From Bacilli bacterium (lineage in GTDB: Bacteria; Bacillota_I; Bacilli_A; RF39; UBA660): a stretch of 53,415 nt of DNA. The DNA lies in NCBI GenBank assembly GCA_017484125.1, contig JAFUTV010000003.1, positions 1 to 53,415 of the forward strand. The letters are read 5' to 3'. Shown here in pieces: positions 1-53,415 of this stretch (position 1 is its first letter; each line of letters starts with the position of its first letter). The translations under genes and the position numbers were made by a program. The notes below the pieces were generated by a model, which was not told where the DNA came from, did no database searches, and saw only the letters and a program-made list of their open reading frames with translations.

Positions 1-118
1 AACATTTTACCTTATCAAATTCATATCCAGCATTTTGACTTGGAAATTCATTTGTTTCTTTATTATTTACATATATTGCTTTTAAACTAATATCATAATC
101 CATATCTACCATATCCAT
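1..118 (-). CDS. 3'-truncated ORF, unknown
   Basis: An open frame starts at ATG (118-116) and runs off the window edge, giving about 39 residues beginning MDMVDMDYDISLKAIYV. An in-frame TAG lies just upstream, so it cannot extend 5'. No good Shine-Dalgarno is seen and there is no signal peptide. The DYDI-x-hydrophobic-x-hydrophobic pattern recalls the start of secreted repeat proteins, but that is only an impression. It lies downstream of dnaI on the same strand. It could be a real gene or a remnant. Confidence 0.35.
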   Translation of the reverse strand, partial: MDMVDMDYDISLKAIYVNNKETNEFPSQNAGYEFDKVKC

Positions 119-201
119 TCTATATAACTATATCAAATTATTACCTTTTTTTCAATCTTAAAGATATAAAAAAGATAAGAAATTTTGTATTATTCTTACC
201 T

Positions 202-1068
202 TTATTTTCTTCTATTTTCTCCTTGAAGTTGAAGATCATCAGTTAAAACCTTTATTCTTTCAATAATTCTTGCAGCTTCAACTTTATCAGTTTTATTTGA
301 TAAATGATTTTCTAATTCATCAATAGTATAATTTGAAGTAAAGAATGTCGTTTTATAACTATTCATTCTTGTTTGAAGAAGAGTACCTAAAATTTCATCT
401 CTACTCCACTTCGTTACACTTTCTGCACCAATATCATCTATTAATAATAAATCTACATTTTCTAAAGAACTAATTGTTCCTTCAAGTTCATCAAAGTTAG
501 CCTTTAAATCTCTTAATAAAGTTGGAAAATATACTATTTCAGTAGTAAAGCCACTTTTTTTTAATTCATTAAAAGCCGCAGCTATTATATATGTTTTACC
601 AGATCCAAAATTACCATGTAAATATAATCCTTTATTTTTTTTAGAATTATCATATTCCTTAATAAATTTTGTAATCCACTTAATAACATTTATTCTAGCT
701 TTATCATTTGTTTCTAAATCTTTCATAGATGCATTATCTAATTCTTTTTCTCTAGTCATTTTATTTTCTTCTTGTTTTAATAATTCCTTTTTGTATTTAC
801 AAGGTATATATTTAAACTTAATTTGATCATTATATACCTCTGGGTAACATACATATCCTTGATTAGAATTCTTACAATTTGCAAGACATTTGCAATTTTT
901 ACAATTATTTAATTCTATAACAGTATCTTGTATTTTAGTAGTATTTATAATTTTTTCATGTTCATCAATATCTAAAGAATTCACTACTTTTTTAAATAAA
1001 GGATCAGCTAAAGCATTAATATAATTTGTTTTAATTTTATCTTCAATTTCTTTGCTACTTTGAAACAT
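202..1068 (-). CDS. dnaI: Primosomal helicase loader DnaI
   Basis: 288-residue AAA+ ATPase that loads the replicative helicase at the origin and at restarting forks. Residues 56-90 hold a cysteine cluster (C56, C59, C61, C65, C74, C90) matching the N-terminal zinc-binding helicase-interaction region of DnaI. Walker A is GNFGSGKT (152-159), Walker B LLLIDD (207-212), and TFFTSN (241-246) is the sensor 1 strand. Length is close to the Bacillus protein (about 310). It starts 2 nt after the dnaB stop, with AAAGGA upstream inside dnaB, so the pair is an operon. Downstream is the truncated ORF at the window edge rather than thrS. Confidence 0.93.
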   Translation of the reverse strand: MFQSSKEIEDKIKTNYINALADPLFKKVVNSLDIDEHEKIINTTKIQDTVIELNNCKNCKCLANCKNSNQGYVCYPEVYNDQIKFKYIPCKYKKELLKQEENKMTREKELDNASMKDLETNDKARINVIKWITKFIKEYDNSKKNKGLYLHGNFGSGKTYIIAAAFNELKKSGFTTEIVYFPTLLRDLKANFDELEGTISSLENVDLLLIDDIGAESVTKWSRDEILGTLLQTRMNSYKTTFFTSNYTIDELENHLSNKTDKVEAARIIERIKVLTDDLQLQGENRRK

Positions 1069-1070
1069 AA

Positions 1071-2351
1071 CTACATAAATCCTTTCATTAATTCTTCCAT
1101 TTCTAATCTTTCCTCATCTGTCAATTCTTCTTTTTTAATATCTTGTTTAAACCACACTGGTGTTTGTTCTACACTCTTTGAACTCTTAGTTGTTTGTTTT
1201 GATACCTTTTTATATTCTTTTTCTGCTTGTTGCATAGCTTCTTCAGCAGTTTCAATTTTGTTTCTTTTCCACTGTCCTGCAATTGTTTCAATATAAGCTC
1301 TAGATAATTTATTATCATGTTTTCTTAATACATAATCTATTAAAACATTAACAACAGCAGGTTGTAATTTTAAATCTTCCAATAAATATTCTAATAATTT
1401 TAAATCCCTTGGAGTTGGTGCAACACCCTTATATTTATTTTTTAAAAAATCATATGGTGAAATATTTTCAAACACATATATCATTTTAGCTCTATTTGAT
1501 GTATCACCTTTTGGCATTTTTAAATAATCTGGTTGAGATTTATATACTAAAGTAGGAAGTTTGCCATTATTCATGTAAGTATAATATTCTCTAGTTTTTT
1601 TTCTTAAATCTGCCTCACTAATATAACCATTAGCATTAATTGTTCCACGAATGATTTCAGCCATTTTTAAAGTATCCAAATTATATATATATGCTAAATT
1701 ATTTATTAAATCTCTCATTTTTTTATTTAAAGATTTTTCATTAAAAATATTTTTAGGAATTGAAGCACTTAGCATATCAAAATCCACAACATCTTTAACA
1801 TTAACTTTGTTATATTCTTTATCTCTTATATCAAATTCAGGTATAACTGTAGATGATTTAAAAGTATGATTAATTTCTTTAGTTATTTCTTCATAACCAT
1901 CTAAACTAAAGTTAACACGCTGATATAAATTTCTTATGCTTTCATACTCTTTTTTACCAACATTATTGTAAAGCACAACATTAAAAATGGGATGAGACAA
2001 AAACTCTTTTGGTGATAGTGGTGAATAAAGTTCATATATATATGAAGCAACATCTCCATCTTTATAAAATGTACGAACAAGTCCAACTGACTCTAAAGCT
2101 TCCCTTGCTTTTTTTATCATTTGTAAATCTGTTTTCATCAAACTCATTAAATGATGATGAGTAAAATCTTGACTTTCAATTTGCAGTTTATCTAAATCAT
2201 TAATTAAAGTAAGATATAAGCATATTGCAATTGGTCCAATAATAGGTTCATATAATGATATTAAATTCTTTTTATCATTATCATCTAGAATGCTTTTATT
2301 AATTACAGTATACGTATCTGCTGGAAGTAAAATTTTCACTATCATCACCAT
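1071..2351 (-). CDS. dnaB: Replication initiation/membrane attachment protein DnaB
   Basis: 426-residue member of the DnaB/DnaD superfamily of low-GC Gram-positives; it acts with DnaD and DnaI to load helicase. The C-terminal DDBH2 domain carries the diagnostic Y-x3-I-x3-W motif as YIETIAGQW (353-361), followed by a charged tail. No ATPase motifs, as expected: this is not the helicase also called DnaB in E. coli. The ATG at 2351 has AGGTAGG upstream; M3 is an alternative start. nrdR, its usual upstream neighbour in Bacillus, is absent. A TGA-TACAAT extended -10 lies about 20 nt upstream. Confidence 0.88.
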   Translation of the reverse strand: MVMIVKILLPADTYTVINKSILDDNDKKNLISLYEPIIGPIAICLYLTLINDLDKLQIESQDFTHHHLMSLMKTDLQMIKKAREALESVGLVRTFYKDGDVASYIYELYSPLSPKEFLSHPIFNVVLYNNVGKKEYESIRNLYQRVNFSLDGYEEITKEINHTFKSSTVIPEFDIRDKEYNKVNVKDVVDFDMLSASIPKNIFNEKSLNKKMRDLINNLAYIYNLDTLKMAEIIRGTINANGYISEADLRKKTREYYTYMNNGKLPTLVYKSQPDYLKMPKGDTSNRAKMIYVFENISPYDFLKNKYKGVAPTPRDLKLLEYLLEDLKLQPAVVNVLIDYVLRKHDNKLSRAYIETIAGQWKRNKIETAEEAMQQAEKEYKKVSKQTTKSSKSVEQTPVWFKQDIKKEELTDEERLEMEELMKGFM

Positions 2352-2523
2352 CCATTCCTACCTAATATATTGTATCAAAAAAAATAGTATTATTTAAGTA
2401 AATTTATTAAAATATACAAAATTTTAATTATTGAAGTATATTTTTAAAAAAGTTATCAATTTTTGTATAAGTAATATTTTATTAATTGTGTGTATTTATA
2501 TATATTATTTAAATTTTTGTGTT

Positions 2524-2552
2524 TTGTCTTTTTATTAACATTATGATATAAG
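2524..2552 (+). promoter_or_regulatory. Candidate promoter of small hydrophobic peptide mRNA
   Basis: TTGTCT (2524-2529), 17-nt spacer, TATAAG (2547-2552); an overlapping TATGAT sits at 2542. Predicted start about 2559, next to the first arm of an 11-bp inverted repeat (2560-2570). Confidence 0.45.
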
Positions 2553-2626
2553 GTTATTCGACACATTTTAACAGTGTGAATTTTATGAATGTCTTGTGCC
2601 TTTCTTTTTTAGAAAGGAGGGATAAC

Positions 2627-2719
2627 ATGTCTTTTAACAAATGTTATAAGATTATTATTTTATTATTTAAAACTATTTTTATTCTCCTTTGTTTAATTAC
2701 TATATTAATTTTTATATAA
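2627..2719 (+). CDS. Small hydrophobic peptide, candidate type I toxin
   Basis: 30-residue frame starting MSFNKCYK and continuing as an almost uninterrupted run of I, L and F with one lysine (K15) and no charged tail: one predicted membrane helix. A near-perfect Shine-Dalgarno AAAGGAGG (2613-2620) lies 6 nt before the ATG. That site is partly buried in a hairpin: CCTTTCT (2599-2605) pairs with AGAAAGG (2611-2617) around TTTTT. On the opposite strand a promoter (2824-2852) and terminator (2718-2769) would make an antisense RNA over the 3' end. Single-helix peptide, sequestered ribosome site and convergent antisense RNA is the layout of TxpA/RatA, BsrG/SR4 and Fst systems. No specific family is recognised; toxicity is inferred. 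Confidence 0.5.
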   Translation: MSFNKCYKIIILLFKTIFILLCLITILIFI

Positions 2720-2769
2720 AAAAAGACACTTCACTAATTTTTCCACTGGGGGTTTTGTTAGTGAGTGTC
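2718..2769 (-). terminator. Strong intrinsic terminator (lon and/or antisense RNA)
   Basis: On minus, GACACTCACTAA (2769-2758) pairs with TTAGTGAAGTGTC (2737-2725) with one bulged base, followed by seven T (2724-2718). No T tract follows on plus. It overlaps the stop codon of the peptide at 2627-2719. It can end lon, whose stop is 99 nt upstream, as well as the proposed antisense RNA. Confidence 0.8.
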
Positions 2770-2817
2770 AAACCAAAAAAATGGCACAACATTCTAAATT
2801 ACTCTAAAATGTGTCCT
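2718..2817 (-). ncRNA. Candidate antisense RNA (type I antitoxin-like)
   Basis: Promoter TTGAAT (2852-2847), 17-nt spacer, TATAAA (2829-2824) on minus predicts a start near 2817 and an RNA of about 100 nt ending at the terminator 2769-2718. It is antisense to the 3' part of the peptide transcript. Its 5' blocks, GACACATTTTA (2815-2805) and GAATGTTGTGCC (2794-2783), repeat blocks at the 5' end of the sense transcript (2560-2570; 2587-2600 with a CT insertion). It may instead be just the lon 3' UTR. Confidence 0.4.
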
Positions 2818-2867
2818 AAAAAGTTTATAACATATTTTTTATAAATATTCAACATTAATTATATAAT

Positions 2868-5192
2868 TTATTTAAACAAATCATTAAATATTTCTTCATA
2901 GTTACTAACTTTTATTATCTTTAATTTAGATAGAATTTTCTCAGGTATATCCTCCAAATCTTTTTCATTAGATAAAGGAATGTATATTTTTGTTATTTTG
3001 TTATTAAAAGCAGCAAGTATTTTTTCTTTTAATCCACCAATTTGAAGAATATCACCCCTTAATGATATTTCACCGGTCATAGCTATATTTTTAGGAATAG
3101 TTTTATTTAAAATTAAAGATAAAATACATGTGGTAATAGTAATTCCAGCTGATGGACCATCTTTTTTAATAGCAGCATTTAATGCATGTAAATGAATATC
3201 TTTAGTATTAAAATAATAATCACTAATTTTATATAAATCATTATGCGATCTAATATAACTTATTGCTACGCTAATTGATTCAGTAGTCGACTGACCCAGT
3301 AATCCTGTTGTAATAATATTGCCTTTTCCTTCATACATACAACATTCAATTGGTAAAATACTTCCACCAAGATTAGTACATGCAAGAGCATTAACTAAAC
3401 CAGGAGTTAAAGTTTTAGATAATTCTTCAGTTCCAAATAATGGATTACCTAAATACTTTATAACTAACTTTTCATCTAGATTAATTGGTAATTTTATATT
3501 ATTATTTGATTCATCAGTTATTATTTTTCTAACTAAACTTTCTAATATTCTAGATAATTCTCTTACACCAGATTCTTTTGTATAATTATTGATTATAAAT
3601 AGTAATAATTCATCTTTAAATTTGATATCATCATTTTTAACAATATGACTATCAAATATTTTAGGAAGAATATATTTTTTAGCCATAGTTATTTTTTCAA
3701 AATCACTATAAGAAGATATTTCTAATATTTCTAATCTATCTCTTAAAGCAACAGGAATATTGTCAATATCATTAGCAGTTAGTATAAAAAGTACATTAGA
3801 TAAATCGAATGGTTCTTCAATATAATTATCAATAAAATATTGATTTTGTGATGTATCTAATATTTCAAGTAATGCTGAAGTAGGATCACCTCTAAAGTCT
3901 TTACCCATTTTGTCTACTTCATCTATTAGTATTAATGGATTTTTTACCCCACACTTGCTAATAGCTTGAATAATCTTTCCAGGATTACTTCCTAAATAAG
4001 TTCTTCGATGGCCTACTAATTCTGATGGATCAGTAAGTCCACCAACACTTATTTTATAAAACTCTTTATTTAAACTTTCTGCAATAGAAATAGCTATGGA
4101 AGTTTTACCAACGCCTGGTGCACCAACTAAACACAAAATTGGACTTTTAAATTCTGGATTTCTCTTTTTAATTGTAATATATTCTATTATTCTATTTTTA
4201 ACATTATCTAAACCATAATGAGTTTTATCCAAATTTTTTCTTACTAGTGTTGTATTATAATTATCCTTTTTTGATTTATTCCATGGTAAATTAATAACAG
4301 TATCTAAATAATTAATAATAATTGAACTTTCTGGATAATTTTCATTCATATTTGCATATTTATGAAGTTCTCTAAGTAGTTTTTCCTTAGTTTTTTCATT
4401 TGTATTTATCTTATTTATTCTTTCTTCATAATTATTAATTATTTCTTCTTTATCATTTTCTTCACCAAGTTCTTTTTTAATCTCTTTTAATTTTGATTTA
4501 AGAATAAATTCTTTTTGATTTCTTTCTAAATCTTCTTGTAATACTTCATCTAACTTGGTATCTAATTTTAATATTTCTAATTCAATTGATATATCATAAA
4601 TTAAAGCGTTAGCTCTTTTCATAGGGCTAACTTCTTCCATATATAATATTTTTTTATCTAATGAAAATGGTAAGAAAGCCGTTATTATATCCGTGATTAT
4701 TCCTAAATCATCATTATTTTTAATTGCTGATAGCACACTATTAGATAATGATGGATTATCATTAATATACTTTTTTAATAATTCAATTAATTTTCTTTTA
4801 ATTGCAGTTTCAGATACTAAATCTTCTTCTGGAGGATTTACAACACTCACATCTGCCATTAAAATATCTTCATCATCATCAAAATTATTATACTTATTTA
4901 CATCAACTCTTTTTGTTCCAGAAATAACAATTCTAATATTTCCATTAGGAAGTTCAATACTAGATTTTAAATGAGCAACTACTCCAACTACTGGTAAATC
5001 ATTAATTTCAGGAGTTTCTTCCAAAGAATTTTTAGGACACACAACAAGTAGATCACCATTGTGATGCTTTTTTGATAACTCTATTATTTTTTCACTTATA
5101 CTATTATTTAATTCAAGTTTAACATCTTGCTTAGGTAAGATGACAAAACCTTTAAGAAGCATTACGGGCAAATAGTTGTTCAATTTTGTCAT
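2868..5192 (-). CDS. lon: ATP-dependent protease Lon (LonA)
   Basis: 774-residue cytosolic AAA+ protease that degrades misfolded and regulatory proteins. N-terminal substrate-binding domain about 6-200, coiled-coil linker about 205-290, Walker A GAPGVGKT (357-364), Walker B ILIDEVD (421-427), and C-terminal protease domain with the Ser-Lys dyad S681 (DGPSAG) and K724 (KEKILAA), spaced 43 residues as in E. coli. All domains are intact. The annotated ATG abuts the ribosome site (AGAGGAG-ATG), too close; TTG at codon 4 (5183) sits 9 nt from it and may be the real start. TTGCTA-N16-TAATAT (5243-5216) is a plausible promoter. No CIRCE element is seen. Confidence 0.95.
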   Translation of the reverse strand: MTKLNNYLPVMLLKGFVILPKQDVKLELNNSISEKIIELSKKHHNGDLLVVCPKNSLEETPEINDLPVVGVVAHLKSSIELPNGNIRIVISGTKRVDVNKYNNFDDDEDILMADVSVVNPPEEDLVSETAIKRKLIELLKKYINDNPSLSNSVLSAIKNNDDLGIITDIITAFLPFSLDKKILYMEEVSPMKRANALIYDISIELEILKLDTKLDEVLQEDLERNQKEFILKSKLKEIKKELGEENDKEEIINNYEERINKINTNEKTKEKLLRELHKYANMNENYPESSIIINYLDTVINLPWNKSKKDNYNTTLVRKNLDKTHYGLDNVKNRIIEYITIKKRNPEFKSPILCLVGAPGVGKTSIAISIAESLNKEFYKISVGGLTDPSELVGHRRTYLGSNPGKIIQAISKCGVKNPLILIDEVDKMGKDFRGDPTSALLEILDTSQNQYFIDNYIEEPFDLSNVLFILTANDIDNIPVALRDRLEILEISSYSDFEKITMAKKYILPKIFDSHIVKNDDIKFKDELLLFIINNYTKESGVRELSRILESLVRKIITDESNNNIKLPINLDEKLVIKYLGNPLFGTEELSKTLTPGLVNALACTNLGGSILPIECCMYEGKGNIITTGLLGQSTTESISVAISYIRSHNDLYKISDYYFNTKDIHLHALNAAIKKDGPSAGITITTCILSLILNKTIPKNIAMTGEISLRGDILQIGGLKEKILAAFNNKITKIYIPLSNEKDLEDIPEKILSKLKIIKVSNYEEIFNDLFK

Positions 5193-5284
5193 CTCCTCTC
5201 AAAATATTACAATTTATATTATCACAAAATTTCATATTAGCAATACACATGACACAAATTTTACATTATTTTTTTTACTTTTTT

Positions 5285-5325
5285 TAAATTTAAAAAAATG
5301 AACAAAAATTTTGTCCATTTTTACT
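5285..5325 (-). terminator. Terminator of secreted-protein gene
   Basis: Hairpin ATGGACAAA / TTTGTTCAT followed by seven T on minus, just after the stop of the gene at 5342. Confidence 0.6.
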
Positions 5326-5341
5326 TAATTATGATTTTAAA

Positions 5342-6091
5342 TTATACTGCAATAGATACGCCACCCATAGCATCATATTTTGCTTTAATTGTTGAATTAC
5401 TAAAATAGAATACATGTCCAAGTCCACTATAGCTAATAGTAAAAGTTTGACTATCTGAAAGACTTATTGAACTCTTGGCGTGTTGATAACTAGCATATAC
5501 TGTACCACCTGGGAAAACCGTATATGTTTGACTAACTACAATATTAGAACCACTATTTGGTAATTTAATAGATGCACCAAATCCATTACTTAATTCTTTT
5601 GTTGCACTAGCATTTATCGTTCCAGCTGATGAAGTTAATTTAGAAACTGGATCTGATACTAAAGATGTTCCACTTAAATATGCACCAATTAAATCATAAC
5701 TTCTTACTGCTGGACTCTTTTTCCACGTTAAAACAACAGATATCAAAGGATATGTTGCATTTGATTTCGCAATTTTTAATTTTTTAGCAGTTGTTTCATA
5801 ATATGAACCCATTATAGAATATCCACCTGGAAGAAAAGATACTGGTTCTTCATATTCTACAACTTCAACTAAATCTGGATTTAACTCAACTCCATCAAAA
5901 TAAGCCATATCTTCTTCTGTCATTGTTGCTTGATATCCATCATAATACATTTTAGTAAAATAATCATATTCTTCTCTTGTAAAAGTTATACCATTGTCAT
6001 TTACATAGTAGTAATCTTCAGCATTAACACTTACATTAAATAAAATAAATGTTAAAAAAACAAAAGAAAAAATAACTGATAATCTTTTCAT
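5342..6091 (-). CDS. Secreted protein of unknown function
   Basis: The reading frame opens at 6109, but TAGGAG lies 8 nt before the ATG at 6091, which also begins a clean signal peptide (MKRLSVIFSFVFLTFILFNV, cleavage after SVNA about residue 24). The 249-residue product starts EDYYYVNDNGITFTREEY, a tyrosine-rich segment; the rest is Ser/Thr-rich and probably beta. It has no cysteine pairs, no sortase motif and no enzyme signature I recognise. It lies directly downstream of a membrane XRE regulator with its own TATAAT (6142-6137). An operator-like sequence (6148-6171), also found at the XRE pair near 31.7 kb, covers the -35 region. Function unknown. Confidence 0.7.
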   Translation of the reverse strand: MKRLSVIFSFVFLTFILFNVSVNAEDYYYVNDNGITFTREEYDYFTKMYYDGYQATMTEEDMAYFDGVELNPDLVEVVEYEEPVSFLPGGYSIMGSYYETTAKKLKIAKSNATYPLISVVLTWKKSPAVRSYDLIGAYLSGTSLVSDPVSKLTSSAGTINASATKELSNGFGASIKLPNSGSNIVVSQTYTVFPGGTVYASYQHAKSSISLSDSQTFTISYSGLGHVFYFSNSTIKAKYDAMGGVSIAV

Positions 6092-6147
6092 ATTTTTTAC
6101 TCCTAACATTAATCCGTAATCATGTTAACGCCAAAAATTATAAAAAG

Positions 6148-6171
6148 TTAGCAAATGATAATTGCAAAAAA
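6148..6171. promoter_or_regulatory. Operator-like site, third copy
   Basis: TTAGCAA-N7-TTGCAA followed by A's, matching 19 of 24 positions of the complement of the repeat at 31711-31734. It lies just upstream of TATAAT (6142-6137) of the secreted-protein gene. The last A's also belong to the neighbouring terminator. Confidence 0.4.
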
Positions 6172-6192
6172 AAAGAACTTTAAATAAAGTTC
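6166..6192 (-). terminator. Terminator of XRE regulator gene
   Basis: GAACTTT / AAAGTTC (6192-6175 on minus) followed by nine T; the hairpin begins right at the stop codon. Confidence 0.8.
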
Positions 6193-7326
6193 CTATAATC
6201 CATATTTTTCCAAATATTTTTTTGAAAAGTAACCAATTATTTTTTCTATTTCTTCGTTTGAATCTACTAATGAAAAATCTACTATTCTTTTTTCCCTTAA
6301 TTTTGTTTTCAAGTTAGTTTCAGTATAAGAATTAAGCATTTTAGTTTGAATATTATAAACCCATACAAATATCCTGCTATCATTAATTTCTTGAACATTA
6401 AAAATGTGTGTATCTATAACATAAGTAATGCTTATTTTCTTATCATCTTCCTTATAACTTAAATAATACATATTATTATCTTTATCATATTCAAAGTTTT
6501 CTTTTATCTTTTTAGGAATATCTTCTTCATTAGATTCTAAACTAAATTGTTCATCATTAACGGCTATATTTTTATCTTTAAAGAAGAATAATTTATCATT
6601 TTGATACTCTTTATTTATGTTTAATTTTATTTTTGTTTCATTATCTATATTAACATATAGGTTAGATATAAAATCATCAAAAGATATATTTGGAATTTTT
6701 TCACTATAGCCTAATGTTTCTGATAAAATAATATAGTTTGTTTCTCCTTTACAAACAATATTATCCTCTTTATATACTAAACAAAAATCATTTACTGTTT
6801 TATTCACTTCAATATTTAAATAAATATCATTAACTGATTTAGTAATTATTCCAGCAATATTATAATTTTCTTCATCATTATTAATCATGTATACTTGTAT
6901 TTTACGATAATTATTTAAAAAATAATAACCTAAAAATATAACTATTAATAATATAATAGTAATTATAAAGATATTTAATAATCTACCATATTTTTTAGAT
7001 ATACCTTTAATTAATTTGTTAATAATACTATTTGATTCTTCTTTACTATTTAAATATCTACCAGCATAAAATTCTGATATTGTTATACCATAATAATTTG
7101 ATATTTGTAGTACTACGTCATAATCAGGCATACAATTACCTAATTCCCATAATGATATTGCTTGTCTAGTTATGAATAAATCATTTGCAACATCCTTTTG
7201 AGTCATTCCTTTAGCTTTTCTTAATTCTCTTAAAAAATCACCAACTTTTTTAGGATCTATTTCTTCATTTAAGGCTTTTTTATCTTTTTTAATATCTTTA
7301 TCCTTTAATTCCTCATCATTATCCAT
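6193..7326 (-). CDS. Membrane-anchored XRE-family regulator
   Basis: 377 residues. A helix-turn-helix of the Cro/CI type spans about 29-85 (recognition helix region TRQAISLWELG), one membrane helix spans about 118-137 (IFIITIILLIVIFLGYYFL), and about 240 residues follow outside the membrane. The charged N-terminus is cytosolic. This architecture suggests direct membrane-to-DNA signalling; the external domain is not recognised. GGGAG lies 10 nt before the ATG. Upstream, GTTTGC-N5-GCGAAC (7369-7385 region) is a near-dyad beside a TATAAT and could be its autoregulatory site. The adjacent secreted protein at 5342-6091 is a natural candidate target or partner (inference). Confidence 0.75.
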   Translation of the reverse strand: MDNDEELKDKDIKKDKKALNEEIDPKKVGDFLRELRKAKGMTQKDVANDLFITRQAISLWELGNCMPDYDVVLQISNYYGITISEFYAGRYLNSKEESNSIINKLIKGISKKYGRLLNIFIITIILLIVIFLGYYFLNNYRKIQVYMINNDEENYNIAGIITKSVNDIYLNIEVNKTVNDFCLVYKEDNIVCKGETNYIILSETLGYSEKIPNISFDDFISNLYVNIDNETKIKLNINKEYQNDKLFFFKDKNIAVNDEQFSLESNEEDIPKKIKENFEYDKDNNMYYLSYKEDDKKISITYVIDTHIFNVQEINDSRIFVWVYNIQTKMLNSYTETNLKTKLREKRIVDFSLVDSNEEIEKIIGYFSKKYLEKYGL

Positions 7327-7392
7327 ATTATTTCTACTCCCTTGCTTATTATTATATTATATCGTTTGCAAATAGCGAACATTATATTAAAT

Positions 7393-7415
7393 AAAAAAGG
7401 AGATTTACTCTCCCT
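7393..7415 (-). terminator. Terminator overlapping the end of tig
   Basis: GGAGA-GTAAA-TCTCC followed by six T on minus; the tig stop codon lies in the loop. Confidence 0.75.
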
Positions 7416-8652
7416 TTACTATTTCAATAGCTTTACGCATTCTCATATCAAATTTTAATACTTCAATGCCACCAAATTCAGCAAGTAAATCTTCTTTAGT
7501 CATACCATAATTTTCGGCCATTTTTTTAGCTTCAGCATCAGCATCTTTATCACTTATTTCTATTTTTTCAGCATCAGCTACTGCTTCTAACATATATCTA
7601 GCTTTTACTCTATTTTCAGCTTCAGGGTGCATTTGTTCTTCTAATTTATCCATAGACATTCCTGTTGCTTGTAAGTATTGTTCTAATGTTAATCCTTGCA
7701 TTTTCATTTGTTCTTCAGTTTGATGTAGCATTCTATGAATTTCTTCATGAATTAATTCATGATTAAGTTCTATTTTCATATTTTCAACTGCAGCTTTAAT
7801 ACAATCATCAATATATTTATCTTCAATAGAAGCTTCTTTTCTCTTAGTTATATCTTCTTTAACTTTCTTTTCAAAATCTTCTTTTGTTTTAACATCTTTA
7901 TAGCCTAAATCTTCATAGAAATCTTTATTTAATTCAGGCAAAACTCTTTCTTTAATTTCATTTACAGTAACATTAAATACTACATCTTTTCCTTTTAATT
8001 CAGGAGTATAATTTTCAGGAAATTTTAATTTTAATTCTTTAGTCTCTCCACTTTTCATTCCAATTAATCCTTCTTCAAATCCTGGAATAAAAGTATTTGA
8101 TCCTATTTCTAATGGATAGTTTTCACCACTTCCACCATCTAATTTTTTACCATCAACAAATCCTTCAAAATTAATGATGGCAGTATTTTTATCAGCTACT
8201 TCGCCATTTTCTTTTATAATTATTTCTGCAAATCTTGATCTTAGTCTATCTATTTCCTCAGATAATTCTTCTTTAGAAACTGATACCTTTTCTTTTTTAA
8301 TTCCCAAAGATTTATATTTGCCTAATTTAACTTCAGGTTTAGTTATAATAGTAAATACATATTTAATATGTTTTTCATCAACTTCTTTAATATCAACAGA
8401 TGGCTCAACAACAGGAATTAAATCTTTATTATCTTTCATAACACTTTGAAAAGCATTATCTAAACCTAAATCCATTGCATCTCTATATAAAGATTCAATA
8501 CCAAATTTCTTTATGTATAATTCTTTAGTTACATGTCCTTTTCTAAAACCATCAATTTTAGTATTTTTGACATTCTTTTTAAATGACTCTTCAAGAAGTT
8601 TTTCCCATTCTTTATCCTTTATAATAAATTCTATTTCGTGTACATTCTTCAT
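7405..8652 (-). CDS. tig: Trigger factor (ribosome-associated chaperone)
   Basis: 415-residue chaperone and peptidyl-prolyl isomerase that binds nascent chains at the ribosomal exit tunnel. The ribosome-docking signature GFRKG is at 35-39, the FKBP-type domain about 145-240 (NFEGFVDG ... FIPGFEEGLIGM), and the helical chaperone domain fills the rest. It is slightly shorter than usual at the N-terminus (family about 430). AAAGGA lies 7 nt before the ATG. It follows greA by 14 nt, so it is cotranscribed with the conserved block upstream; this linkage differs from Bacillus, where tig sits beside clpX. Confidence 0.95.
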   Translation of the reverse strand: MKNVHEIEFIIKDKEWEKLLEESFKKNVKNTKIDGFRKGHVTKELYIKKFGIESLYRDAMDLGLDNAFQSVMKDNKDLIPVVEPSVDIKEVDEKHIKYVFTIITKPEVKLGKYKSLGIKKEKVSVSKEELSEEIDRLRSRFAEIIIKENGEVADKNTAIINFEGFVDGKKLDGGSGENYPLEIGSNTFIPGFEEGLIGMKSGETKELKLKFPENYTPELKGKDVVFNVTVNEIKERVLPELNKDFYEDLGYKDVKTKEDFEKKVKEDITKRKEASIEDKYIDDCIKAAVENMKIELNHELIHEEIHRMLHQTEEQMKMQGLTLEQYLQATGMSMDKLEEQMHPEAENRVKARYMLEAVADAEKIEISDKDADAEAKKMAENYGMTKEDLLAEFGGIEVLKFDMRMRKAIEIVKGE

Positions 8653-8666
8653 ATTATATTCCTTTC

Positions 8667-9134
8667 TTAATTAATACCAATAATTTCTATTTTATAAGAA
8701 CCATTAGGAGAAGTTACTTCGATTACATCTCCAACTTTTTTACCAAATATAGCATTTCCTATTGGAGATTCATTGGATATTTTATTTTCAAATGGATCTG
8801 CTTCTAGTGAACCTACAATTTTATATTCCTCTTCTTCACCATCTTCAACATATTTAATTTTTACAGTAGATCCAACAGAAACTGTATCCTTTGATCCTTC
8901 CATAATTTCAGAATGTTCTAATTTATATTCAATTTCTTTAATTCTTGCTTCAATTCTTCCTTGTTCATTTTTAGCAGTATCATATTCTGCATTTTCAGAT
9001 AAATCACCTAAAGCTCTTGCTTCTTTTAAAGCACTAATAACTTTTGGTCTTTGATTTTCTCTTAAATCATTTAGTTCCTCTTCTAAAGCTAAAAAGCCTT
9101 CAGGAGTCATCAATATTTTTTCTTCTTTTTTCAT
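8667..9134 (-). CDS. greA: Transcription elongation factor GreA
   Basis: 155 residues from the ATG at 9134. The frame opens 12 nt earlier at a GTG, but that GTG is part of the ribosome site GAGGTG, 9 nt from the ATG, so ATG is preferred. GreA stimulates cleavage of backtracked RNA in RNA polymerase. Visible are the N-terminal coiled coil with the acidic tip region (ARALGDLSENAEYDTAKNEQ) and the C-terminal FKBP-like domain (GSTVKIKYVED ... SPIGNAIFGKKVGD). In Bacillus udk separates greA from trhP2; here only 35 nt do. Confidence 0.95.
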   Translation of the reverse strand: MKKEEKILMTPEGFLALEEELNDLRENQRPKVISALKEARALGDLSENAEYDTAKNEQGRIEARIKEIEYKLEHSEIMEGSKDTVSVGSTVKIKYVEDGEEEEYKIVGSLEADPFENKISNESPIGNAIFGKKVGDVIEVTSPNGSYKIEIIGIN

Positions 9135-9169
9135 GTATTTTTTCACCTCAAAATTACTACATAATGGTA

Positions 9170-10363
9170 CTACAAATAATCCTTAATGTCAAATATTTTC
9201 AACCTCATCATATCATTTTTTTCTAACTTAATTGGACATTTAATTTTAATAATTTCTTTAGGATGTCTTGCAGCATCTATTTTTGTTTGATTCTCATCAA
9301 AAATCTCTTCAATTTTAAATGTTATTGCTTCCTTATTTGGTCCAAAAAATTCAACTATAGTACCAACTTCAAAGTAATTTCTTTCCTCTATTGTTACAAT
9401 ATTATTTTTATTATCATAATCAAGCACCAATCCTAAAAAATCTTGATTAGATATTTCTTCTCTTCCTAAATAATATTGTTCATTCTTAGTTGGTTTTTTA
9501 TCAAAAAATTGTGGTGTTGAATCTCTATTAGCACATCTATTTAAAATATCTAGATAATATTTACTATATGCTTCATTAAGTGTATTTGTGCATATTTTAT
9601 CAATTATTTGACGATATGTATGAATAACTGTTGCAATATAATATATTGAACGCATCCTTCCTTCTACTTTAAAAGAATTAACACCAATACCTATCATATC
9701 TTTAATAAAAGGTACCATGTTTAAATCTTTTGGAGTCATTGAAAATGGTTTATTAGAACTATCTATATCAAAAATAAAACGACATACTTGTACACATCCA
9801 CCACGATTTGAATCCCTTAAAGTTGCATAATTACTCATAACGCATCTTCCTGAAACACTAGTACACATTGCACCATGTATAAAGCATTCTAAATCAGCTT
9901 TAGTAATATCTTTAATTTTTTTAATATCTTCTTTTGAAGCCTCACGTGCCAAGACTATTCTTTTGGCACCTAAGTCTTGATAAAACTTGACTGCTTCATG
10001 ATTTAATACGCTACTTTGAGTTGATACATGTAGTTCTAATTTTAAATTTAATTTTTGATGTAATTTCATAACTACTATATCACTAACAATTATTGCATCA
10101 ACACCAATATTATCTAGTTCAAGTAAATACTCTTTTAATCCGTTTAAATCATCATCATGAAAAACAATATTAACAGTCACATAAACTTTTTTATTTAATT
10201 CATGAGCAAATCTAACACCTTCTTTAATATCATCAAGTGAAAAATTTCTAGCATTTGCTCTTAGTGAATAATTTTGCCCACCAATATATACTGCATCAGC
10301 ACCATACAAAAATGCAAATTTTAATCTTTCTAAATCTCCAGCTGGAGAAAGTAATTCAATCAT
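9170..10363 (-). CDS. trhP2: U32-family tRNA hydroxylation protein TrhP2
   Basis: 397 residues. The U32 signature ECFIHGAMC-x6-C (159-174) is complete, with C160, C167, C174, C190 and C194 available for an iron-sulfur cluster. By family and by its place next to trhP1, trmR and mltG it corresponds to Bacillus YrrO, which with YrrN forms 5-hydroxyuridine at position 34 of tRNAs using prephenate. Older annotation would read 'collagenase-like protease'. GGGGGAG precedes the ATG by 5 nt, and its ATGA overlaps the trhP1 stop, so the two are translationally coupled. Confidence 0.88.
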   Translation of the reverse strand: MIELLSPAGDLERLKFAFLYGADAVYIGGQNYSLRANARNFSLDDIKEGVRFAHELNKKVYVTVNIVFHDDDLNGLKEYLLELDNIGVDAIIVSDIVVMKLHQKLNLKLELHVSTQSSVLNHEAVKFYQDLGAKRIVLAREASKEDIKKIKDITKADLECFIHGAMCTSVSGRCVMSNYATLRDSNRGGCVQVCRFIFDIDSSNKPFSMTPKDLNMVPFIKDMIGIGVNSFKVEGRMRSIYYIATVIHTYRQIIDKICTNTLNEAYSKYYLDILNRCANRDSTPQFFDKKPTKNEQYYLGREEISNQDFLGLVLDYDNKNNIVTIEERNYFEVGTIVEFFGPNKEAITFKIEEIFDENQTKIDAARHPKEIIKIKCPIKLEKNDMMRLKIFDIKDYL

Positions 10364-11163
10364 TTCTTCTCCCCCTTTAATTTATAATAACTCATTTTAT
10401 CTAAAAATCCTTCATCACTATTTTTAATTTCTTTATTATTTATAAAATCTAAAACAACACTGGTATCAATTAAACTTGTATTTAGATAATAATATTTAAT
10501 ATTAGATAAAGATAATAATCTTCTTCCATCAAAAATATTATTTGATAAAATAAGAGTTTCATTATTTTGCTCTAATATTTTAAATTTCACATCAGAATTT
10601 TGATCTTTTATTTCATTACTATATGTATTATCTAAATTAAATTGTTCATTATAATTACTTAATAATTTTCTTTTAGAATACATTATTTGATTATATCCAA
10701 AAATATTTATTATTACTTCTTTATTTACTTTTGAAACTATATATTTATATTCGTCAAAAGTTAACTCATTAGATAAAACAACACTATCTACATATTCTAA
10801 CCAACAATTAATAGATTCACTATTAGTATTAAAATGGTTTATAAATAATATTTTTTCTAATTTATATTCTTTTAAAACATTAATTAATCCAACATCTTCA
10901 AAGATTATTCCGTCAACATTAAGTTTAGAAATAATTAATTTTAAATCATCAATTTCTTTAGTATTTAAAACTCTATTAATTAAAACATATTTTTTTTCAT
11001 TTATGCTATTAATTTCTTCAATACTATAATCTTTATATCCAATTGAATAGTCTTTTAAAGCAAAAAGGAAAGTAGTTATTCCTACCTTCTTATATTCTTT
11101 TATATCATCTATATTATTAATTGAAACTAAAAATTTAGTTACTTTCTTTTCTTCTACTGACAC
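10360..11163 (-). CDS. trhP1: U32-like partner TrhP1, divergent
   Basis: 267 residues with the alternating strand/helix pattern of a TIM-barrel U32 protein but without the cysteine signature. Its position between trmR and trhP2 matches Bacillus yrrN, the other subunit needed for prephenate-dependent tRNA 5-hydroxyuridine formation. The only early start is GTG at 11163, inside trmR (29-nt overlap) with no obvious ribosome site, so the exact start is uncertain. The sequence is strongly divergent; assignment leans on gene order and is therefore less sure than for trhP2. Confidence 0.7.
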   Translation of the reverse strand: MSVEEKKVTKFLVSINNIDDIKEYKKVGITTFLFALKDYSIGYKDYSIEEINSINEKKYVLINRVLNTKEIDDLKLIISKLNVDGIIFEDVGLINVLKEYKLEKILFINHFNTNSESINCWLEYVDSVVLSNELTFDEYKYIVSKVNKEVIINIFGYNQIMYSKRKLLSNYNEQFNLDNTYSNEIKDQNSDVKFKILEQNNETLILSNNIFDGRRLLSLSNIKYYYLNTSLIDTSVVLDFINNKEIKNSDEGFLDKMSYYKLKGEKK

Positions 11164-11728
11164 TTAAACCATCACCAATATCTAAAAATTCTGTATCAAA
11201 TTCATCGTTTTCTTTTAAGAATTCAATATAACTTTCTATTTTACCAACTAATTCTTTTAAGTTCTTACTTTCAATAGTTTCACTATTACCAACAAGTCCA
11301 TGAAAATTAATATTATCAGTAATAATTATACCATCCTTATTTAAAAAGTTTTTATACTTTTCAAAAAAGTTATTATTTTGACCCTTAGCGGCATCAATAA
11401 ATATTAGATCGTAAGATACACCTGTTAAATTAACTTCTAAAGCATCTTGATAAACTACATTAATTTTTTTATCAAGTCCCGACTTTTTTATATTTTTTAG
11501 ACATTCCATATATCTAGTTTCGTCTCTTTCAATAGTTGTTAATTTAATATCTTCATTAACTGATGCCATTAGTATTGCAGAATATCCAATAGCACTTCCT
11601 ATTTCTAAAATTGATTTAATATTATGTTCTTTAATATATTTCATAATATATACAATTGATTCTTTTTGGATTATTGGAACATTATTCTCATTTGCATAAC
11701 TTTCCATTTCCTTAATTAAATCTTGCAT
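11135..11728 (-). CDS. trmR: tRNA 5-hydroxyuridine O-methyltransferase TrmR
   Basis: 197-residue SAM-dependent methyltransferase of the catechol O-methyltransferase fold. Motif I LEIGSAIGYSA is at 41-51 and the metal-site strand LIFIDAAKG at 108-116. Ordered as in Bacillus yrrM, it should methylate ho5U34 to mo5U34, finishing the modification begun by trhP1/trhP2. The ribosome site GAAGGAG lies 7 nt before the ATG. Its own promoter (extended -10, 11817-11809) separates it from mltG, so trmR to tig can be a transcription unit of its own. Confidence 0.88.
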   Translation of the reverse strand: MQDLIKEMESYANENNVPIIQKESIVYIMKYIKEHNIKSILEIGSAIGYSAILMASVNEDIKLTTIERDETRYMECLKNIKKSGLDKKINVVYQDALEVNLTGVSYDLIFIDAAKGQNNNFFEKYKNFLNKDGIIITDNINFHGLVGNSETIESKNLKELVGKIESYIEFLKENDEFDTEFLDIGDGLSVSRRKESN

Positions 11729-11808
11729 ATTATATCTCCTTCTCTATTAATAGTTTATTAAAAATATATACTTTTGATTATATTTGGGATTATTTTCCCG
11801 CGTTAAGT

Positions 11809-11817
11809 ATTATATCA
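11809..11817 (-). promoter_or_regulatory. Extended -10 promoter of trmR unit
   Basis: TGATATAAT on minus, with only a weak -35 (TTTTAA, 17-nt spacer). The 5' leader holds a short GGGA/TCCC hairpin. Confidence 0.55.
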
Positions 11818-11845
11818 TAAATTTTTATATTTTAAAATAATGACA

Positions 11846-12904
11846 TCACTCTAACCATAAATTGGCAGCTTTTAAACTTTGAATAACTTGACTTTGCTCT
11901 TGGGCAGTTTTAGAAAAATAAACTTTTTTTCTTGCATCAGAAACAAAGAAGAAATAATCATTAGTATTTGGCTCTATTGCTGCTTTAATTGAAGAAAGCG
12001 ATGGTGAAGAAATTGGTCCTATAGGTAAAGATGTAACACAATTACTTCTTGTATTATAATAATTACAATCTTGTAAATCTTGATAGGTTAAGACATCTTG
12101 AAATGTTTTTTTAGAAGCATAATAAGTAGTAACGTCACTTCCTAAAGTCCATCCATTATTTAATCTATTATAGAATACTCCACCGACATCCAATCTATCA
12201 TTTTCTTCAGCAGCTTCAAGTTCAATAATTGATGCTAAAGTCAATATTTGATGAACATTATAACTAGAACTTTCTATTTTTTCTTTAAAGTTTTCTAAAT
12301 TATTTTGCATTGTTTTAATTAACTTGTTTATTATTTCTTTTATTGATGAATTTGGATCAAATTCATAAGTATCAGGATATAAATATCCTTCTAAAGCATA
12401 ATATAAATTATCATTTAAAATACTATTAGTTATAAACCAATAATTATTTACTAATTCATTCAAATAATCCTTATCACTTATTACTTTAAATATATCTTCT
12501 TTAGAATAATTAAAATTATTTGCAATAACATCAACATAATCAGTTATTCTTTTTCCCTCTTTAAATGTTACTTTAATATTTTTATTTATAACATTACCAG
12601 AATATAATTTTTCTAAAATTTCTTTCATTGACATATCAGTATTTAATTCATATTCTCCAGCTTGAAACATACAATTACAAGATGAATGTTGATATTTTGC
12701 AATTAATTCATCTTTAATAAGGCCTTCACTTTTTAATTTTTTTATAACACTTGATGCTGACATACCTTCATTAATATTAAAAATAACTGTTTTATTTCCT
12801 CCAACTGGAGTTAAAGAAACATTATAATAAACTATAGCACCAACTATAGCTAGCAAAACTAATCCCAGTAGTATTGACACCCCTATTATTACCTTTTTTT
12901 TCAT
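11846..12904 (-). CDS. mltG: Endolytic murein transglycosylase MltG
   Basis: 352 residues (YceG/YrrL family). One N-terminal membrane helix (about 5-27), LysM-like subdomain about 38-105, then the catalytic domain with E228 in LASIIELEA and the conserved GSDVTTYYA and PIGPISSPS segments. It cuts nascent peptidoglycan glycan strands in the membrane and sets their length. The length is typical. GAAAGTGAG precedes the ATG. It lies 6 nt after yrzB in the conserved block. Confidence 0.92.
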   Translation of the reverse strand: MKKKVIIGVSILLGLVLLAIVGAIVYYNVSLTPVGGNKTVIFNINEGMSASSVIKKLKSEGLIKDELIAKYQHSSCNCMFQAGEYELNTDMSMKEILEKLYSGNVINKNIKVTFKEGKRITDYVDVIANNFNYSKEDIFKVISDKDYLNELVNNYWFITNSILNDNLYYALEGYLYPDTYEFDPNSSIKEIINKLIKTMQNNLENFKEKIESSSYNVHQILTLASIIELEAAEENDRLDVGGVFYNRLNNGWTLGSDVTTYYASKKTFQDVLTYQDLQDCNYYNTRSNCVTSLPIGPISSPSLSSIKAAIEPNTNDYFFFVSDARKKVYFSKTAQEQSQVIQSLKAANLWLE

Positions 12905-12910
12905 AAATAT

Positions 12911-13171
12911 TTAACTCACTTTCTTATCAATTGAAGATAAAATATTTTCAATCATTTTATAGTCTTCTTTATTTTCAATAGGATTTAATAAAGAATTGTC
13001 TTTATCATAAATACCTGCATATACTTTTTCTTTTCCATCACTATCTTTACTATGATCAGTATAAACAATATATGTATTAGTATTATTAGAACTATTATAT
13101 GTAAATAATACTTCAACTTCAATAGTTCTTCCATTTTCATCTTTTAAAGTCATAATACTATTCTTTTTCAT
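12911..13171 (-). CDS. yrzB: DUF1292 protein YrzB
   Basis: 86-residue acidic protein of the UPF0473/DUF1292 family: strands around TLKDENGRTIEVEVLFTY and a C-terminal acidic helix. Its biochemical role is not established. It starts inside ruvX (14-nt overlap) with GGGAG 8 nt upstream of the ATG, and lies between ruvX and mltG as in Bacillus, so identity is well supported by context. Confidence 0.85.
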   Translation of the reverse strand: MKKNSIMTLKDENGRTIEVEVLFTYNSSNNTNTYIVYTDHSKDSDGKEKVYAGIYDKDNSLLNPIENKEDYKMIENILSSIDKKVS

Positions 13172-13586
13172 TCTTTACACTCCCTAAGTAATTTTCCAAT
13201 ATTATCATAGCTGCAGCACTATCTATTATTTTTTTTCTTTTTTCTCTTCTCATATCACTATTAATAAGAATATTTTCAGCTTCTACAGTAGATAATCTTT
13301 CATCAACTAATACAATATTTAAATTAAATCTATCATCCAATAATTTTTTAAAATTTAAACTTCTCTGTGAAGCAAATCCCAAAGAATTATCCATGTTTTT
13401 TGGCAATCCCAAAACTAAAGTATCTACATTATACTCACTAATTATTTTATCTAACTCATTAAGTAATAGTTCATAATTTTCATCACTATATCTTAAAGTC
13501 GTTAAAGGAGAAGCAAGTGTGTTTGTTCTATCTGATATTGCAAGTCCTAAAGTTTTAGTTCCTAAATCAAGCGCTAATACTCTCAC
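13158..13586 (-). CDS. ruvX: Putative pre-16S rRNA nuclease RuvX/YqgF
   Basis: 142-residue RNase H-fold nuclease. Conserved motifs: LALDLGTKTLGLAISD near the N-terminus (catalytic D6), LVLGLPKNMDNSLG, VDERLSTVEA, and the final DSAAAMIILENYL. It probably trims 16S rRNA 5' ends. The start is GTG in a GTGA overlap with the ireB stop, so translation is coupled. The length is typical. Confidence 0.93.
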   Translation of the reverse strand: MRVLALDLGTKTLGLAISDRTNTLASPLTTLRYSDENYELLLNELDKIISEYNVDTLVLGLPKNMDNSLGFASQRSLNFKKLLDDRFNLNIVLVDERLSTVEAENILINSDMRREKRKKIIDSAAAMIILENYLGSVKNEKE

Positions 13587-13828
13587 TTAATTTTTAAATA
13601 ATCCTTAATTAAAACAGCAATTAGTTCAGTACGATCTAAATTAGCTATTTTTGATCTAGCATTTTGATAGTTAGAAATATAGCCAGGATCTCCAGTTATT
13701 AAATATCCTGCAATCTGATTAATAGGATTATATCCCCTTTCTTTTAAAGAATTATATACTTCAAGTAAAGTTTCTTTAATTGAAGCATCTTTAATTTCTT
13801 CAATATCAAAAAGTACTGTTTTATCCAT
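13583..13828 (-). CDS. ireB: IreB family regulatory phosphoprotein
   Basis: 81-residue DUF965 protein. NPINQIAGYLITGDPGYIS is the conserved core. In Enterococcus faecalis IreB is a substrate of the kinase IreK and affects cephalosporin tolerance. First gene of the block; alaS, its common upstream neighbour in Bacillus, is not here. GGTGAGG precedes the ATG. The 105-nt region upstream is shared with the divergent GT8 gene. Confidence 0.92.
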   Translation of the reverse strand: MDKTVLFDIEEIKDASIKETLLEVYNSLKERGYNPINQIAGYLITGDPGYISNYQNARSKIANLDRTELIAVLIKDYLKIK

Positions 13829-13888
13829 AATTACCTCACCAGTATTATTTTATCATTAAATAATTAATTAAACAAGAATTGATTTACT

Positions 13889-13912
13889 ATTTATATATAT
13901 TTATGTTATAAT
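13889..13912 (+). promoter_or_regulatory. Promoter of GT8 gene
   Basis: Extended -10 TGTTATAAT (TATAAT at 13907-13912) with a weak -35 17-18 nt upstream. Start predicted near 13919, about 15 nt before the ATG. Confidence 0.55.
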
Positions 13913-13933
13913 ACATGCTCGTGGTGGATTTTT

Positions 13934-14899
13934 ATGAATATTTTATATACTATAAATAATAAATATTTAGATATTATGTTAGTATCTTTTTTATCATTAT
14001 ATAATAATAGTAATTTAGATAATATAATACTTCATGTAATAACTGAAGATTTTTCTCATGAAGATTATTATAAATTACAAAACTTTATAAGTAATTTTAA
14101 AAATACTAAATTATATATTTATCCATTAGAGAGTTTTAATATTGAAAAATATGGTATACCAAAATGGCGTAACACTAATATTTCTAATGCTAGGATATTT
14201 TTTGCAAGCATATTAAGATATAATCTTGATGATATCGATAATTTATTATATATTGACTCTGATACTATAGTTAAAGGGCCATTAGATGATTTATATAAAT
14301 ATAATAACAATACAATATCATTAACAAAAGATTTTTTAAACAAGTATTATTTTAATGGTTATGGTCTTGAAAAATACTATAACTCTGGTGTAATATATTT
14401 CAATGTAAAAAATTGGTTAAATCAAAATTTAGAGGATGAAATAATTAAAAAAATAAATAAAAATACTAATTATAGATATCCTGATCAAGATTTAATAAAT
14501 ACTGCTTTAAAAGATATTATTAAAGAACTTCCTTTAAAATACAATTTTGCTCCACATAATTTAATGTTTAATGATTTAGGATTAAAACTACTTTATAATC
14601 CCAAAACAAGAATAATATCTGATAAAGAAGCTAAGGCTGCTAAAGAAGATATAAGAATTATGCATTCATGTGGTATTTTAAGTATAAAACCTTGGATGAA
14701 TCAAAATATTAATCCTATGACAGAAGAATTTATGACATATATGAATATGATAAATAGTAACTTTAAACGAGAAGAACTAAGTAAATTAAAAAAACTATTA
14801 TCAGAACATAAAGAATTATTTAAATTATTATTAATTTTAAGAAGTCATACTCCTTCATTTATTGAAGATAAAGTCAGAAAATTAATAGTAAAAAATTAA
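13934..14899 (+). CDS. Family 8 glycosyltransferase
   Basis: 321 residues. The GT8 signatures are clear: nucleotide-sugar site near the N-terminus (MNILYTINNKYLDIMLVS), metal-binding D-S-D at 108-110 in LLYIDSDTIVKG, YYNSGVIYFNVKNW, and YPDQDLINTAL. No signal or membrane helix, so it acts in the cytosol, probably adding a hexose to a surface glycan or teichoic acid; the substrate is unknown. Isolated on plus between ireB and valS. GGTGGA precedes the ATG by 5-6 nt. Confidence 0.87.
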   Translation: MNILYTINNKYLDIMLVSFLSLYNNSNLDNIILHVITEDFSHEDYYKLQNFISNFKNTKLYIYPLESFNIEKYGIPKWRNTNISNARIFFASILRYNLDDIDNLLYIDSDTIVKGPLDDLYKYNNNTISLTKDFLNKYYFNGYGLEKYYNSGVIYFNVKNWLNQNLEDEIIKKINKNTNYRYPDQDLINTALKDIIKELPLKYNFAPHNLMFNDLGLKLLYNPKTRIISDKEAKAAKEDIRIMHSCGILSIKPWMNQNINPMTEEFMTYMNMINSNFKREELSKLKKLLSEHKELFKLLLILRSHTPSFIEDKVRKLIVKN

Positions 14900-14900
14900 A

Positions 14901-14932
14901 ACAGAAATCCATTTATAGGATTTCTGTTTTTG
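14901..14932. terminator. Bidirectional terminator between GT8 gene and valS
   Basis: ACAGAAATCC (14901-14910) and GGATTTCTGT (14918-14927), loop ATTTATA, five T on plus and a T-rich tract on minus. The valS stop codon lies in the loop. Confidence 0.9.
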
Positions 14933-17453
14933 TTAATTCAGCTAACTTTTTCTTTTCTTCTTCCAGTTTTTGTCTATCCATTTCAACAATATTTGCTGGA
15001 GCTTTACTAACATAATTGTCATTTGCAAGTAATTTTTCTCTTCTTTCAATAGATGCCTTTAACGCGATAATCTGAGATTGTTTTAAAGCATTAGAAGCTG
15101 CATCTTCAACCTTTTTGAAAAATATTGTTGCTTTTACTTTTGAAGAAAATACTTTATATTGATTAACTTCTAATGGTTTATTAACTAAGTTATCTTTTAA
15201 TTTTAACATTTTTATAATTAAATCATTATCCGTATTTCCTTCAAACATTATTTTTAAATCTTTAGTCATATTATTTTCAGCTTTTATATTTCTGAAATTT
15301 TTAATAAATTCTATTTCATCGTCAACAGCACTTTCTTCAATATCAAATACTAAAGACTTATCAAATATAGGATATTTAGATATCATAATAGATTCTTCTT
15401 CTTTAATAGGAAGTTTTTGATATATTTCTTCTGTTACAAATGGCATAAATGGATGTAGAAGTTTTAAAATACCCGTTAAAACAAAACATAATACTGATTT
15501 TGTAGTTTCACTTTCTATAGAAAATTTTGCCATCTCTATATAATTAGAGCAAAAATCATCATATATAAAACTATAAAGTTCGCTACCTACTATATTAAAA
15601 TCGTAACTATCCATATGTTTAATAGTATTTTTTATTGTTTTCTCATATTTTGATAAAATCCATTTATCTTCATTTTTTAATTTATCTAACTTTATTTCTT
15701 TTAAATCTTCGATATTCATTAATACAAATCTTGAAGCATTCCAAATTTTATTAATATAATTCCATGTTGATTTTACTTTTTCCTCATCAAATCTAAGATC
15801 AGTACCAGCTGCAACATCTGTAGTTAAATAATGTCTAAGAGCATCTGCGCCATACGTGTTTACCATGTCCATTGGATCAATTCCATTTCCAAGAGACTTA
15901 GACATTTTTCTACCTATTTTATCCCTAATAAGTCCATGAATTACACAATCCTTAAATGGCCTTACGCCTTGAATTTCTTCTGATTGGAATACCATTCTTG
16001 CTACCCAAAAGAATATAATATCAAAACCAGTTACTAACGTATTAGTTGGAAAATATCTTTTTAAATCTTCAGTATTTTCTGGCCAACCTAAGGTTGAAAA
16101 TGGCCAAAGTGCTGAAGAAAACCATGTATCAAGAACATCCTCATCTTGTACCCACCCTTTTCCTTGTGGAGCATCTATTCCAACATATATTTCATCACCT
16201 TTATACCATGCTGGAATTTGATGTCCCCACCAAAGTTGACGTGATATACACCAATCGTGTGATATTTCCATCCAGTGATTTAGATGCTTTTCATATCTTT
16301 CAGGTACAAAATTAACTTTTTTATCTTTATCTTTTTGAAAATCTAATACTCTTTTTGCTAATGAATCCATCTTAACAAACCATTGTTTAGAAAGATATGG
16401 TTCTACCATAACACCTGTTCTTTCAGAATGTCCTACAGAGTGAGTCATTGGTTCAATAGAAATTAATAATCCTTCTTTTTCTAAATCCTTAAGTAGTTCT
16501 TCCCTACATTTTTCTCTTGTCATACCTTGGTATTTTCCAGCATTTTCATTCATAGTTGCATCAGGATTCATTACAACAATTCTTTCTAAATTATGTCTTT
16601 GACCTACTTCAAAATCGTTTGGATCATGAGCTGGAGTAATTTTAACAACACCAGTTCCAAATTCTGGATCTGCATGAACATCGCCAATGATTGGAATTTC
16701 TTTATTAACAATTGGTAGAATAACATTTTTACCAATTAATTTATTATATCTTTCATCGTTTGGATTAACCGCTACAGCAGTATCACCAAAAAGAGTTTCA
16801 GGTCTAGTAGTTGCAACATCTAAATAATCACTTGTTCCTGATATAATATATTTTAAATGATAAAATGCTCCCTCTACATCCTCATATATAACTTCTTCAT
16901 TTGATAATGCTGTTTGAGCCTCTGGATCCCAATTAATAATCTTTTCGCCACGATAAATTAATCCCTTATTATAAAAATCAACAAATACTTTAGTTACTGC
17001 TTTATTTAGACCTTCATCTAAAGTAAATCTTTCTCTAGAATAATCAACTGAAAGTCCTAGTTTTCCCCACTGTTCTCTAATTATTCCACCATGTTCTTTT
17101 GTCCAATCCCAACAAGCCTCTAAGAATTTTTCACGGCCGTATTCATACTTATCTATGCCTTTATCTTTTAATCTTTTTACAACCTTAGCTTCAGTTGCAA
17201 TCGCAGCATGATCCATTCCTGGAAGCCATAAAGTATCATATCCTTGCATTCTTTTATATCTTATTATTATATCTTGCAAAGAAAGATCAAAAGCATGGCC
17301 CAAATGTAAAATACCAGTAACATTTGGTGGTGGAATTACAATACAAAATGGAGATTTATTACTTTTATTATCAGCTTTAAAATAACCATTTTCTTTCCAT
17401 ACTTCATACTTATTTTCTTCTACCTTCAAGTGATCATATTTGCTATCTAACAT
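14913..17453 (-). CDS. valS: Valyl-tRNA synthetase
   Basis: 846 residues from the ATG at 17453, chosen because TAGGAGG lies 7 nt upstream; the longer open frame to 17513 is T-box leader. HIGH motif HLGH at about 50-53, KMSKS as [11 protein letters not shown], editing domain with [15 protein letters not shown], anticodon-binding domain, and the C-terminal coiled-coil arm typical of ValRS ([20 protein letters not shown]). It charges tRNA-Val and deacylates Thr-tRNA-Val. Regulated by the upstream T-box. folC, the usual downstream gene, is absent. Confidence 0.96.
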
Positions 17454-17470
17454 TTTTATCCCTCCTAAAA

Positions 17471-17676
17471 TAAAAAAATCATAAACTAAAGGACGAATTG
17501 CTCGCGGTACCACCTTAATTTATGATTTAAATCATACACTTTATTAACGTAACGTGTTATTACCCGATTATTTTTAGTCAAGCAACCTTCATAAGTAATT
17601 ATTATCTATTTCCACCAAACATAGATTCTCTTTAAATAATTATTCTTATTACTCCTCTTGAGTTCAAACAAAATAC
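17471..17676 (-). promoter_or_regulatory. T-box riboswitch of valS
   Basis: The antiterminator core AAGGTGGTACCGCG is at 17516-17503. The competing terminator pairs AAATCATAAA-TTAAGG (17528-17513) with CCTTTAG-TTTATGATTT and ends in seven T. A stem I region with AGAGAATCT and GGTGGAAATAGAT lies 5' of it. GTT (17586-17584), after GAAG on the 3' side of stem I, is a likely valine specifier. Uncharged tRNA-Val should favour readthrough. Confidence 0.9.
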
Positions 17677-17682
17677 ATTTAA

Positions 17683-17710
17683 ATTATATCATATTTTTAA
17701 TATTTGTAAA
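17683..17710 (-). promoter_or_regulatory. Promoter of valS T-box
   Basis: TTTACA, 16-nt spacer ending TGA, TATAAT (17688-17683) on minus; an extended -10 promoter starting about 7 nt before the T-box. Confidence 0.7.
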
Positions 17711-17749
17711 CAATATCTTTTTATTATAATTATTGTAATTTTTATTATT

Positions 17750-18601
17750 TTATTTTAATAAATCACTTATTTTTGTTGATGAATCTTGAATTATATTTTT
17801 TGAAATATCAGTTACCATTGGAGTTGAAAATATTCTTATAACAAAACAACTAACAACAATACTAGCCACTAATACACATGAAATTGCAAATGATTTATTA
17901 TTTTCATTAAATTTTACATTATCAACAAATCCTCGAATAAATGTTACTATGCAGAAAATATAAGCAAAAAGTGTTACAATTAAACCAACTTTAATTAATG
18001 ATTCAACATTTAGTAATAATAATAGTAACATTAATAAATTAGTATAAATTAATGATGAGAAACTATAAGCTACTAATGTTGTACTCTTTTTAAAATCAAA
18101 ATCTTTTGATTTAGCAATTTTTCCAGTTAAGAATGCAACAACAATTGGAACCATTGATAGTGCAAATCCAATAATAGCACTATAGAAAAATATTTTTAAA
18201 TATGGCAAATTAATATTTGCTATAAGTTTGGAAGATGACTTTAATACAGATGTATCTACGCTCATTAATAGTCCTATAATTAATTTAAATGCACCTGCTA
18301 TTAATATTGCAAATGTAAAAGCAAATACACCTAATAAAATGAATGAATTTTTATAATTTGCATTATCAATTTTTTTATTTAATGTAGTATTAGGTTTCTT
18401 AATCATTAAAATAGAGTCATTAAACATTTCCTTAGTATAATTTAATACTGCCTCAAAATCACTACTTGCCGAAGATACATTTTTTTTATTTTCAACATCA
18501 TTTATACAATTACATTTTTCTCCTTCTTCTAATTCTTTACCACAATTTGTGCAAAATTTCTTTTTTGCTATTTCTTTACTTGTTTTTTTCTTTTCAGCCA
18601 T
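17750..18601 (-). CDS. Zinc-ribbon membrane protein, Yip1-like
   Basis: 283 residues from the ATG at 18601 (AAGGAG upstream; the frame opens earlier at 18643 within the previous gene). An N-terminal zinc ribbon FCTNCG-x8-CNC is followed by a polar linker and about five membrane helices with the spacing of Yip1/DUF1282-type proteins. Role unknown; perhaps envelope organisation. It follows the other zinc-ribbon gene by 19 nt, so they form an operon. No clear terminator follows. Confidence 0.65.
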   Translation of the reverse strand: MAEKKKTSKEIAKKKFCTNCGKELEEGEKCNCINDVENKKNVSSASSDFEAVLNYTKEMFNDSILMIKKPNTTLNKKIDNANYKNSFILLGVFAFTFAILIAGAFKLIIGLLMSVDTSVLKSSSKLIANINLPYLKIFFYSAIIGFALSMVPIVVAFLTGKIAKSKDFDFKKSTTLVAYSFSSLIYTNLLMLLLLLLNVESLIKVGLIVTLFAYIFCIVTFIRGFVDNVKFNENNKSFAISCVLVASIVVSCFVIRIFSTPMVTDISKNIIQDSSTKISDLLK

Positions 18602-18620
18602 TTTACTCACACTCCTTTTT

Positions 18621-20054
18621 CTAATTATATAAATATGGCTCAACTAAATATATATAAAATGATCCTGATTGCGATGGTTTAGAATTTGTGACAAATTCTA
18701 TTTTTAACTCATCAACATTAGAAACATCTACATCAATAACACCATTTAATTCACTATTTTTGCTAATCTTTCCAGAAGAATATATTTCCTTATTATCTCC
18801 ATAAATTTTAATTTCACCAATAAAAGACTTTTCCCAATTATTGCTTCTTATAATTGTAGTCTTTAATTTTTTATATTCTTTATTTAATTTATATGTTCTA
18901 CTTACATTTTCACCCCTAAATGTAAAATAAATATGATGTGAATATTTTTTATCTAATATTGTTGATTCAAACTTACTAGATCCACTACCCCAATAAGAAT
19001 AATCAATTAAATATCTATTTAGTAAACTATCAGGTAATTTATCTTTATAGTTGGTTCTTATTTCTTTTAACTTGCTATATTCATTAGTATTTGAATCAAA
19101 ATATTCAATAACATTATCGATTATATCAATTAATTTATTATACTCTAGTGATTCATCAACAACTTTTGTATATTCTTTAATTTTATCTAAAATACTTTTT
19201 AAAGTTTCATTATATAATTTTTTATATTCTTCAGTATTTGAAAAATCAATATTTCCATCATTACCATTATCTTTTATATATTTTATTTTATCAATATATG
19301 CTTTAATTGCATCATTTATTTTTGTATTATTATCAATTTTGCTTGTATATTCTTCTGCACCCTTTTTAAAATTTTCTATTTCATCTTTAAGGTAATAATT
19401 TATAAAATCTTGAACATTTTTATAATAGCAATCGTCTTCAATTACACTTTTAAAATATGTATACGCAGTTGCCTCATCACTATCCTTATTTTCCATTCCT
19501 TTTAAATAAGACTTTTTAGAATCATATAATTTATATACTCTATCCAAAAATGAATAATATGAATCATAATCTAATACATATTCTATTCCATCTAAATAAT
19601 CATATACACCTAAAAGTAAACTTTTTATTTTCTTTAGACTATCATCTAGCATTTCATTATTGTCATATTCTTTATTAAAATCATTAACCCATTGGTTTAT
19701 AGTTTCATTTGAAATATCCTTTACTTTTTTTAGATTATCTTGATTATTTTTATTACTAATTAAATAATTTTCAATTCCTTTTAAATCTTCTTTTGTTGAA
19801 CTTTTATAATAATTATTTAAACTATTTTTTACTATATTACTAGGATTATTAAAAAATATCCATCCAAAAATAGCTCCACTTATAATTAATATAACAATAA
19901 CTAGTAATATGAATATTTTTGTTTTGCTTATTTTTTTGGCTTTATTTTTTCTATTATCATTTTTTATTTTATCTAACACTATTAATTGATGACCACAGTT
20001 TTCACAATACTTTGCATTTTTTTTATTTTTTGTGCCACAATTTTCACAAAACAT
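18621..20054 (-). CDS. Zinc-ribbon membrane protein with NPCBM-like C-terminus
   Basis: 477 residues. Zinc ribbon CENCG-x11-CENCG (3-21), lysine-rich stretch, one membrane helix about 48-70 (IFILLVIVILIISGAIFGWI), a long helical Lys/Asp/Glu-rich extracellular region, then about 110 residues resembling the NPCBM carbohydrate-binding fold (YKKLKTTI ... GEIKIYGDNKEIYSS ... GVIDVDVSNVDELKIEFV). The zinc ribbon is cytosolic and the module outside. AAGGAAGG lies 8 nt before the ATG. Ligand and function are unknown; the pairing with the next gene suggests a shared membrane complex. Confidence 0.6.
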   Translation of the reverse strand: MFCENCGTKNKKNAKYCENCGHQLIVLDKIKNDNRKNKAKKISKTKIFILLVIVILIISGAIFGWIFFNNPSNIVKNSLNNYYKSSTKEDLKGIENYLISNKNNQDNLKKVKDISNETINQWVNDFNKEYDNNEMLDDSLKKIKSLLLGVYDYLDGIEYVLDYDSYYSFLDRVYKLYDSKKSYLKGMENKDSDEATAYTYFKSVIEDDCYYKNVQDFINYYLKDEIENFKKGAEEYTSKIDNNTKINDAIKAYIDKIKYIKDNGNDGNIDFSNTEEYKKLYNETLKSILDKIKEYTKVVDESLEYNKLIDIIDNVIEYFDSNTNEYSKLKEIRTNYKDKLPDSLLNRYLIDYSYWGSGSSKFESTILDKKYSHHIYFTFRGENVSRTYKLNKEYKKLKTTIIRSNNWEKSFIGEIKIYGDNKEIYSSGKISKNSELNGVIDVDVSNVDELKIEFVTNSKPSQSGSFYIYLVEPYLYN

Positions 20055-20132
20055 AGTATCAACCTTCCTTTTATACCATCTAATATATTTTACAACAAAA
20101 TCAACTAAAATTAAATACTTTTATTAATTAGG

Positions 20133-20879
20133 CTATATATTATTAACTTTTTTAGCATGAACAACAATTCGATAGTTATCATTAACATCACATGTAGATA
20201 ATGTTAATATTTGTTTGACATCATCTAAATTAACGTTATAATCATAATTACTTCTTGATTTTATATTTTTTATAAATTCATTAAATTCATCATCATTATT
20301 GAAATTATCTTTAAAATAATATAGTTCATCCTCTATTTTATACGTTGAAAATATTTCATATATTGCAGATTCTTTTTCACTTACTAAGATTATATTATTA
20401 TCACTATTTTTTTGTCTATAATCATCGGTTAAAATATTTTTTAATGTTCCAAACATTGATCCATCTTTTCTAGCATGAGCAAATATTGTTATGTTTTTAT
20501 CATTAAATGACATATCATTTTTATAATTCATAAATGGCCAGCCAGCTAAGTTTGGCTTTTTATCAAAAGAATGATTTAAATAATAATCATTATTATTTGT
20601 TTTTACAACAGGATATTCAATATTTGTATTATTAACTTTAATCCAAGCAGTGACATCATTATTCTTTTCTTTTAATGATTCAAAATCAACAATATATTTT
20701 TCCTTAACATTAAAATCAGAAATATCTTCATTTATTATGATATCACTTGATATATCATCTAGTAACTCTCTACTTTTATTATTGTCTATGGACCACAAAA
20801 TAATTTTATATAATGAAAAAACAATTAGTATTAAAAAAATCAACATTATTATAATTAGTATTATTTTCTTCTTTTTCAT
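20133..20879 (-). CDS. Class B sortase
   Basis: 248 residues from the ATG at 20879, with TAGGAG 9 nt upstream; the open frame reaches 20927, but that part is the rpoC terminator. N-terminal membrane helix (about 5-28), class B feature YPVVKTNNNDYYLNHSF (89-105), and catalytic residues H135 (FAHAR), C230 (TLSTC) and R237 (YRIVV). It is a membrane-bound transpeptidase that links surface proteins to peptidoglycan or to each other. No obvious substrate with a C-terminal sorting motif is in this window, so its client lies elsewhere. Confidence 0.9.
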   Translation of the reverse strand: MKKKKIILIIIMLIFLILIVFSLYKIILWSIDNNKSRELLDDISSDIIINEDISDFNVKEKYIVDFESLKEKNNDVTAWIKVNNTNIEYPVVKTNNNDYYLNHSFDKKPNLAGWPFMNYKNDMSFNDKNITIFAHARKDGSMFGTLKNILTDDYRQKNSDNNIILVSEKESAIYEIFSTYKIEDELYYFKDNFNNDDEFNEFIKNIKSRSNYDYNVNLDDVKQILTLSTCDVNDNYRIVVHAKKVNNI

Positions 20880-20896
20880 AAAAATTTCTCCTAAAT

Positions 20897-20924
20897 AAAA
20901 ACTAGCACATTTTATTGTGCTAGT
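20897..20924 (-). terminator. Terminator of rpoBC
   Basis: ACTAGCACA / TGTGCTAGT (20924-20901), loop ATAAAA, followed by TTTTTATTT on minus, directly after the rpoC stop. Confidence 0.92.
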
Positions 20925-20927
20925 CAA

Positions 20928-23900
20928 TTAAATTTCTTCTTCATTACCATCTTCACTTAGAAGTTGTTCTTCTAAAATTTCTGATGCATCATCAGATAGA
21001 AATTCTTTTTGAAGTTCAATTCCAACATCTGCATATTCTCTTGCACCTGTTCCAGCTGGGATTAATTTACCAATAATAACATTTTCTTTTAATCCTCTTA
21101 ACATATCAACCTTACCTTTAATAGCACCTTCAGTTAATACCCTAGTAGTTTCTTGGAATGATGCTGCAGATAAGAATGAATCTGTTTCTAGCGATGCTTT
21201 TGTAATACCTAGCATTATTGGAAGTCCTTTTGCAGGAACTTTTCCTTCAAGTAACACAGGTTTATTAGTATCAGCAAATTCTTTTAATGATACAGTTAAT
21301 CCTGGAACTAATGTAGTATCTCCACTATCTAACACTTTAACTTTAGAAATCATTCTCTTAACAACTACTTCAATATGTTTATCAGAAACGTCAACACCTT
21401 GTGATTTATAAACTGTTTGAATTTCTTTAACAATATATTGTTGAGCAGTTACTGGATCTGTTACAGCAAGTAATTCTTTTGGTGAAATTGAACCTAAAGT
21501 TAATTTATCACCTGCTTTTACAATTGATCCTTTTTCTACACATAATTTAGCATTATAGTTAGTATTATGTTCTCTAGACTCTACATCATTTGTTACAGTA
21601 ATTTTATATTTAGCATTACTTTCCTCAATCTTAGTTACTTTACCATTTATTTCAGATATAGTAGATTTACCTTTTGGATTTCTTGCTTCAAATAATTCTT
21701 CAACACGTGGAAGACCTTGAGTAATATCTTCACCAGAAGCAACACCACCATTATGGAATGTACGAAGTGTTAACTGTGTACCTGGTTCACCAATTGATTG
21801 AGCTGCCATAATACCTACAGCTTCACCAATTTCAACAATATTTCCTGTTGCAAGGTTTCTACCATAACAATGTTGACATACACCATTTACTGAATTACAT
21901 GCAAGAGCAGATCTAATCTTAATCTTAGTTATACCTGCATTAACAATTTTCTTAGCAATACTATCAGTAATATATTCATTTCTTTCTAAAATTGTTTTCT
22001 TAGTATTTGGATCAATTACTTTAGTTGCAGTATATCTTCCTACAATTCTATCAATTAATGGTTCAATAACTTCACCATTATCATCTAGTAGGTCTCCTAC
22101 TTCAACTCCAGCTAAAGTTCCACAATCTGATTCTCTAACAATAATATCTTGAACTACTTCAACTAAACGACGAGTTAAATATCCTGAGTCAGCTGTCTTA
22201 AGGGCAGTATCTGCAGTACCTTTTCTACCACCGTGAGCACCTAAGAAGAACTCAGTAACGTCTGCTCCTTCAATTAAGTTAGATTTAATAGGAATTTCTA
22301 TTGGTTCTCCGTTTGGTTTTGCCATCAAACCACGCATACCTGATAACTGTGTAAATTGGTCGATAGAACCACGGGCACCTGAATTCATCATCATTAAGAT
22401 TGGATTTTTCATGTCTTCATTAGCAAGTTTTTTAAGTTCGGCAGAAATTGTATCTTTTGCTTTACCCCAGGCATCAATTACAACATTATGTCTTTCTTCA
22501 TCAGTAATTAAACCTCTTTGGAATTGTTTAGTTACTTTATCAACTTTTGCTTGAGTTTCATTAATTACATCTTCTTTAATATTTGATGTAATAACATCAC
22601 TCATTGAAATAGATATACCTGAGATTGTTGAATACTTAAATCCTAAATCTTTTAATTTATCTAACATTATTGATGTTTCTGTAGTTTTATATCTCTTAAA
22701 TATTTGAGATATTAAGTTATTTAATGTTTTTTTAACAAATGGCTCAGCAAGTGGCATTTCACTAATTGCTTTCTTAATATCAGTTCCAAGTGGTAAGAAA
22801 TACTTCATTGGAGTAATTCCTTCTAAATTTTCTTTACTTGGTTCATTTAAATAAGGATAAGAATCAGGTAAAATTTCATTAAATTTAATCTTACCAACAG
22901 TAGTTACTAAATAAGTATCTTTTTGTTCTTCAGTAAATACTTTATGTTTAAATGAATTAACTGGAATAGCAATTCTTGTATGAAGTGTTATATTTCCTCT
23001 ATCATAATCCATTAAAGCATCAGTAGAGTTTCTATATACTTTACCTTCATTTACAAGTCCAGCTTCTTCAATTGTAATGTAATAGTTTCCAAGTACCATA
23101 TCTTGTGATGGTGATACAATTGGTGAACCATCCTTTGGAGTTAAGATGTTATTTGCAGATAGCATTAAAATTCTTGCTTCAGCTTTAGCATCTTCAGATA
23201 ATGGAACGTGAATTGCCATTTGGTCTCCATCAAAGTCAGCATTAAATCCGGCACAAACAAGTGGATGTAATCTTATTGCTTTACCACCAATTAAGACTGG
23301 TTCAAATGCTTGAATACCAAGTCTATGTAGTGTTGGTGCTCTATTTAATAATACTGGATGTTCAGTGATAACATCTTCAACAATATCCCATACACATTCA
23401 TCTTTATTATCAATTAATTTTTTAGCACCTTTAATATTATGAGCTAATCCTCTTTCAACTAGACCATGAATAACATGTGGTTTAAATAACTCTAAAGCCA
23501 TATCCTTTGGAAGTCCACATTGATACATTTTTAAGGCAGGTCCTACTGTGATAACACTACGTCCAGAATAATCTACACGTTTACCAAGTAAGTTTTGTCT
23601 AAATCTACCTTGTTTACCTTTTAACATTGAAGATAAACTCTTTAATGGTCTATTTCCAGCAGCAGTTACACTTCTTCCACGTCTACCATTATCAAATAAA
23701 GAATCAACTGCTTCTTGAAGCATTCTCTTTTCATTTTGAATAATAATAGTTGGAGCACCTAATTCAATTAATTTCTTTAGACGATTATTTCTATTAATAA
23801 TTCTTCTATATAAATCATTTAAATCAGATGTAGCAAATCTTCCACCATCAAGTTGAATCATTGGTCTTAAATCAGGTGGAATAACTGGAAGTGCATCAAG

Positions 23901-24581
23901 AACCATCCATTCAGGACGATTTCCAGATTCTTTAAATGCAACAAGACAATCTAATCTCTTAACAAGACGAATTCTCTTTTGTCCAGTAGCATTTTCTAAT
24001 TCTTCTCTAATGCCTTCTATTTCTTTATCTAAATCAACTTCTTTAAGTAGAGTTTGAATTGCTTCTGCACCCATACCTACTTTAAATAAATCACCATATT
24101 TTTCATAATATGTTCTATATTCCTTATCAGATAAAGTTTGCTTTTTCTCTAAAGGAGCTTTACCTGGATCAATAACAATATATGATACATAATAAATTAC
24201 TTCTTCTAAATCTCTTGGAGACATATCTAAAACTAATCCCATTTTAGAAGGAATTCCTTTAAAGAACCAGATATGAGAGCATGGAGCAGCAAGTTCTATG
24301 TGTCCCATTCTCTCTCTTCTGACTTTAGATGCAGTAACTTCAACACCACATCTATCACAAACTACATTTTTATATCTTAATCTTTTATATTTTCCACAAG
24401 AACATTCATAATCTTTTGTTGGACCAAAGATTTTTTCGCAAAACAATCCATCACGTTCTGGTTTTTGAGTACGATAATTAATTGTTTCTGGTTTTTTTAC
24501 TTCACCAAAAGACCATTCTCTAATCTTTTCAGGAGAAGCAATAGATATTCTTATACCTTTAAAATTATTTACATCCATCAT
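20928..24581 (-). CDS. rpoC: RNA polymerase beta' subunit
   Basis: 1217 residues. The N-terminal zinc site uses C60, C62, C75 and C78; the catalytic magnesium loop NADFDGD is at 447-453; the bridge-helix region includes [17 protein letters not shown]; a second cysteine set (C in [18 protein letters not shown]) forms the C-terminal zinc site. Length is near the Bacillus protein (1199). The ATG overlaps the rpoB TGA as ATGA, with GGAGG 10 nt upstream, so the pair is coupled. Confidence 0.97.
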
Positions 24582-27500
24582 ATAAGATCATCCTCCTTTA
24601 AGTCCTCTGGATCCTCTGGAAATTCTAAGTCATCTAAATCATCACTTTCGAATTCATCATCATCCTCAGTTTCTAAATCAATAGGTTCTTCTGGTTCTGG
24701 AAGTTCAAGTTCTTCTTCTTTATCATCATCTAGTTTAGTTAATTCATCAATCTTTAGTGAATCAGGATCTTCATCACTATCTTTTTCCATTTCTTTTAAT
24801 TCAACTAATTTATCATCATTATTTAATACTTGAACATCTAATCCTAAAGCTTGGAATTCTTTAACAAGTACTCTAAAGCTTTCTGGTATTCCAGCAGTGT
24901 CTAAAGTTTTACCTTTAACTAAAGCTTCGTATACTTTAACACGTCCAACAACATCATCAGATTTAACTGTTAACATTTCTTGAAGAACATGTGCTGCACC
25001 ATATGCATATAGTGCCCAAACTTCCATTTCTCCAAATCTTTGACCACCAAATTGTGCTTTTCCACCTAATGGTTGTTGTGTAACTAATGAGTAAGGTCCT
25101 GTACTTCTTGCATGAATCTTATCATCAACCATGTGATGTAATTTAATCATGTACATGACACCAACAGCTACTCTATTATCAAATGCTTCACCTGTTTTAC
25201 CATCATATAGTACCATCTTACCATCAGAATCCATTTTAGCTTCTTTCATTTGGTCATATATTTCTTGTTGAGAAGCTCCATCAAATACTGGAGTAGCATA
25301 TTTAACACCTAATTTTTTACCAGCCATACCTAAATGTAATTCTAAAATTTGTCCAATGTTCATACGTGAAGGCACACCTTGTGGATTTAAGATAATATCA
25401 ACAGGAGTTCCATCAGCCATATATGGCATATCTTCTTCTGGTAGGATAAGTGAAATAACACCTTTATTACCATGTCGACCAGACATTTTATCTCCAACTT
25501 GAATTTTTCTCTTTTGAATAATATAAACTCTAATTATCTTAGATACACCTGCAGGTAGTTCATCAGAGTTTTCTTTTGTGTATACCTTAACATCGTGAAT
25601 AATACCACCAGCACCATGTTCAACTCTTAAAGATGTATCTCTTACTTCTCTTGTTTTTTCACCAAATATTGCATGTAATAATTTTTCTTCAGAAGTCAAT
25701 TCTTGAACACCTTTTGGAGTTACTTTACCAACTAAAATATCTCCATCTTTAACTTCTGTACCGATTCTTACAATACCTTCAGCATCTAAATTTTTTCTTG
25801 CTTCTTCACCAATATTTGGAATATCTCTAGTTATTTCTTCAGGTCCCAATTTTGTATCACGACATTCAATATCATAATGTTCAATATGAAGTGATGTATA
25901 AGCATCATCTTTTACTAATTTTTCAGATAATACAACAGCATCTTCATAGTTATAACCATTACAAGTCATGAATGCTACAACCATATTCTTACCTAAAGCA
26001 AGTTCACCATTATCAGTTGATGGACCATCAGCAATAACTTCTCCTCTTTTAACTTTATCACCTATTTTAACTAGAGGTCTATGGTTAATTGTTGTTGAAG
26101 CATTACTTCTTTCAAAATTAGCTAAATAATAAGTATCTTCACCCTTGGCATTTTTTACAACAATTTTTAAAGAATCAGCATATTCTACTACACCATCAGC
26201 TTTAGCAATAACAGTAGAACCAGAATATTTTGCAGCAGTATATTCTACACCAGTTCCAACTATTGGACTTTCAGTTGTAAGTAAAGGAACAGCTTGTCTT
26301 TGCATGTTGGCACCCATTAGAGCACGACGGGCATCATCATGTTCTAAGAATGGTATACAACTTGTTGTGATTGAAACTATTTGAGCTGGAGCTACATCCA
26401 TGAAATCTATCATTTCTTTTTTAGCCATTATAGTTTCACCATTTAATCTAGCTACAACATTTTCATCTTTAATTTTTCCATTTTCATCTAATGGAATAGT
26501 TGCTGATGCAATATAATAATTTGCTTCTTCATCAGCAGTTAAATATTCTACTTCATCAGTTACTTTTAAATCTTTTACTTTACGATATGGAGTTGTAATA
26601 AAACCATATTCATTAACCTTAGCATATGATGCTAAAGATGTAATAAGTCCGATATTTTGACCTTCTGGAGATTCAATAGGACATATTCTACCATAATGAG
26701 AAGGGTTAACATCTCTTACTTCAAATGATGCTCTATCTCTAGAAATACCACCTGGACCAAGTGAAGACAAACGTCTTTTATTTGTTAACTCTGAAATTGG
26801 GTTAACTTGATCCATGAATTCTGAAAGTTGTGATGAACCAAAGAATTCTTTTAATGCAGCAGTAACTGGTCTAATATTTATTAATGTTTTTGGTGTAACT
26901 GCATCAAGTTCTTGAGTAGTCATTCTTTCACGAATAACTCTTTCCATTCTTGACATACCTACGCCAAATTGTTTTTGAACTAATTCTCCAACTTGTCTTA
27001 CACGACGATTAGATAAATGATCTATTTCATCATCTGTTCCAATTCCAACATGTAATCCTAAGTAATAAGAAATAGAAGCATAAATATCAGATGTAGTTAA
27101 TCTTCTTGAATCAATACTTTGATCGTTACCAATTAAAGTAATAACTCTTCTACCATCTTTTGGATCTACTATCTTAATTGTTTGAATCTTATTATAATTA
27201 TCTAATTCTTCGTTAATTTTAACTTCTTTTAAATTAACACCTTCAGCCATTATTGGTCTTAATGTTTCAAGTAAGTCTTTGTCAACTACTGTTCCCTTAG
27301 TAGCAACTACTTTTCCTTTTAAATCTTTAATATCTTCAGCTAATGTTTGATTAATTAATCTATCAACAACATTTAATTTTTTATTAAATTTATATCTACC
27401 AACTTTAGCTAAGTCATATCTAAAGTGATCAAAGAATCTAGTAATAAGTTGGTTCTTTGCACTATCTAATGTTGCTGGTTCTCCTGGTCTTAACTTTTCA

Positions 27501-28210
27501 TATATTTCAATTAAAGCTTCATCAGTATTTTTTGAACTATCTTTTTCTAAAGTATTAATAATGTATTGATTTTCACCAAACACTTCCTTAATATCTTCAT
27601 CAGATGATAAACCTAATGCTCTTAAGAATGTTGTAATAGGTACTTTTCTTGTTCTATCTATTCTAACATATAAAATTTCTCTAGCATCAAGTTCATATTC
27701 TAACCAAGTTCCTTTGTTTGGAATAACTTCTGAAGTTATAATATGACGTCCACTTTTATCTATTTCTCTTTTATAATAAATAGATGGTGAACGAACTAAT
27801 TGTGATACTACAACTCTTTCCGCACCATTTATAATAAATGTTCCAGAATCAGTCATCATTGGTATATCGCCTAAGAATATTTCTTGTTCTTTAACTTCAC
27901 CAGTTTCATGAATAAATACTCTTGCCTCTACCTTTAATGGTGCTGCGTAGTTAACCATTCTTTCTTTTGCTTCTTTGATTGAGTATCTTGGCTCATCAAA
28001 ATAATAATTTCCAAATTCTAAGGAAATATTTCCTGTAAAACTTTCAACTGGGAACAAATCGTTAAAAGTTTCCTTAATGCCTTCATCCAAGAACCATTGA
28101 TATGATTTCTTTTGGATTTCAAGCAAGTCTGCTAATTCTAAGGTGTTATTAATTTTTGAAAATGTTCTTCTTTCGGCATGATCGCCAAATTTTTTGGTCT
28201 TATAGCCCAC
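24578..28210 (-). CDS. rpoB: RNA polymerase beta subunit
   Basis: 1210 residues, starting at GTG (28210) behind AGGGGTG. All core regions are present, including the rifampicin region [15 protein letters not shown] and [12 protein letters not shown] (about 456-494) and the C-terminal [15 protein letters not shown]. Position 477 is Asn (TNKRR) where E. coli has His526, a substitution linked to rifampicin insensitivity in Mollicutes. The end is unusual: about 60 residues that are mostly Asp, Glu, Pro and Leu. rplL, the normal upstream neighbour, is absent; a promoter lies 65 nt upstream. Confidence 0.97.
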
Positions 28211-28274
28211 TTAAATCACCCCTGTACCTATAGTATTTTTAGTGCATTTTAAAACCCAAAGACACTAGTTATCG

Positions 28275-28303
28275 ATTTTAAAATAATTTAACAATAATGT
28301 CAA
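28275..28303 (-). promoter_or_regulatory. rpoBC proximal promoter
   Basis: TTGACA (28303-28298), exact 17-nt spacer, TAAAAT (28280-28275). Start near 28268, leader about 58 nt. Confidence 0.8.
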
Positions 28304-28338
28304 TGAATTATTTTTGTTGTTGCACTATTAACAACAAT

Positions 28339-28388
28339 TTATAACAATTACATAAATTCCTTGCCCTATATAAGAATTATTGTTATAA
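28339..28388. repeat. Inverted repeat upstream of rpoBC promoter
   Basis: TTATAACAAT (28339-28348) and ATTGTTATAA (28379-28388), with an inner imperfect AATTCTT/AAGGAATT pairing. Next to it TTGTTGTT/AACAACAA makes another hairpin near 28315-28338. Function unknown; no T tract on either strand. Confidence 0.5.
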
Positions 28389-28449
28389 ATATATATTTTA
28401 AAAGGCATATGCATCCACCTTATTAATAACAAATTATTAGCCTCACAAG

Positions 28450-28472
28450 AAAAACTCCATTAGTATAATGGA
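28450..28472 (-). terminator. Intrinsic terminator in rpoBC upstream region
   Basis: TCCATTA / TAATGGA (28472-28456), loop TAC, then GTTTTTC on minus. Confidence 0.65.
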
Positions 28473-28549
28473 TTAATAAATTAAATAATAAATTTAAAAG
28501 TTAACTAGTAGTTTCAATATATTTCACCATATTCCTTTGAGACAAATAT
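28450..28549 (-). ncRNA. Candidate short RNA or attenuated leader
   Basis: The promoter at 28584-28556 predicts an RNA from about 28549 to the terminator at 28450, about 100 nt. Its 5' end folds into a perfect 13-bp stem (28556-28544 with 28524-28512) whose loop carries AAAGGAATATGGTG, a ribosome site and ATG for a 9-codon frame (MVKYIETTS). It may be a stand-alone small RNA or an attenuated distal leader of rpoBC. No known family is recognised. Confidence 0.4.
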
Positions 28550-28555
28550 ATTGAA

Positions 28556-28584
28556 ATTATATAATAAAAAAATAACAAATTCAA
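28556..28584 (-). promoter_or_regulatory. Distal promoter upstream of rpoBC
   Basis: TTGAAT (28584-28579), 17-nt spacer, TATAAT (28561-28556) on minus; near consensus. Confidence 0.7.
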
Positions 28585-28613
28585 GTTTTTTTATTTAAAA
28601 AAAATATTTTTTT

Positions 28614-28653
28614 AAAAAATTTTACATATTTTATGAAATATTATGTAAAATTT
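28614..28653 (-). terminator. Hairpin with T tract before the distal promoter
   Basis: Perfect 12-bp arms AAATTTTACATA (28617-28628) and TATGTAAAATTT (28642-28653); on minus it runs into six T. It backs up the DUF975 terminator. Confidence 0.6.
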
Positions 28654-28667
28654 GCCTATTTTAGCTT

Positions 28668-28696
28668 AAATAAAAAATTGCTTAATTAAGCAATTT
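28668..28696 (-). terminator. Terminator of DUF975 gene
   Basis: AAATTGCTTAATTAAGCAATTT self-complementary stem followed by T's on minus, directly after the stop at 28698. Confidence 0.75.
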
Positions 28697-28697
28697 C

Positions 28698-29321
28698 TTA
28701 TTTATTTTTTTTCTTTAATTCGTCATAGAATAATGCTTCAGCTACAGTCATATATGGCATTAACCAAATACTAAGTATTCCTAAAGTAAATGGAACAAGA
28801 ATTATCCATCCAATAAAGCTTAGTTGGAAAACAAAATAATCCATTTTGTAACCGTTCATCATTTCTTTAGATTTAGAAATGGTTTCCATTGCACTCAATT
28901 CTTTTTCTTCAGCAGCTATAAAGAATACCATTGAATAAGCTAATGCAGCAATAATACCTGGAATTATAAATAAAATTGACCAAAGCATTACAAATATAGC
29001 TACTAAAAGATCAATAATAAAAATTTTAAAGAAATAAGGATAATAATCTTTTAAATTATCAAGTGAAAATTTTTTTCCTCTTGCAAGGTTTAAAACATAC
29101 ATACACATACCTACAGTTGTTGGTAAAATAATTAAACTACCAATTGAAGATGCTATTCCTGATGCAAGTTCTTGTTTCATTCCAAATAGATTTAAAATAA
29201 ATGTACATACAAAAACTATTAAAAAGGAAATTAATGCAATAACTAGAACTGGTTTCCAAATATTCCACTTATTATTTTTAATTATTTCCTTTGCTTTTTC
29301 TTTAATTTTAACTCTATCCAC
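28698..29321 (-). CDS. DUF975 integral membrane protein
   Basis: 207 residues starting at GTG with AAAGGAG 8 nt upstream. The N-terminal cytosolic helix (VKIKEKAKEIIKNNKWNIWKP) followed by about five membrane helices and the conserved motifs GMCMYVLNLARG, IPGIIAALAYSMVFFI and the final MTVAEALFYDELKKK identify DUF975. Molecular role not established. TTGAAA-N17-TATTCT upstream is a plausible promoter. It is monocistronic, bounded by terminators. Confidence 0.82.
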   Translation of the reverse strand: MDRVKIKEKAKEIIKNNKWNIWKPVLVIALISFLIVFVCTFILNLFGMKQELASGIASSIGSLIILPTTVGMCMYVLNLARGKKFSLDNLKDYYPYFFKIFIIDLLVAIFVMLWSILFIIPGIIAALAYSMVFFIAAEEKELSAMETISKSKEMMNGYKMDYFVFQLSFIGWIILVPFTLGILSIWLMPYMTVAEALFYDELKKKNK

Positions 29322-29403
29322 AAGACATACTCCTTTCCTATTTGAAGAATATCACATATTTCTCATATTTTCAATTCCATAAGTTTTAAATAAATATTTT
29401 TTA

Positions 29404-29432
29404 TTGAAAAATTATTATTATATCTTTATTAT
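29404..29432 (+). promoter_or_regulatory. Promoter of the gene at 29488
   Basis: TTGAAA (29404-29409), 17-nt spacer, TATTAT (29427-29432). Confidence 0.5.
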
Positions 29433-29487
29433 TATTACTATAAATTTATTTTATTAATTACTTAAAATTATAAAGGTGGTTTTGTTT

Positions 29488-30528
29488 ATGGATTCAGATA
29501 GAGTTGTATTTAGTGAAAATATTCATAATAAAAATGGTAGTATTTTTGAATTTAAATATGAAGGTATTATAAAAAAAGAAAATATAGATACTAATAATAT
29601 AAATGAATTAATAACAAAATATATGATGAATAATCATGAAAATATGGTTAAAAATGTAAGATTATTAAGAACAATATTAAAAGACTATGATGAAAAATTT
29701 TTAGCTTTAAGCTATCAAAGTAAAAATTTAAATGAATTAATAAAGTTTTATGATTCAAATATATTTTTGTATAAAAGAAAAGAATTTTGTGACGAAATTA
29801 ATAAAAGTCTTATAACAAAATATACTCCAGATGATAATATTAATTTCAAATTTGTTGATACTCAAAATAATAAATTAGACTATTTAAATATTGACATCAT
29901 GTCCGATAGGATTATTAATATTTTACAAGAACTTGAAATGTTAAATCATATTAAACCAATTGAACTTGATCATGATTCAAAAAGACTAATAGAAATATAT
30001 CAATTATTTTATGCTGAAAATCCTAATTTTAATAGTGATGATATTAATATAAAACTTCAAGCAATGATGGCTTTGCTAGCAGAATTTAATGTTACTATTG
30101 TTAATTACTTCTTTTCTCTTTTTAATAAAAGTAACATTCCAACCTCATTGGAAATATCTGATTTGGTTTGTGAATTATTTCCATTAGGTGAAATAAAAGA
30201 TATATATGATCCTGTAACACTTAATGATGAAGAACACAAAATAATATCAATTGCTGGAAAAGAAACAAGAAAAGTTTTAGAAGCATATGATAATGAAGAA
30301 GACATATTAAAAATCATTTGTAACGTATTGTATGCAGCAAGATATCATTTATCATATCCAACAACTAACTATAACGATTTATTAAAGCACCTTTATTGTT
30401 CAGAAAATGAATTTTATTTATGCAAATCACTAGTTAATAAAATTAGTAACATACTATATTATGAATTTATTGAAAAAGAAAAAATGAATCAAATTAAACT
30501 TAATCGTAATAATTGGAAAAATTATTAA
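29488..30528 (+). CDS. Hypothetical soluble protein
   Basis: 346 residues from the ATG at 29488, 8 nt after AAAGGTGG; the frame opens at a GTG inside that ribosome site. No signal peptide, membrane helix or zinc motif is seen. The sequence is Asn-, Asp- and Ile-rich and mostly helical, with acidic patches (LEAYDNEEDILK) and a basic C-terminus. It is a single-gene unit with its own promoter and terminator. I do not recognise a family or propose a function. Confidence 0.7.
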   Translation: MDSDRVVFSENIHNKNGSIFEFKYEGIIKKENIDTNNINELITKYMMNNHENMVKNVRLLRTILKDYDEKFLALSYQSKNLNELIKFYDSNIFLYKRKEFCDEINKSLITKYTPDDNINFKFVDTQNNKLDYLNIDIMSDRIINILQELEMLNHIKPIELDHDSKRLIEIYQLFYAENPNFNSDDINIKLQAMMALLAEFNVTIVNYFFSLFNKSNIPTSLEISDLVCELFPLGEIKDIYDPVTLNDEEHKIISIAGKETRKVLEAYDNEEDILKIICNVLYAARYHLSYPTTNYNDLLKHLYCSENEFYLCKSLVNKISNILYYEFIEKEKMNQIKLNRNNWKNY

Positions 30529-30543
30529 TAATATATTTTTTAA

Positions 30544-30578
30544 AACTCGACATACTAAAAACGTCGAGTTATTTTTTT
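30544..30578 (+). terminator. Terminator of the gene at 29488
   Basis: AACTCGAC (30544-30551) / GTCGAGTT (30563-30570), then ATTTTTTT. Confidence 0.9.
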
Positions 30579-30617
30579 AATAAAAAAACTAATTATATAT
30601 AGTTAATTAATTCACAT

Positions 30618-30888
30618 ATGGTACAAACAAATAGTATATTCAAAGACTTAAAAATAGTTGATAAACTTTTTGAAGGATTTTACAATTAAATTTATGGTAG
30701 GATTAATAAAAAGGTAACTGTAATCTTTGAACTCATAATCTTACACTAATTACTAGTCGAAAGAAGAGATAAATTGATAACTGATTATTTGAACAAAGAT
30801 TATACAAGAAAAATATATTGAAGAATTGAATAAAACAAAAAATGATGATACAATGGAAAAAATATTAAATTATTATAAAGATTTTTAA
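30618..30888 (+). pseudogene. Decayed coding remnant before cdd
   Basis: This 371-nt gap has no intact gene, but short coding-like stretches survive in changing frames. A 24-codon piece from the ATG at 30618 ends FEGFYN. The best piece is 30799-30888 (IIQEKYIEELNKTKNDDTME ... NYYKDF), ending in TAA just before the cdd ribosome site. Several stops interrupt each frame. Parent gene unknown. Confidence 0.35.
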
Positions 30889-30900
30889 AAGGAGGTAACT

Positions 30901-31290
30901 ATGTTTAAAGAAGATATTGAATTAGCTAAGCAAGCAAGATTAAATGCGTATTCTCCATATGGAAAATACTTTGTTGGAGCTTGTTTAAGATGTAAAGATG
31001 ATACAACATACTTAGGATGTAATATTGAAAATCATGGAATTCAATCAATATGTGCTGAAAGAACAGCTTTTGTGAAAGCATTATCTGAAGGAAAAAGAAA
31101 ATTTAAATCAATTGCTATTGTAGGTGCTCCTATGGGAGAAGAAGTAAAAGATATATGTTTACCTTGTGGTTATTGCAGACAATTTATAAGTGAATTCATT
31201 GATGATGATTTTAAATTTATTTTTGAAGACAATGGAGAAATAGTAGTTTATACAATTGATGATTTATTGCCTAACAGGTTTGATTTTTAG
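30901..31290 (+). CDS. cdd: Cytidine deaminase
   Basis: 129-residue homotetrameric-type enzyme deaminating cytidine and deoxycytidine in pyrimidine salvage. Zinc ligands C51 (in CAER), C89 and C92 (PCGYC); catalytic E53; substrate residues in NIEN (41-44). The length is typical. AAAGGAGG lies 6 nt before the ATG. In many Bacilli cdd is near era; here it stands alone, upstream of tRNA-Met on the opposite strand. Confidence 0.95.
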   Translation: MFKEDIELAKQARLNAYSPYGKYFVGACLRCKDDTTYLGCNIENHGIQSICAERTAFVKALSEGKRKFKSIAIVGAPMGEEVKDICLPCGYCRQFISEFIDDDFKFIFEDNGEIVVYTIDDLLPNRFDF

Positions 31291-31335
31291 TTATTAAATA
31301 ATAATTAAAATGTTGTAGTTGAATTTACAATAAAT

Positions 31336-31368
31336 AAAAGGTTTAGAAAATTTTCTAAACCTTTTATC
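31336..31368. terminator. Bidirectional terminator, cdd / tRNA-Met
   Basis: Perfect 15-bp palindrome, AAAAGGTTTAGAAAA (31336-31350) with TTTTCTAAACCTTTT (31351-31365); T's on both strands. Confidence 0.88.
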
Positions 31369-31375
31369 ATCATAT

Positions 31376-31452
31376 TGGTAGCGCCGGTGTGATTCGAACA
31401 CACGACCCTTCGGGTATGAACCGAATGCTCTAGCCAACTGAGCTACAGCGCC
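31376..31452 (-). tRNA. tRNA-Met (CAT), elongator type
   Basis: 77 nt including encoded CCA. Acceptor GGCGCTG / CGGCGCT, D-arm AGCTCAGTTGGCTAGAGC, anticodon stem TTCGG / CCGAA with loop TTCATAC, T-arm GTGTG-TTCGAAT-CACAC. It closely resembles the Bacillus elongator tRNA-Met; tRNA-Ile2 (also CAT) has a different acceptor. Confidence 0.92.
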
Positions 31453-31482
31453 ATGACAACAAATACATTATAACAACAATTA

Positions 31483-31695
31483 TTAAAATTTGTCAATATT
31501 TTTAATATCCTCATGAAATAAATCATCTGGTTTCATATTAAATAAAGCAGCTATCTTTAAAGCTAAACTATATGAAAGTCTTCTCTTTCCATGTTCTATT
31601 TGCCAATAATAAGTTTTACTTATATTTAGTTTTTTAGCAATCGAATCATATGTTAAATTATTATTTTTTCTTATTTTTTGTAAATTATATAACAT
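31483..31695 (-). CDS. Small XRE-family regulator
   Basis: 70 residues, essentially one helix-turn-helix (LTYDSIAKKLNISKTYYWQI), so probably a dimeric DNA-binding protein without an effector domain. AAGGAG precedes the ATG. Its TATAAT (31743-31738) is followed directly by a 24-bp operator-like repeat (31711-31734) covering the start of transcription, which suggests autoregulation. Divergent from another XRE-like gene at 31839, in a cI/cro-like arrangement, though no phage genes are near. Confidence 0.82.
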   Translation of the reverse strand: MLYNLQKIRKNNNLTYDSIAKKLNISKTYYWQIEHGKRRLSYSLALKIAALFNMKPDDLFHEDIKNIDKF

Positions 31696-31710
31696 ACTTT
31701 ATTCTCCTTA

Positions 31711-31734
31711 TTTATTGCAATGATATGTTGCTAA
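31711..31734. promoter_or_regulatory. Operator-like repeat 1 of divergent XRE pair
   Basis: Begins TTTATTGCAATGA and ends TTGCTAA; matches repeat 2 at 19 of 24 positions. It covers the start region of the leftward gene. Confidence 0.55.
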
Positions 31735-31770
31735 ATAATTATATCATGTCAAAATACTTTAATTCAATAA

Positions 31771-31794
31771 TTTATTGCAATAAATAGTGGCTAA
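31771..31794. promoter_or_regulatory. Operator-like repeat 2 of divergent XRE pair
   Basis: Same orientation, exactly 60 bp from repeat 1; contains the perfect palindrome TTATTGCAATAA and ends GGCTAA at the -35 region of the rightward gene. Confidence 0.55.
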
Positions 31795-31838
31795 TTTTTC
31801 AAGAATAAAATGCCATAATATATTTGTGGTGAGATAAT

Positions 31839-32153
31839 ATGGTAGTATATGATATTGAAAAATTAAGATCTAAAGTATTAAAAATTGATAAAGATGAACT
31901 TTATATAAACATTTGTAAAACTATTAAAAAACTTAGAAAAGAAAGATATAATGAATTCAAAAAATTAAATACAAGTAAATCAATAAATCCTTATACTACT
32001 GAAAGTATTGCTGAATTACTCGATTACAATCATACTCATTATAAAAGATTTGAAAGTGAAACTGATGCTACTAAACAAATACCTTTAGAAAAAATTGTTA
32101 AATTAGCACTTATTTTTGATGTAAGCATAGATGAAATTATTAATCCTAAATAA
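31839..32153 (+). CDS. XRE-like DNA-binding protein
   Basis: 104 residues. The N-terminal helical segment is followed by a degenerate helix-turn-helix (TTESIAELLDYNHTHYKRFE) and the standard XRE end (IVKLALIFDVSIDEI). GGTGAG precedes the ATG. Divergent from the 70-residue XRE gene; repeat 2 overlaps its promoter. The two regulators probably control each other through the shared 143-nt region (inference). Confidence 0.75.
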   Translation: MVVYDIEKLRSKVLKIDKDELYINICKTIKKLRKERYNEFKKLNTSKSINPYTTESIAELLDYNHTHYKRFESETDATKQIPLEKIVKLALIFDVSIDEIINPK

Positions 32154-32167
32154 TTTCTTTTTTTTAT

Positions 32168-32194
32168 AAAAAAAGAAGAGATGCTCTCTTCTTT
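32168..32194 (-). terminator. Terminator of lipoprotein gene
   Basis: AAAGAAGAGA / TCTCTTCTTT (32194-32172) with a 3-nt loop, then a T run on minus. Confidence 0.85.
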
Positions 32195-32199
32195 AAATA

Positions 32200-33684
32200 T
32201 TATAAAGATAATGTTGATGATCTTAAATTATCTATATTCATTTTTTCATAACAATTTATTGGTATTGGTTGTTGAGTTATTAATTTTAACATAGGATACT
32301 TTTTAATAAAGATATTATCTTCTTTATTATTTATTTTATTAATATTATTAATAACTATTGTATTAGACGCATTTATAATATAATCATAATCTACATTATA
32401 ATATAAACATAAAAATTCCATATATTTATCATGACCTTCATTCATATTATTAAGTGTATAAATTAAATTAATATTAGTTTTAGAAGTATCTATATTTTCA
32501 CATAATATATTTAAGCCAATATAATACATTGTTAAGTTTTCTTCTAAAGACATAGGATTATCCTTTAAATATTGTAATAAATTAAATATATAATGGTTAT
32601 ATATTGTTAATTTATAACTGTTTCCGATTCCTTGAACCATAGTTTCTGATAAACTTTCATGTTCAACATTAGAATAATAATCAAAAAAGTCATTACTATA
32701 AGATTTAGCATCAATAGCATACATTACTCTATAAAAGTCGTAAATATCTTTTTTAGTTTTTAATGAAAAAATATCAAATAATTTTTTAGCATCCTCATCA
32801 AATATAGCATTATAATAATTAGTAGGATTTGCTTCTTTATTAAACATAGAAAACAAAAGAATAGCATTTGGATCACCATCATATATATGAGTTATATTAT
32901 TAGTTTCTTCAAAGCCATCATCTGATTTAAGAAATCTCGATGAAGCATCTTCAGATAAAGTACTATGATATCCTTCTAAATAATTAATATAATTAACATC
33001 TTTTAATGATATTTGGCGAATATCATTTATAATATGTCCTAAGTTAAAAGCTAAAGTATTGTAATATTCTTTACTACCAAGTACTTCTTCATTTATAAAC
33101 ATCATTGGACTGGATATAACAATTGTTAGATTTTCTTTATCAAAATATATACCATTTGTTTCTAAATCAATATAAAATTCAACAGACTCACTTGGATAAG
33201 ATAATATTTTTAATTGTTTAATTAAATAAAGGTCTTCATTTATATCATTACTATCAGTTAATATTTTAGATACAATTTTAATTAAAATATCTTCAATTAT
33301 TTCACTATCTTCTTCTTTAAACACAGATTTATATTCATTATTGTTTACATTATTTGAATTTTCTTTAATTAAAGCAACAATTTCTTTAGCACTTAACTCA
33401 TTTTTAATATCAAATGGTGTATGAGGTGATAATTTAGATAACATATTATCAATACTTTCCTTTGGTATGTATGCTTCACTATAAGGATAAACAACACTCA
33501 AATTATTAAAGTACTGCTCATAGTATGTTATTATTTGCTTTTTTATTTCTTCTTCTGATGGTTGATTTTCTAAAACAATAGTTTGTTCCTGTTTTTCTTG
33601 TATAGGAAAAGAATAGTTGCAAGAACTTAGTATTGCAACATTTAAAGACATTAATAAAGCAACAGTAGCACATCTTTTTGACAT
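32200..33684 (-). CDS. Lipoprotein of unknown function
   Basis: 494 residues from the ATG at 33684 (AAGGGG 8 nt upstream; the open frame reaches 33741 without a ribosome site). N-terminal signal with lipobox ILSSC, lipidated Cys about residue 22. The mature part is Asn/Ile/Tyr-rich and largely helical. Stretches such as LAFNLGHIINDIRQ and LEGYHSTLSEDASS hint at a zinc-peptidase-like helix, but no HExxH motif is present. I do not recognise the family. Monocistronic, bounded by the tRNA-Gln promoter region. Confidence 0.7.
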   Translation of the reverse strand: MSKRCATVALLMSLNVAILSSCNYSFPIQEKQEQTIVLENQPSEEEIKKQIITYYEQYFNNLSVVYPYSEAYIPKESIDNMLSKLSPHTPFDIKNELSAKEIVALIKENSNNVNNNEYKSVFKEEDSEIIEDILIKIVSKILTDSNDINEDLYLIKQLKILSYPSESVEFYIDLETNGIYFDKENLTIVISSPMMFINEEVLGSKEYYNTLAFNLGHIINDIRQISLKDVNYINYLEGYHSTLSEDASSRFLKSDDGFEETNNITHIYDGDPNAILLFSMFNKEANPTNYYNAIFDEDAKKLFDIFSLKTKKDIYDFYRVMYAIDAKSYSNDFFDYYSNVEHESLSETMVQGIGNSYKLTIYNHYIFNLLQYLKDNPMSLEENLTMYYIGLNILCENIDTSKTNINLIYTLNNMNEGHDKYMEFLCLYYNVDYDYIINASNTIVINNINKINNKEDNIFIKKYPMLKLITQQPIPINCYEKMNIDNLRSSTLSL

Positions 33685-33734
33685 TGTACTATCCCCTTTT
33701 CTCGAAATCGATATTATACTCTTGTTTTTAATTC

Positions 33735-33763
33735 TTGTCAAATATCAAAAAATAGTATATTAT
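33735..33763 (+). promoter_or_regulatory. Promoter of tRNA-Gln (and gltX)
   Basis: TTGTCA (33735-33740), 17-nt spacer, TATTAT (33758-33763); start near 33770, 7 nt before the tRNA. Confidence 0.75.
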
Positions 33764-33776
33764 ATTAAGGAGTTAT

Positions 33777-33852
33777 TGCCCAGTAGCCAAGTGGTAAGGC
33801 AGAAGGCTCTGACCCTTTGATTTCGTAGGTTCGAATCCTACCTGGGCAACCA
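33777..33852 (+). tRNA. tRNA-Gln (CTG)
   Basis: 76 nt including encoded CCA. Acceptor TGCCCAG / CTGGGCA, D-arm GCC-AAGTGGTAA-GGC, anticodon stem GAAGG / CCTTT with loop CTCTGAC (anticodon CTG at 33809-33811), T-arm GTAGG-TTCGAAT-CCTAC. The first acceptor base T is usual for tRNA-Gln. No terminator separates it from gltX. Confidence 0.92.
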
Positions 33853-33891
33853 AAAGAGTTATTTATTTATTATAAAAAAGGAGTTGTTTGT

Positions 33892-35535
33892 ATGACTAAT
33901 AAAGAATATGCTAACTTTTTACTACCTAATGTAGAACATGATTGGAGCTATTATGAGGAAAAGTATCCTAAAAGAGATTTAAAAGAAGGTGCAATTGTAT
34001 CTAGATATGCTCCATCTCCTACTGGACTTCCACATATAGGAAATATATATCAAAGTTTTATTTCTTATTCTTTTTGTAAGCAAACGAATGGTATTTTCTT
34101 TTTAAGAATTGAAGATACCGATGGAAAAAGAACTATTGAAAATGGAATTCAAGCTATATTAGATACAATTAAACCATTTAATATTGAATTTAACGAGGGA
34201 CCAATTAGCCAAACTGAAGCAAAAGGTAATTATGGACCATACATTCAATCAGAAAGAAAAGATATATACCAAGCATATGCTAAAAAACTAATCGAAGAAG
34301 ATAAAGCATATCCATGTTTTTATACACAAGAAGAAATGGATCAAATAAGAGAATATCAATCACATAAAAAACAAAGAATAGGCATTTATAAAAAATATGC
34401 AAAATATAGAGATTTATCAAAAGAAGAAGCCATCGAAAAAATCAATAATAACGAAAAATACATAATTAGATTAAAATCTCCTGGTGATTTTGAAAATAAA
34501 GTAATACTTCATGATTTAATTAAGGGAGATATTGAACTTCCTGAAAATGATATTGATGAAGTAATTATTAAGAGTGATGGACTTCCTACATACGCATTTG
34601 CGCATGCTATTGATGATCATTTAATGCATACTACTCACGTTATTAGAGGAGATGAATGGGTATCATCATATCCTGTTCATGAACAATTATTTAAAGTACT
34701 AGGTTTTCAAGTACCTAAATATGCACATATTGCACCTATTACTGTTAAAGAAGGAGAAACAGTTAGAAAGTTATCTAAAAGAAAAGATCCTGAGGCAACA
34801 ATTAGCTATTACTATGAAAAAGGAATTCCTAATGAAGTAATAAAACTTTATTTAGCAACAATAGTTAATTTTGATTTTGAAGAGTGGTATACAAACAATA
34901 CAGATAAATCAATTAATGATTTTAATTTTGAATTTTCTAAAATGCCTATTGGAGGTACTGCATTTGATTTAGAAAAGCTAATGTCTATTTCTAGAACTTA
35001 TTTTTCAAGACTTAAAAATACTGAACTATTTGATATGTTAGATAAATATACCTTAGAATATGATAAAGAGTTTAATAGTATTATTAATGAAGATAAAGAA
35101 TATTCTTTAAATATATTAAATATTGAAAGAGATGTTGAAAGACCTAGAAAAGATATTGCTTCCCTTGAAGAAGTAAAAAAATATTTTTGGTATATGTATC
35201 CAAGTCTATTTGATAAAAATACTGAAGAATATATGGAAGTTAAAAAATGTGATAAACAAATAGTACTTGATTATATTAATAATATATATGATGAAAAAGA
35301 CGATCAAGAAACATGGTTTAATAAAGTAAAAGAATATGCTTGTTTAAATGGTTATACATCAGATAAAAAGGAATATAAAGAAAATCCAGATAAGTTTATT
35401 GGAATGGTATCAGACTTTTGTGCACTATTACGTGTAATAATTGTTAAGAAAAATCAATCTCCAAATATATATTATTTAATAAAATATTTAGGAAAAAATG
35501 AATTATTAAAGAGAATTGAATTATTCTATAAATAA
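33892..35535 (+). CDS. gltX: Glutamyl-tRNA synthetase, long divergent form
   Basis: 547 residues. Class I motifs: PSPTGLPHIGN (HIGH-type), RIEDTDGKRT, and KLSKR (KMSKS-type). It is about 60 residues longer than Bacillus GluRS and divergent in the C-terminal anticodon-binding half. AAGGAG lies 8 nt before the ATG. In bacteria without GlnRS such an enzyme also charges tRNA-Gln with Glu for GatCAB to amidate. Here it lies 39 nt behind a tRNA-Gln gene with no terminator between, suggesting cotranscription. A tRNA-Gln-biased paralogue is possible but unproven. Confidence 0.9.
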   Translation: MTNKEYANFLLPNVEHDWSYYEEKYPKRDLKEGAIVSRYAPSPTGLPHIGNIYQSFISYSFCKQTNGIFFLRIEDTDGKRTIENGIQAILDTIKPFNIEFNEGPISQTEAKGNYGPYIQSERKDIYQAYAKKLIEEDKAYPCFYTQEEMDQIREYQSHKKQRIGIYKKYAKYRDLSKEEAIEKINNNEKYIIRLKSPGDFENKVILHDLIKGDIELPENDIDEVIIKSDGLPTYAFAHAIDDHLMHTTHVIRGDEWVSSYPVHEQLFKVLGFQVPKYAHIAPITVKEGETVRKLSKRKDPEATISYYYEKGIPNEVIKLYLATIVNFDFEEWYTNNTDKSINDFNFEFSKMPIGGTAFDLEKLMSISRTYFSRLKNTELFDMLDKYTLEYDKEFNSIINEDKEYSLNILNIERDVERPRKDIASLEEVKKYFWYMYPSLFDKNTEEYMEVKKCDKQIVLDYINNIYDEKDDQETWFNKVKEYACLNGYTSDKKEYKENPDKFIGMVSDFCALLRVIIVKKNQSPNIYYLIKYLGKNELLKRIELFYK

Positions 35536-35563
35536 AAAAATAGCATTAAATGCTATTTTTTTA
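35536..35563. terminator. Terminator of gltX, usable from both sides
   Basis: AAATAGCAT / ATGCTATTT (35538-35558), loop TAA, flanked by A's and T's. Confidence 0.85.
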
Positions 35564-35609
35564 TGGTAAATTAGTGCTAAATCTACCAACCCTTTTTTAT
35601 TTATAACAA

Positions 35610-36335
35610 TTAGATTATAGAATCTAATGCTAACAAAATCATATCGTCTAAAGATTTTTCCCTATCTTCAATTGATAATACATCTTCACTAAATTTTGAA
35701 TCAACAGCAGTTACAATTGCAGCTGCATCTCTTTTAAAAACTTTAGCAACATGCATTAAAGCATAAGCTTCCATTTCTTCAGCAATTGGATGTACATCTT
35801 TTGGAATCTTCTTTAAAACTCTATCCATATTAATATATGGTCCAAACTGATCACATGTTAATACTGTTCCAACATGAACTTTTTGACCTTGTTTTTTTGC
35901 AGTTTCAATTATTGCTTTATTTAATTTTTTAGATGGTTTTTCTAAATGAGTTTTAGTTTCATCATAAATATATGCAAAATTAGATAAACTATAAACATCA
36001 CTTGCTAAAATAAGTTCTGGAACTTTAATTTCAGGAGTAACAACACCACATGTTCCAATTCTTATAATCTTTTTTACGTTAAAATAATAAAATAATTCAA
36101 ATGCATATATACTCATCGAAGGCATACCCATTCCACTACCCATAACTGTTACTCTTTTACCTTTATATGTTCCAGTAAATCCAAACATATTTCTAACACT
36201 AGTAACTAATCTTGCGTTTTTTAAAAACTTTTCAGCAATATATTTTGCTCTTAGTGGATCACCTGGCATAAGTACATTCTCTGCAATTTCTGTTTTTTTA
36301 CATTTTATATGAATTGGTTCTTCTTGTGGTTTCAT
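35610..36335 (-). CDS. deoD: Purine nucleoside phosphorylase DeoD
   Basis: 241 residues of the hexameric, bacterial trimeric-fold PNP family, which phosphorolyses purine (deoxy)nucleosides for salvage. PGDPLRA (24-30) and GSGMGMPS (66-73) are phosphate-site motifs; RIGTCG and EEMEAYAL line the sugar site; TAVDSKF carries the catalytic Asp. AAAGGAG precedes the ATG and an extended -10 (TGCTACAAT) lies upstream. Convergent with gltX. Confidence 0.94.
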   Translation of the reverse strand: MKPQEEPIHIKCKKTEIAENVLMPGDPLRAKYIAEKFLKNARLVTSVRNMFGFTGTYKGKRVTVMGSGMGMPSMSIYAFELFYYFNVKKIIRIGTCGVVTPEIKVPELILASDVYSLSNFAYIYDETKTHLEKPSKKLNKAIIETAKKQGQKVHVGTVLTCDQFGPYINMDRVLKKIPKDVHPIAEEMEAYALMHVAKVFKRDAAAIVTAVDSKFSEDVLSIEDREKSLDDMILLALDSII

Positions 36336-36424
36336 ATCTATTCTCCTTTACAATAAAATTGTAGCACATATTGTCATAATTTATGTCAAATATTTTTGAC
36401 GTTTACACGTTTGATTTACACATT

Positions 36425-36450
36425 AAAAAAACAAACATTGCAGTTTGTTT
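36425..36450 (-). terminator. Terminator of LysM/SleB gene
   Basis: AAACAAAC / GTTTGTTT (36450-36429), loop of 6, T run on minus. Confidence 0.8.
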
Positions 36451-36455
36451 TTATT

Positions 36456-37355
36456 TTATAAATTATCCGAAAAATAATTATGAACTCCATCGCCAGAATA
36501 GTATCTAACATTATGTTCAATATTTCTTACACCATTCATTGCATCATTTGTAGTAGCAATTACTCTTTGAAGTTTTTCATATTCAATTGGTCCAATTTGT
36601 TCAATTGTTTTAAATCCTGTTGGATTGCCATTTCCATCATAATTTAAAAATCTATTACATGTTTTTCCCCATGGCCAATATCCTTTTTCTAATACACTTT
36701 GAACAGTTCCACCATCGGACTCTAATCTATTTAATATAGTACAAGCAACTCCCATCATATCGTCGCAATCATTAGCGGATTCTCCAGCAACTTGACCTAC
36801 GAAATAGTAGTAATCATTTTGCGATAAAGTATTTCCTTCTGTAGTAGCCCCAACAGTATATGTTTTATTTCCATATGTTAATGTTCCATTAGAATTTCTA
36901 ATACCATCAGATGCACTTCTTTTGGAATGAAGTTCACCAGAGTAAGTGCCTTGAATTTGATCTGGGCCTATTGCAGTTGCTGTAGTAGTACCAGAGTTGT
37001 TAATACTAATATTTGCAATTGCATCACTAGTTACTGAACTTGAATTTGTATTTTGACTTGCATCACTAGTTACTGAATTTGTATTTGTATTTTGACTTGC
37101 ATCACTAGTTAAATTACTATCTTCAACTTGACTTTGCATCTCTTGATTTGTGTCAGTATTTTCTACTGAACTATCTTGAGTTGATGCTTCATCTTCAACA
37201 ATATTATCTAAATTAATAGTTAATTCTTCACCAGTGATAATTAAGTTAGGATCTGAAATATTGTTATCTTGTACTAATTTTTCAACAGTTGTTCCAAATC
37301 TTTTTGCAATTTTAGTTAGATTATCATTTGCTTCAATCTTGTAAAGTTTTTCCAT
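36456..37355 (-). CDS. LysM plus SleB-like cell wall hydrolase
   Basis: 299 residues. One LysM domain (about 4-48) that binds peptidoglycan, a Ser/Thr/Asn linker with two near-identical VTSDASQNTN units, and a C-terminal Hydrolase_2 domain (about 175-299) with the putative catalytic E192 in VAGESANDCDDMMGVACTILNRL. SleB-type enzymes are lytic transglycosylases that open spore cortex. There is no signal peptide or membrane helix at the N-terminus, despite GAGGTG placed well before the ATG. A spore-coat or cortex role fits the gerA operon in this window (inference). Confidence 0.83.
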   Translation of the reverse strand: MEKLYKIEANDNLTKIAKRFGTTVEKLVQDNNISDPNLIITGEELTINLDNIVEDEASTQDSSVENTDTNQEMQSQVEDSNLTSDASQNTNTNSVTSDASQNTNSSSVTSDAIANISINNSGTTTATAIGPDQIQGTYSGELHSKRSASDGIRNSNGTLTYGNKTYTVGATTEGNTLSQNDYYYFVGQVAGESANDCDDMMGVACTILNRLESDGGTVQSVLEKGYWPWGKTCNRFLNYDGNGNPTGFKTIEQIGPIEYEKLQRVIATTNDAMNGVRNIEHNVRYYSGDGVHNYFSDNL

Positions 37356-37417
37356 TATTTATTACACCTCAATATAATTATAGCAAAGATATTATTATTT
37401 CCAAATATTTATTTACT

Positions 37418-37740
37418 TTATTTTACACTTTCAACTCCTATTTCTTTCATTAATTTTATTGAATAAATATCTTCTATTGAAGTTGTAATTTCAGTATACC
37501 TCCATAAAAAAATGTTATCTCAATTTTACCACCAAAAATTAATTTCATAATCATCAAGTATATTATATTTTTCAAACTCTTTATTAGCTACTTTACCAAT
37601 GAAAATAGCAAAAGTAACATTACAAGTAATAAAAGATAATATGCGATAAGGTAATCATTTATTAATAGTATAACTTTAACCAAAGACAATATATTATTTT
37701 TTAAAATCATCATTATTACCACATAAAATATTACATCATA
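37418..37740 (-). pseudogene. Decayed gene remnant
   Basis: The 388-nt gap holds coding-like pieces on minus in more than one frame: FAIFIGKVANKEFEKYNILD (ending FWW then stop), then TEITTSIEDIYSIKLMKEIG ending GVESVK before TAA at 37420-37418. In-frame stops and shifts separate them. The first piece vaguely recalls the end of a GyrI/AraC effector-binding domain; this is weak. No ribosome site remains. The rest of the gap (37356-37417) shows nothing. Confidence 0.4.
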
Positions 37741-37744
37741 TTTT

Positions 37745-38347
37745 TTAATTATTATTTGATAATGGTATTGCACTAAACCCAACATAAATTGGAACTCTAT
37801 TTGCATATTGTGAAGCAATGCCACTATTTCTTGTTAAACTAATTGTTTCATTTTCAGATAATACCTCAACAAAAAATGAACACACATCTTGTAAAACATA
37901 GTGATATTGACTATCATTTTCTTTTGCTGTTGCTTGGGCTCTACTAGCATATCCTGATAACTTTTTTATTATACAATTACTAGCTGTAGAACAAGTAATA
38001 TTTTTACTATTAACACTATAGCTAGATGCAATTGAAGTAGGTGTTCCGGCAGAAAAGCCATCTACTATTAATAATATATATTTCCCTTTAGTTAATGTAA
38101 TAGAATTAGTTTTTGAATTTCCCGGTCCAACTGAAACAGAATATTGAGCTTGATTAAATTTTAAATTAACATTTTCATATAGATAATCAAGAGCATCAGA
38201 CACATTATCTACCTCAAAATTATCATCTTTCGGTTCATATGAAACATCTCTAGCTAAAAAATTTTCAGCATAAACAACACCAAAAAAGCCAAATATAATG
38301 GCTCCTAGAAAAAATGAAAAAATTCTTGATTTAATTATTTTTTTCAT
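37745..38347 (-). CDS. Small secreted protein, unknown
   Basis: 200 residues. Signal peptide MKKIIKSRIFSFFLGAIIFG with cleavage after VYA about residue 27. The mature start (VSYEPKDDNFEVDNVSDALD then YLYENV) is a segment I associate with secreted proteins of gut Bacillota; the rest is predicted beta-rich with two Cys close together (C119, C124 region) and one later. GAGGTAATAAA precedes the ATG. No sortase or anchoring motif. Function unknown. Next to two pseudogenes. Confidence 0.68.
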   Translation of the reverse strand: MKKIIKSRIFSFFLGAIIFGFFGVVYAENFLARDVSYEPKDDNFEVDNVSDALDYLYENVNLKFNQAQYSVSVGPGNSKTNSITLTKGKYILLIVDGFSAGTPTSIASSYSVNSKNITCSTASNCIIKKLSGYASRAQATAKENDSQYHYVLQDVCSFFVEVLSENETISLTRNSGIASQYANRVPIYVGFSAIPLSNNN

Positions 38348-38434
38348 TTTATTACCTCTATCATTACATTACAATTATACATAAATAATTACATATTTTC
38401 AATAAAATATCATAAGTGATATATAGCTGTTAAA

Positions 38435-38549
38435 TTATATTCCATTATAATAAAGTAAGTATTCTCCCACCATAGATTTACAAGTTATATTATCTAATAA
38501 GGTTAATTGTTCTAAAATAAAATCTATATAATATTCTGTGGTAGCCACA
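38435..38549 (-). pseudogene. TfoX N-terminal domain fragment, frameshifted
   Basis: From GTG (38549) the frame reads VATTEYYIDF, then after a one-base shift in an A5 run (38519-38523) continues ILEQLTLLDNITCKSMVGEY and LLYYNGI before a stop. Together these match the opening of TfoX N-terminal domain proteins (FVLEQL ... MFGEYGLYY pattern). The rest of the domain is missing. A dead gene between the ABC operon and a secreted protein. Confidence 0.6.
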
Positions 38550-38579
38550 CTATCAACTCTTATAATTAATTATAATATA

Positions 38580-38603
38580 AAAGAACGAATTCTCATCCGT
38601 TCT
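38580..38603 (-). terminator. Terminator of ABC operon
   Basis: AGAACG / CGTTCT (38603-38582) with a 10-nt loop, then TTTTAT on minus. Confidence 0.6.
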
Positions 38604-38622
38604 ATATATATAAATCTTATGA

Positions 38623-39354
38623 TTATTTATTATCACTAACCATTCTTTTTTTGAATACAATAATTGATAATAATATAACAGCTATAAAATAGATTAAAAA
38701 GACTATTATATGTATAAGAGTTAAATTACTAAAATCATTATGTAGTGTTCCTTGAATTATATTTAAACAAGCCTCAAATGGTAATGATTTGCATATTACT
38801 TCAAATACTCCACCAATTACTTCTTTAGGAAAATACATACCACTAGTAAAACATACTAATTGAACAATAATACTTCCTAAACCACCAGTTCCTTTTTCGC
38901 TAACTAAACTACCTATTAATATTCCAAGTGATATAAAAAATATTGAAATAATTATAGATACTAATATAGTTGATATTATACTTATGCTAAATTCTAATCC
39001 CATAATAATAGCAGTTAAAAAGAATAAAATATTCTGAATCAATACTATTGGTATCAACGATATTATATATCCTAAAATATAATCACTTGATTTCATTGGA
39101 GATGTACCTAATCTAATTAAAAATGAAGATGTTCTATCCTTTGAAATTAGAGTTGCACTAAATAAAGTAATAAATGAAAAACCAAATAATATAATTGATG
39201 GTGTGAAATTTTCTAATCGATAATTATCTGCTGGAATATCAAATTGTTGAAAAATAAATAATAAGAATAAAGGTAAAACAATTTCAAATACTAAACTTAA
39301 AGGGTCTCTAATTAATTCTTTAAAGTTTCTTTTAGCAAAATTAATCATTCTCAT
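38623..39354 (-). CDS. ABC-2 type transporter permease
   Basis: 243 residues with six membrane helices in the ABC2_membrane pattern, the first cytosolic segment (FAKRNFKELIRDPLSLVFEI) and a final basic tail. The middle SKDRTSSFLIRLGTSPMKSS is the conserved coupling region. GGAGGTG precedes the ATG, which overlaps the ATPase stop by one base (TAATG). With the ATPase it forms an exporter, perhaps for a drug or peptide; substrate unknown. Confidence 0.88.
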   Translation of the reverse strand: MRMINFAKRNFKELIRDPLSLVFEIVLPLFLLFIFQQFDIPADNYRLENFTPSIILFGFSFITLFSATLISKDRTSSFLIRLGTSPMKSSDYILGYIISLIPIVLIQNILFFLTAIIMGLEFSISIISTILVSIIISIFFISLGILIGSLVSEKGTGGLGSIIVQLVCFTSGMYFPKEVIGGVFEVICKSLPFEACLNIIQGTLHNDFSNLTLIHIIVFLIYFIAVILLSIIVFKKRMVSDNK

Positions 39355-40076
39355 TATAATTCACCTCCAGTTGCAATTGATACAAAAGCATCTTCAAAAT
39401 TTTTAGCTTTAGTTTTATTAATTAATTCTTCAGAGGTTCCAACTTCAACAATACTACCACTTACCATTATACCAATTCTATCCGATAAGCTTTCTGCTTC
39501 TTCCATATAATGAGTAGTTAAAATGATTGTTATTTTACCTTTTAATTCGTTAATTATTTTCCATAACTCTTTTCTTGCAATAACATCTAAACCTAATGTT
39601 GGCTCATCTAAAAATAATATTTTAGGATCATTAATTAAACTTATTGCAATAGATACTTTTCTTTGCCATCCACCTGATAAAGTTTTTGCTCTTTTATTTA
39701 ATACTTCATCTAATTTAAATAATTTAATTAGTTCATTGATTTTTTTATCTTTATCTTTTATCATATAAACTCCAGCCGTAAATTCTAAATTTTCTTTAAC
39801 AGTTAGATTTGGAGCAATAGCTGTTTCTTGTGGTGAAACATTTAATATTTCTTTTATTTTAAACACGTCTTTTTTCATATCCATATCAAGTATTTTAATA
39901 CTTCCAGAAGTTGGTAATATTAATCCTGATATCATTTTTATTGTTGTAGTTTTTCCAGCACCATTAGTTCCTAAAAGTGCAAATAATTCTCCTTGTTTAA
40001 TATTTAAATCTATTCCATTTACAGCAATTTTATCTTTAAATTTTTTTGTTAATTTTTTTGTTTCAATAGAATACAT
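39354..40076 (-). CDS. ABC transporter ATP-binding protein
   Basis: 240 residues. Walker A GTNGAGKT (36-43), signature LSGGWQRK (133-140), Walker B FLDEP (155-159) and switch His189 (TTHYMEEAE). It belongs to the DrrA/CcmA-like group paired with ABC-2 permeases. No good ribosome site; it starts 1 nt after the abrB-like stop, so translation is probably coupled. Confidence 0.92.
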   Translation of the reverse strand: MYSIETKKLTKKFKDKIAVNGIDLNIKQGELFALLGTNGAGKTTTIKMISGLILPTSGSIKILDMDMKKDVFKIKEILNVSPQETAIAPNLTVKENLEFTAGVYMIKDKDKKINELIKLFKLDEVLNKRAKTLSGGWQRKVSIAISLINDPKILFLDEPTLGLDVIARKELWKIINELKGKITIILTTHYMEEAESLSDRIGIMVSGSIVEVGTSEELINKTKAKNFEDAFVSIATGGEL

Positions 40077-40077
40077 A

Positions 40078-40266
40078 TTATTTATTATCTGGCATCATTT
40101 TATCTTCTAATACTTTAGATTTAACAATAGCCATTCCTTTCTTTTTATCACATAAAACTACAACACTATCACCAGGTTTAATATCAAACATATCTCTTGC
40201 TTCTTTAGGAATTACTATTTGTCCTTTTTCTCCAACTTTAGCAATACCTACAAATTTGTTTTTCAT
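40078..40266 (-). CDS. AbrB-type transcriptional regulator
   Basis: 62 residues with one SpoVT/AbrB swapped-hairpin domain (AKVGEKGQIVIPKEARDMFD ... KPGDSVVVL). First gene of an operon with the ABC transporter, which it probably controls. AAGGAGG lies 6 nt before the ATG. A 24-bp palindrome between its promoter and ribosome site is a likely binding site. Confidence 0.88.
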   Translation of the reverse strand: MKNKFVGIAKVGEKGQIVIPKEARDMFDIKPGDSVVVLCDKKKGMAIVKSKVLEDKMMPDNK

Positions 40267-40279
40267 AATCTACCTCCTT

Positions 40280-40303
40280 AAAAGTATAATAAGTTATACT
40301 TTT
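40280..40303. promoter_or_regulatory. Palindromic operator of abrB-ABC operon
   Basis: AAAAGTATAA and TTATACTTTT around TAAG, placed just downstream of the predicted start and next to the ribosome site. Confidence 0.6.
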
Positions 40304-40311
40304 CATACCTA

Positions 40312-40340
40312 ATTATATGCCTATTTTATATAAAAGTAAA
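40312..40340 (-). promoter_or_regulatory. Promoter of abrB-ABC operon
   Basis: TTTACT (40340-40335), 17-nt spacer, TATAAT (40317-40312). Confidence 0.7.
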
Positions 40341-40423
40341 GTATTAAAATATTCTTATACTGAGTATGTAGGAATTTTTTATTATTTTCTATTAAAGCTA
40401 AAAGTCCTTATATTGTTAATCTT

Positions 40424-40543
40424 TTATTTGTCTCTTATAATTAATAATAAATTGTATATTTCTTTTGCTTCATCTACATTAATTACTTCAGCATCATTTG
40501 GAACAATTACATCGTAGGCAGTTTTATGTATAGGAACATGTTT
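40424..40543 (-). pseudogene. Coding remnant after the Nudix gene
   Basis: An open stretch of 39 codons between stops (KHVPIHKTAYDVIVPNDAEV ... NLLLIIRDK) reads like real protein but has no start or ribosome site. Its 5' end lies in the right arm of the long inverted repeat 40517-40560. Parent unknown. Confidence 0.3.
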
Positions 40544-40560
40544 CTATACATAAAACTGCC
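40517..40560. repeat. Perfect 17-bp inverted repeat
   Basis: GGCAGTTTTATGTATAG (40517-40533) and CTATACATAAAACTGCC (40544-40560), 10-nt spacer GAACATGTTT. No T tract on either side, so not a standard terminator. It lies 26 nt after the Nudix stop and may protect that mRNA's 3' end. Confidence 0.75.
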
Positions 40561-40586
40561 AGTGTTGATTGCGTATTAATACTATG

Positions 40587-41060
40587 TCATTTTTTTGATT
40601 TTTTAATATATGCTCCATCTGTTTTACAATCATATATTGTTATAGTTCTGTCTTCTAAAAATGCACCTTCATAATTTATAAATGGTTCTGGTAAATTATC
40701 AGCATCGGCCCAAATTAACTCATCACATTTATCTTCTTCCATTATTTTAGGCTTTCCATCATAATCTTTAATTTCAAAATAATAATCAATATATGGCTCT
40801 AATTGTTTACCATCTATTTCAAAATAATTTCTTCTTAATACCACATAATTATTTAAAATTTTTTTAGGATCTAAATCTATACCTAATTCTTCACGTGCTT
40901 CTCTAACTAATGCATCATATTGATTTTCTCCTTCGTCAATATGATCGGCAGGTAAAGCATAATATCCAGGCCATAACTTAGAGCCTTTTCTTTTTTGCAA
41001 TAAGATTTTATTGTCTTTTTTAATTATCATATGCACAGCACTTTTAAACATTGCTTTCAT
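40587..41060 (-). CDS. Nudix hydrolase
   Basis: 157 residues. Nudix box IDEGENQYDALVREAREELG (about 41-60) keeps the REAREEL metal-binding core, but the usual leading Gly is Asp (ALPADHIDEGE). The flanking sequence (LLQKRKGSKLWPGYYALPA) fits MutT-like nucleotide hydrolases, and the length is typical. GAGAGGAG precedes the ATG. It follows the methyltransferase gene by 3 nt, in one operon. Substrate unknown. Confidence 0.87.
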   Translation of the reverse strand: MKAMFKSAVHMIIKKDNKILLQKRKGSKLWPGYYALPADHIDEGENQYDALVREAREELGIDLDPKKILNNYVVLRRNYFEIDGKQLEPYIDYYFEIKDYDGKPKIMEEDKCDELIWADADNLPEPFINYEGAFLEDRTITIYDCKTDGAYIKKSKK

Positions 41061-41063
41061 AAA

Positions 41064-42251
41064 TTATCTCCTCTCTAATATACAGACACTCTCACAATGA
41101 TATGTATACGGAAACATATCAAGTCCAATAATTTTACTAATATTATAATTATTACATAATAAATTTAAATCCCTTGATAAAGTTATTGGATCACATGATA
41201 CATAAAAAATTTGCTGAGGATTTATTTTGATTATGCTATCTATTTCTTTTCTTAAAAGTCCATTCCTTGGCGGGTCAACAATTATAACGTCTATATTATC
41301 ATTTATTTTATTAATAACTTTTGCTGCATCACCTAGCATATATTTAGTATTAAATACATTATTAATTTTAGAATTAGTTATTGAATTAAGTACAGCATTT
41401 TTAATAATTTCAATACCATATACTGTTTTTGAAATATCACATACATTAATACCTAAAGTTCCAACACCAGAATACAAATCTAATACGTTTTTATTTTTAA
41501 TAATATTTTTGTGTATTATTTTAAATATATAAGATGCTACTTCCCTATTTACTTGAAAGAAAGAATCATAAGAAACTTGAAATAATTTATTATCAATTAT
41601 ATCAATAAAATGATCTTCACCTTTAAGTAATTCATTATTTTTAATAATTCCAACTACCTTATAATTATCTAAAGGAAATATATTAATGTCATCATTAGTT
41701 ATAATATGAATTAATAATTCATCATTATAGTTATTTCTTAATACTATTTCTCCATTTCTTATATTAAATTTTGGAATTTCTTTAATAAATTCATTAATTG
41801 CTTTACTAGCAATTATACACTCCTTAATTTCTACTAAAGTATTACTACCATAAGAATAATACCCTATTTTACTATCTTTTATTTTTAAAGAAATTTTGTT
41901 TCTATAAAAAAACTCTTTTGGACTAGATATTATATCAACATCAACATCAATTTTAGCAAATTTATGTAATATATTTTGAAGTTTATTTTTTTTGAAATTT
42001 AATGTTTCATTATAATTAACATTTTGTAAAACACATCCACCACATTTATCAAAATAAGGACATTTAGCTTTTATTTTTGAAGGACTATTTTTTAAAAATC
42101 TTGTTACAATAGCTTCATTATACTTAGTATGTTCTTTAACTATTTTAAGTTTAACAACATCTCCAATTAAAGTATTAGAAACAAATGTTATCTTATCATT
42201 TACATAACATATACCAAGTCCTTGATCATTTAAAGAAGTAATTTCATACAT
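41064..42251 (-). CDS. 23S rRNA (uracil-5-)-methyltransferase, RlmCD/RumA family
   Basis: 395 residues. N-terminal TRAM-like domain, iron-sulfur ligands C64, C70, C73 and C145, SAM site VLDLYSGVGTLGI, DPPRNGL, and catalytic nucleophile C353 in YVSCDPITLSRDL near the C-terminus. It forms 5-methyluridine in RNA; in Gram-positives such enzymes usually act on 23S rRNA, and TrmA-type activity cannot be excluded. About 60 residues shorter than Bacillus RlmCD. GGTG repeats precede the ATG. Confidence 0.9.
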   Translation of the reverse strand: MYEITSLNDQGLGICYVNDKITFVSNTLIGDVVKLKIVKEHTKYNEAIVTRFLKNSPSKIKAKCPYFDKCGGCVLQNVNYNETLNFKKNKLQNILHKFAKIDVDVDIISSPKEFFYRNKISLKIKDSKIGYYSYGSNTLVEIKECIIASKAINEFIKEIPKFNIRNGEIVLRNNYNDELLIHIITNDDINIFPLDNYKVVGIIKNNELLKGEDHFIDIIDNKLFQVSYDSFFQVNREVASYIFKIIHKNIIKNKNVLDLYSGVGTLGINVCDISKTVYGIEIIKNAVLNSITNSKINNVFNTKYMLGDAAKVINKINDNIDVIIVDPPRNGLLRKEIDSIIKINPQQIFYVSCDPITLSRDLNLLCNNYNISKIIGLDMFPYTYHCESVCILERR

Positions 42252-42276
42252 TTATAATCACCACACCTATATTTTA

Positions 42277-42305
42277 ACATAATTTTATTATTTTTTATCA
42301 TACTA
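42277..42305 (+). promoter_or_regulatory. Possible forespore (sigma-G-like) promoter of gerA
   Basis: CATACTA (42299-42305), an exact sigma-G type -10, with AACATA 17 nt upstream. The predicted start falls on the ribosome site AGGTGATAG, an unusually short leader, so it may be chance. Confidence 0.35.
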
Positions 42306-42320
42306 ATATTAGGTGATAGT

Positions 42321-43673
42321 ATGAATCTAGTTAATAAATTAAAGCAAGAATTTAATAATAGCAGTGATTTAATTATTAGACAATTAGATAAAATATACGT
42401 AATATACTTAGAAAGTATATGTGATAGTAATAAAATTAACTTTTATATTTTACGAAATATATCACAAAAAAATATAATTTCAGGGCCTAATACTATTATT
42501 ATTAAAGAATTTAAAGATATTATTTTTTATTTAGTTAACGGATTTACTATTGTTATTAAAGACAAAATATATGCAGTTGAAACAAGGGGAAATATTATAA
42601 GAAGTGTTGAAAAACCTGATTCAGAACCATCTGTGTATGGTCCAAAAGATGCATTTAATGAAAATATACAAATAAATTTAGGTTTAATAAAAAGGAGAAT
42701 TAAAAGCACAAATCTAATAAATGATGACTATTTTATTGGTACTAAAACTAAAACAAAGGTATCTATTATATATTTAAAAGATATCGTTCAAGAAAAAATG
42801 ATTAATAAAATAAAAAAAGAAATAGCTTCAATAAACAAGGATAGCATAATATCAATTGGTAATTTAAAACAATTACTCGGAAAAGAAAATCGTTCATTTT
42901 TGCCTACCATTATGGAAAGTGAAAGGCCGGATAATGCCTGTACTTCCCTTTTGGAAGGAAAAATAATTATACTTTGTGATAATTCCCCTTTTTGTTTAAT
43001 ATTACCAGCATTTTTTAGTGATTTCATTAATCCTGTAGTAGATAATTATGGGAAAAATATAAATATTAATTTTTTAAAAATATTAAGATTTATTTGCTTA
43101 ATATTTACTATTATTGCTCCAGCATTATATATATCTTTAATTAATTTTGATCAAGAACTTGTTCCAATTACATTACTAAGAAATTTTGCAATACAAAGAA
43201 ATGATGTTGCTTTTCCTTCTTGGATTGAAGCATTAATAATGTTAATTGTTTGTGGCATATTAAAAGAAAGTGATATGCGTTTTCCATCTTCATATGGATC
43301 TGCAATATCAATAGTTGGAGCATTAATTTTAGGTGAAGCAGCAGTAAGTGCAGGACTAATTAGTCCTATTATGATTATTGTTGTATCACTTGCTTTTATA
43401 TCTTCTCTAGTATTTACTGATCAGGAATTAGTTAATGGATTAAGATATTATAGATTCTTATTTCTTCTACTATCATCATTATTTGGATTAATAGGTCTAG
43501 TTATGGGAATATTTATTTTACTTATTCATGTAAGCGGACTTGAAGTTTTAGGTAAAAGTTATGCTTTTCCAGTAGCTCCTTTTTCTAAAACATATTTTAA
43601 TAAAACTATATTTAAAAAACCATCTAAAAAAGATTATAAAAAAGATACAATGTTAATTAAAGGAGATAATTAA
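42321..43673 (+). CDS. Spore germination protein, GerA family (A subunit)
   Basis: 450 residues. Cytosolic N-terminal half with the family motifs VYGPKDAFNENIQINLGLIK (about 106-125) and ERPDNACTSLLEGKIIILCD (201-220), then about five membrane helices from residue 254. It is a subunit of the inner-membrane germinant receptor in spores. Slightly short for the family (about 480-500). AGGTGATAGT precedes the ATG. Followed with no gap by gerC and gerB; order A-C-B. Confidence 0.92.
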   Translation: MNLVNKLKQEFNNSSDLIIRQLDKIYVIYLESICDSNKINFYILRNISQKNIISGPNTIIIKEFKDIIFYLVNGFTIVIKDKIYAVETRGNIIRSVEKPDSEPSVYGPKDAFNENIQINLGLIKRRIKSTNLINDDYFIGTKTKTKVSIIYLKDIVQEKMINKIKKEIASINKDSIISIGNLKQLLGKENRSFLPTIMESERPDNACTSLLEGKIIILCDNSPFCLILPAFFSDFINPVVDNYGKNININFLKILRFICLIFTIIAPALYISLINFDQELVPITLLRNFAIQRNDVAFPSWIEALIMLIVCGILKESDMRFPSSYGSAISIVGALILGEAAVSAGLISPIMIIVVSLAFISSLVFTDQELVNGLRYYRFLFLLLSSLFGLIGLVMGIFILLIHVSGLEVLGKSYAFPVAPFSKTYFNKTIFKKPSKKDYKKDTMLIKGDN

Positions 43674-44669
43674 ATGAAAAAAATTTTATTGCTATTAATA
43701 TTATTTTTATGCAGTTCTTGTTATGATTATCAAGAAGTAAATGATTTAGCTATTGTATCAGGAATGGCAATAGATTATATTGATGATAATTATTATTTAA
43801 CATATGAAGTAATTAATACTAAAAATGATAAAGAAGATACTAATAGTTACACTTACACTTCAAGTGGAAATACTATTTCATTAGCAATTGAAAATATAAA
43901 TAAAATGATACCCAAAAAAGTATCATTAAGTCACTTAGATATTGTTATAATTTCTAAATCTTTAGCTAATCACGGACTTTATAATATATCTGATTATTTT
44001 TTTAGAAATAATAAAATAACAACTAATTTTTATTTGGTTATGTCTAACATTAATCCCAAAAACATATTAGAAAATAAATCTGAAAATTATCAAGTTAATT
44101 CTATTGCTATTAAAAATATATTAAAAGAAAATAAAATAGATATTCATGAACAATTTGATTATTTAATATCTTATATTATGGATAATTCAAAAAATATAGT
44201 TATTCCATCCGTAAAGTTAGATAATAATATAATTATTGATAATTATGCAATGTTTAAAGGAGATAAATTCTATTCTTATTTAGATGAAGAAGATAACAAA
44301 GTATTTAAGCTATTAAAAAACAAAGGAAAAATAACATATGATATTAATGACACAAATATTAATATTAAAAATAATAAAACATCTGTTTATGTAGATGATA
44401 AAAAATATATTATTAATATTAAAACTTTAGCTTATATAGAAGAAAAAAATATGGATGTAAACTATAATTTATTAGAAGAATTAGCAAAAAAAGAATTAAA
44501 AGAAAAAATCAATAATTTTATTTTAAAGGAATTAGATAATGATATTGATATATTAGGTTTTAAAAAGATATATCACATTAAACATCCTAATGATTTAATT
44601 GAAAACTATAAATTACCTGTAGAAATTAATGTTGAATTTAAAATAGATGATATTGGATATGTAAGGTGA
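43674..44669 (+). CDS. Germinant receptor lipoprotein, Ger(x)C family
   Basis: 331 residues. Lipobox LCSSC with lipidated C16; mature start YDYQEVNDLAIVSGMAID matches the GerC pattern. Shorter than the usual 370-400, mostly by compact domains. AAAGGAG precedes the ATG, which lies next to the gerA stop. It completes the receptor on the outer face of the spore inner membrane. Confidence 0.9.
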   Translation: MKKILLLLILFLCSSCYDYQEVNDLAIVSGMAIDYIDDNYYLTYEVINTKNDKEDTNSYTYTSSGNTISLAIENINKMIPKKVSLSHLDIVIISKSLANHGLYNISDYFFRNNKITTNFYLVMSNINPKNILENKSENYQVNSIAIKNILKENKIDIHEQFDYLISYIMDNSKNIVIPSVKLDNNIIIDNYAMFKGDKFYSYLDEEDNKVFKLLKNKGKITYDINDTNINIKNNKTSVYVDDKKYIINIKTLAYIEEKNMDVNYNLLEELAKKELKEKINNFILKELDNDIDILGFKKIYHIKHPNDLIENYKLPVEINVEFKIDDIGYVR

Positions 44670-44673
44670 TAAA

Positions 44674-45489
44674 ATGACAAAAAATGAACAAGGAATATTA
44701 ACCTTTTTTGTAAGTAAAGCATTATTTTTTGGTATAATTACTAATTTATTATTTAATCTTAGTAATGAAAATATATTATTAACTACCTTATTAGGTTTTA
44801 CTTTAGGAACTATAATTTTATTTTTTTTAATGAAATATAAATTAATTAAAGATAATATTATATTTAAAATAATAATATTTATTTTATCAATAATATTATT
44901 CATTTATTCAATCACTAGTTTAACAAATATTATTCATACTTTTTATTTAAGTGAAACACCTAAAGTATTAATAATATTACTTATACTTATTATTTGTATT
45001 TATGGATCAACAAAAAACAAAATAGGAATATCTAGATTATCAGAAATATTACTTCCAATTAGTTTATTATTTATATTTATTGCTTTAATTGGAAATACTA
45101 AAAACTTTGAAATTAATAATTTGCTTCCTATATTTTATAATTTTAATAGTAATTTTATAGTATCTACATTAATTACTACTTTAGTAAGTATAATTCCATG
45201 TATATTACTATTATATTTAATTAAAGAATATAATATAAAATATATTATTAAAGGATATATATCTAGTGGTATTACTCTACTTTTAATCATACTATCTACA
45301 TTATCTACTTTAGGAATAACTTTATCATCTTATTTTAAATATAGTGAATATATATCTTTTAAAAAAATACAATTATTTAATTTTATTGAAAGAATAGAAA
45401 ATATTGTATCAATATATTCAATTATTGATTATATTATTTTATTAATAATGTTAGTGTTAATAATTAAAAAAATCATGAAAAAATCATGA
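44674..45489 (+). CDS. Germinant receptor transporter-like subunit, GerB family
   Basis: 271 residues, an APC-superfamily permease-like protein opening with NEQGILTFFVSKALFFGIIT and carrying about eight hydrophobic helices. Family members usually have about 360 residues and ten helices, so this is clearly shortened, yet the frame is clean with AAGGTG before the ATG, so it is probably a compact functional form. Its last codons overlap a minus-strand terminator (45466-45490). Confidence 0.82.
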   Translation: MTKNEQGILTFFVSKALFFGIITNLLFNLSNENILLTTLLGFTLGTIILFFLMKYKLIKDNIIFKIIIFILSIILFIYSITSLTNIIHTFYLSETPKVLIILLILIICIYGSTKNKIGISRLSEILLPISLLFIFIALIGNTKNFEINNLLPIFYNFNSNFIVSTLITTLVSIIPCILLLYLIKEYNIKYIIKGYISSGITLLLIILSTLSTLGITLSSYFKYSEYISFKKIQLFNFIERIENIVSIYSIIDYIILLIMLVLIIKKIMKKS

Positions 45490-45490
45490 T
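45466..45490 (-). terminator. Terminator of minus-strand small transcript
   Basis: ATCATGA / TCATGAT (45490-45472) around TTTTT, then six T on minus. It overlaps the gerB stop and would end a transcript starting near 45671. Confidence 0.75.
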
Positions 45491-45533
45491 ATTAAAATAT
45501 CTAATATATATCTTATTTACATTATATCATAAT

Positions 45534-45563
45534 TTGACAATTATTAATTATTTTTGATATTAA
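45534..45563 (+). promoter_or_regulatory. Promoter of plus-strand small RNA
   Basis: TTGACA (45534-45539), 18-nt spacer ending TGA, TATTAA (45558-45563). Confidence 0.65.
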
Positions 45564-45651
45564 GGATGATAGTTATGATTAAAGAAAAGATTAAAAAATC
45601 TTTCTTAGTTATATCTAGTTGCCTCCTTTCTTTTAAGAAATTTGGCTCCAC
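45544..45651 (-). CDS. Small hydrophobic peptide, candidate (possibly disabled) type I toxin
   Basis: An open frame whose distal part reads TKKDFLIFSLIITIILNIKN, one membrane helix with Lys at both ends. AAAGGAGG (45631-45624 on minus) is perfectly placed 9 nt before ATA (45612-45610), where an ATG would be expected. In-frame GTG (45651) is the only standard start, giving 35 residues with no ribosome site. Promoter TTGACT-N18-TATAAG (45707-45678) and the terminator at 45490-45466 make a transcript of about 200 nt. A hairpin TTTCTT-AA-AAGAAA abuts the ribosome site, as at 2599-2617. Either ATA is used or the toxin has lost its start. Confidence 0.35.
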   Translation of the reverse strand: MEPNFLKERRQLDITKKDFLIFSLIITIILNIKNN

Positions 45652-45677
45652 CTAACTCATTAAATGTTACTAATTAA

Positions 45678-45707
45678 CTTATAGCATAAAAATAGCCACT
45701 AAGTCAA
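45678..45707 (-). promoter_or_regulatory. Promoter of minus-strand small peptide transcript
   Basis: TTGACT (45707-45702), 18-nt spacer ending TGC, TATAAG (45683-45678). The -35 lies in the loop of the glucosaminidase terminator hairpin. Confidence 0.55.
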
Positions 45708-45722
45708 ACACTTAGTGGCTTA
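45688..45722. terminator. Terminator between small RNA and glucosaminidase gene
   Basis: AGCCACTAAG (45694-45703) / CTTAGTGGCT (45711-45720), loop TCAAACA. ATTTTTAT follows on minus; only an interrupted T tract on plus. Confidence 0.8.
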
Positions 45723-45725
45723 TTA

Positions 45726-48284
45726 TTATTTAGTTTTAATACTCTTTACTTTAGACCATAAAGAATAATATTTTTTACCATTTATTTCTTTATATGTTCT
45801 TATTCTAACATAATACTTAGTATTTCTTTTTAAATTTGATATTGTTTTAGCAGTTGATTTATTCTTAGTAATTAATACTTTTTTACTCTTTGAAAAATCA
45901 CTATATAAAGAATACTCTATTTGATATCCCATTGTTTGTGTAGTAAATTTATTCCATTCTAATTTAAATTTACCCTTTTTAGATATTATATTTGTTATTT
46001 TAGTATTTTTAGGTATTATATAAAACTTCTTCTTTACAGTTCCCTTATATTTACCAATTCCAGTTATTACAACATAGGCTGTACCAACTTTTTTATTATT
46101 TTCATATGTAACTTTATAATCTACTTTATTTACAAGAGTAGTACCATTATTAGTAATAGTTACTTTTGGTTTTTTGGCTTTACCATTATAGTTTTTACTT
46201 GTTAAATCAACATCAATAGTAGTTTTAGATATTTTCTTAGTTACAATTTTAAATGTTTTAGTAACACTTCCTTTATAGCTTCCAATTCCATTAATGGTTA
46301 TTGAAGCAACTCCAATATTAACATTATTTTTATAAATTATTTTATAATCTTTATTTAGTGTTAAACCATCAATTTTAACTTCAGGATTAATTTCTTTAGT
46401 AGTATATTCTTTATTTGATAAATCAGCATCTATTGTTAAATTATTAATATTATTTTCAGTTATCTTAAATGTCTTAGTAATAGATCCAGTATAATTACCT
46501 AAACCAGTAATTATTGCTTTAGCTTTACCAACATTAATATTATTCTTATAAGTTATTTTATAATCTTTTCCTTCAACTAATTGTGTATCTTTATCTTTTA
46601 CAATAACATTAGTTGTAAGTGCTTTACCAGTAAATACTTTATCTTCTAAAGAAATAGATAAATTACTAACTTCTTGTTGCTTTATATTAAATGTCTTTAA
46701 TATATTAAATGAATAATTACCAATACCAGACACTATAACTGTTGCTTCTCCTACTTTTTTATTATTTCTATATAATACTTTATAATCAGTATTTTCTTTT
46801 AATTTAATACTACCGTTTAAAGCAGTAATTGTAGTCTTAATTTTTTCTTTAGTATAATACTTATCTGATGTATCAATATCTATTGTTAATGATTGATTAT
46901 TATATTTTAATTTATTATTACTAGAATTACCATATGTAGCACATATAGAACATTGTCCACCACTTGCATAAACTAAACCAGCCCTTAAAGGATTTGGTGC
47001 TGATGAATATGCACCAATATTAAAGAAATTAAATAATCCTTCATATGTAGTATTTTGATAATCAAAAGTCACTCCACTTGAATTAAGTTTTGAAGATCCC
47101 ATTTCTTGAACAGAAAGTGATGCTAGATAAACTGCATTTACATTTGCTTCTTTACCAGCTTCAACAAATAATGATGCATATGATTGATTGCTTATATAAT
47201 CAACACCACTTATTGTAGAACTCTTATTTAAAACACTTTGTACTAACTTTTCATTAACATTAAAATATGATAAATTTTCAAACATAAATATATATGATTC
47301 ATTTAACCAATTTCTTGGATCAAGATAATATCTTACCGTTTTAATATTTGGAACATACCAATTTTTTTCATTTGTTTTTACTAAATTACCATCATCATCT
47401 AATTCTACTAACTTTTTATTTGTTGAATTAATAGAACCAGTTTTCTTAAATTCTTTAGCAGCAGTATCAAAATCTAATCCCGTTTTCATTGCAGTAAATG
47501 TCCATGATGGATGCTCTTTATGAATTAATCTAAGATATGGTTTATAACTATCTGGAAATGATTCTATTTTCTTTTCAAATTTTTCATCTTCTACAATGTC
47601 TAATTTACCTAAATTGGCATCTTGTTTTCCATCAGGTCTAGCATATTTTTCTTTCATATTCTCATATACAGGAATATTAAAATTAAAAGCTAAATCTATT
47701 GCACCATTGTTATAATATGAACGCCATGAATAAATAGCTTCTGATGCAGGAGCACCAATATTTGCTTGATATAAATGTCTATATACTCCATAATAGCTTT
47801 CTGGATTAACGTTATATTTTTTTAAATAAGAAGTATATTGTCCTTTGGAAATATAGGCATTGCTAATAAATTTAGCACCACCTACTATAGCTTTTTTAGG
47901 GGTATTCCAAGGTCTATCATATGAAGATATTGCTGGAGTTACTACAGTATTAGTTTCAGTTGTTGTTTGTGTTGTATTTTTTGTTTCTACATATGTTTTA
48001 AGATATGCTGAACAAGTATATCCCTGTGTAGAATTATATTTTACTTTTAACCAACCAGCAGTACAATTTTTATTATCGTTATCATATATTTTATTATCAT
48101 CTAATACAGTAACAATATAATTAGTATTTAATACCGTAAGCTTATTAGATCCAGCTGTTGTTGGTTTATCTCTTAAAGCAACTAAATCACCAGTTACAAC
48201 AGCATTATAACTTTTTGCACTTACATTAAAAGAAAGTAAAAAAGGAACAATTAATACTAATAATAATTTACTATTTTTTTTCAT
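45726..48284 (-). CDS. Secreted N-acetylglucosaminidase with SH3b, repeats and FN3
   Basis: 852 residues from the ATG at 48284 (GGGTGAT upstream; the frame opens 9 nt earlier at GTG). Signal peptide (KNSKLLLVLIVPFLLSFNVS), bacterial SH3 domain about 25-100, a GH73-like glucosaminidase domain (about 345-460) with probable catalytic E394 in LASLSVQEMGSS, four repeats of about 70 residues (core YKNN-x-NVG, GIGNYTGSITKTFKI), and a C-terminal FN3 domain. It is a peptidoglycan hydrolase for cell separation or remodelling. It follows the InlB-repeat gene by 12 nt, so the two are coexpressed. Confidence 0.87.
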   Translation of the reverse strand: MKKNSKLLLVLIVPFLLSFNVSAKSYNAVVTGDLVALRDKPTTAGSNKLTVLNTNYIVTVLDDNKIYDNDNKNCTAGWLKVKYNSTQGYTCSAYLKTYVETKNTTQTTTETNTVVTPAISSYDRPWNTPKKAIVGGAKFISNAYISKGQYTSYLKKYNVNPESYYGVYRHLYQANIGAPASEAIYSWRSYYNNGAIDLAFNFNIPVYENMKEKYARPDGKQDANLGKLDIVEDEKFEKKIESFPDSYKPYLRLIHKEHPSWTFTAMKTGLDFDTAAKEFKKTGSINSTNKKLVELDDDGNLVKTNEKNWYVPNIKTVRYYLDPRNWLNESYIFMFENLSYFNVNEKLVQSVLNKSSTISGVDYISNQSYASLFVEAGKEANVNAVYLASLSVQEMGSSKLNSSGVTFDYQNTTYEGLFNFFNIGAYSSAPNPLRAGLVYASGGQCSICATYGNSSNNKLKYNNQSLTIDIDTSDKYYTKEKIKTTITALNGSIKLKENTDYKVLYRNNKKVGEATVIVSGIGNYSFNILKTFNIKQQEVSNLSISLEDKVFTGKALTTNVIVKDKDTQLVEGKDYKITYKNNINVGKAKAIITGLGNYTGSITKTFKITENNINNLTIDADLSNKEYTTKEINPEVKIDGLTLNKDYKIIYKNNVNIGVASITINGIGSYKGSVTKTFKIVTKKISKTTIDVDLTSKNYNGKAKKPKVTITNNGTTLVNKVDYKVTYENNKKVGTAYVVITGIGKYKGTVKKKFYIIPKNTKITNIISKKGKFKLEWNKFTTQTMGYQIEYSLYSDFSKSKKVLITKNKSTAKTISNLKRNTKYYVRIRTYKEINGKKYYSLWSKVKSIKTK

Positions 48285-48296
48285 AATTATCACCCA

Positions 48297-49796
48297 TTAT
48301 TTACTAAGTACATAATCTAAGTAAGAAATGTTTTCACCTATTTCATGTATTTTATTATTTTCACTATTTAAAGATTCATCATTTACTAAAAAATAATCGT
48401 AAGATGGAATTTTGCCATCTTTAGAATTATCATCTAATGTTACATCAATATGTAAATATTTATTATCAACATAAACATAATTCCAAGAATGATCATCTAC
48501 AGTAATAACATAATTTTTTAACTTAAATTTATCTAAAAATTGCTTCATAGCATCTGCGTATCCTTCTGATAAACCATATCCTTGAATTAATACTCCATAT
48601 GCAGTTGAAGAATCATAACCTGATGTTGACAAAACTTTAGCTGAATCAAATTCACTATTTTTTATTATATAATTATGAATTGTTTTTATTTTTTCAACAT
48701 TAGTCATACCATTTTTAATATTATTTGTAATAATTTCTTTTACCTTATTTTCTAGTTCTATAGATTTATTATCTCTATATTTAGCATATAATGTTATGGT
48801 TTGATTCTTTTTTGATGTAAGATTAAGTAAACTAACATTAGCTTTATATAATTTATAATTTTTATCTGCATTATTAAGTGATGTTTCATAACCAACAATT
48901 GTATAATTATCTTTTAATAAATCATTACTTGTTATTTTACATTTTTTATCATAAGTACAATTAATAGTTTTAGAGTTATTTGTTTCAAAATCTACTAATT
49001 TTAAATAATATGTAATTGGTTTAAATATTGCATATAGTTTAATAGATGCTTTACTTGTTATATTTTTTACTGATGCTTTATTTTTATATGTAACACCAGT
49101 TCCGTCACTTTTAGTATTCCAACCACTAAAAACATATCCTTCTTTTTTATATGTATTAGCTGTTAATTCACATTTTTTATTAGCTTTACAAGTTATATTT
49201 TTCATTTTTTCTGATGCAGAACCATTACCATCAAATTTAACTGTATAAGTGTTTTTTACCCATATAGCATATAAAGTAATTGTTCCCTTTTTTACAAGAT
49301 TTTTAACGCTAGCATTATTTTTGTATGTTTTTCCAGTTCCATTTTTCTTTGTATTCCAACCAATAAATGTATATCCATCTTTTTTATATTTATTTTTAGT
49401 TAATTCTATTTTTTTGCCATACGTTGCCTTTAATTTTTTCATTGATTTTGCTGTTTCACCATTACCATTAAACTTAATCGTGTAAGTATTTGCTTTCCAC
49501 ATAGCATATAATTTAATAGTTCCTTTTTCTATTAAATTTTTAACTTTTTGTTTATTTGTATATGTTATTCCTGTACCATTTTTCTTTGTATTCCATCCTA
49601 CAAATGTGTATCCATCTCTTTTAAAAGCATTAGCTGTTAATTTACATTTTTTATTTACTACACATGATACTTTAGATGTCTTTCCCTCTCCTTTATTAGC
49701 ATCAAATTTAATTGTATATTTTGATGCTGCCATTACATTTGGAATAAAAAGTATACTAATAAAAACAATAAATAATATTTTCTTTACATTTTTCAT
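48297..49796 (-). CDS. Secreted InlB-repeat protein with transglutaminase-like domain
   Basis: 499 residues. Signal peptide (1-23, cleavage after VMA), three clear InlB B-type repeats at about 27-100, 104-180 and 183-257 (each with the GY-x-F-x-GWNTK core) and a fourth degenerate one to 340, then a transglutaminase-like domain (about 365-455). His436 (DDHSWN) and Asp451 (HIDVTLDD) are in place, but the nucleophile position is Ser410 (GYGLSEGYADAM), where the family has Cys. Probably a surface adhesin or wall-binding protein whose domain is inactive or altered. GAGGC precedes the ATG; promoter TGATATAAT at 49827-49819. Confidence 0.83.
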   Translation of the reverse strand: MKNVKKILFIVFISILFIPNVMAASKYTIKFDANKGEGKTSKVSCVVNKKCKLTANAFKRDGYTFVGWNTKKNGTGITYTNKQKVKNLIEKGTIKLYAMWKANTYTIKFNGNGETAKSMKKLKATYGKKIELTKNKYKKDGYTFIGWNTKKNGTGKTYKNNASVKNLVKKGTITLYAIWVKNTYTVKFDGNGSASEKMKNITCKANKKCELTANTYKKEGYVFSGWNTKSDGTGVTYKNKASVKNITSKASIKLYAIFKPITYYLKLVDFETNNSKTINCTYDKKCKITSNDLLKDNYTIVGYETSLNNADKNYKLYKANVSLLNLTSKKNQTITLYAKYRDNKSIELENKVKEIITNNIKNGMTNVEKIKTIHNYIIKNSEFDSAKVLSTSGYDSSTAYGVLIQGYGLSEGYADAMKQFLDKFKLKNYVITVDDHSWNYVYVDNKYLHIDVTLDDNSKDGKIPSYDYFLVNDESLNSENNKIHEIGENISYLDYVLSK

Positions 49797-49818
49797 AACT
49801 AGCCTCTTTTGTAATACA

Positions 49819-49827
49819 ATTATATCA
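49819..49827 (-). promoter_or_regulatory. Extended -10 of the InlB-repeat/glucosaminidase operon
   Basis: TGATATAAT on minus (TATAAT 49824-49819), weak -35. Confidence 0.5.
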
Positions 49828-49849
49828 CGATTATAAGCAATTTAATACA

Positions 49850-49876
49850 AAATAAAATGGCATTTACAGCCATTTT
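49850..49876 (-). terminator. Terminator of mutL
   Basis: AAAATGGC / GCCATTTT (49876-49854), loop TGTAAAT, then ATTTTG on minus. Confidence 0.8.
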
Positions 49877-49878
49877 TA

Positions 49879-51672
49879 CTAATTCATAGATCTTTTAAAC
49901 ATTCTTTCTAAATCATAAATACTAAATTTTATAATTGATGGTCTTCCATGACAGCAATTATATGGATTATCACATAGCACTAATTCATTTAAAAGTTCTT
50001 GCATTGCTTCCATACTCATAGGTGTATTTGCTTTAATTGACATTTTACAAGCTGCAGTTTTACAAATATGATCATTAAATTTTAATGGATCAAAATCGCT
50101 TCCCTTTAAAATAATTTGATCAATTACTTCTCTTATTGTTTCTTCTTCATAATCAGATACTAGCCATGTTGGTTCTTCTTTAACAGCATAAGTATTAACT
50201 CCAAATTCTTCCAATATAAAGCCTAGGGATTTTAAATACTCAATATTTTTATTAATAATAATTGCATCACTTTTAGATAGTTCAATAGTTACTGGAATTA
50301 AAGGTGATATTGTATTTATTTTTTTTGCTGCAAATGCTTTTTTTATTTTTTCATAATTAACTCTTTCTTGAGCAGCATGTTGATCTATTAAATAAAATCC
50401 CTCATCATTTTCAGCTAAAATATATGTTCCTAATGCTTGTCCAATTGGATATAATACTAGACTTTTCATTTCTTTATTTATTATATTTTTATCATCACTA
50501 TATTCTTCTTCATCCTCTTTAATAGAGCCAAAATCAAATGATGTTTGATTTTCAATTGCATGATCTTTTGTTAAATGGATTTTTTCACTTTTTTCTTCAT
50601 TTACATTATTTTCTTTTAATATATCGCTTAATATTTCATGATTTACTTTAAAATTAGATGATACTCTTAATGTAGCGTCAGGAATGAGCAAATTATTATA
50701 TAAAGCATCCTTTATAGTATTGTTAATTAAGGAGTATAAGTCTTTTATCTTAGACATTTTAATGTCTTGTTTTGTAGGATGAATATTAACATCCACTAAG
50801 GTTGGATCAGTATATATATTTAAAATAACAACAGGATATTTAATGTCTGGTTTATATGTATAATATGCATCATTAATTGCTTTATTTAAATCTTGATTTC
50901 TAACAATCCTTCCATTAACCATTGTAATCATATAATTACGACTTGATTTTAATATTTCAGGTTTACAAATATATCCAAAAATGTCATAATCATCATTAGA
51001 TGCTTTTATTTCAATTAACTTAGAAGATACTTGTAAACCATATATTTCATGAATCGTTTTCTTTAAATCATTTGAACCACTAGTTTTTACTAGAATATTA
51101 TTATTATTTTCTAAAGTAAATCTAATGGAAGGATTAGCAAGAGCAAGTCTTTCAACAAACGATACGCAATTAGCAAGCTCAGTTTGTTCTGACTTTAAAA
51201 ATTTAAGTCTTGCTGGAGTATTATAAAATAAATTTTTAACCTCGATTTTCGTGCCTTTTCTTGCATCAGAATGTTCATTAATTAATACTTCTCCACCTTT
51301 AATTTTAATATGTGTACCTACGTCACCCGTTGAAGTGGTTAAATCTACTTCTGAAACACTAGCAATTGAAGGAAGGGCTTCACCTCTAAATCCTAAAGTA
51401 TTAATAAAAAATAAATCATCTTCTTTTAATAGTTTTGAAGTTGCATGTCTTGAAAAAGCAAGAATTGCATCTTTTTCATCCATTCCAATTCCATTATCTT
51501 GAACAACAATACCATTTAATCCACCATTAGTTAATGATATGTTAATATCTTTAGACGAAGCATCAATTGCATTTTCAACTAATTCTTTAACAACTGAAGA
51601 AACACGTTCAACAACCTCACCAGCTGATATTTTATTTGCTAAATTTTCTGACATTACTTTTATTTTGCTCAT
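49879..51672 (-). CDS. mutL: DNA mismatch repair protein MutL
   Basis: 597 residues from the ATG at 51672, 8 nt after GAGGTA; the upstream ATG at 51678 abuts that site. GHKL ATPase domain with ELVENAIDA, DNGIGM, TLGFRGEAL and KGTKIEV motifs; the C-terminal domain carries the endonuclease metal motif DQHAAQERVNYE, ACKMSIKA and CCHGRPS, so it is the nicking type found in organisms without MutH. mutS is not adjacent, unlike Bacillus. It follows yqeH by about 20 nt. Confidence 0.94.
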   Translation of the reverse strand: MSKIKVMSENLANKISAGEVVERVSSVVKELVENAIDASSKDINISLTNGGLNGIVVQDNGIGMDEKDAILAFSRHATSKLLKEDDLFFINTLGFRGEALPSIASVSEVDLTTSTGDVGTHIKIKGGEVLINEHSDARKGTKIEVKNLFYNTPARLKFLKSEQTELANCVSFVERLALANPSIRFTLENNNNILVKTSGSNDLKKTIHEIYGLQVSSKLIEIKASNDDYDIFGYICKPEILKSSRNYMITMVNGRIVRNQDLNKAINDAYYTYKPDIKYPVVILNIYTDPTLVDVNIHPTKQDIKMSKIKDLYSLINNTIKDALYNNLLIPDATLRVSSNFKVNHEILSDILKENNVNEEKSEKIHLTKDHAIENQTSFDFGSIKEDEEEYSDDKNIINKEMKSLVLYPIGQALGTYILAENDEGFYLIDQHAAQERVNYEKIKKAFAAKKINTISPLIPVTIELSKSDAIIINKNIEYLKSLGFILEEFGVNTYAVKEEPTWLVSDYEEETIREVIDQIILKGSDFDPLKFNDHICKTAACKMSIKANTPMSMEAMQELLNELVLCDNPYNCCHGRPSIIKFSIYDLERMFKRSMN

Positions 51673-51694
51673 TATCATTACCTCAACTATTATA

Positions 51695-52693
51695 TTATTT
51701 TTTTAATATAGAATCTCTTACACTAATTAAATTGTAATATTCTTCATTTACTTTAATAGTACATTTTTTCTTTACATGAATAAAACCAAGGGATGCAATT
51801 ACAACATCGTTATCTTCATTAACATTTATTTCTTTATAGTTATCTATTTCATCTTTATATATTTTTTTTATTTTAATCATATTACTCATATAAAATGTAG
51901 CACTATTATTACCAAAATTTTTTAAGTATAATCTATCTTCAATAGAAAATATTTGTTCTTCTTTTATTTGATAGTTAATTGGACTAACAAAATATACTGG
52001 ATTTAATTTTTTAATTAATTCAAATTCCTGTTTTTTATTAAAAGTAGTTTTTAAACTAAAACCAGGTGTATCAATAATTTTATAATCACCTATTTTAATT
52101 TCTATAAAATCTAAAGTAGTATTAGGCATAGATGAAGCTATAATTCTTTCTTTATTTCCTTTTAAACAATTAATTAATGTTGATTTTCCTGCGTTAGTAT
52201 AACCCAAAATAAATGTAGTTTTTAAGTTATTCTTATCTAATGTTGTAAATATTTGATTTATGTTTTGATTTTTTTTAGAACTTAAGAAAATAATATTATC
52301 TTTAATATCATATGATTTTCTTAAATTATCTTTCACTCTTTCTAAATTAATATCCTTAAATATTAAATCACATTTTGATATAACTAATGTTTTATTAAGT
52401 TTTATTTGTTTAAATGTATTAATAGACTCATCATTTATGTTTAAAAAATCAATTAAAAAGAAAGCATAATTATTAGTAGCATTAACTTTATCAATTAATC
52501 CTTCATCAACTATTAATGAATCATTATATACTTTCTCATTATAGTTTTTTAGTTTAAAACATCTTTGACAATATATTGCGCCTTCCTTAAATTTATTTTT
52601 AGGAATGAATCCTACTTTAGAATCATCACTATATTGTAAAGTTATTCCACAACCTTCACATTTTCTAATTTCCATAGTACTTTTCAAACTCAT
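51695..52693 (-). CDS. yqeH: Circularly permuted GTPase YqeH
   Basis: 332 residues. Zinc finger C12/C15...C42/C45, then GTPase motifs in permuted order: G4 SKCD (106-109), G5 SSK (138-140), G1 GYTNAGKST (164-172), G3 DTPG (208-211). It acts in 30S ribosome assembly. AAGGG lies 5 nt before the ATG, which is inside yqeG (29-nt overlap); M7 is an alternative start. Confidence 0.93.
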   Translation of the reverse strand: MSLKSTMEIRKCEGCGITLQYSDDSKVGFIPKNKFKEGAIYCQRCFKLKNYNEKVYNDSLIVDEGLIDKVNATNNYAFFLIDFLNINDESINTFKQIKLNKTLVISKCDLIFKDINLERVKDNLRKSYDIKDNIIFLSSKKNQNINQIFTTLDKNNLKTTFILGYTNAGKSTLINCLKGNKERIIASSMPNTTLDFIEIKIGDYKIIDTPGFSLKTTFNKKQEFELIKKLNPVYFVSPINYQIKEEQIFSIEDRLYLKNFGNNSATFYMSNMIKIKKIYKDEIDNYKEINVNEDNDVVIASLGFIHVKKKCTIKVNEEYYNLISVRDSILKK

Positions 52694-53189
52694 AAATACC
52701 CTTCTTTTTTAAATTGTTTAATATAATTTTTTCAAATTTTCTATTAATCTTTGTTTTGAATTTTTCTTCATCACTCAATTTATCAACAAATATTGAAGTT
52801 ATTCCACATCTATTGGCACCAAATACATCAGTTAGTATTTGATCACCAATTGCTGCGACTTCGCTAAATTCATATCCAAACATTTTCAATACTTTTTTAT
52901 ATTTACGTTTTAGAGGTTTCATAGCTAAACATGCTGAATCTATATTTAATTGCTCTTTAAATGGAGCAACCCTATTTTTTTTACTATTAGATAATATAAT
53001 TGTTTTAATATTTAAATCATCAATATATGAAAATAATTCTTTAACATCCTTAGAAGGCTTATTTTCAGATATTGGTGCTATTGTATTATCTAAATCAAAT
53101 AGTATACACTTTATTCCATCTTGTTTTAATTTTTTGTAATCAATTGAAAATATATTTTTAACATATATATCTGGAATAAAATTATTCAT
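52665..53189 (-). CDS. yqeG: HAD-family phosphatase YqeG
   Basis: 174 residues from the ATG at 53189, 8 nt after GGAGG. HAD motif I DLDNT with nucleophile D32 and acid D34, motif II LSNS, motif III lysine in KPLKRKYKK, motif IV GDQILTD. Family III-A; activity in vivo not established. The yqeG-yqeH pair is conserved in Bacilli; aroE and nadD, which follow in Bacillus, are replaced by mutL. Confidence 0.92.
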   Translation of the reverse strand: MNNFIPDIYVKNIFSIDYKKLKQDGIKCILFDLDNTIAPISENKPSKDVKELFSYIDDLNIKTIILSNSKKNRVAPFKEQLNIDSACLAMKPLKRKYKKVLKMFGYEFSEVAAIGDQILTDVFGANRCGITSIFVDKLSDEEKFKTKINRKFEKIILNNLKKKGIYEFEKYYGN

Positions 53190-53312
53190 GTGCAATTCCT
53201 CCTACAATTAATAATATTTTATCATAATTTTATCTATTAATATAGTTTTTTTAAAAATTTAAAAAGTTACTTTTTATTGAAGTGAACCCCAAATAGTTCA
53301 CACAAATAAAAA

Positions 53313-53345
53313 AGTGAGTCAGGAATTATTTTCCTGACTTTTTTG
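53313..53345. terminator. Terminator hairpin inside the IS end
   Basis: AGTCAGGAA (53317-53325) / TTCCTGACT (53331-53339), T's on plus and TCACTTTTTT on minus. Confidence 0.75.
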
Positions 53346-53415
53346 ACTTTAATCTATTTGTATTGTAAAATAATATCCAATCTTCTACAAGTTTTTGGTA
53401 TTCTTGTAAAGATGT
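53326..53415 (-). CDS. Transposase C-terminus (partial)
   Basis: The last 29 codons are visible: TSLQEYQKLVEDWILFYNTN then RLKSKKSGK and stop. The EYQKLVEDWI-x-FYN-x-xR pattern is the conserved end of the integrase core of IS3/IS150-type transposases. The usual final P-x-E-F/Y-R segment is missing, so it is either a divergent or a slightly truncated copy. Confidence 0.6.
   Translation of the reverse strand, partial: TSLQEYQKLVEDWILFYNTNRLKSKKSGK

Follow-up and report, generated by a model that had tools for sequence, protein, structure and literature searches.

A candidate type I toxin-antitoxin-like module with predicted pairing of its mRNA ends in uncultured Bacilli

A locus in a 53,415-nt stretch of DNA from a Bacilli bacterium (GTDB lineage Bacillota_I; Bacilli_A; RF39; UBA660; contig JAFUTV010000003.1, positions 1 to 53,415 of the forward strand; the whole stretch is referred to as the window) is probably a chromosomal type I toxin-antitoxin-like module, with expression, toxicity and antitoxin action as predicted properties. 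Its parts, their conservation, the selection on its peptide and the conserved RNA pairing are evident from sequence and comparison. Modules of type I are difficult to detect from sequence, and their distribution is thought to be narrow (PMC12390103). The present family spans the majority of the genera sampled from an uncultured bacterial family; its 25-aa peptide is near-invariant and its RNA fold is backed by covariation. An earlier note, made from the sequence of the window, had proposed a type I locus at this site. Comparison gave this proposal strong support, as the anatomy recurs in many loci; its symmetric transcript starts did not hold as a general feature, and its hok-like step at the Shine-Dalgarno (SD) site was not borne out by folding.

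Anatomy of the window locus

The features of the locus are listed in Table 1. Both the 30-residue hydrophobic peptide with its half-hidden SD and the opposing promoter and terminator for an antisense RNA of about 100 nt, as described in the earlier note, were found. The predicted antisense RNA overlaps the toxin gene in the last two bases of the stop codon and the 3' UTR only. Neighbouring genes, named from their translations, are presumably lon (2868-5192, - strand) and a DnaB-like replication initiation gene (1071-2351, - strand).

Table 1. Coordinates of the predicted features of the window locus.
Feature	Position in window	Strand	Sequence or remark
Toxin promoter	TTGTCT 2524-2529, N17, TATAAG 2547-2552	+	Extended -10 TG at 2544-2545
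Predicted +1 of toxin mRNA	G2560	+	Read from sequence
5' arm/leader of toxin mRNA	2560..2600	+	GACACATTTTA ... GAATGTCTTGTGCC
SD hairpin CCTTTC/GAAAGG	2599-2604/2612-2617	+	Compensatory changes in relatives
Toxin SD	2614-2621	+	AAGGAGGG; half inside hairpin
ORF of toxin-like hydrophobic peptide, 30 aa	2627-2719	+	MSFNKCYKIIILLFKTIFILLCLITILIFI; homologous peptides in relatives
Predicted antisense RNA, 99 nt	2816->2718	-	5' hairpin and intrinsic terminator
Antisense terminator	Stem 2725-2737/2758-2769, T7 2724-2718	-	Read from sequence
3' arm of toxin mRNA	2783..2816	+	GGCACAACATTC ... TAAAATGTGTCC
Antisense promoter	TTGAAT 2852-2847, N17, TATAAA 2829-2824	-	Extended -10 in several relatives

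By direct reading, the inverted blocks 2560-2570/2805-2815 are exact, and the blocks 2587-2600/2783-2794 pair with a 2-nt bulge. The CC at 2599-2600 is shared between the SD hairpin and the end helix; it is the CC of TGTGCC in the window and that of TTTCCC in the wider family. Among sites of the form [A/G]GGAGG-ATG with an ORF of <60 aa, the toxin ORF is the sole one in the whole window. Its frame is open upstream of the ATG (GTG 2576, ATG 2585), with a possible 47-aa form (window 2576-2719). Elsewhere in the window, a T-box leader (RF00230) was located at 17486-17667 (- strand, E = 7.4e-22).

For the toxin RNA (2560-2815, 256 nt), folding gave -61.8 kcal/mol (z = -5.25, 0/200 shuffles), with a window arm-arm duplex of -29.6 vs a shuffled mean of about -9; folding of the antisense RNA gave z = -3.97. 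The stop codon of lon lies ~16 nt before the antisense -35 box, and lon of the window has no terminator of its own (window 2718-2870), while in relatives a hairpin and T-run directly follow the gene. Transcription of lon probably reads into the antisense RNA and stops at the antisense terminator; the supply of antitoxin would then be coupled to the expression of lon.

Copies in the genus and spread across the family

When relatives were searched, the SD hairpin, the peptide and the paired blocks were found together in many loci. The module was present in 4/5 sampled genomes of the window genus (g1). These copies fall into at least five sequence lineages, in which the peptides are intact and the arms covary; the 5' arm/leader of the window is conserved in at least five lineages of the genus and in the wider family. 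Seven complete loci were initially collected in the genus and two of a divergent lineage were added, all with the full set of parts. Bacillota bacterium SIG198 (G004, SVAI01) carries five complete modules, one of them with an orphan antisense gene immediately downstream; an uncultured Tenericutes bacterium (G002, CAMOFW01) carries three complete modules and pieces of further ones at contig ends, and G001 two copies, both cut by contig ends. The position and form of the toxin promoter are the same in the G004 and G002 loci, and its TATAAT form is conserved in the wider family. In the divergent lineage D (L101, L107) the anatomy was kept and most of the sequence changed, including the antisense terminator and the SD stem, where CCTTAAT/ATTAAGG replaces CCTTTC/GAAAGG. 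The lon-dnaB site was not common to the relatives.

In the 1.18-Mb genome, a second antisense gene (85% identical) stands alone, without an adjoining toxin ORF; it is flanked by genes which we take from their translations to be nfo-like and for a cysteine desulfurase. Orphan antisense RNAs are predicted to pair, at -118 to -121 kcal/mol, with a toxin 3' UTR present in the same genome. At L049 (G004:C1:341750-342202), where an orphan antisense gene comes directly after a complete module, the 3' arm of the orphan is a better partner for the toxin 5' arm (-38.6) than the 3' arm of the module itself (-34.1). Modules of different lineages (L101, G002:C80; L107, G004:C1:771.5k; L055, G001:C74) were located upstream of apparently the same ABC transporter ATPase gene, which suggests an old site with sequence turnover.

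Covariance models built from the genus alone (R1, antisense; R2, leader) were used on 291 family genomes and retrieved nothing beyond the genus. A leader model with lineage D added (R3) gave one match in another genus (G285, E = 0.0015 per genome), an E-value that is weak by itself over 386 genomes. All parts outside the model were present in this copy, namely promoter, hydrophobic peptide MNKREIALYIIILLLFFIVIVLLFK, terminator in antisense direction and complementary 3' arm, and it folded with z = -8.68. Used as DNA query, it matched 214/386 family genomes and 106/150 genera at E<=1e-5, although the weakest matches may span only part of the module; 101 genomes were matched at E<=1e-20 and 76 at E<=1e-40 (counted by hand from the table). 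Copy numbers in the family are lower bounds, because the two best candidates per genome were scored. In plain local alignment with the family consensus, the window RNA scored 30 vs a shuffled maximum of 35 (not significant) and L048 scored 37 vs 33. The link between the window and the wider family is thus based on the model match and the identical anatomy.

Tandem clusters of 2-3 modules or remnants, 0.3-1.3 kb apart, were seen at L150, L153, L121 and L129 and at G117:C10 and G234:C9; in these, intact modules have decayed neighbours in which the ORF is broken or the antisense terminator lost. Phages and plasmids were searched for similar DNA, with the window copy and a family copy as queries, and gave no match. 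Pattern scans of IMG/VR yielded no true members and two chance matches without the anatomy, and a pattern scan of genome contigs only the two named genus members and chance matches.

Peptides of the genus are 22-30 aa long and follow the pattern M-x-basic-...-Y-x-I-I-I-L-L; that of the wider family is near-invariant (25 aa, MTKRExSxFIIILLLFFIVITLLFK). For 28 family ORFs of exactly 25 codons, mean dN was 0.10 and mean dS 0.39 (ratio 0.26, a mean over 359 non-independent pairs), and differences were 0.21 at third codon positions vs 0.12 and 0.10 at the others. At the sequence level, the peptide ORF of the wider family is thus under purifying selection. No match to the peptide was obtained in Pfam, NCBIfam or PHROGs, and the PXXXG(C) motif was absent from every listed peptide.

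Predicted pairing of the mRNA ends and alternative readings

For analysis of pairing, thirty complete family copies were aligned (28 with a 25-codon ORF). The end helix (24 pairs) had 98.7% of cells paired in the 30 loci, vs 16-40% when the partner was slid by 1-3 columns. Most of the outer helix is invariant and says nothing by itself; the inner helix shows compensatory changes, such as U-A to C-G in five copies. In the same alignment, SD hairpin and antisense terminator were 97.4% paired, likewise with compensatory changes. As pairwise arm alignment blind to sequence hid compensatory changes, arms were swapped between loci instead. In g1, whose arms are more variable, the cognate set of 5' and 3' arms was the most stable (1 of 120 permutations), and for ten loci of both genera 2/20,000 random pairings were as stable as the cognate one. 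In the second genus (g24) alone, cognate arms were not better than swapped ones (27/120 permutations), which is uninformative, since the arms hardly vary there. Pairing of the 5' and 3' ends of the toxin mRNA, as suggested in the earlier note, was upheld by the coevolving arms and the almost fully paired helix.

A T-tract is flush with the 3' arm in 7/8 g24 copies, so the sense RNA of this genus most likely ends at the 3' arm, with its first and last bases pairing. In the window copy this T-tract was lost and the sense 3' end is therefore uncertain.

The same note had both predicted transcripts start with the same sequence. This is so in the window genus, in which the 3' arm starts at the end of the antisense promoter and an antisense RNA starting at the 3' arm must begin with the 5'-arm sequence. 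In the other inspected genera, the antisense promoter (TTGnnA-N17/18-TATnAT, read from the flank consensus) sits further out, ~45 nt past the inverted block, and the arms still pair. End-pairing is thus the conserved property, and identical starts are its local consequence. A small hairpin between the antisense promoter and the 3' arm (CAAGTTTCCTTG) is conserved in the wider family (L134-L163) and absent in the window genus.

On removal of the 3' arm in folding, the unpaired fraction of the SD changed from 0.06 to 0.12 in the window; it was 0.14-0.19 in most g1 relatives, and in single g24 copies the shift was at most about 0.17. Access to the AUG changed little. Because access was low in every state and barely altered by 3'-arm removal, the local hairpin seems to be the main SD block, and the proposed hok-like control of SD access by end-pairing found no support in folding. 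The end helix may instead serve chiefly to stabilise the mRNA or to keep it inert while it is being transcribed.

For the working of the module, we infer the following course, including transcription, toxicity, antitoxin action, the role of RNase III and the order of events. A strong promoter would drive an mRNA of ~257 nt that encodes a single-helix membrane peptide of 30 aa. With the SD held in the local hairpin and the ends paired in a 30-35 bp end helix, this closed mRNA would be compact, exonuclease-resistant and poorly translated. The convergent ~100-nt RNA, fully complementary to the 3' UTR only, would most likely make first contact through the loop of the shared terminator stem (GGGGGUUUUG/CAAAACCCCC), which is plausible for the window genus. 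It would then invade the 3' arm, displace the 5' leader and expose the duplex to RNase III, so that toxin mRNA is kept low; when antisense supply falls, leftover mRNA would be translated and the peptide would damage the membrane. RNase III-mediated removal, as in txpA/RatA (PMC4147584), is favoured because the antisense RNA covers the 3' UTR only. With low probability, the antisense RNA might instead mimic the 5' leader of the toxin mRNA and compete with it for the 3' arm, the shared CC acting as a strand-exchange switch by which 3'-end binding shuts initiation: once the antisense RNA had taken the 3' arm, the leader would be freed and the SD hairpin would close fully.

The same RNA anatomy could serve a non-toxic small membrane protein, a regulator or stress peptide under cis antisense control. 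The peptide is strongly conserved and small membrane peptides need not be toxic, but this reading is unlikely: layered silencing by SD hairpin, closed mRNA and antisense RNA fits a toxin-antitoxin module better, as do tandem duplication, decayed copies and orphan antitoxin-like RNAs. Such multi-copy, tandem and decaying loci and orphan antisense RNAs, as seen here, are common for toxin-antitoxin loci. Somewhat more doubtful still is that the inverted blocks serve pairing in trans, with the 5' hairpins of both RNAs exchanging strands as an inverted-repeat counterpart of DRa/DRb of Fst. The toxin and antisense 5' arms can pair at about -12 to -27 kcal/mol and the hairpin of the 5' arm shows partial self-complementarity; the end helix in cis is far stronger (-30 to -56 kcal/mol), coevolves within loci and is kept in genera whose antisense RNA has its start ~45 nt upstream of the block. 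A miniature mobile element, with the blocks as terminal inverted repeats and the peptide and RNAs as incidental, would account for multi-copy, dispersed and non-syntenic loci with inverted repeats at both ends. It is improbable, given that the repeats vary between lineages yet stay complementary within a locus and that the ORF is under purifying selection; it was rejected because conservation runs past both repeats to both -35 boxes. A simple promoter scan of the region gave no excess over shuffles, so the promoters are assigned by their conserved position in relatives and not by consensus match alone, but the idea that the whole pattern arose by chance in an AT-rich intergenic region is refuted for practical purposes, since the pattern is conserved in several lineages and across most genera sampled from the family.

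Comparison with known systems

The toxin-antitoxin-like module shares with par(pAD1)/Fst-RNAII and the Fst/Ldr superfamily the convergent promoters, the short hydrophobic peptide, an SD in an intramolecular stem-loop and pairing, predicted here, via a terminator loop that in the toxin RNA may form a U-turn (YUNR) (PMC7472228). In Fst, direct repeats DRa/DRb render the RNAs complementary near their 5' ends, whereas only inverted blocks and no such repeats are present here. The terminator of Fst is bidirectional and shared; the stem of the present module carries a T-run in antisense direction only, and in relatives the sense T-tract follows the 3' arm. Unlike in the Fst system, the antisense RNA falls short of the SD, and the PXXXG motif of Fst/Ldr is missing from the peptides.

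As in txpA/RatA and bsrG/SR4 of Bacillus subtilis, the RNAs overlap at their 3' ends only and degradation by RNase III is likely (PMC4147584, PMC8309996). The txpA and bsrG peptides (59 and 38 aa) are unrelated in sequence to the present ones of 22-30 aa, and for these two systems no flush helix of 5' and 3' ends with coevolving arms is described (PMC4147584, PMC8309996). End-paired toxin mRNAs and short SD-hiding hairpins are likewise found in hok/Sok and AapA/IsoA (PMC6733600). In AapA, however, the 3' end itself masks the SD, which is hidden locally here, as judged by folding; Hok needs the mok leader ORF. The present antisense RNA would target the 3' UTR. Clostridioides difficile CD2517.1-RCd8 is likewise from a low-GC Gram-positive and has convergent, overlapping toxin and antisense genes (PMC6563280); toxins of this type are 50-53 aa long and no sequence relation to the present peptides was seen.

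An Rfam covariance-model search was negative up to E = 5 for the window and up to E = 1 for the relative, and no paper linking the lineage to such a system was found in the open-licence literature. By its membership features the module is outside Fst/Ldr, TxpA/RatA and hok, and it apparently represents an undescribed family of type I toxin-antitoxin-like modules with predicted expression and toxicity. Its natural variants, tandem copies and orphan antisense RNAs form a comparative set for probing end-pairing of toxin mRNAs and the spread and decay of toxin-antitoxin modules on small genomes.
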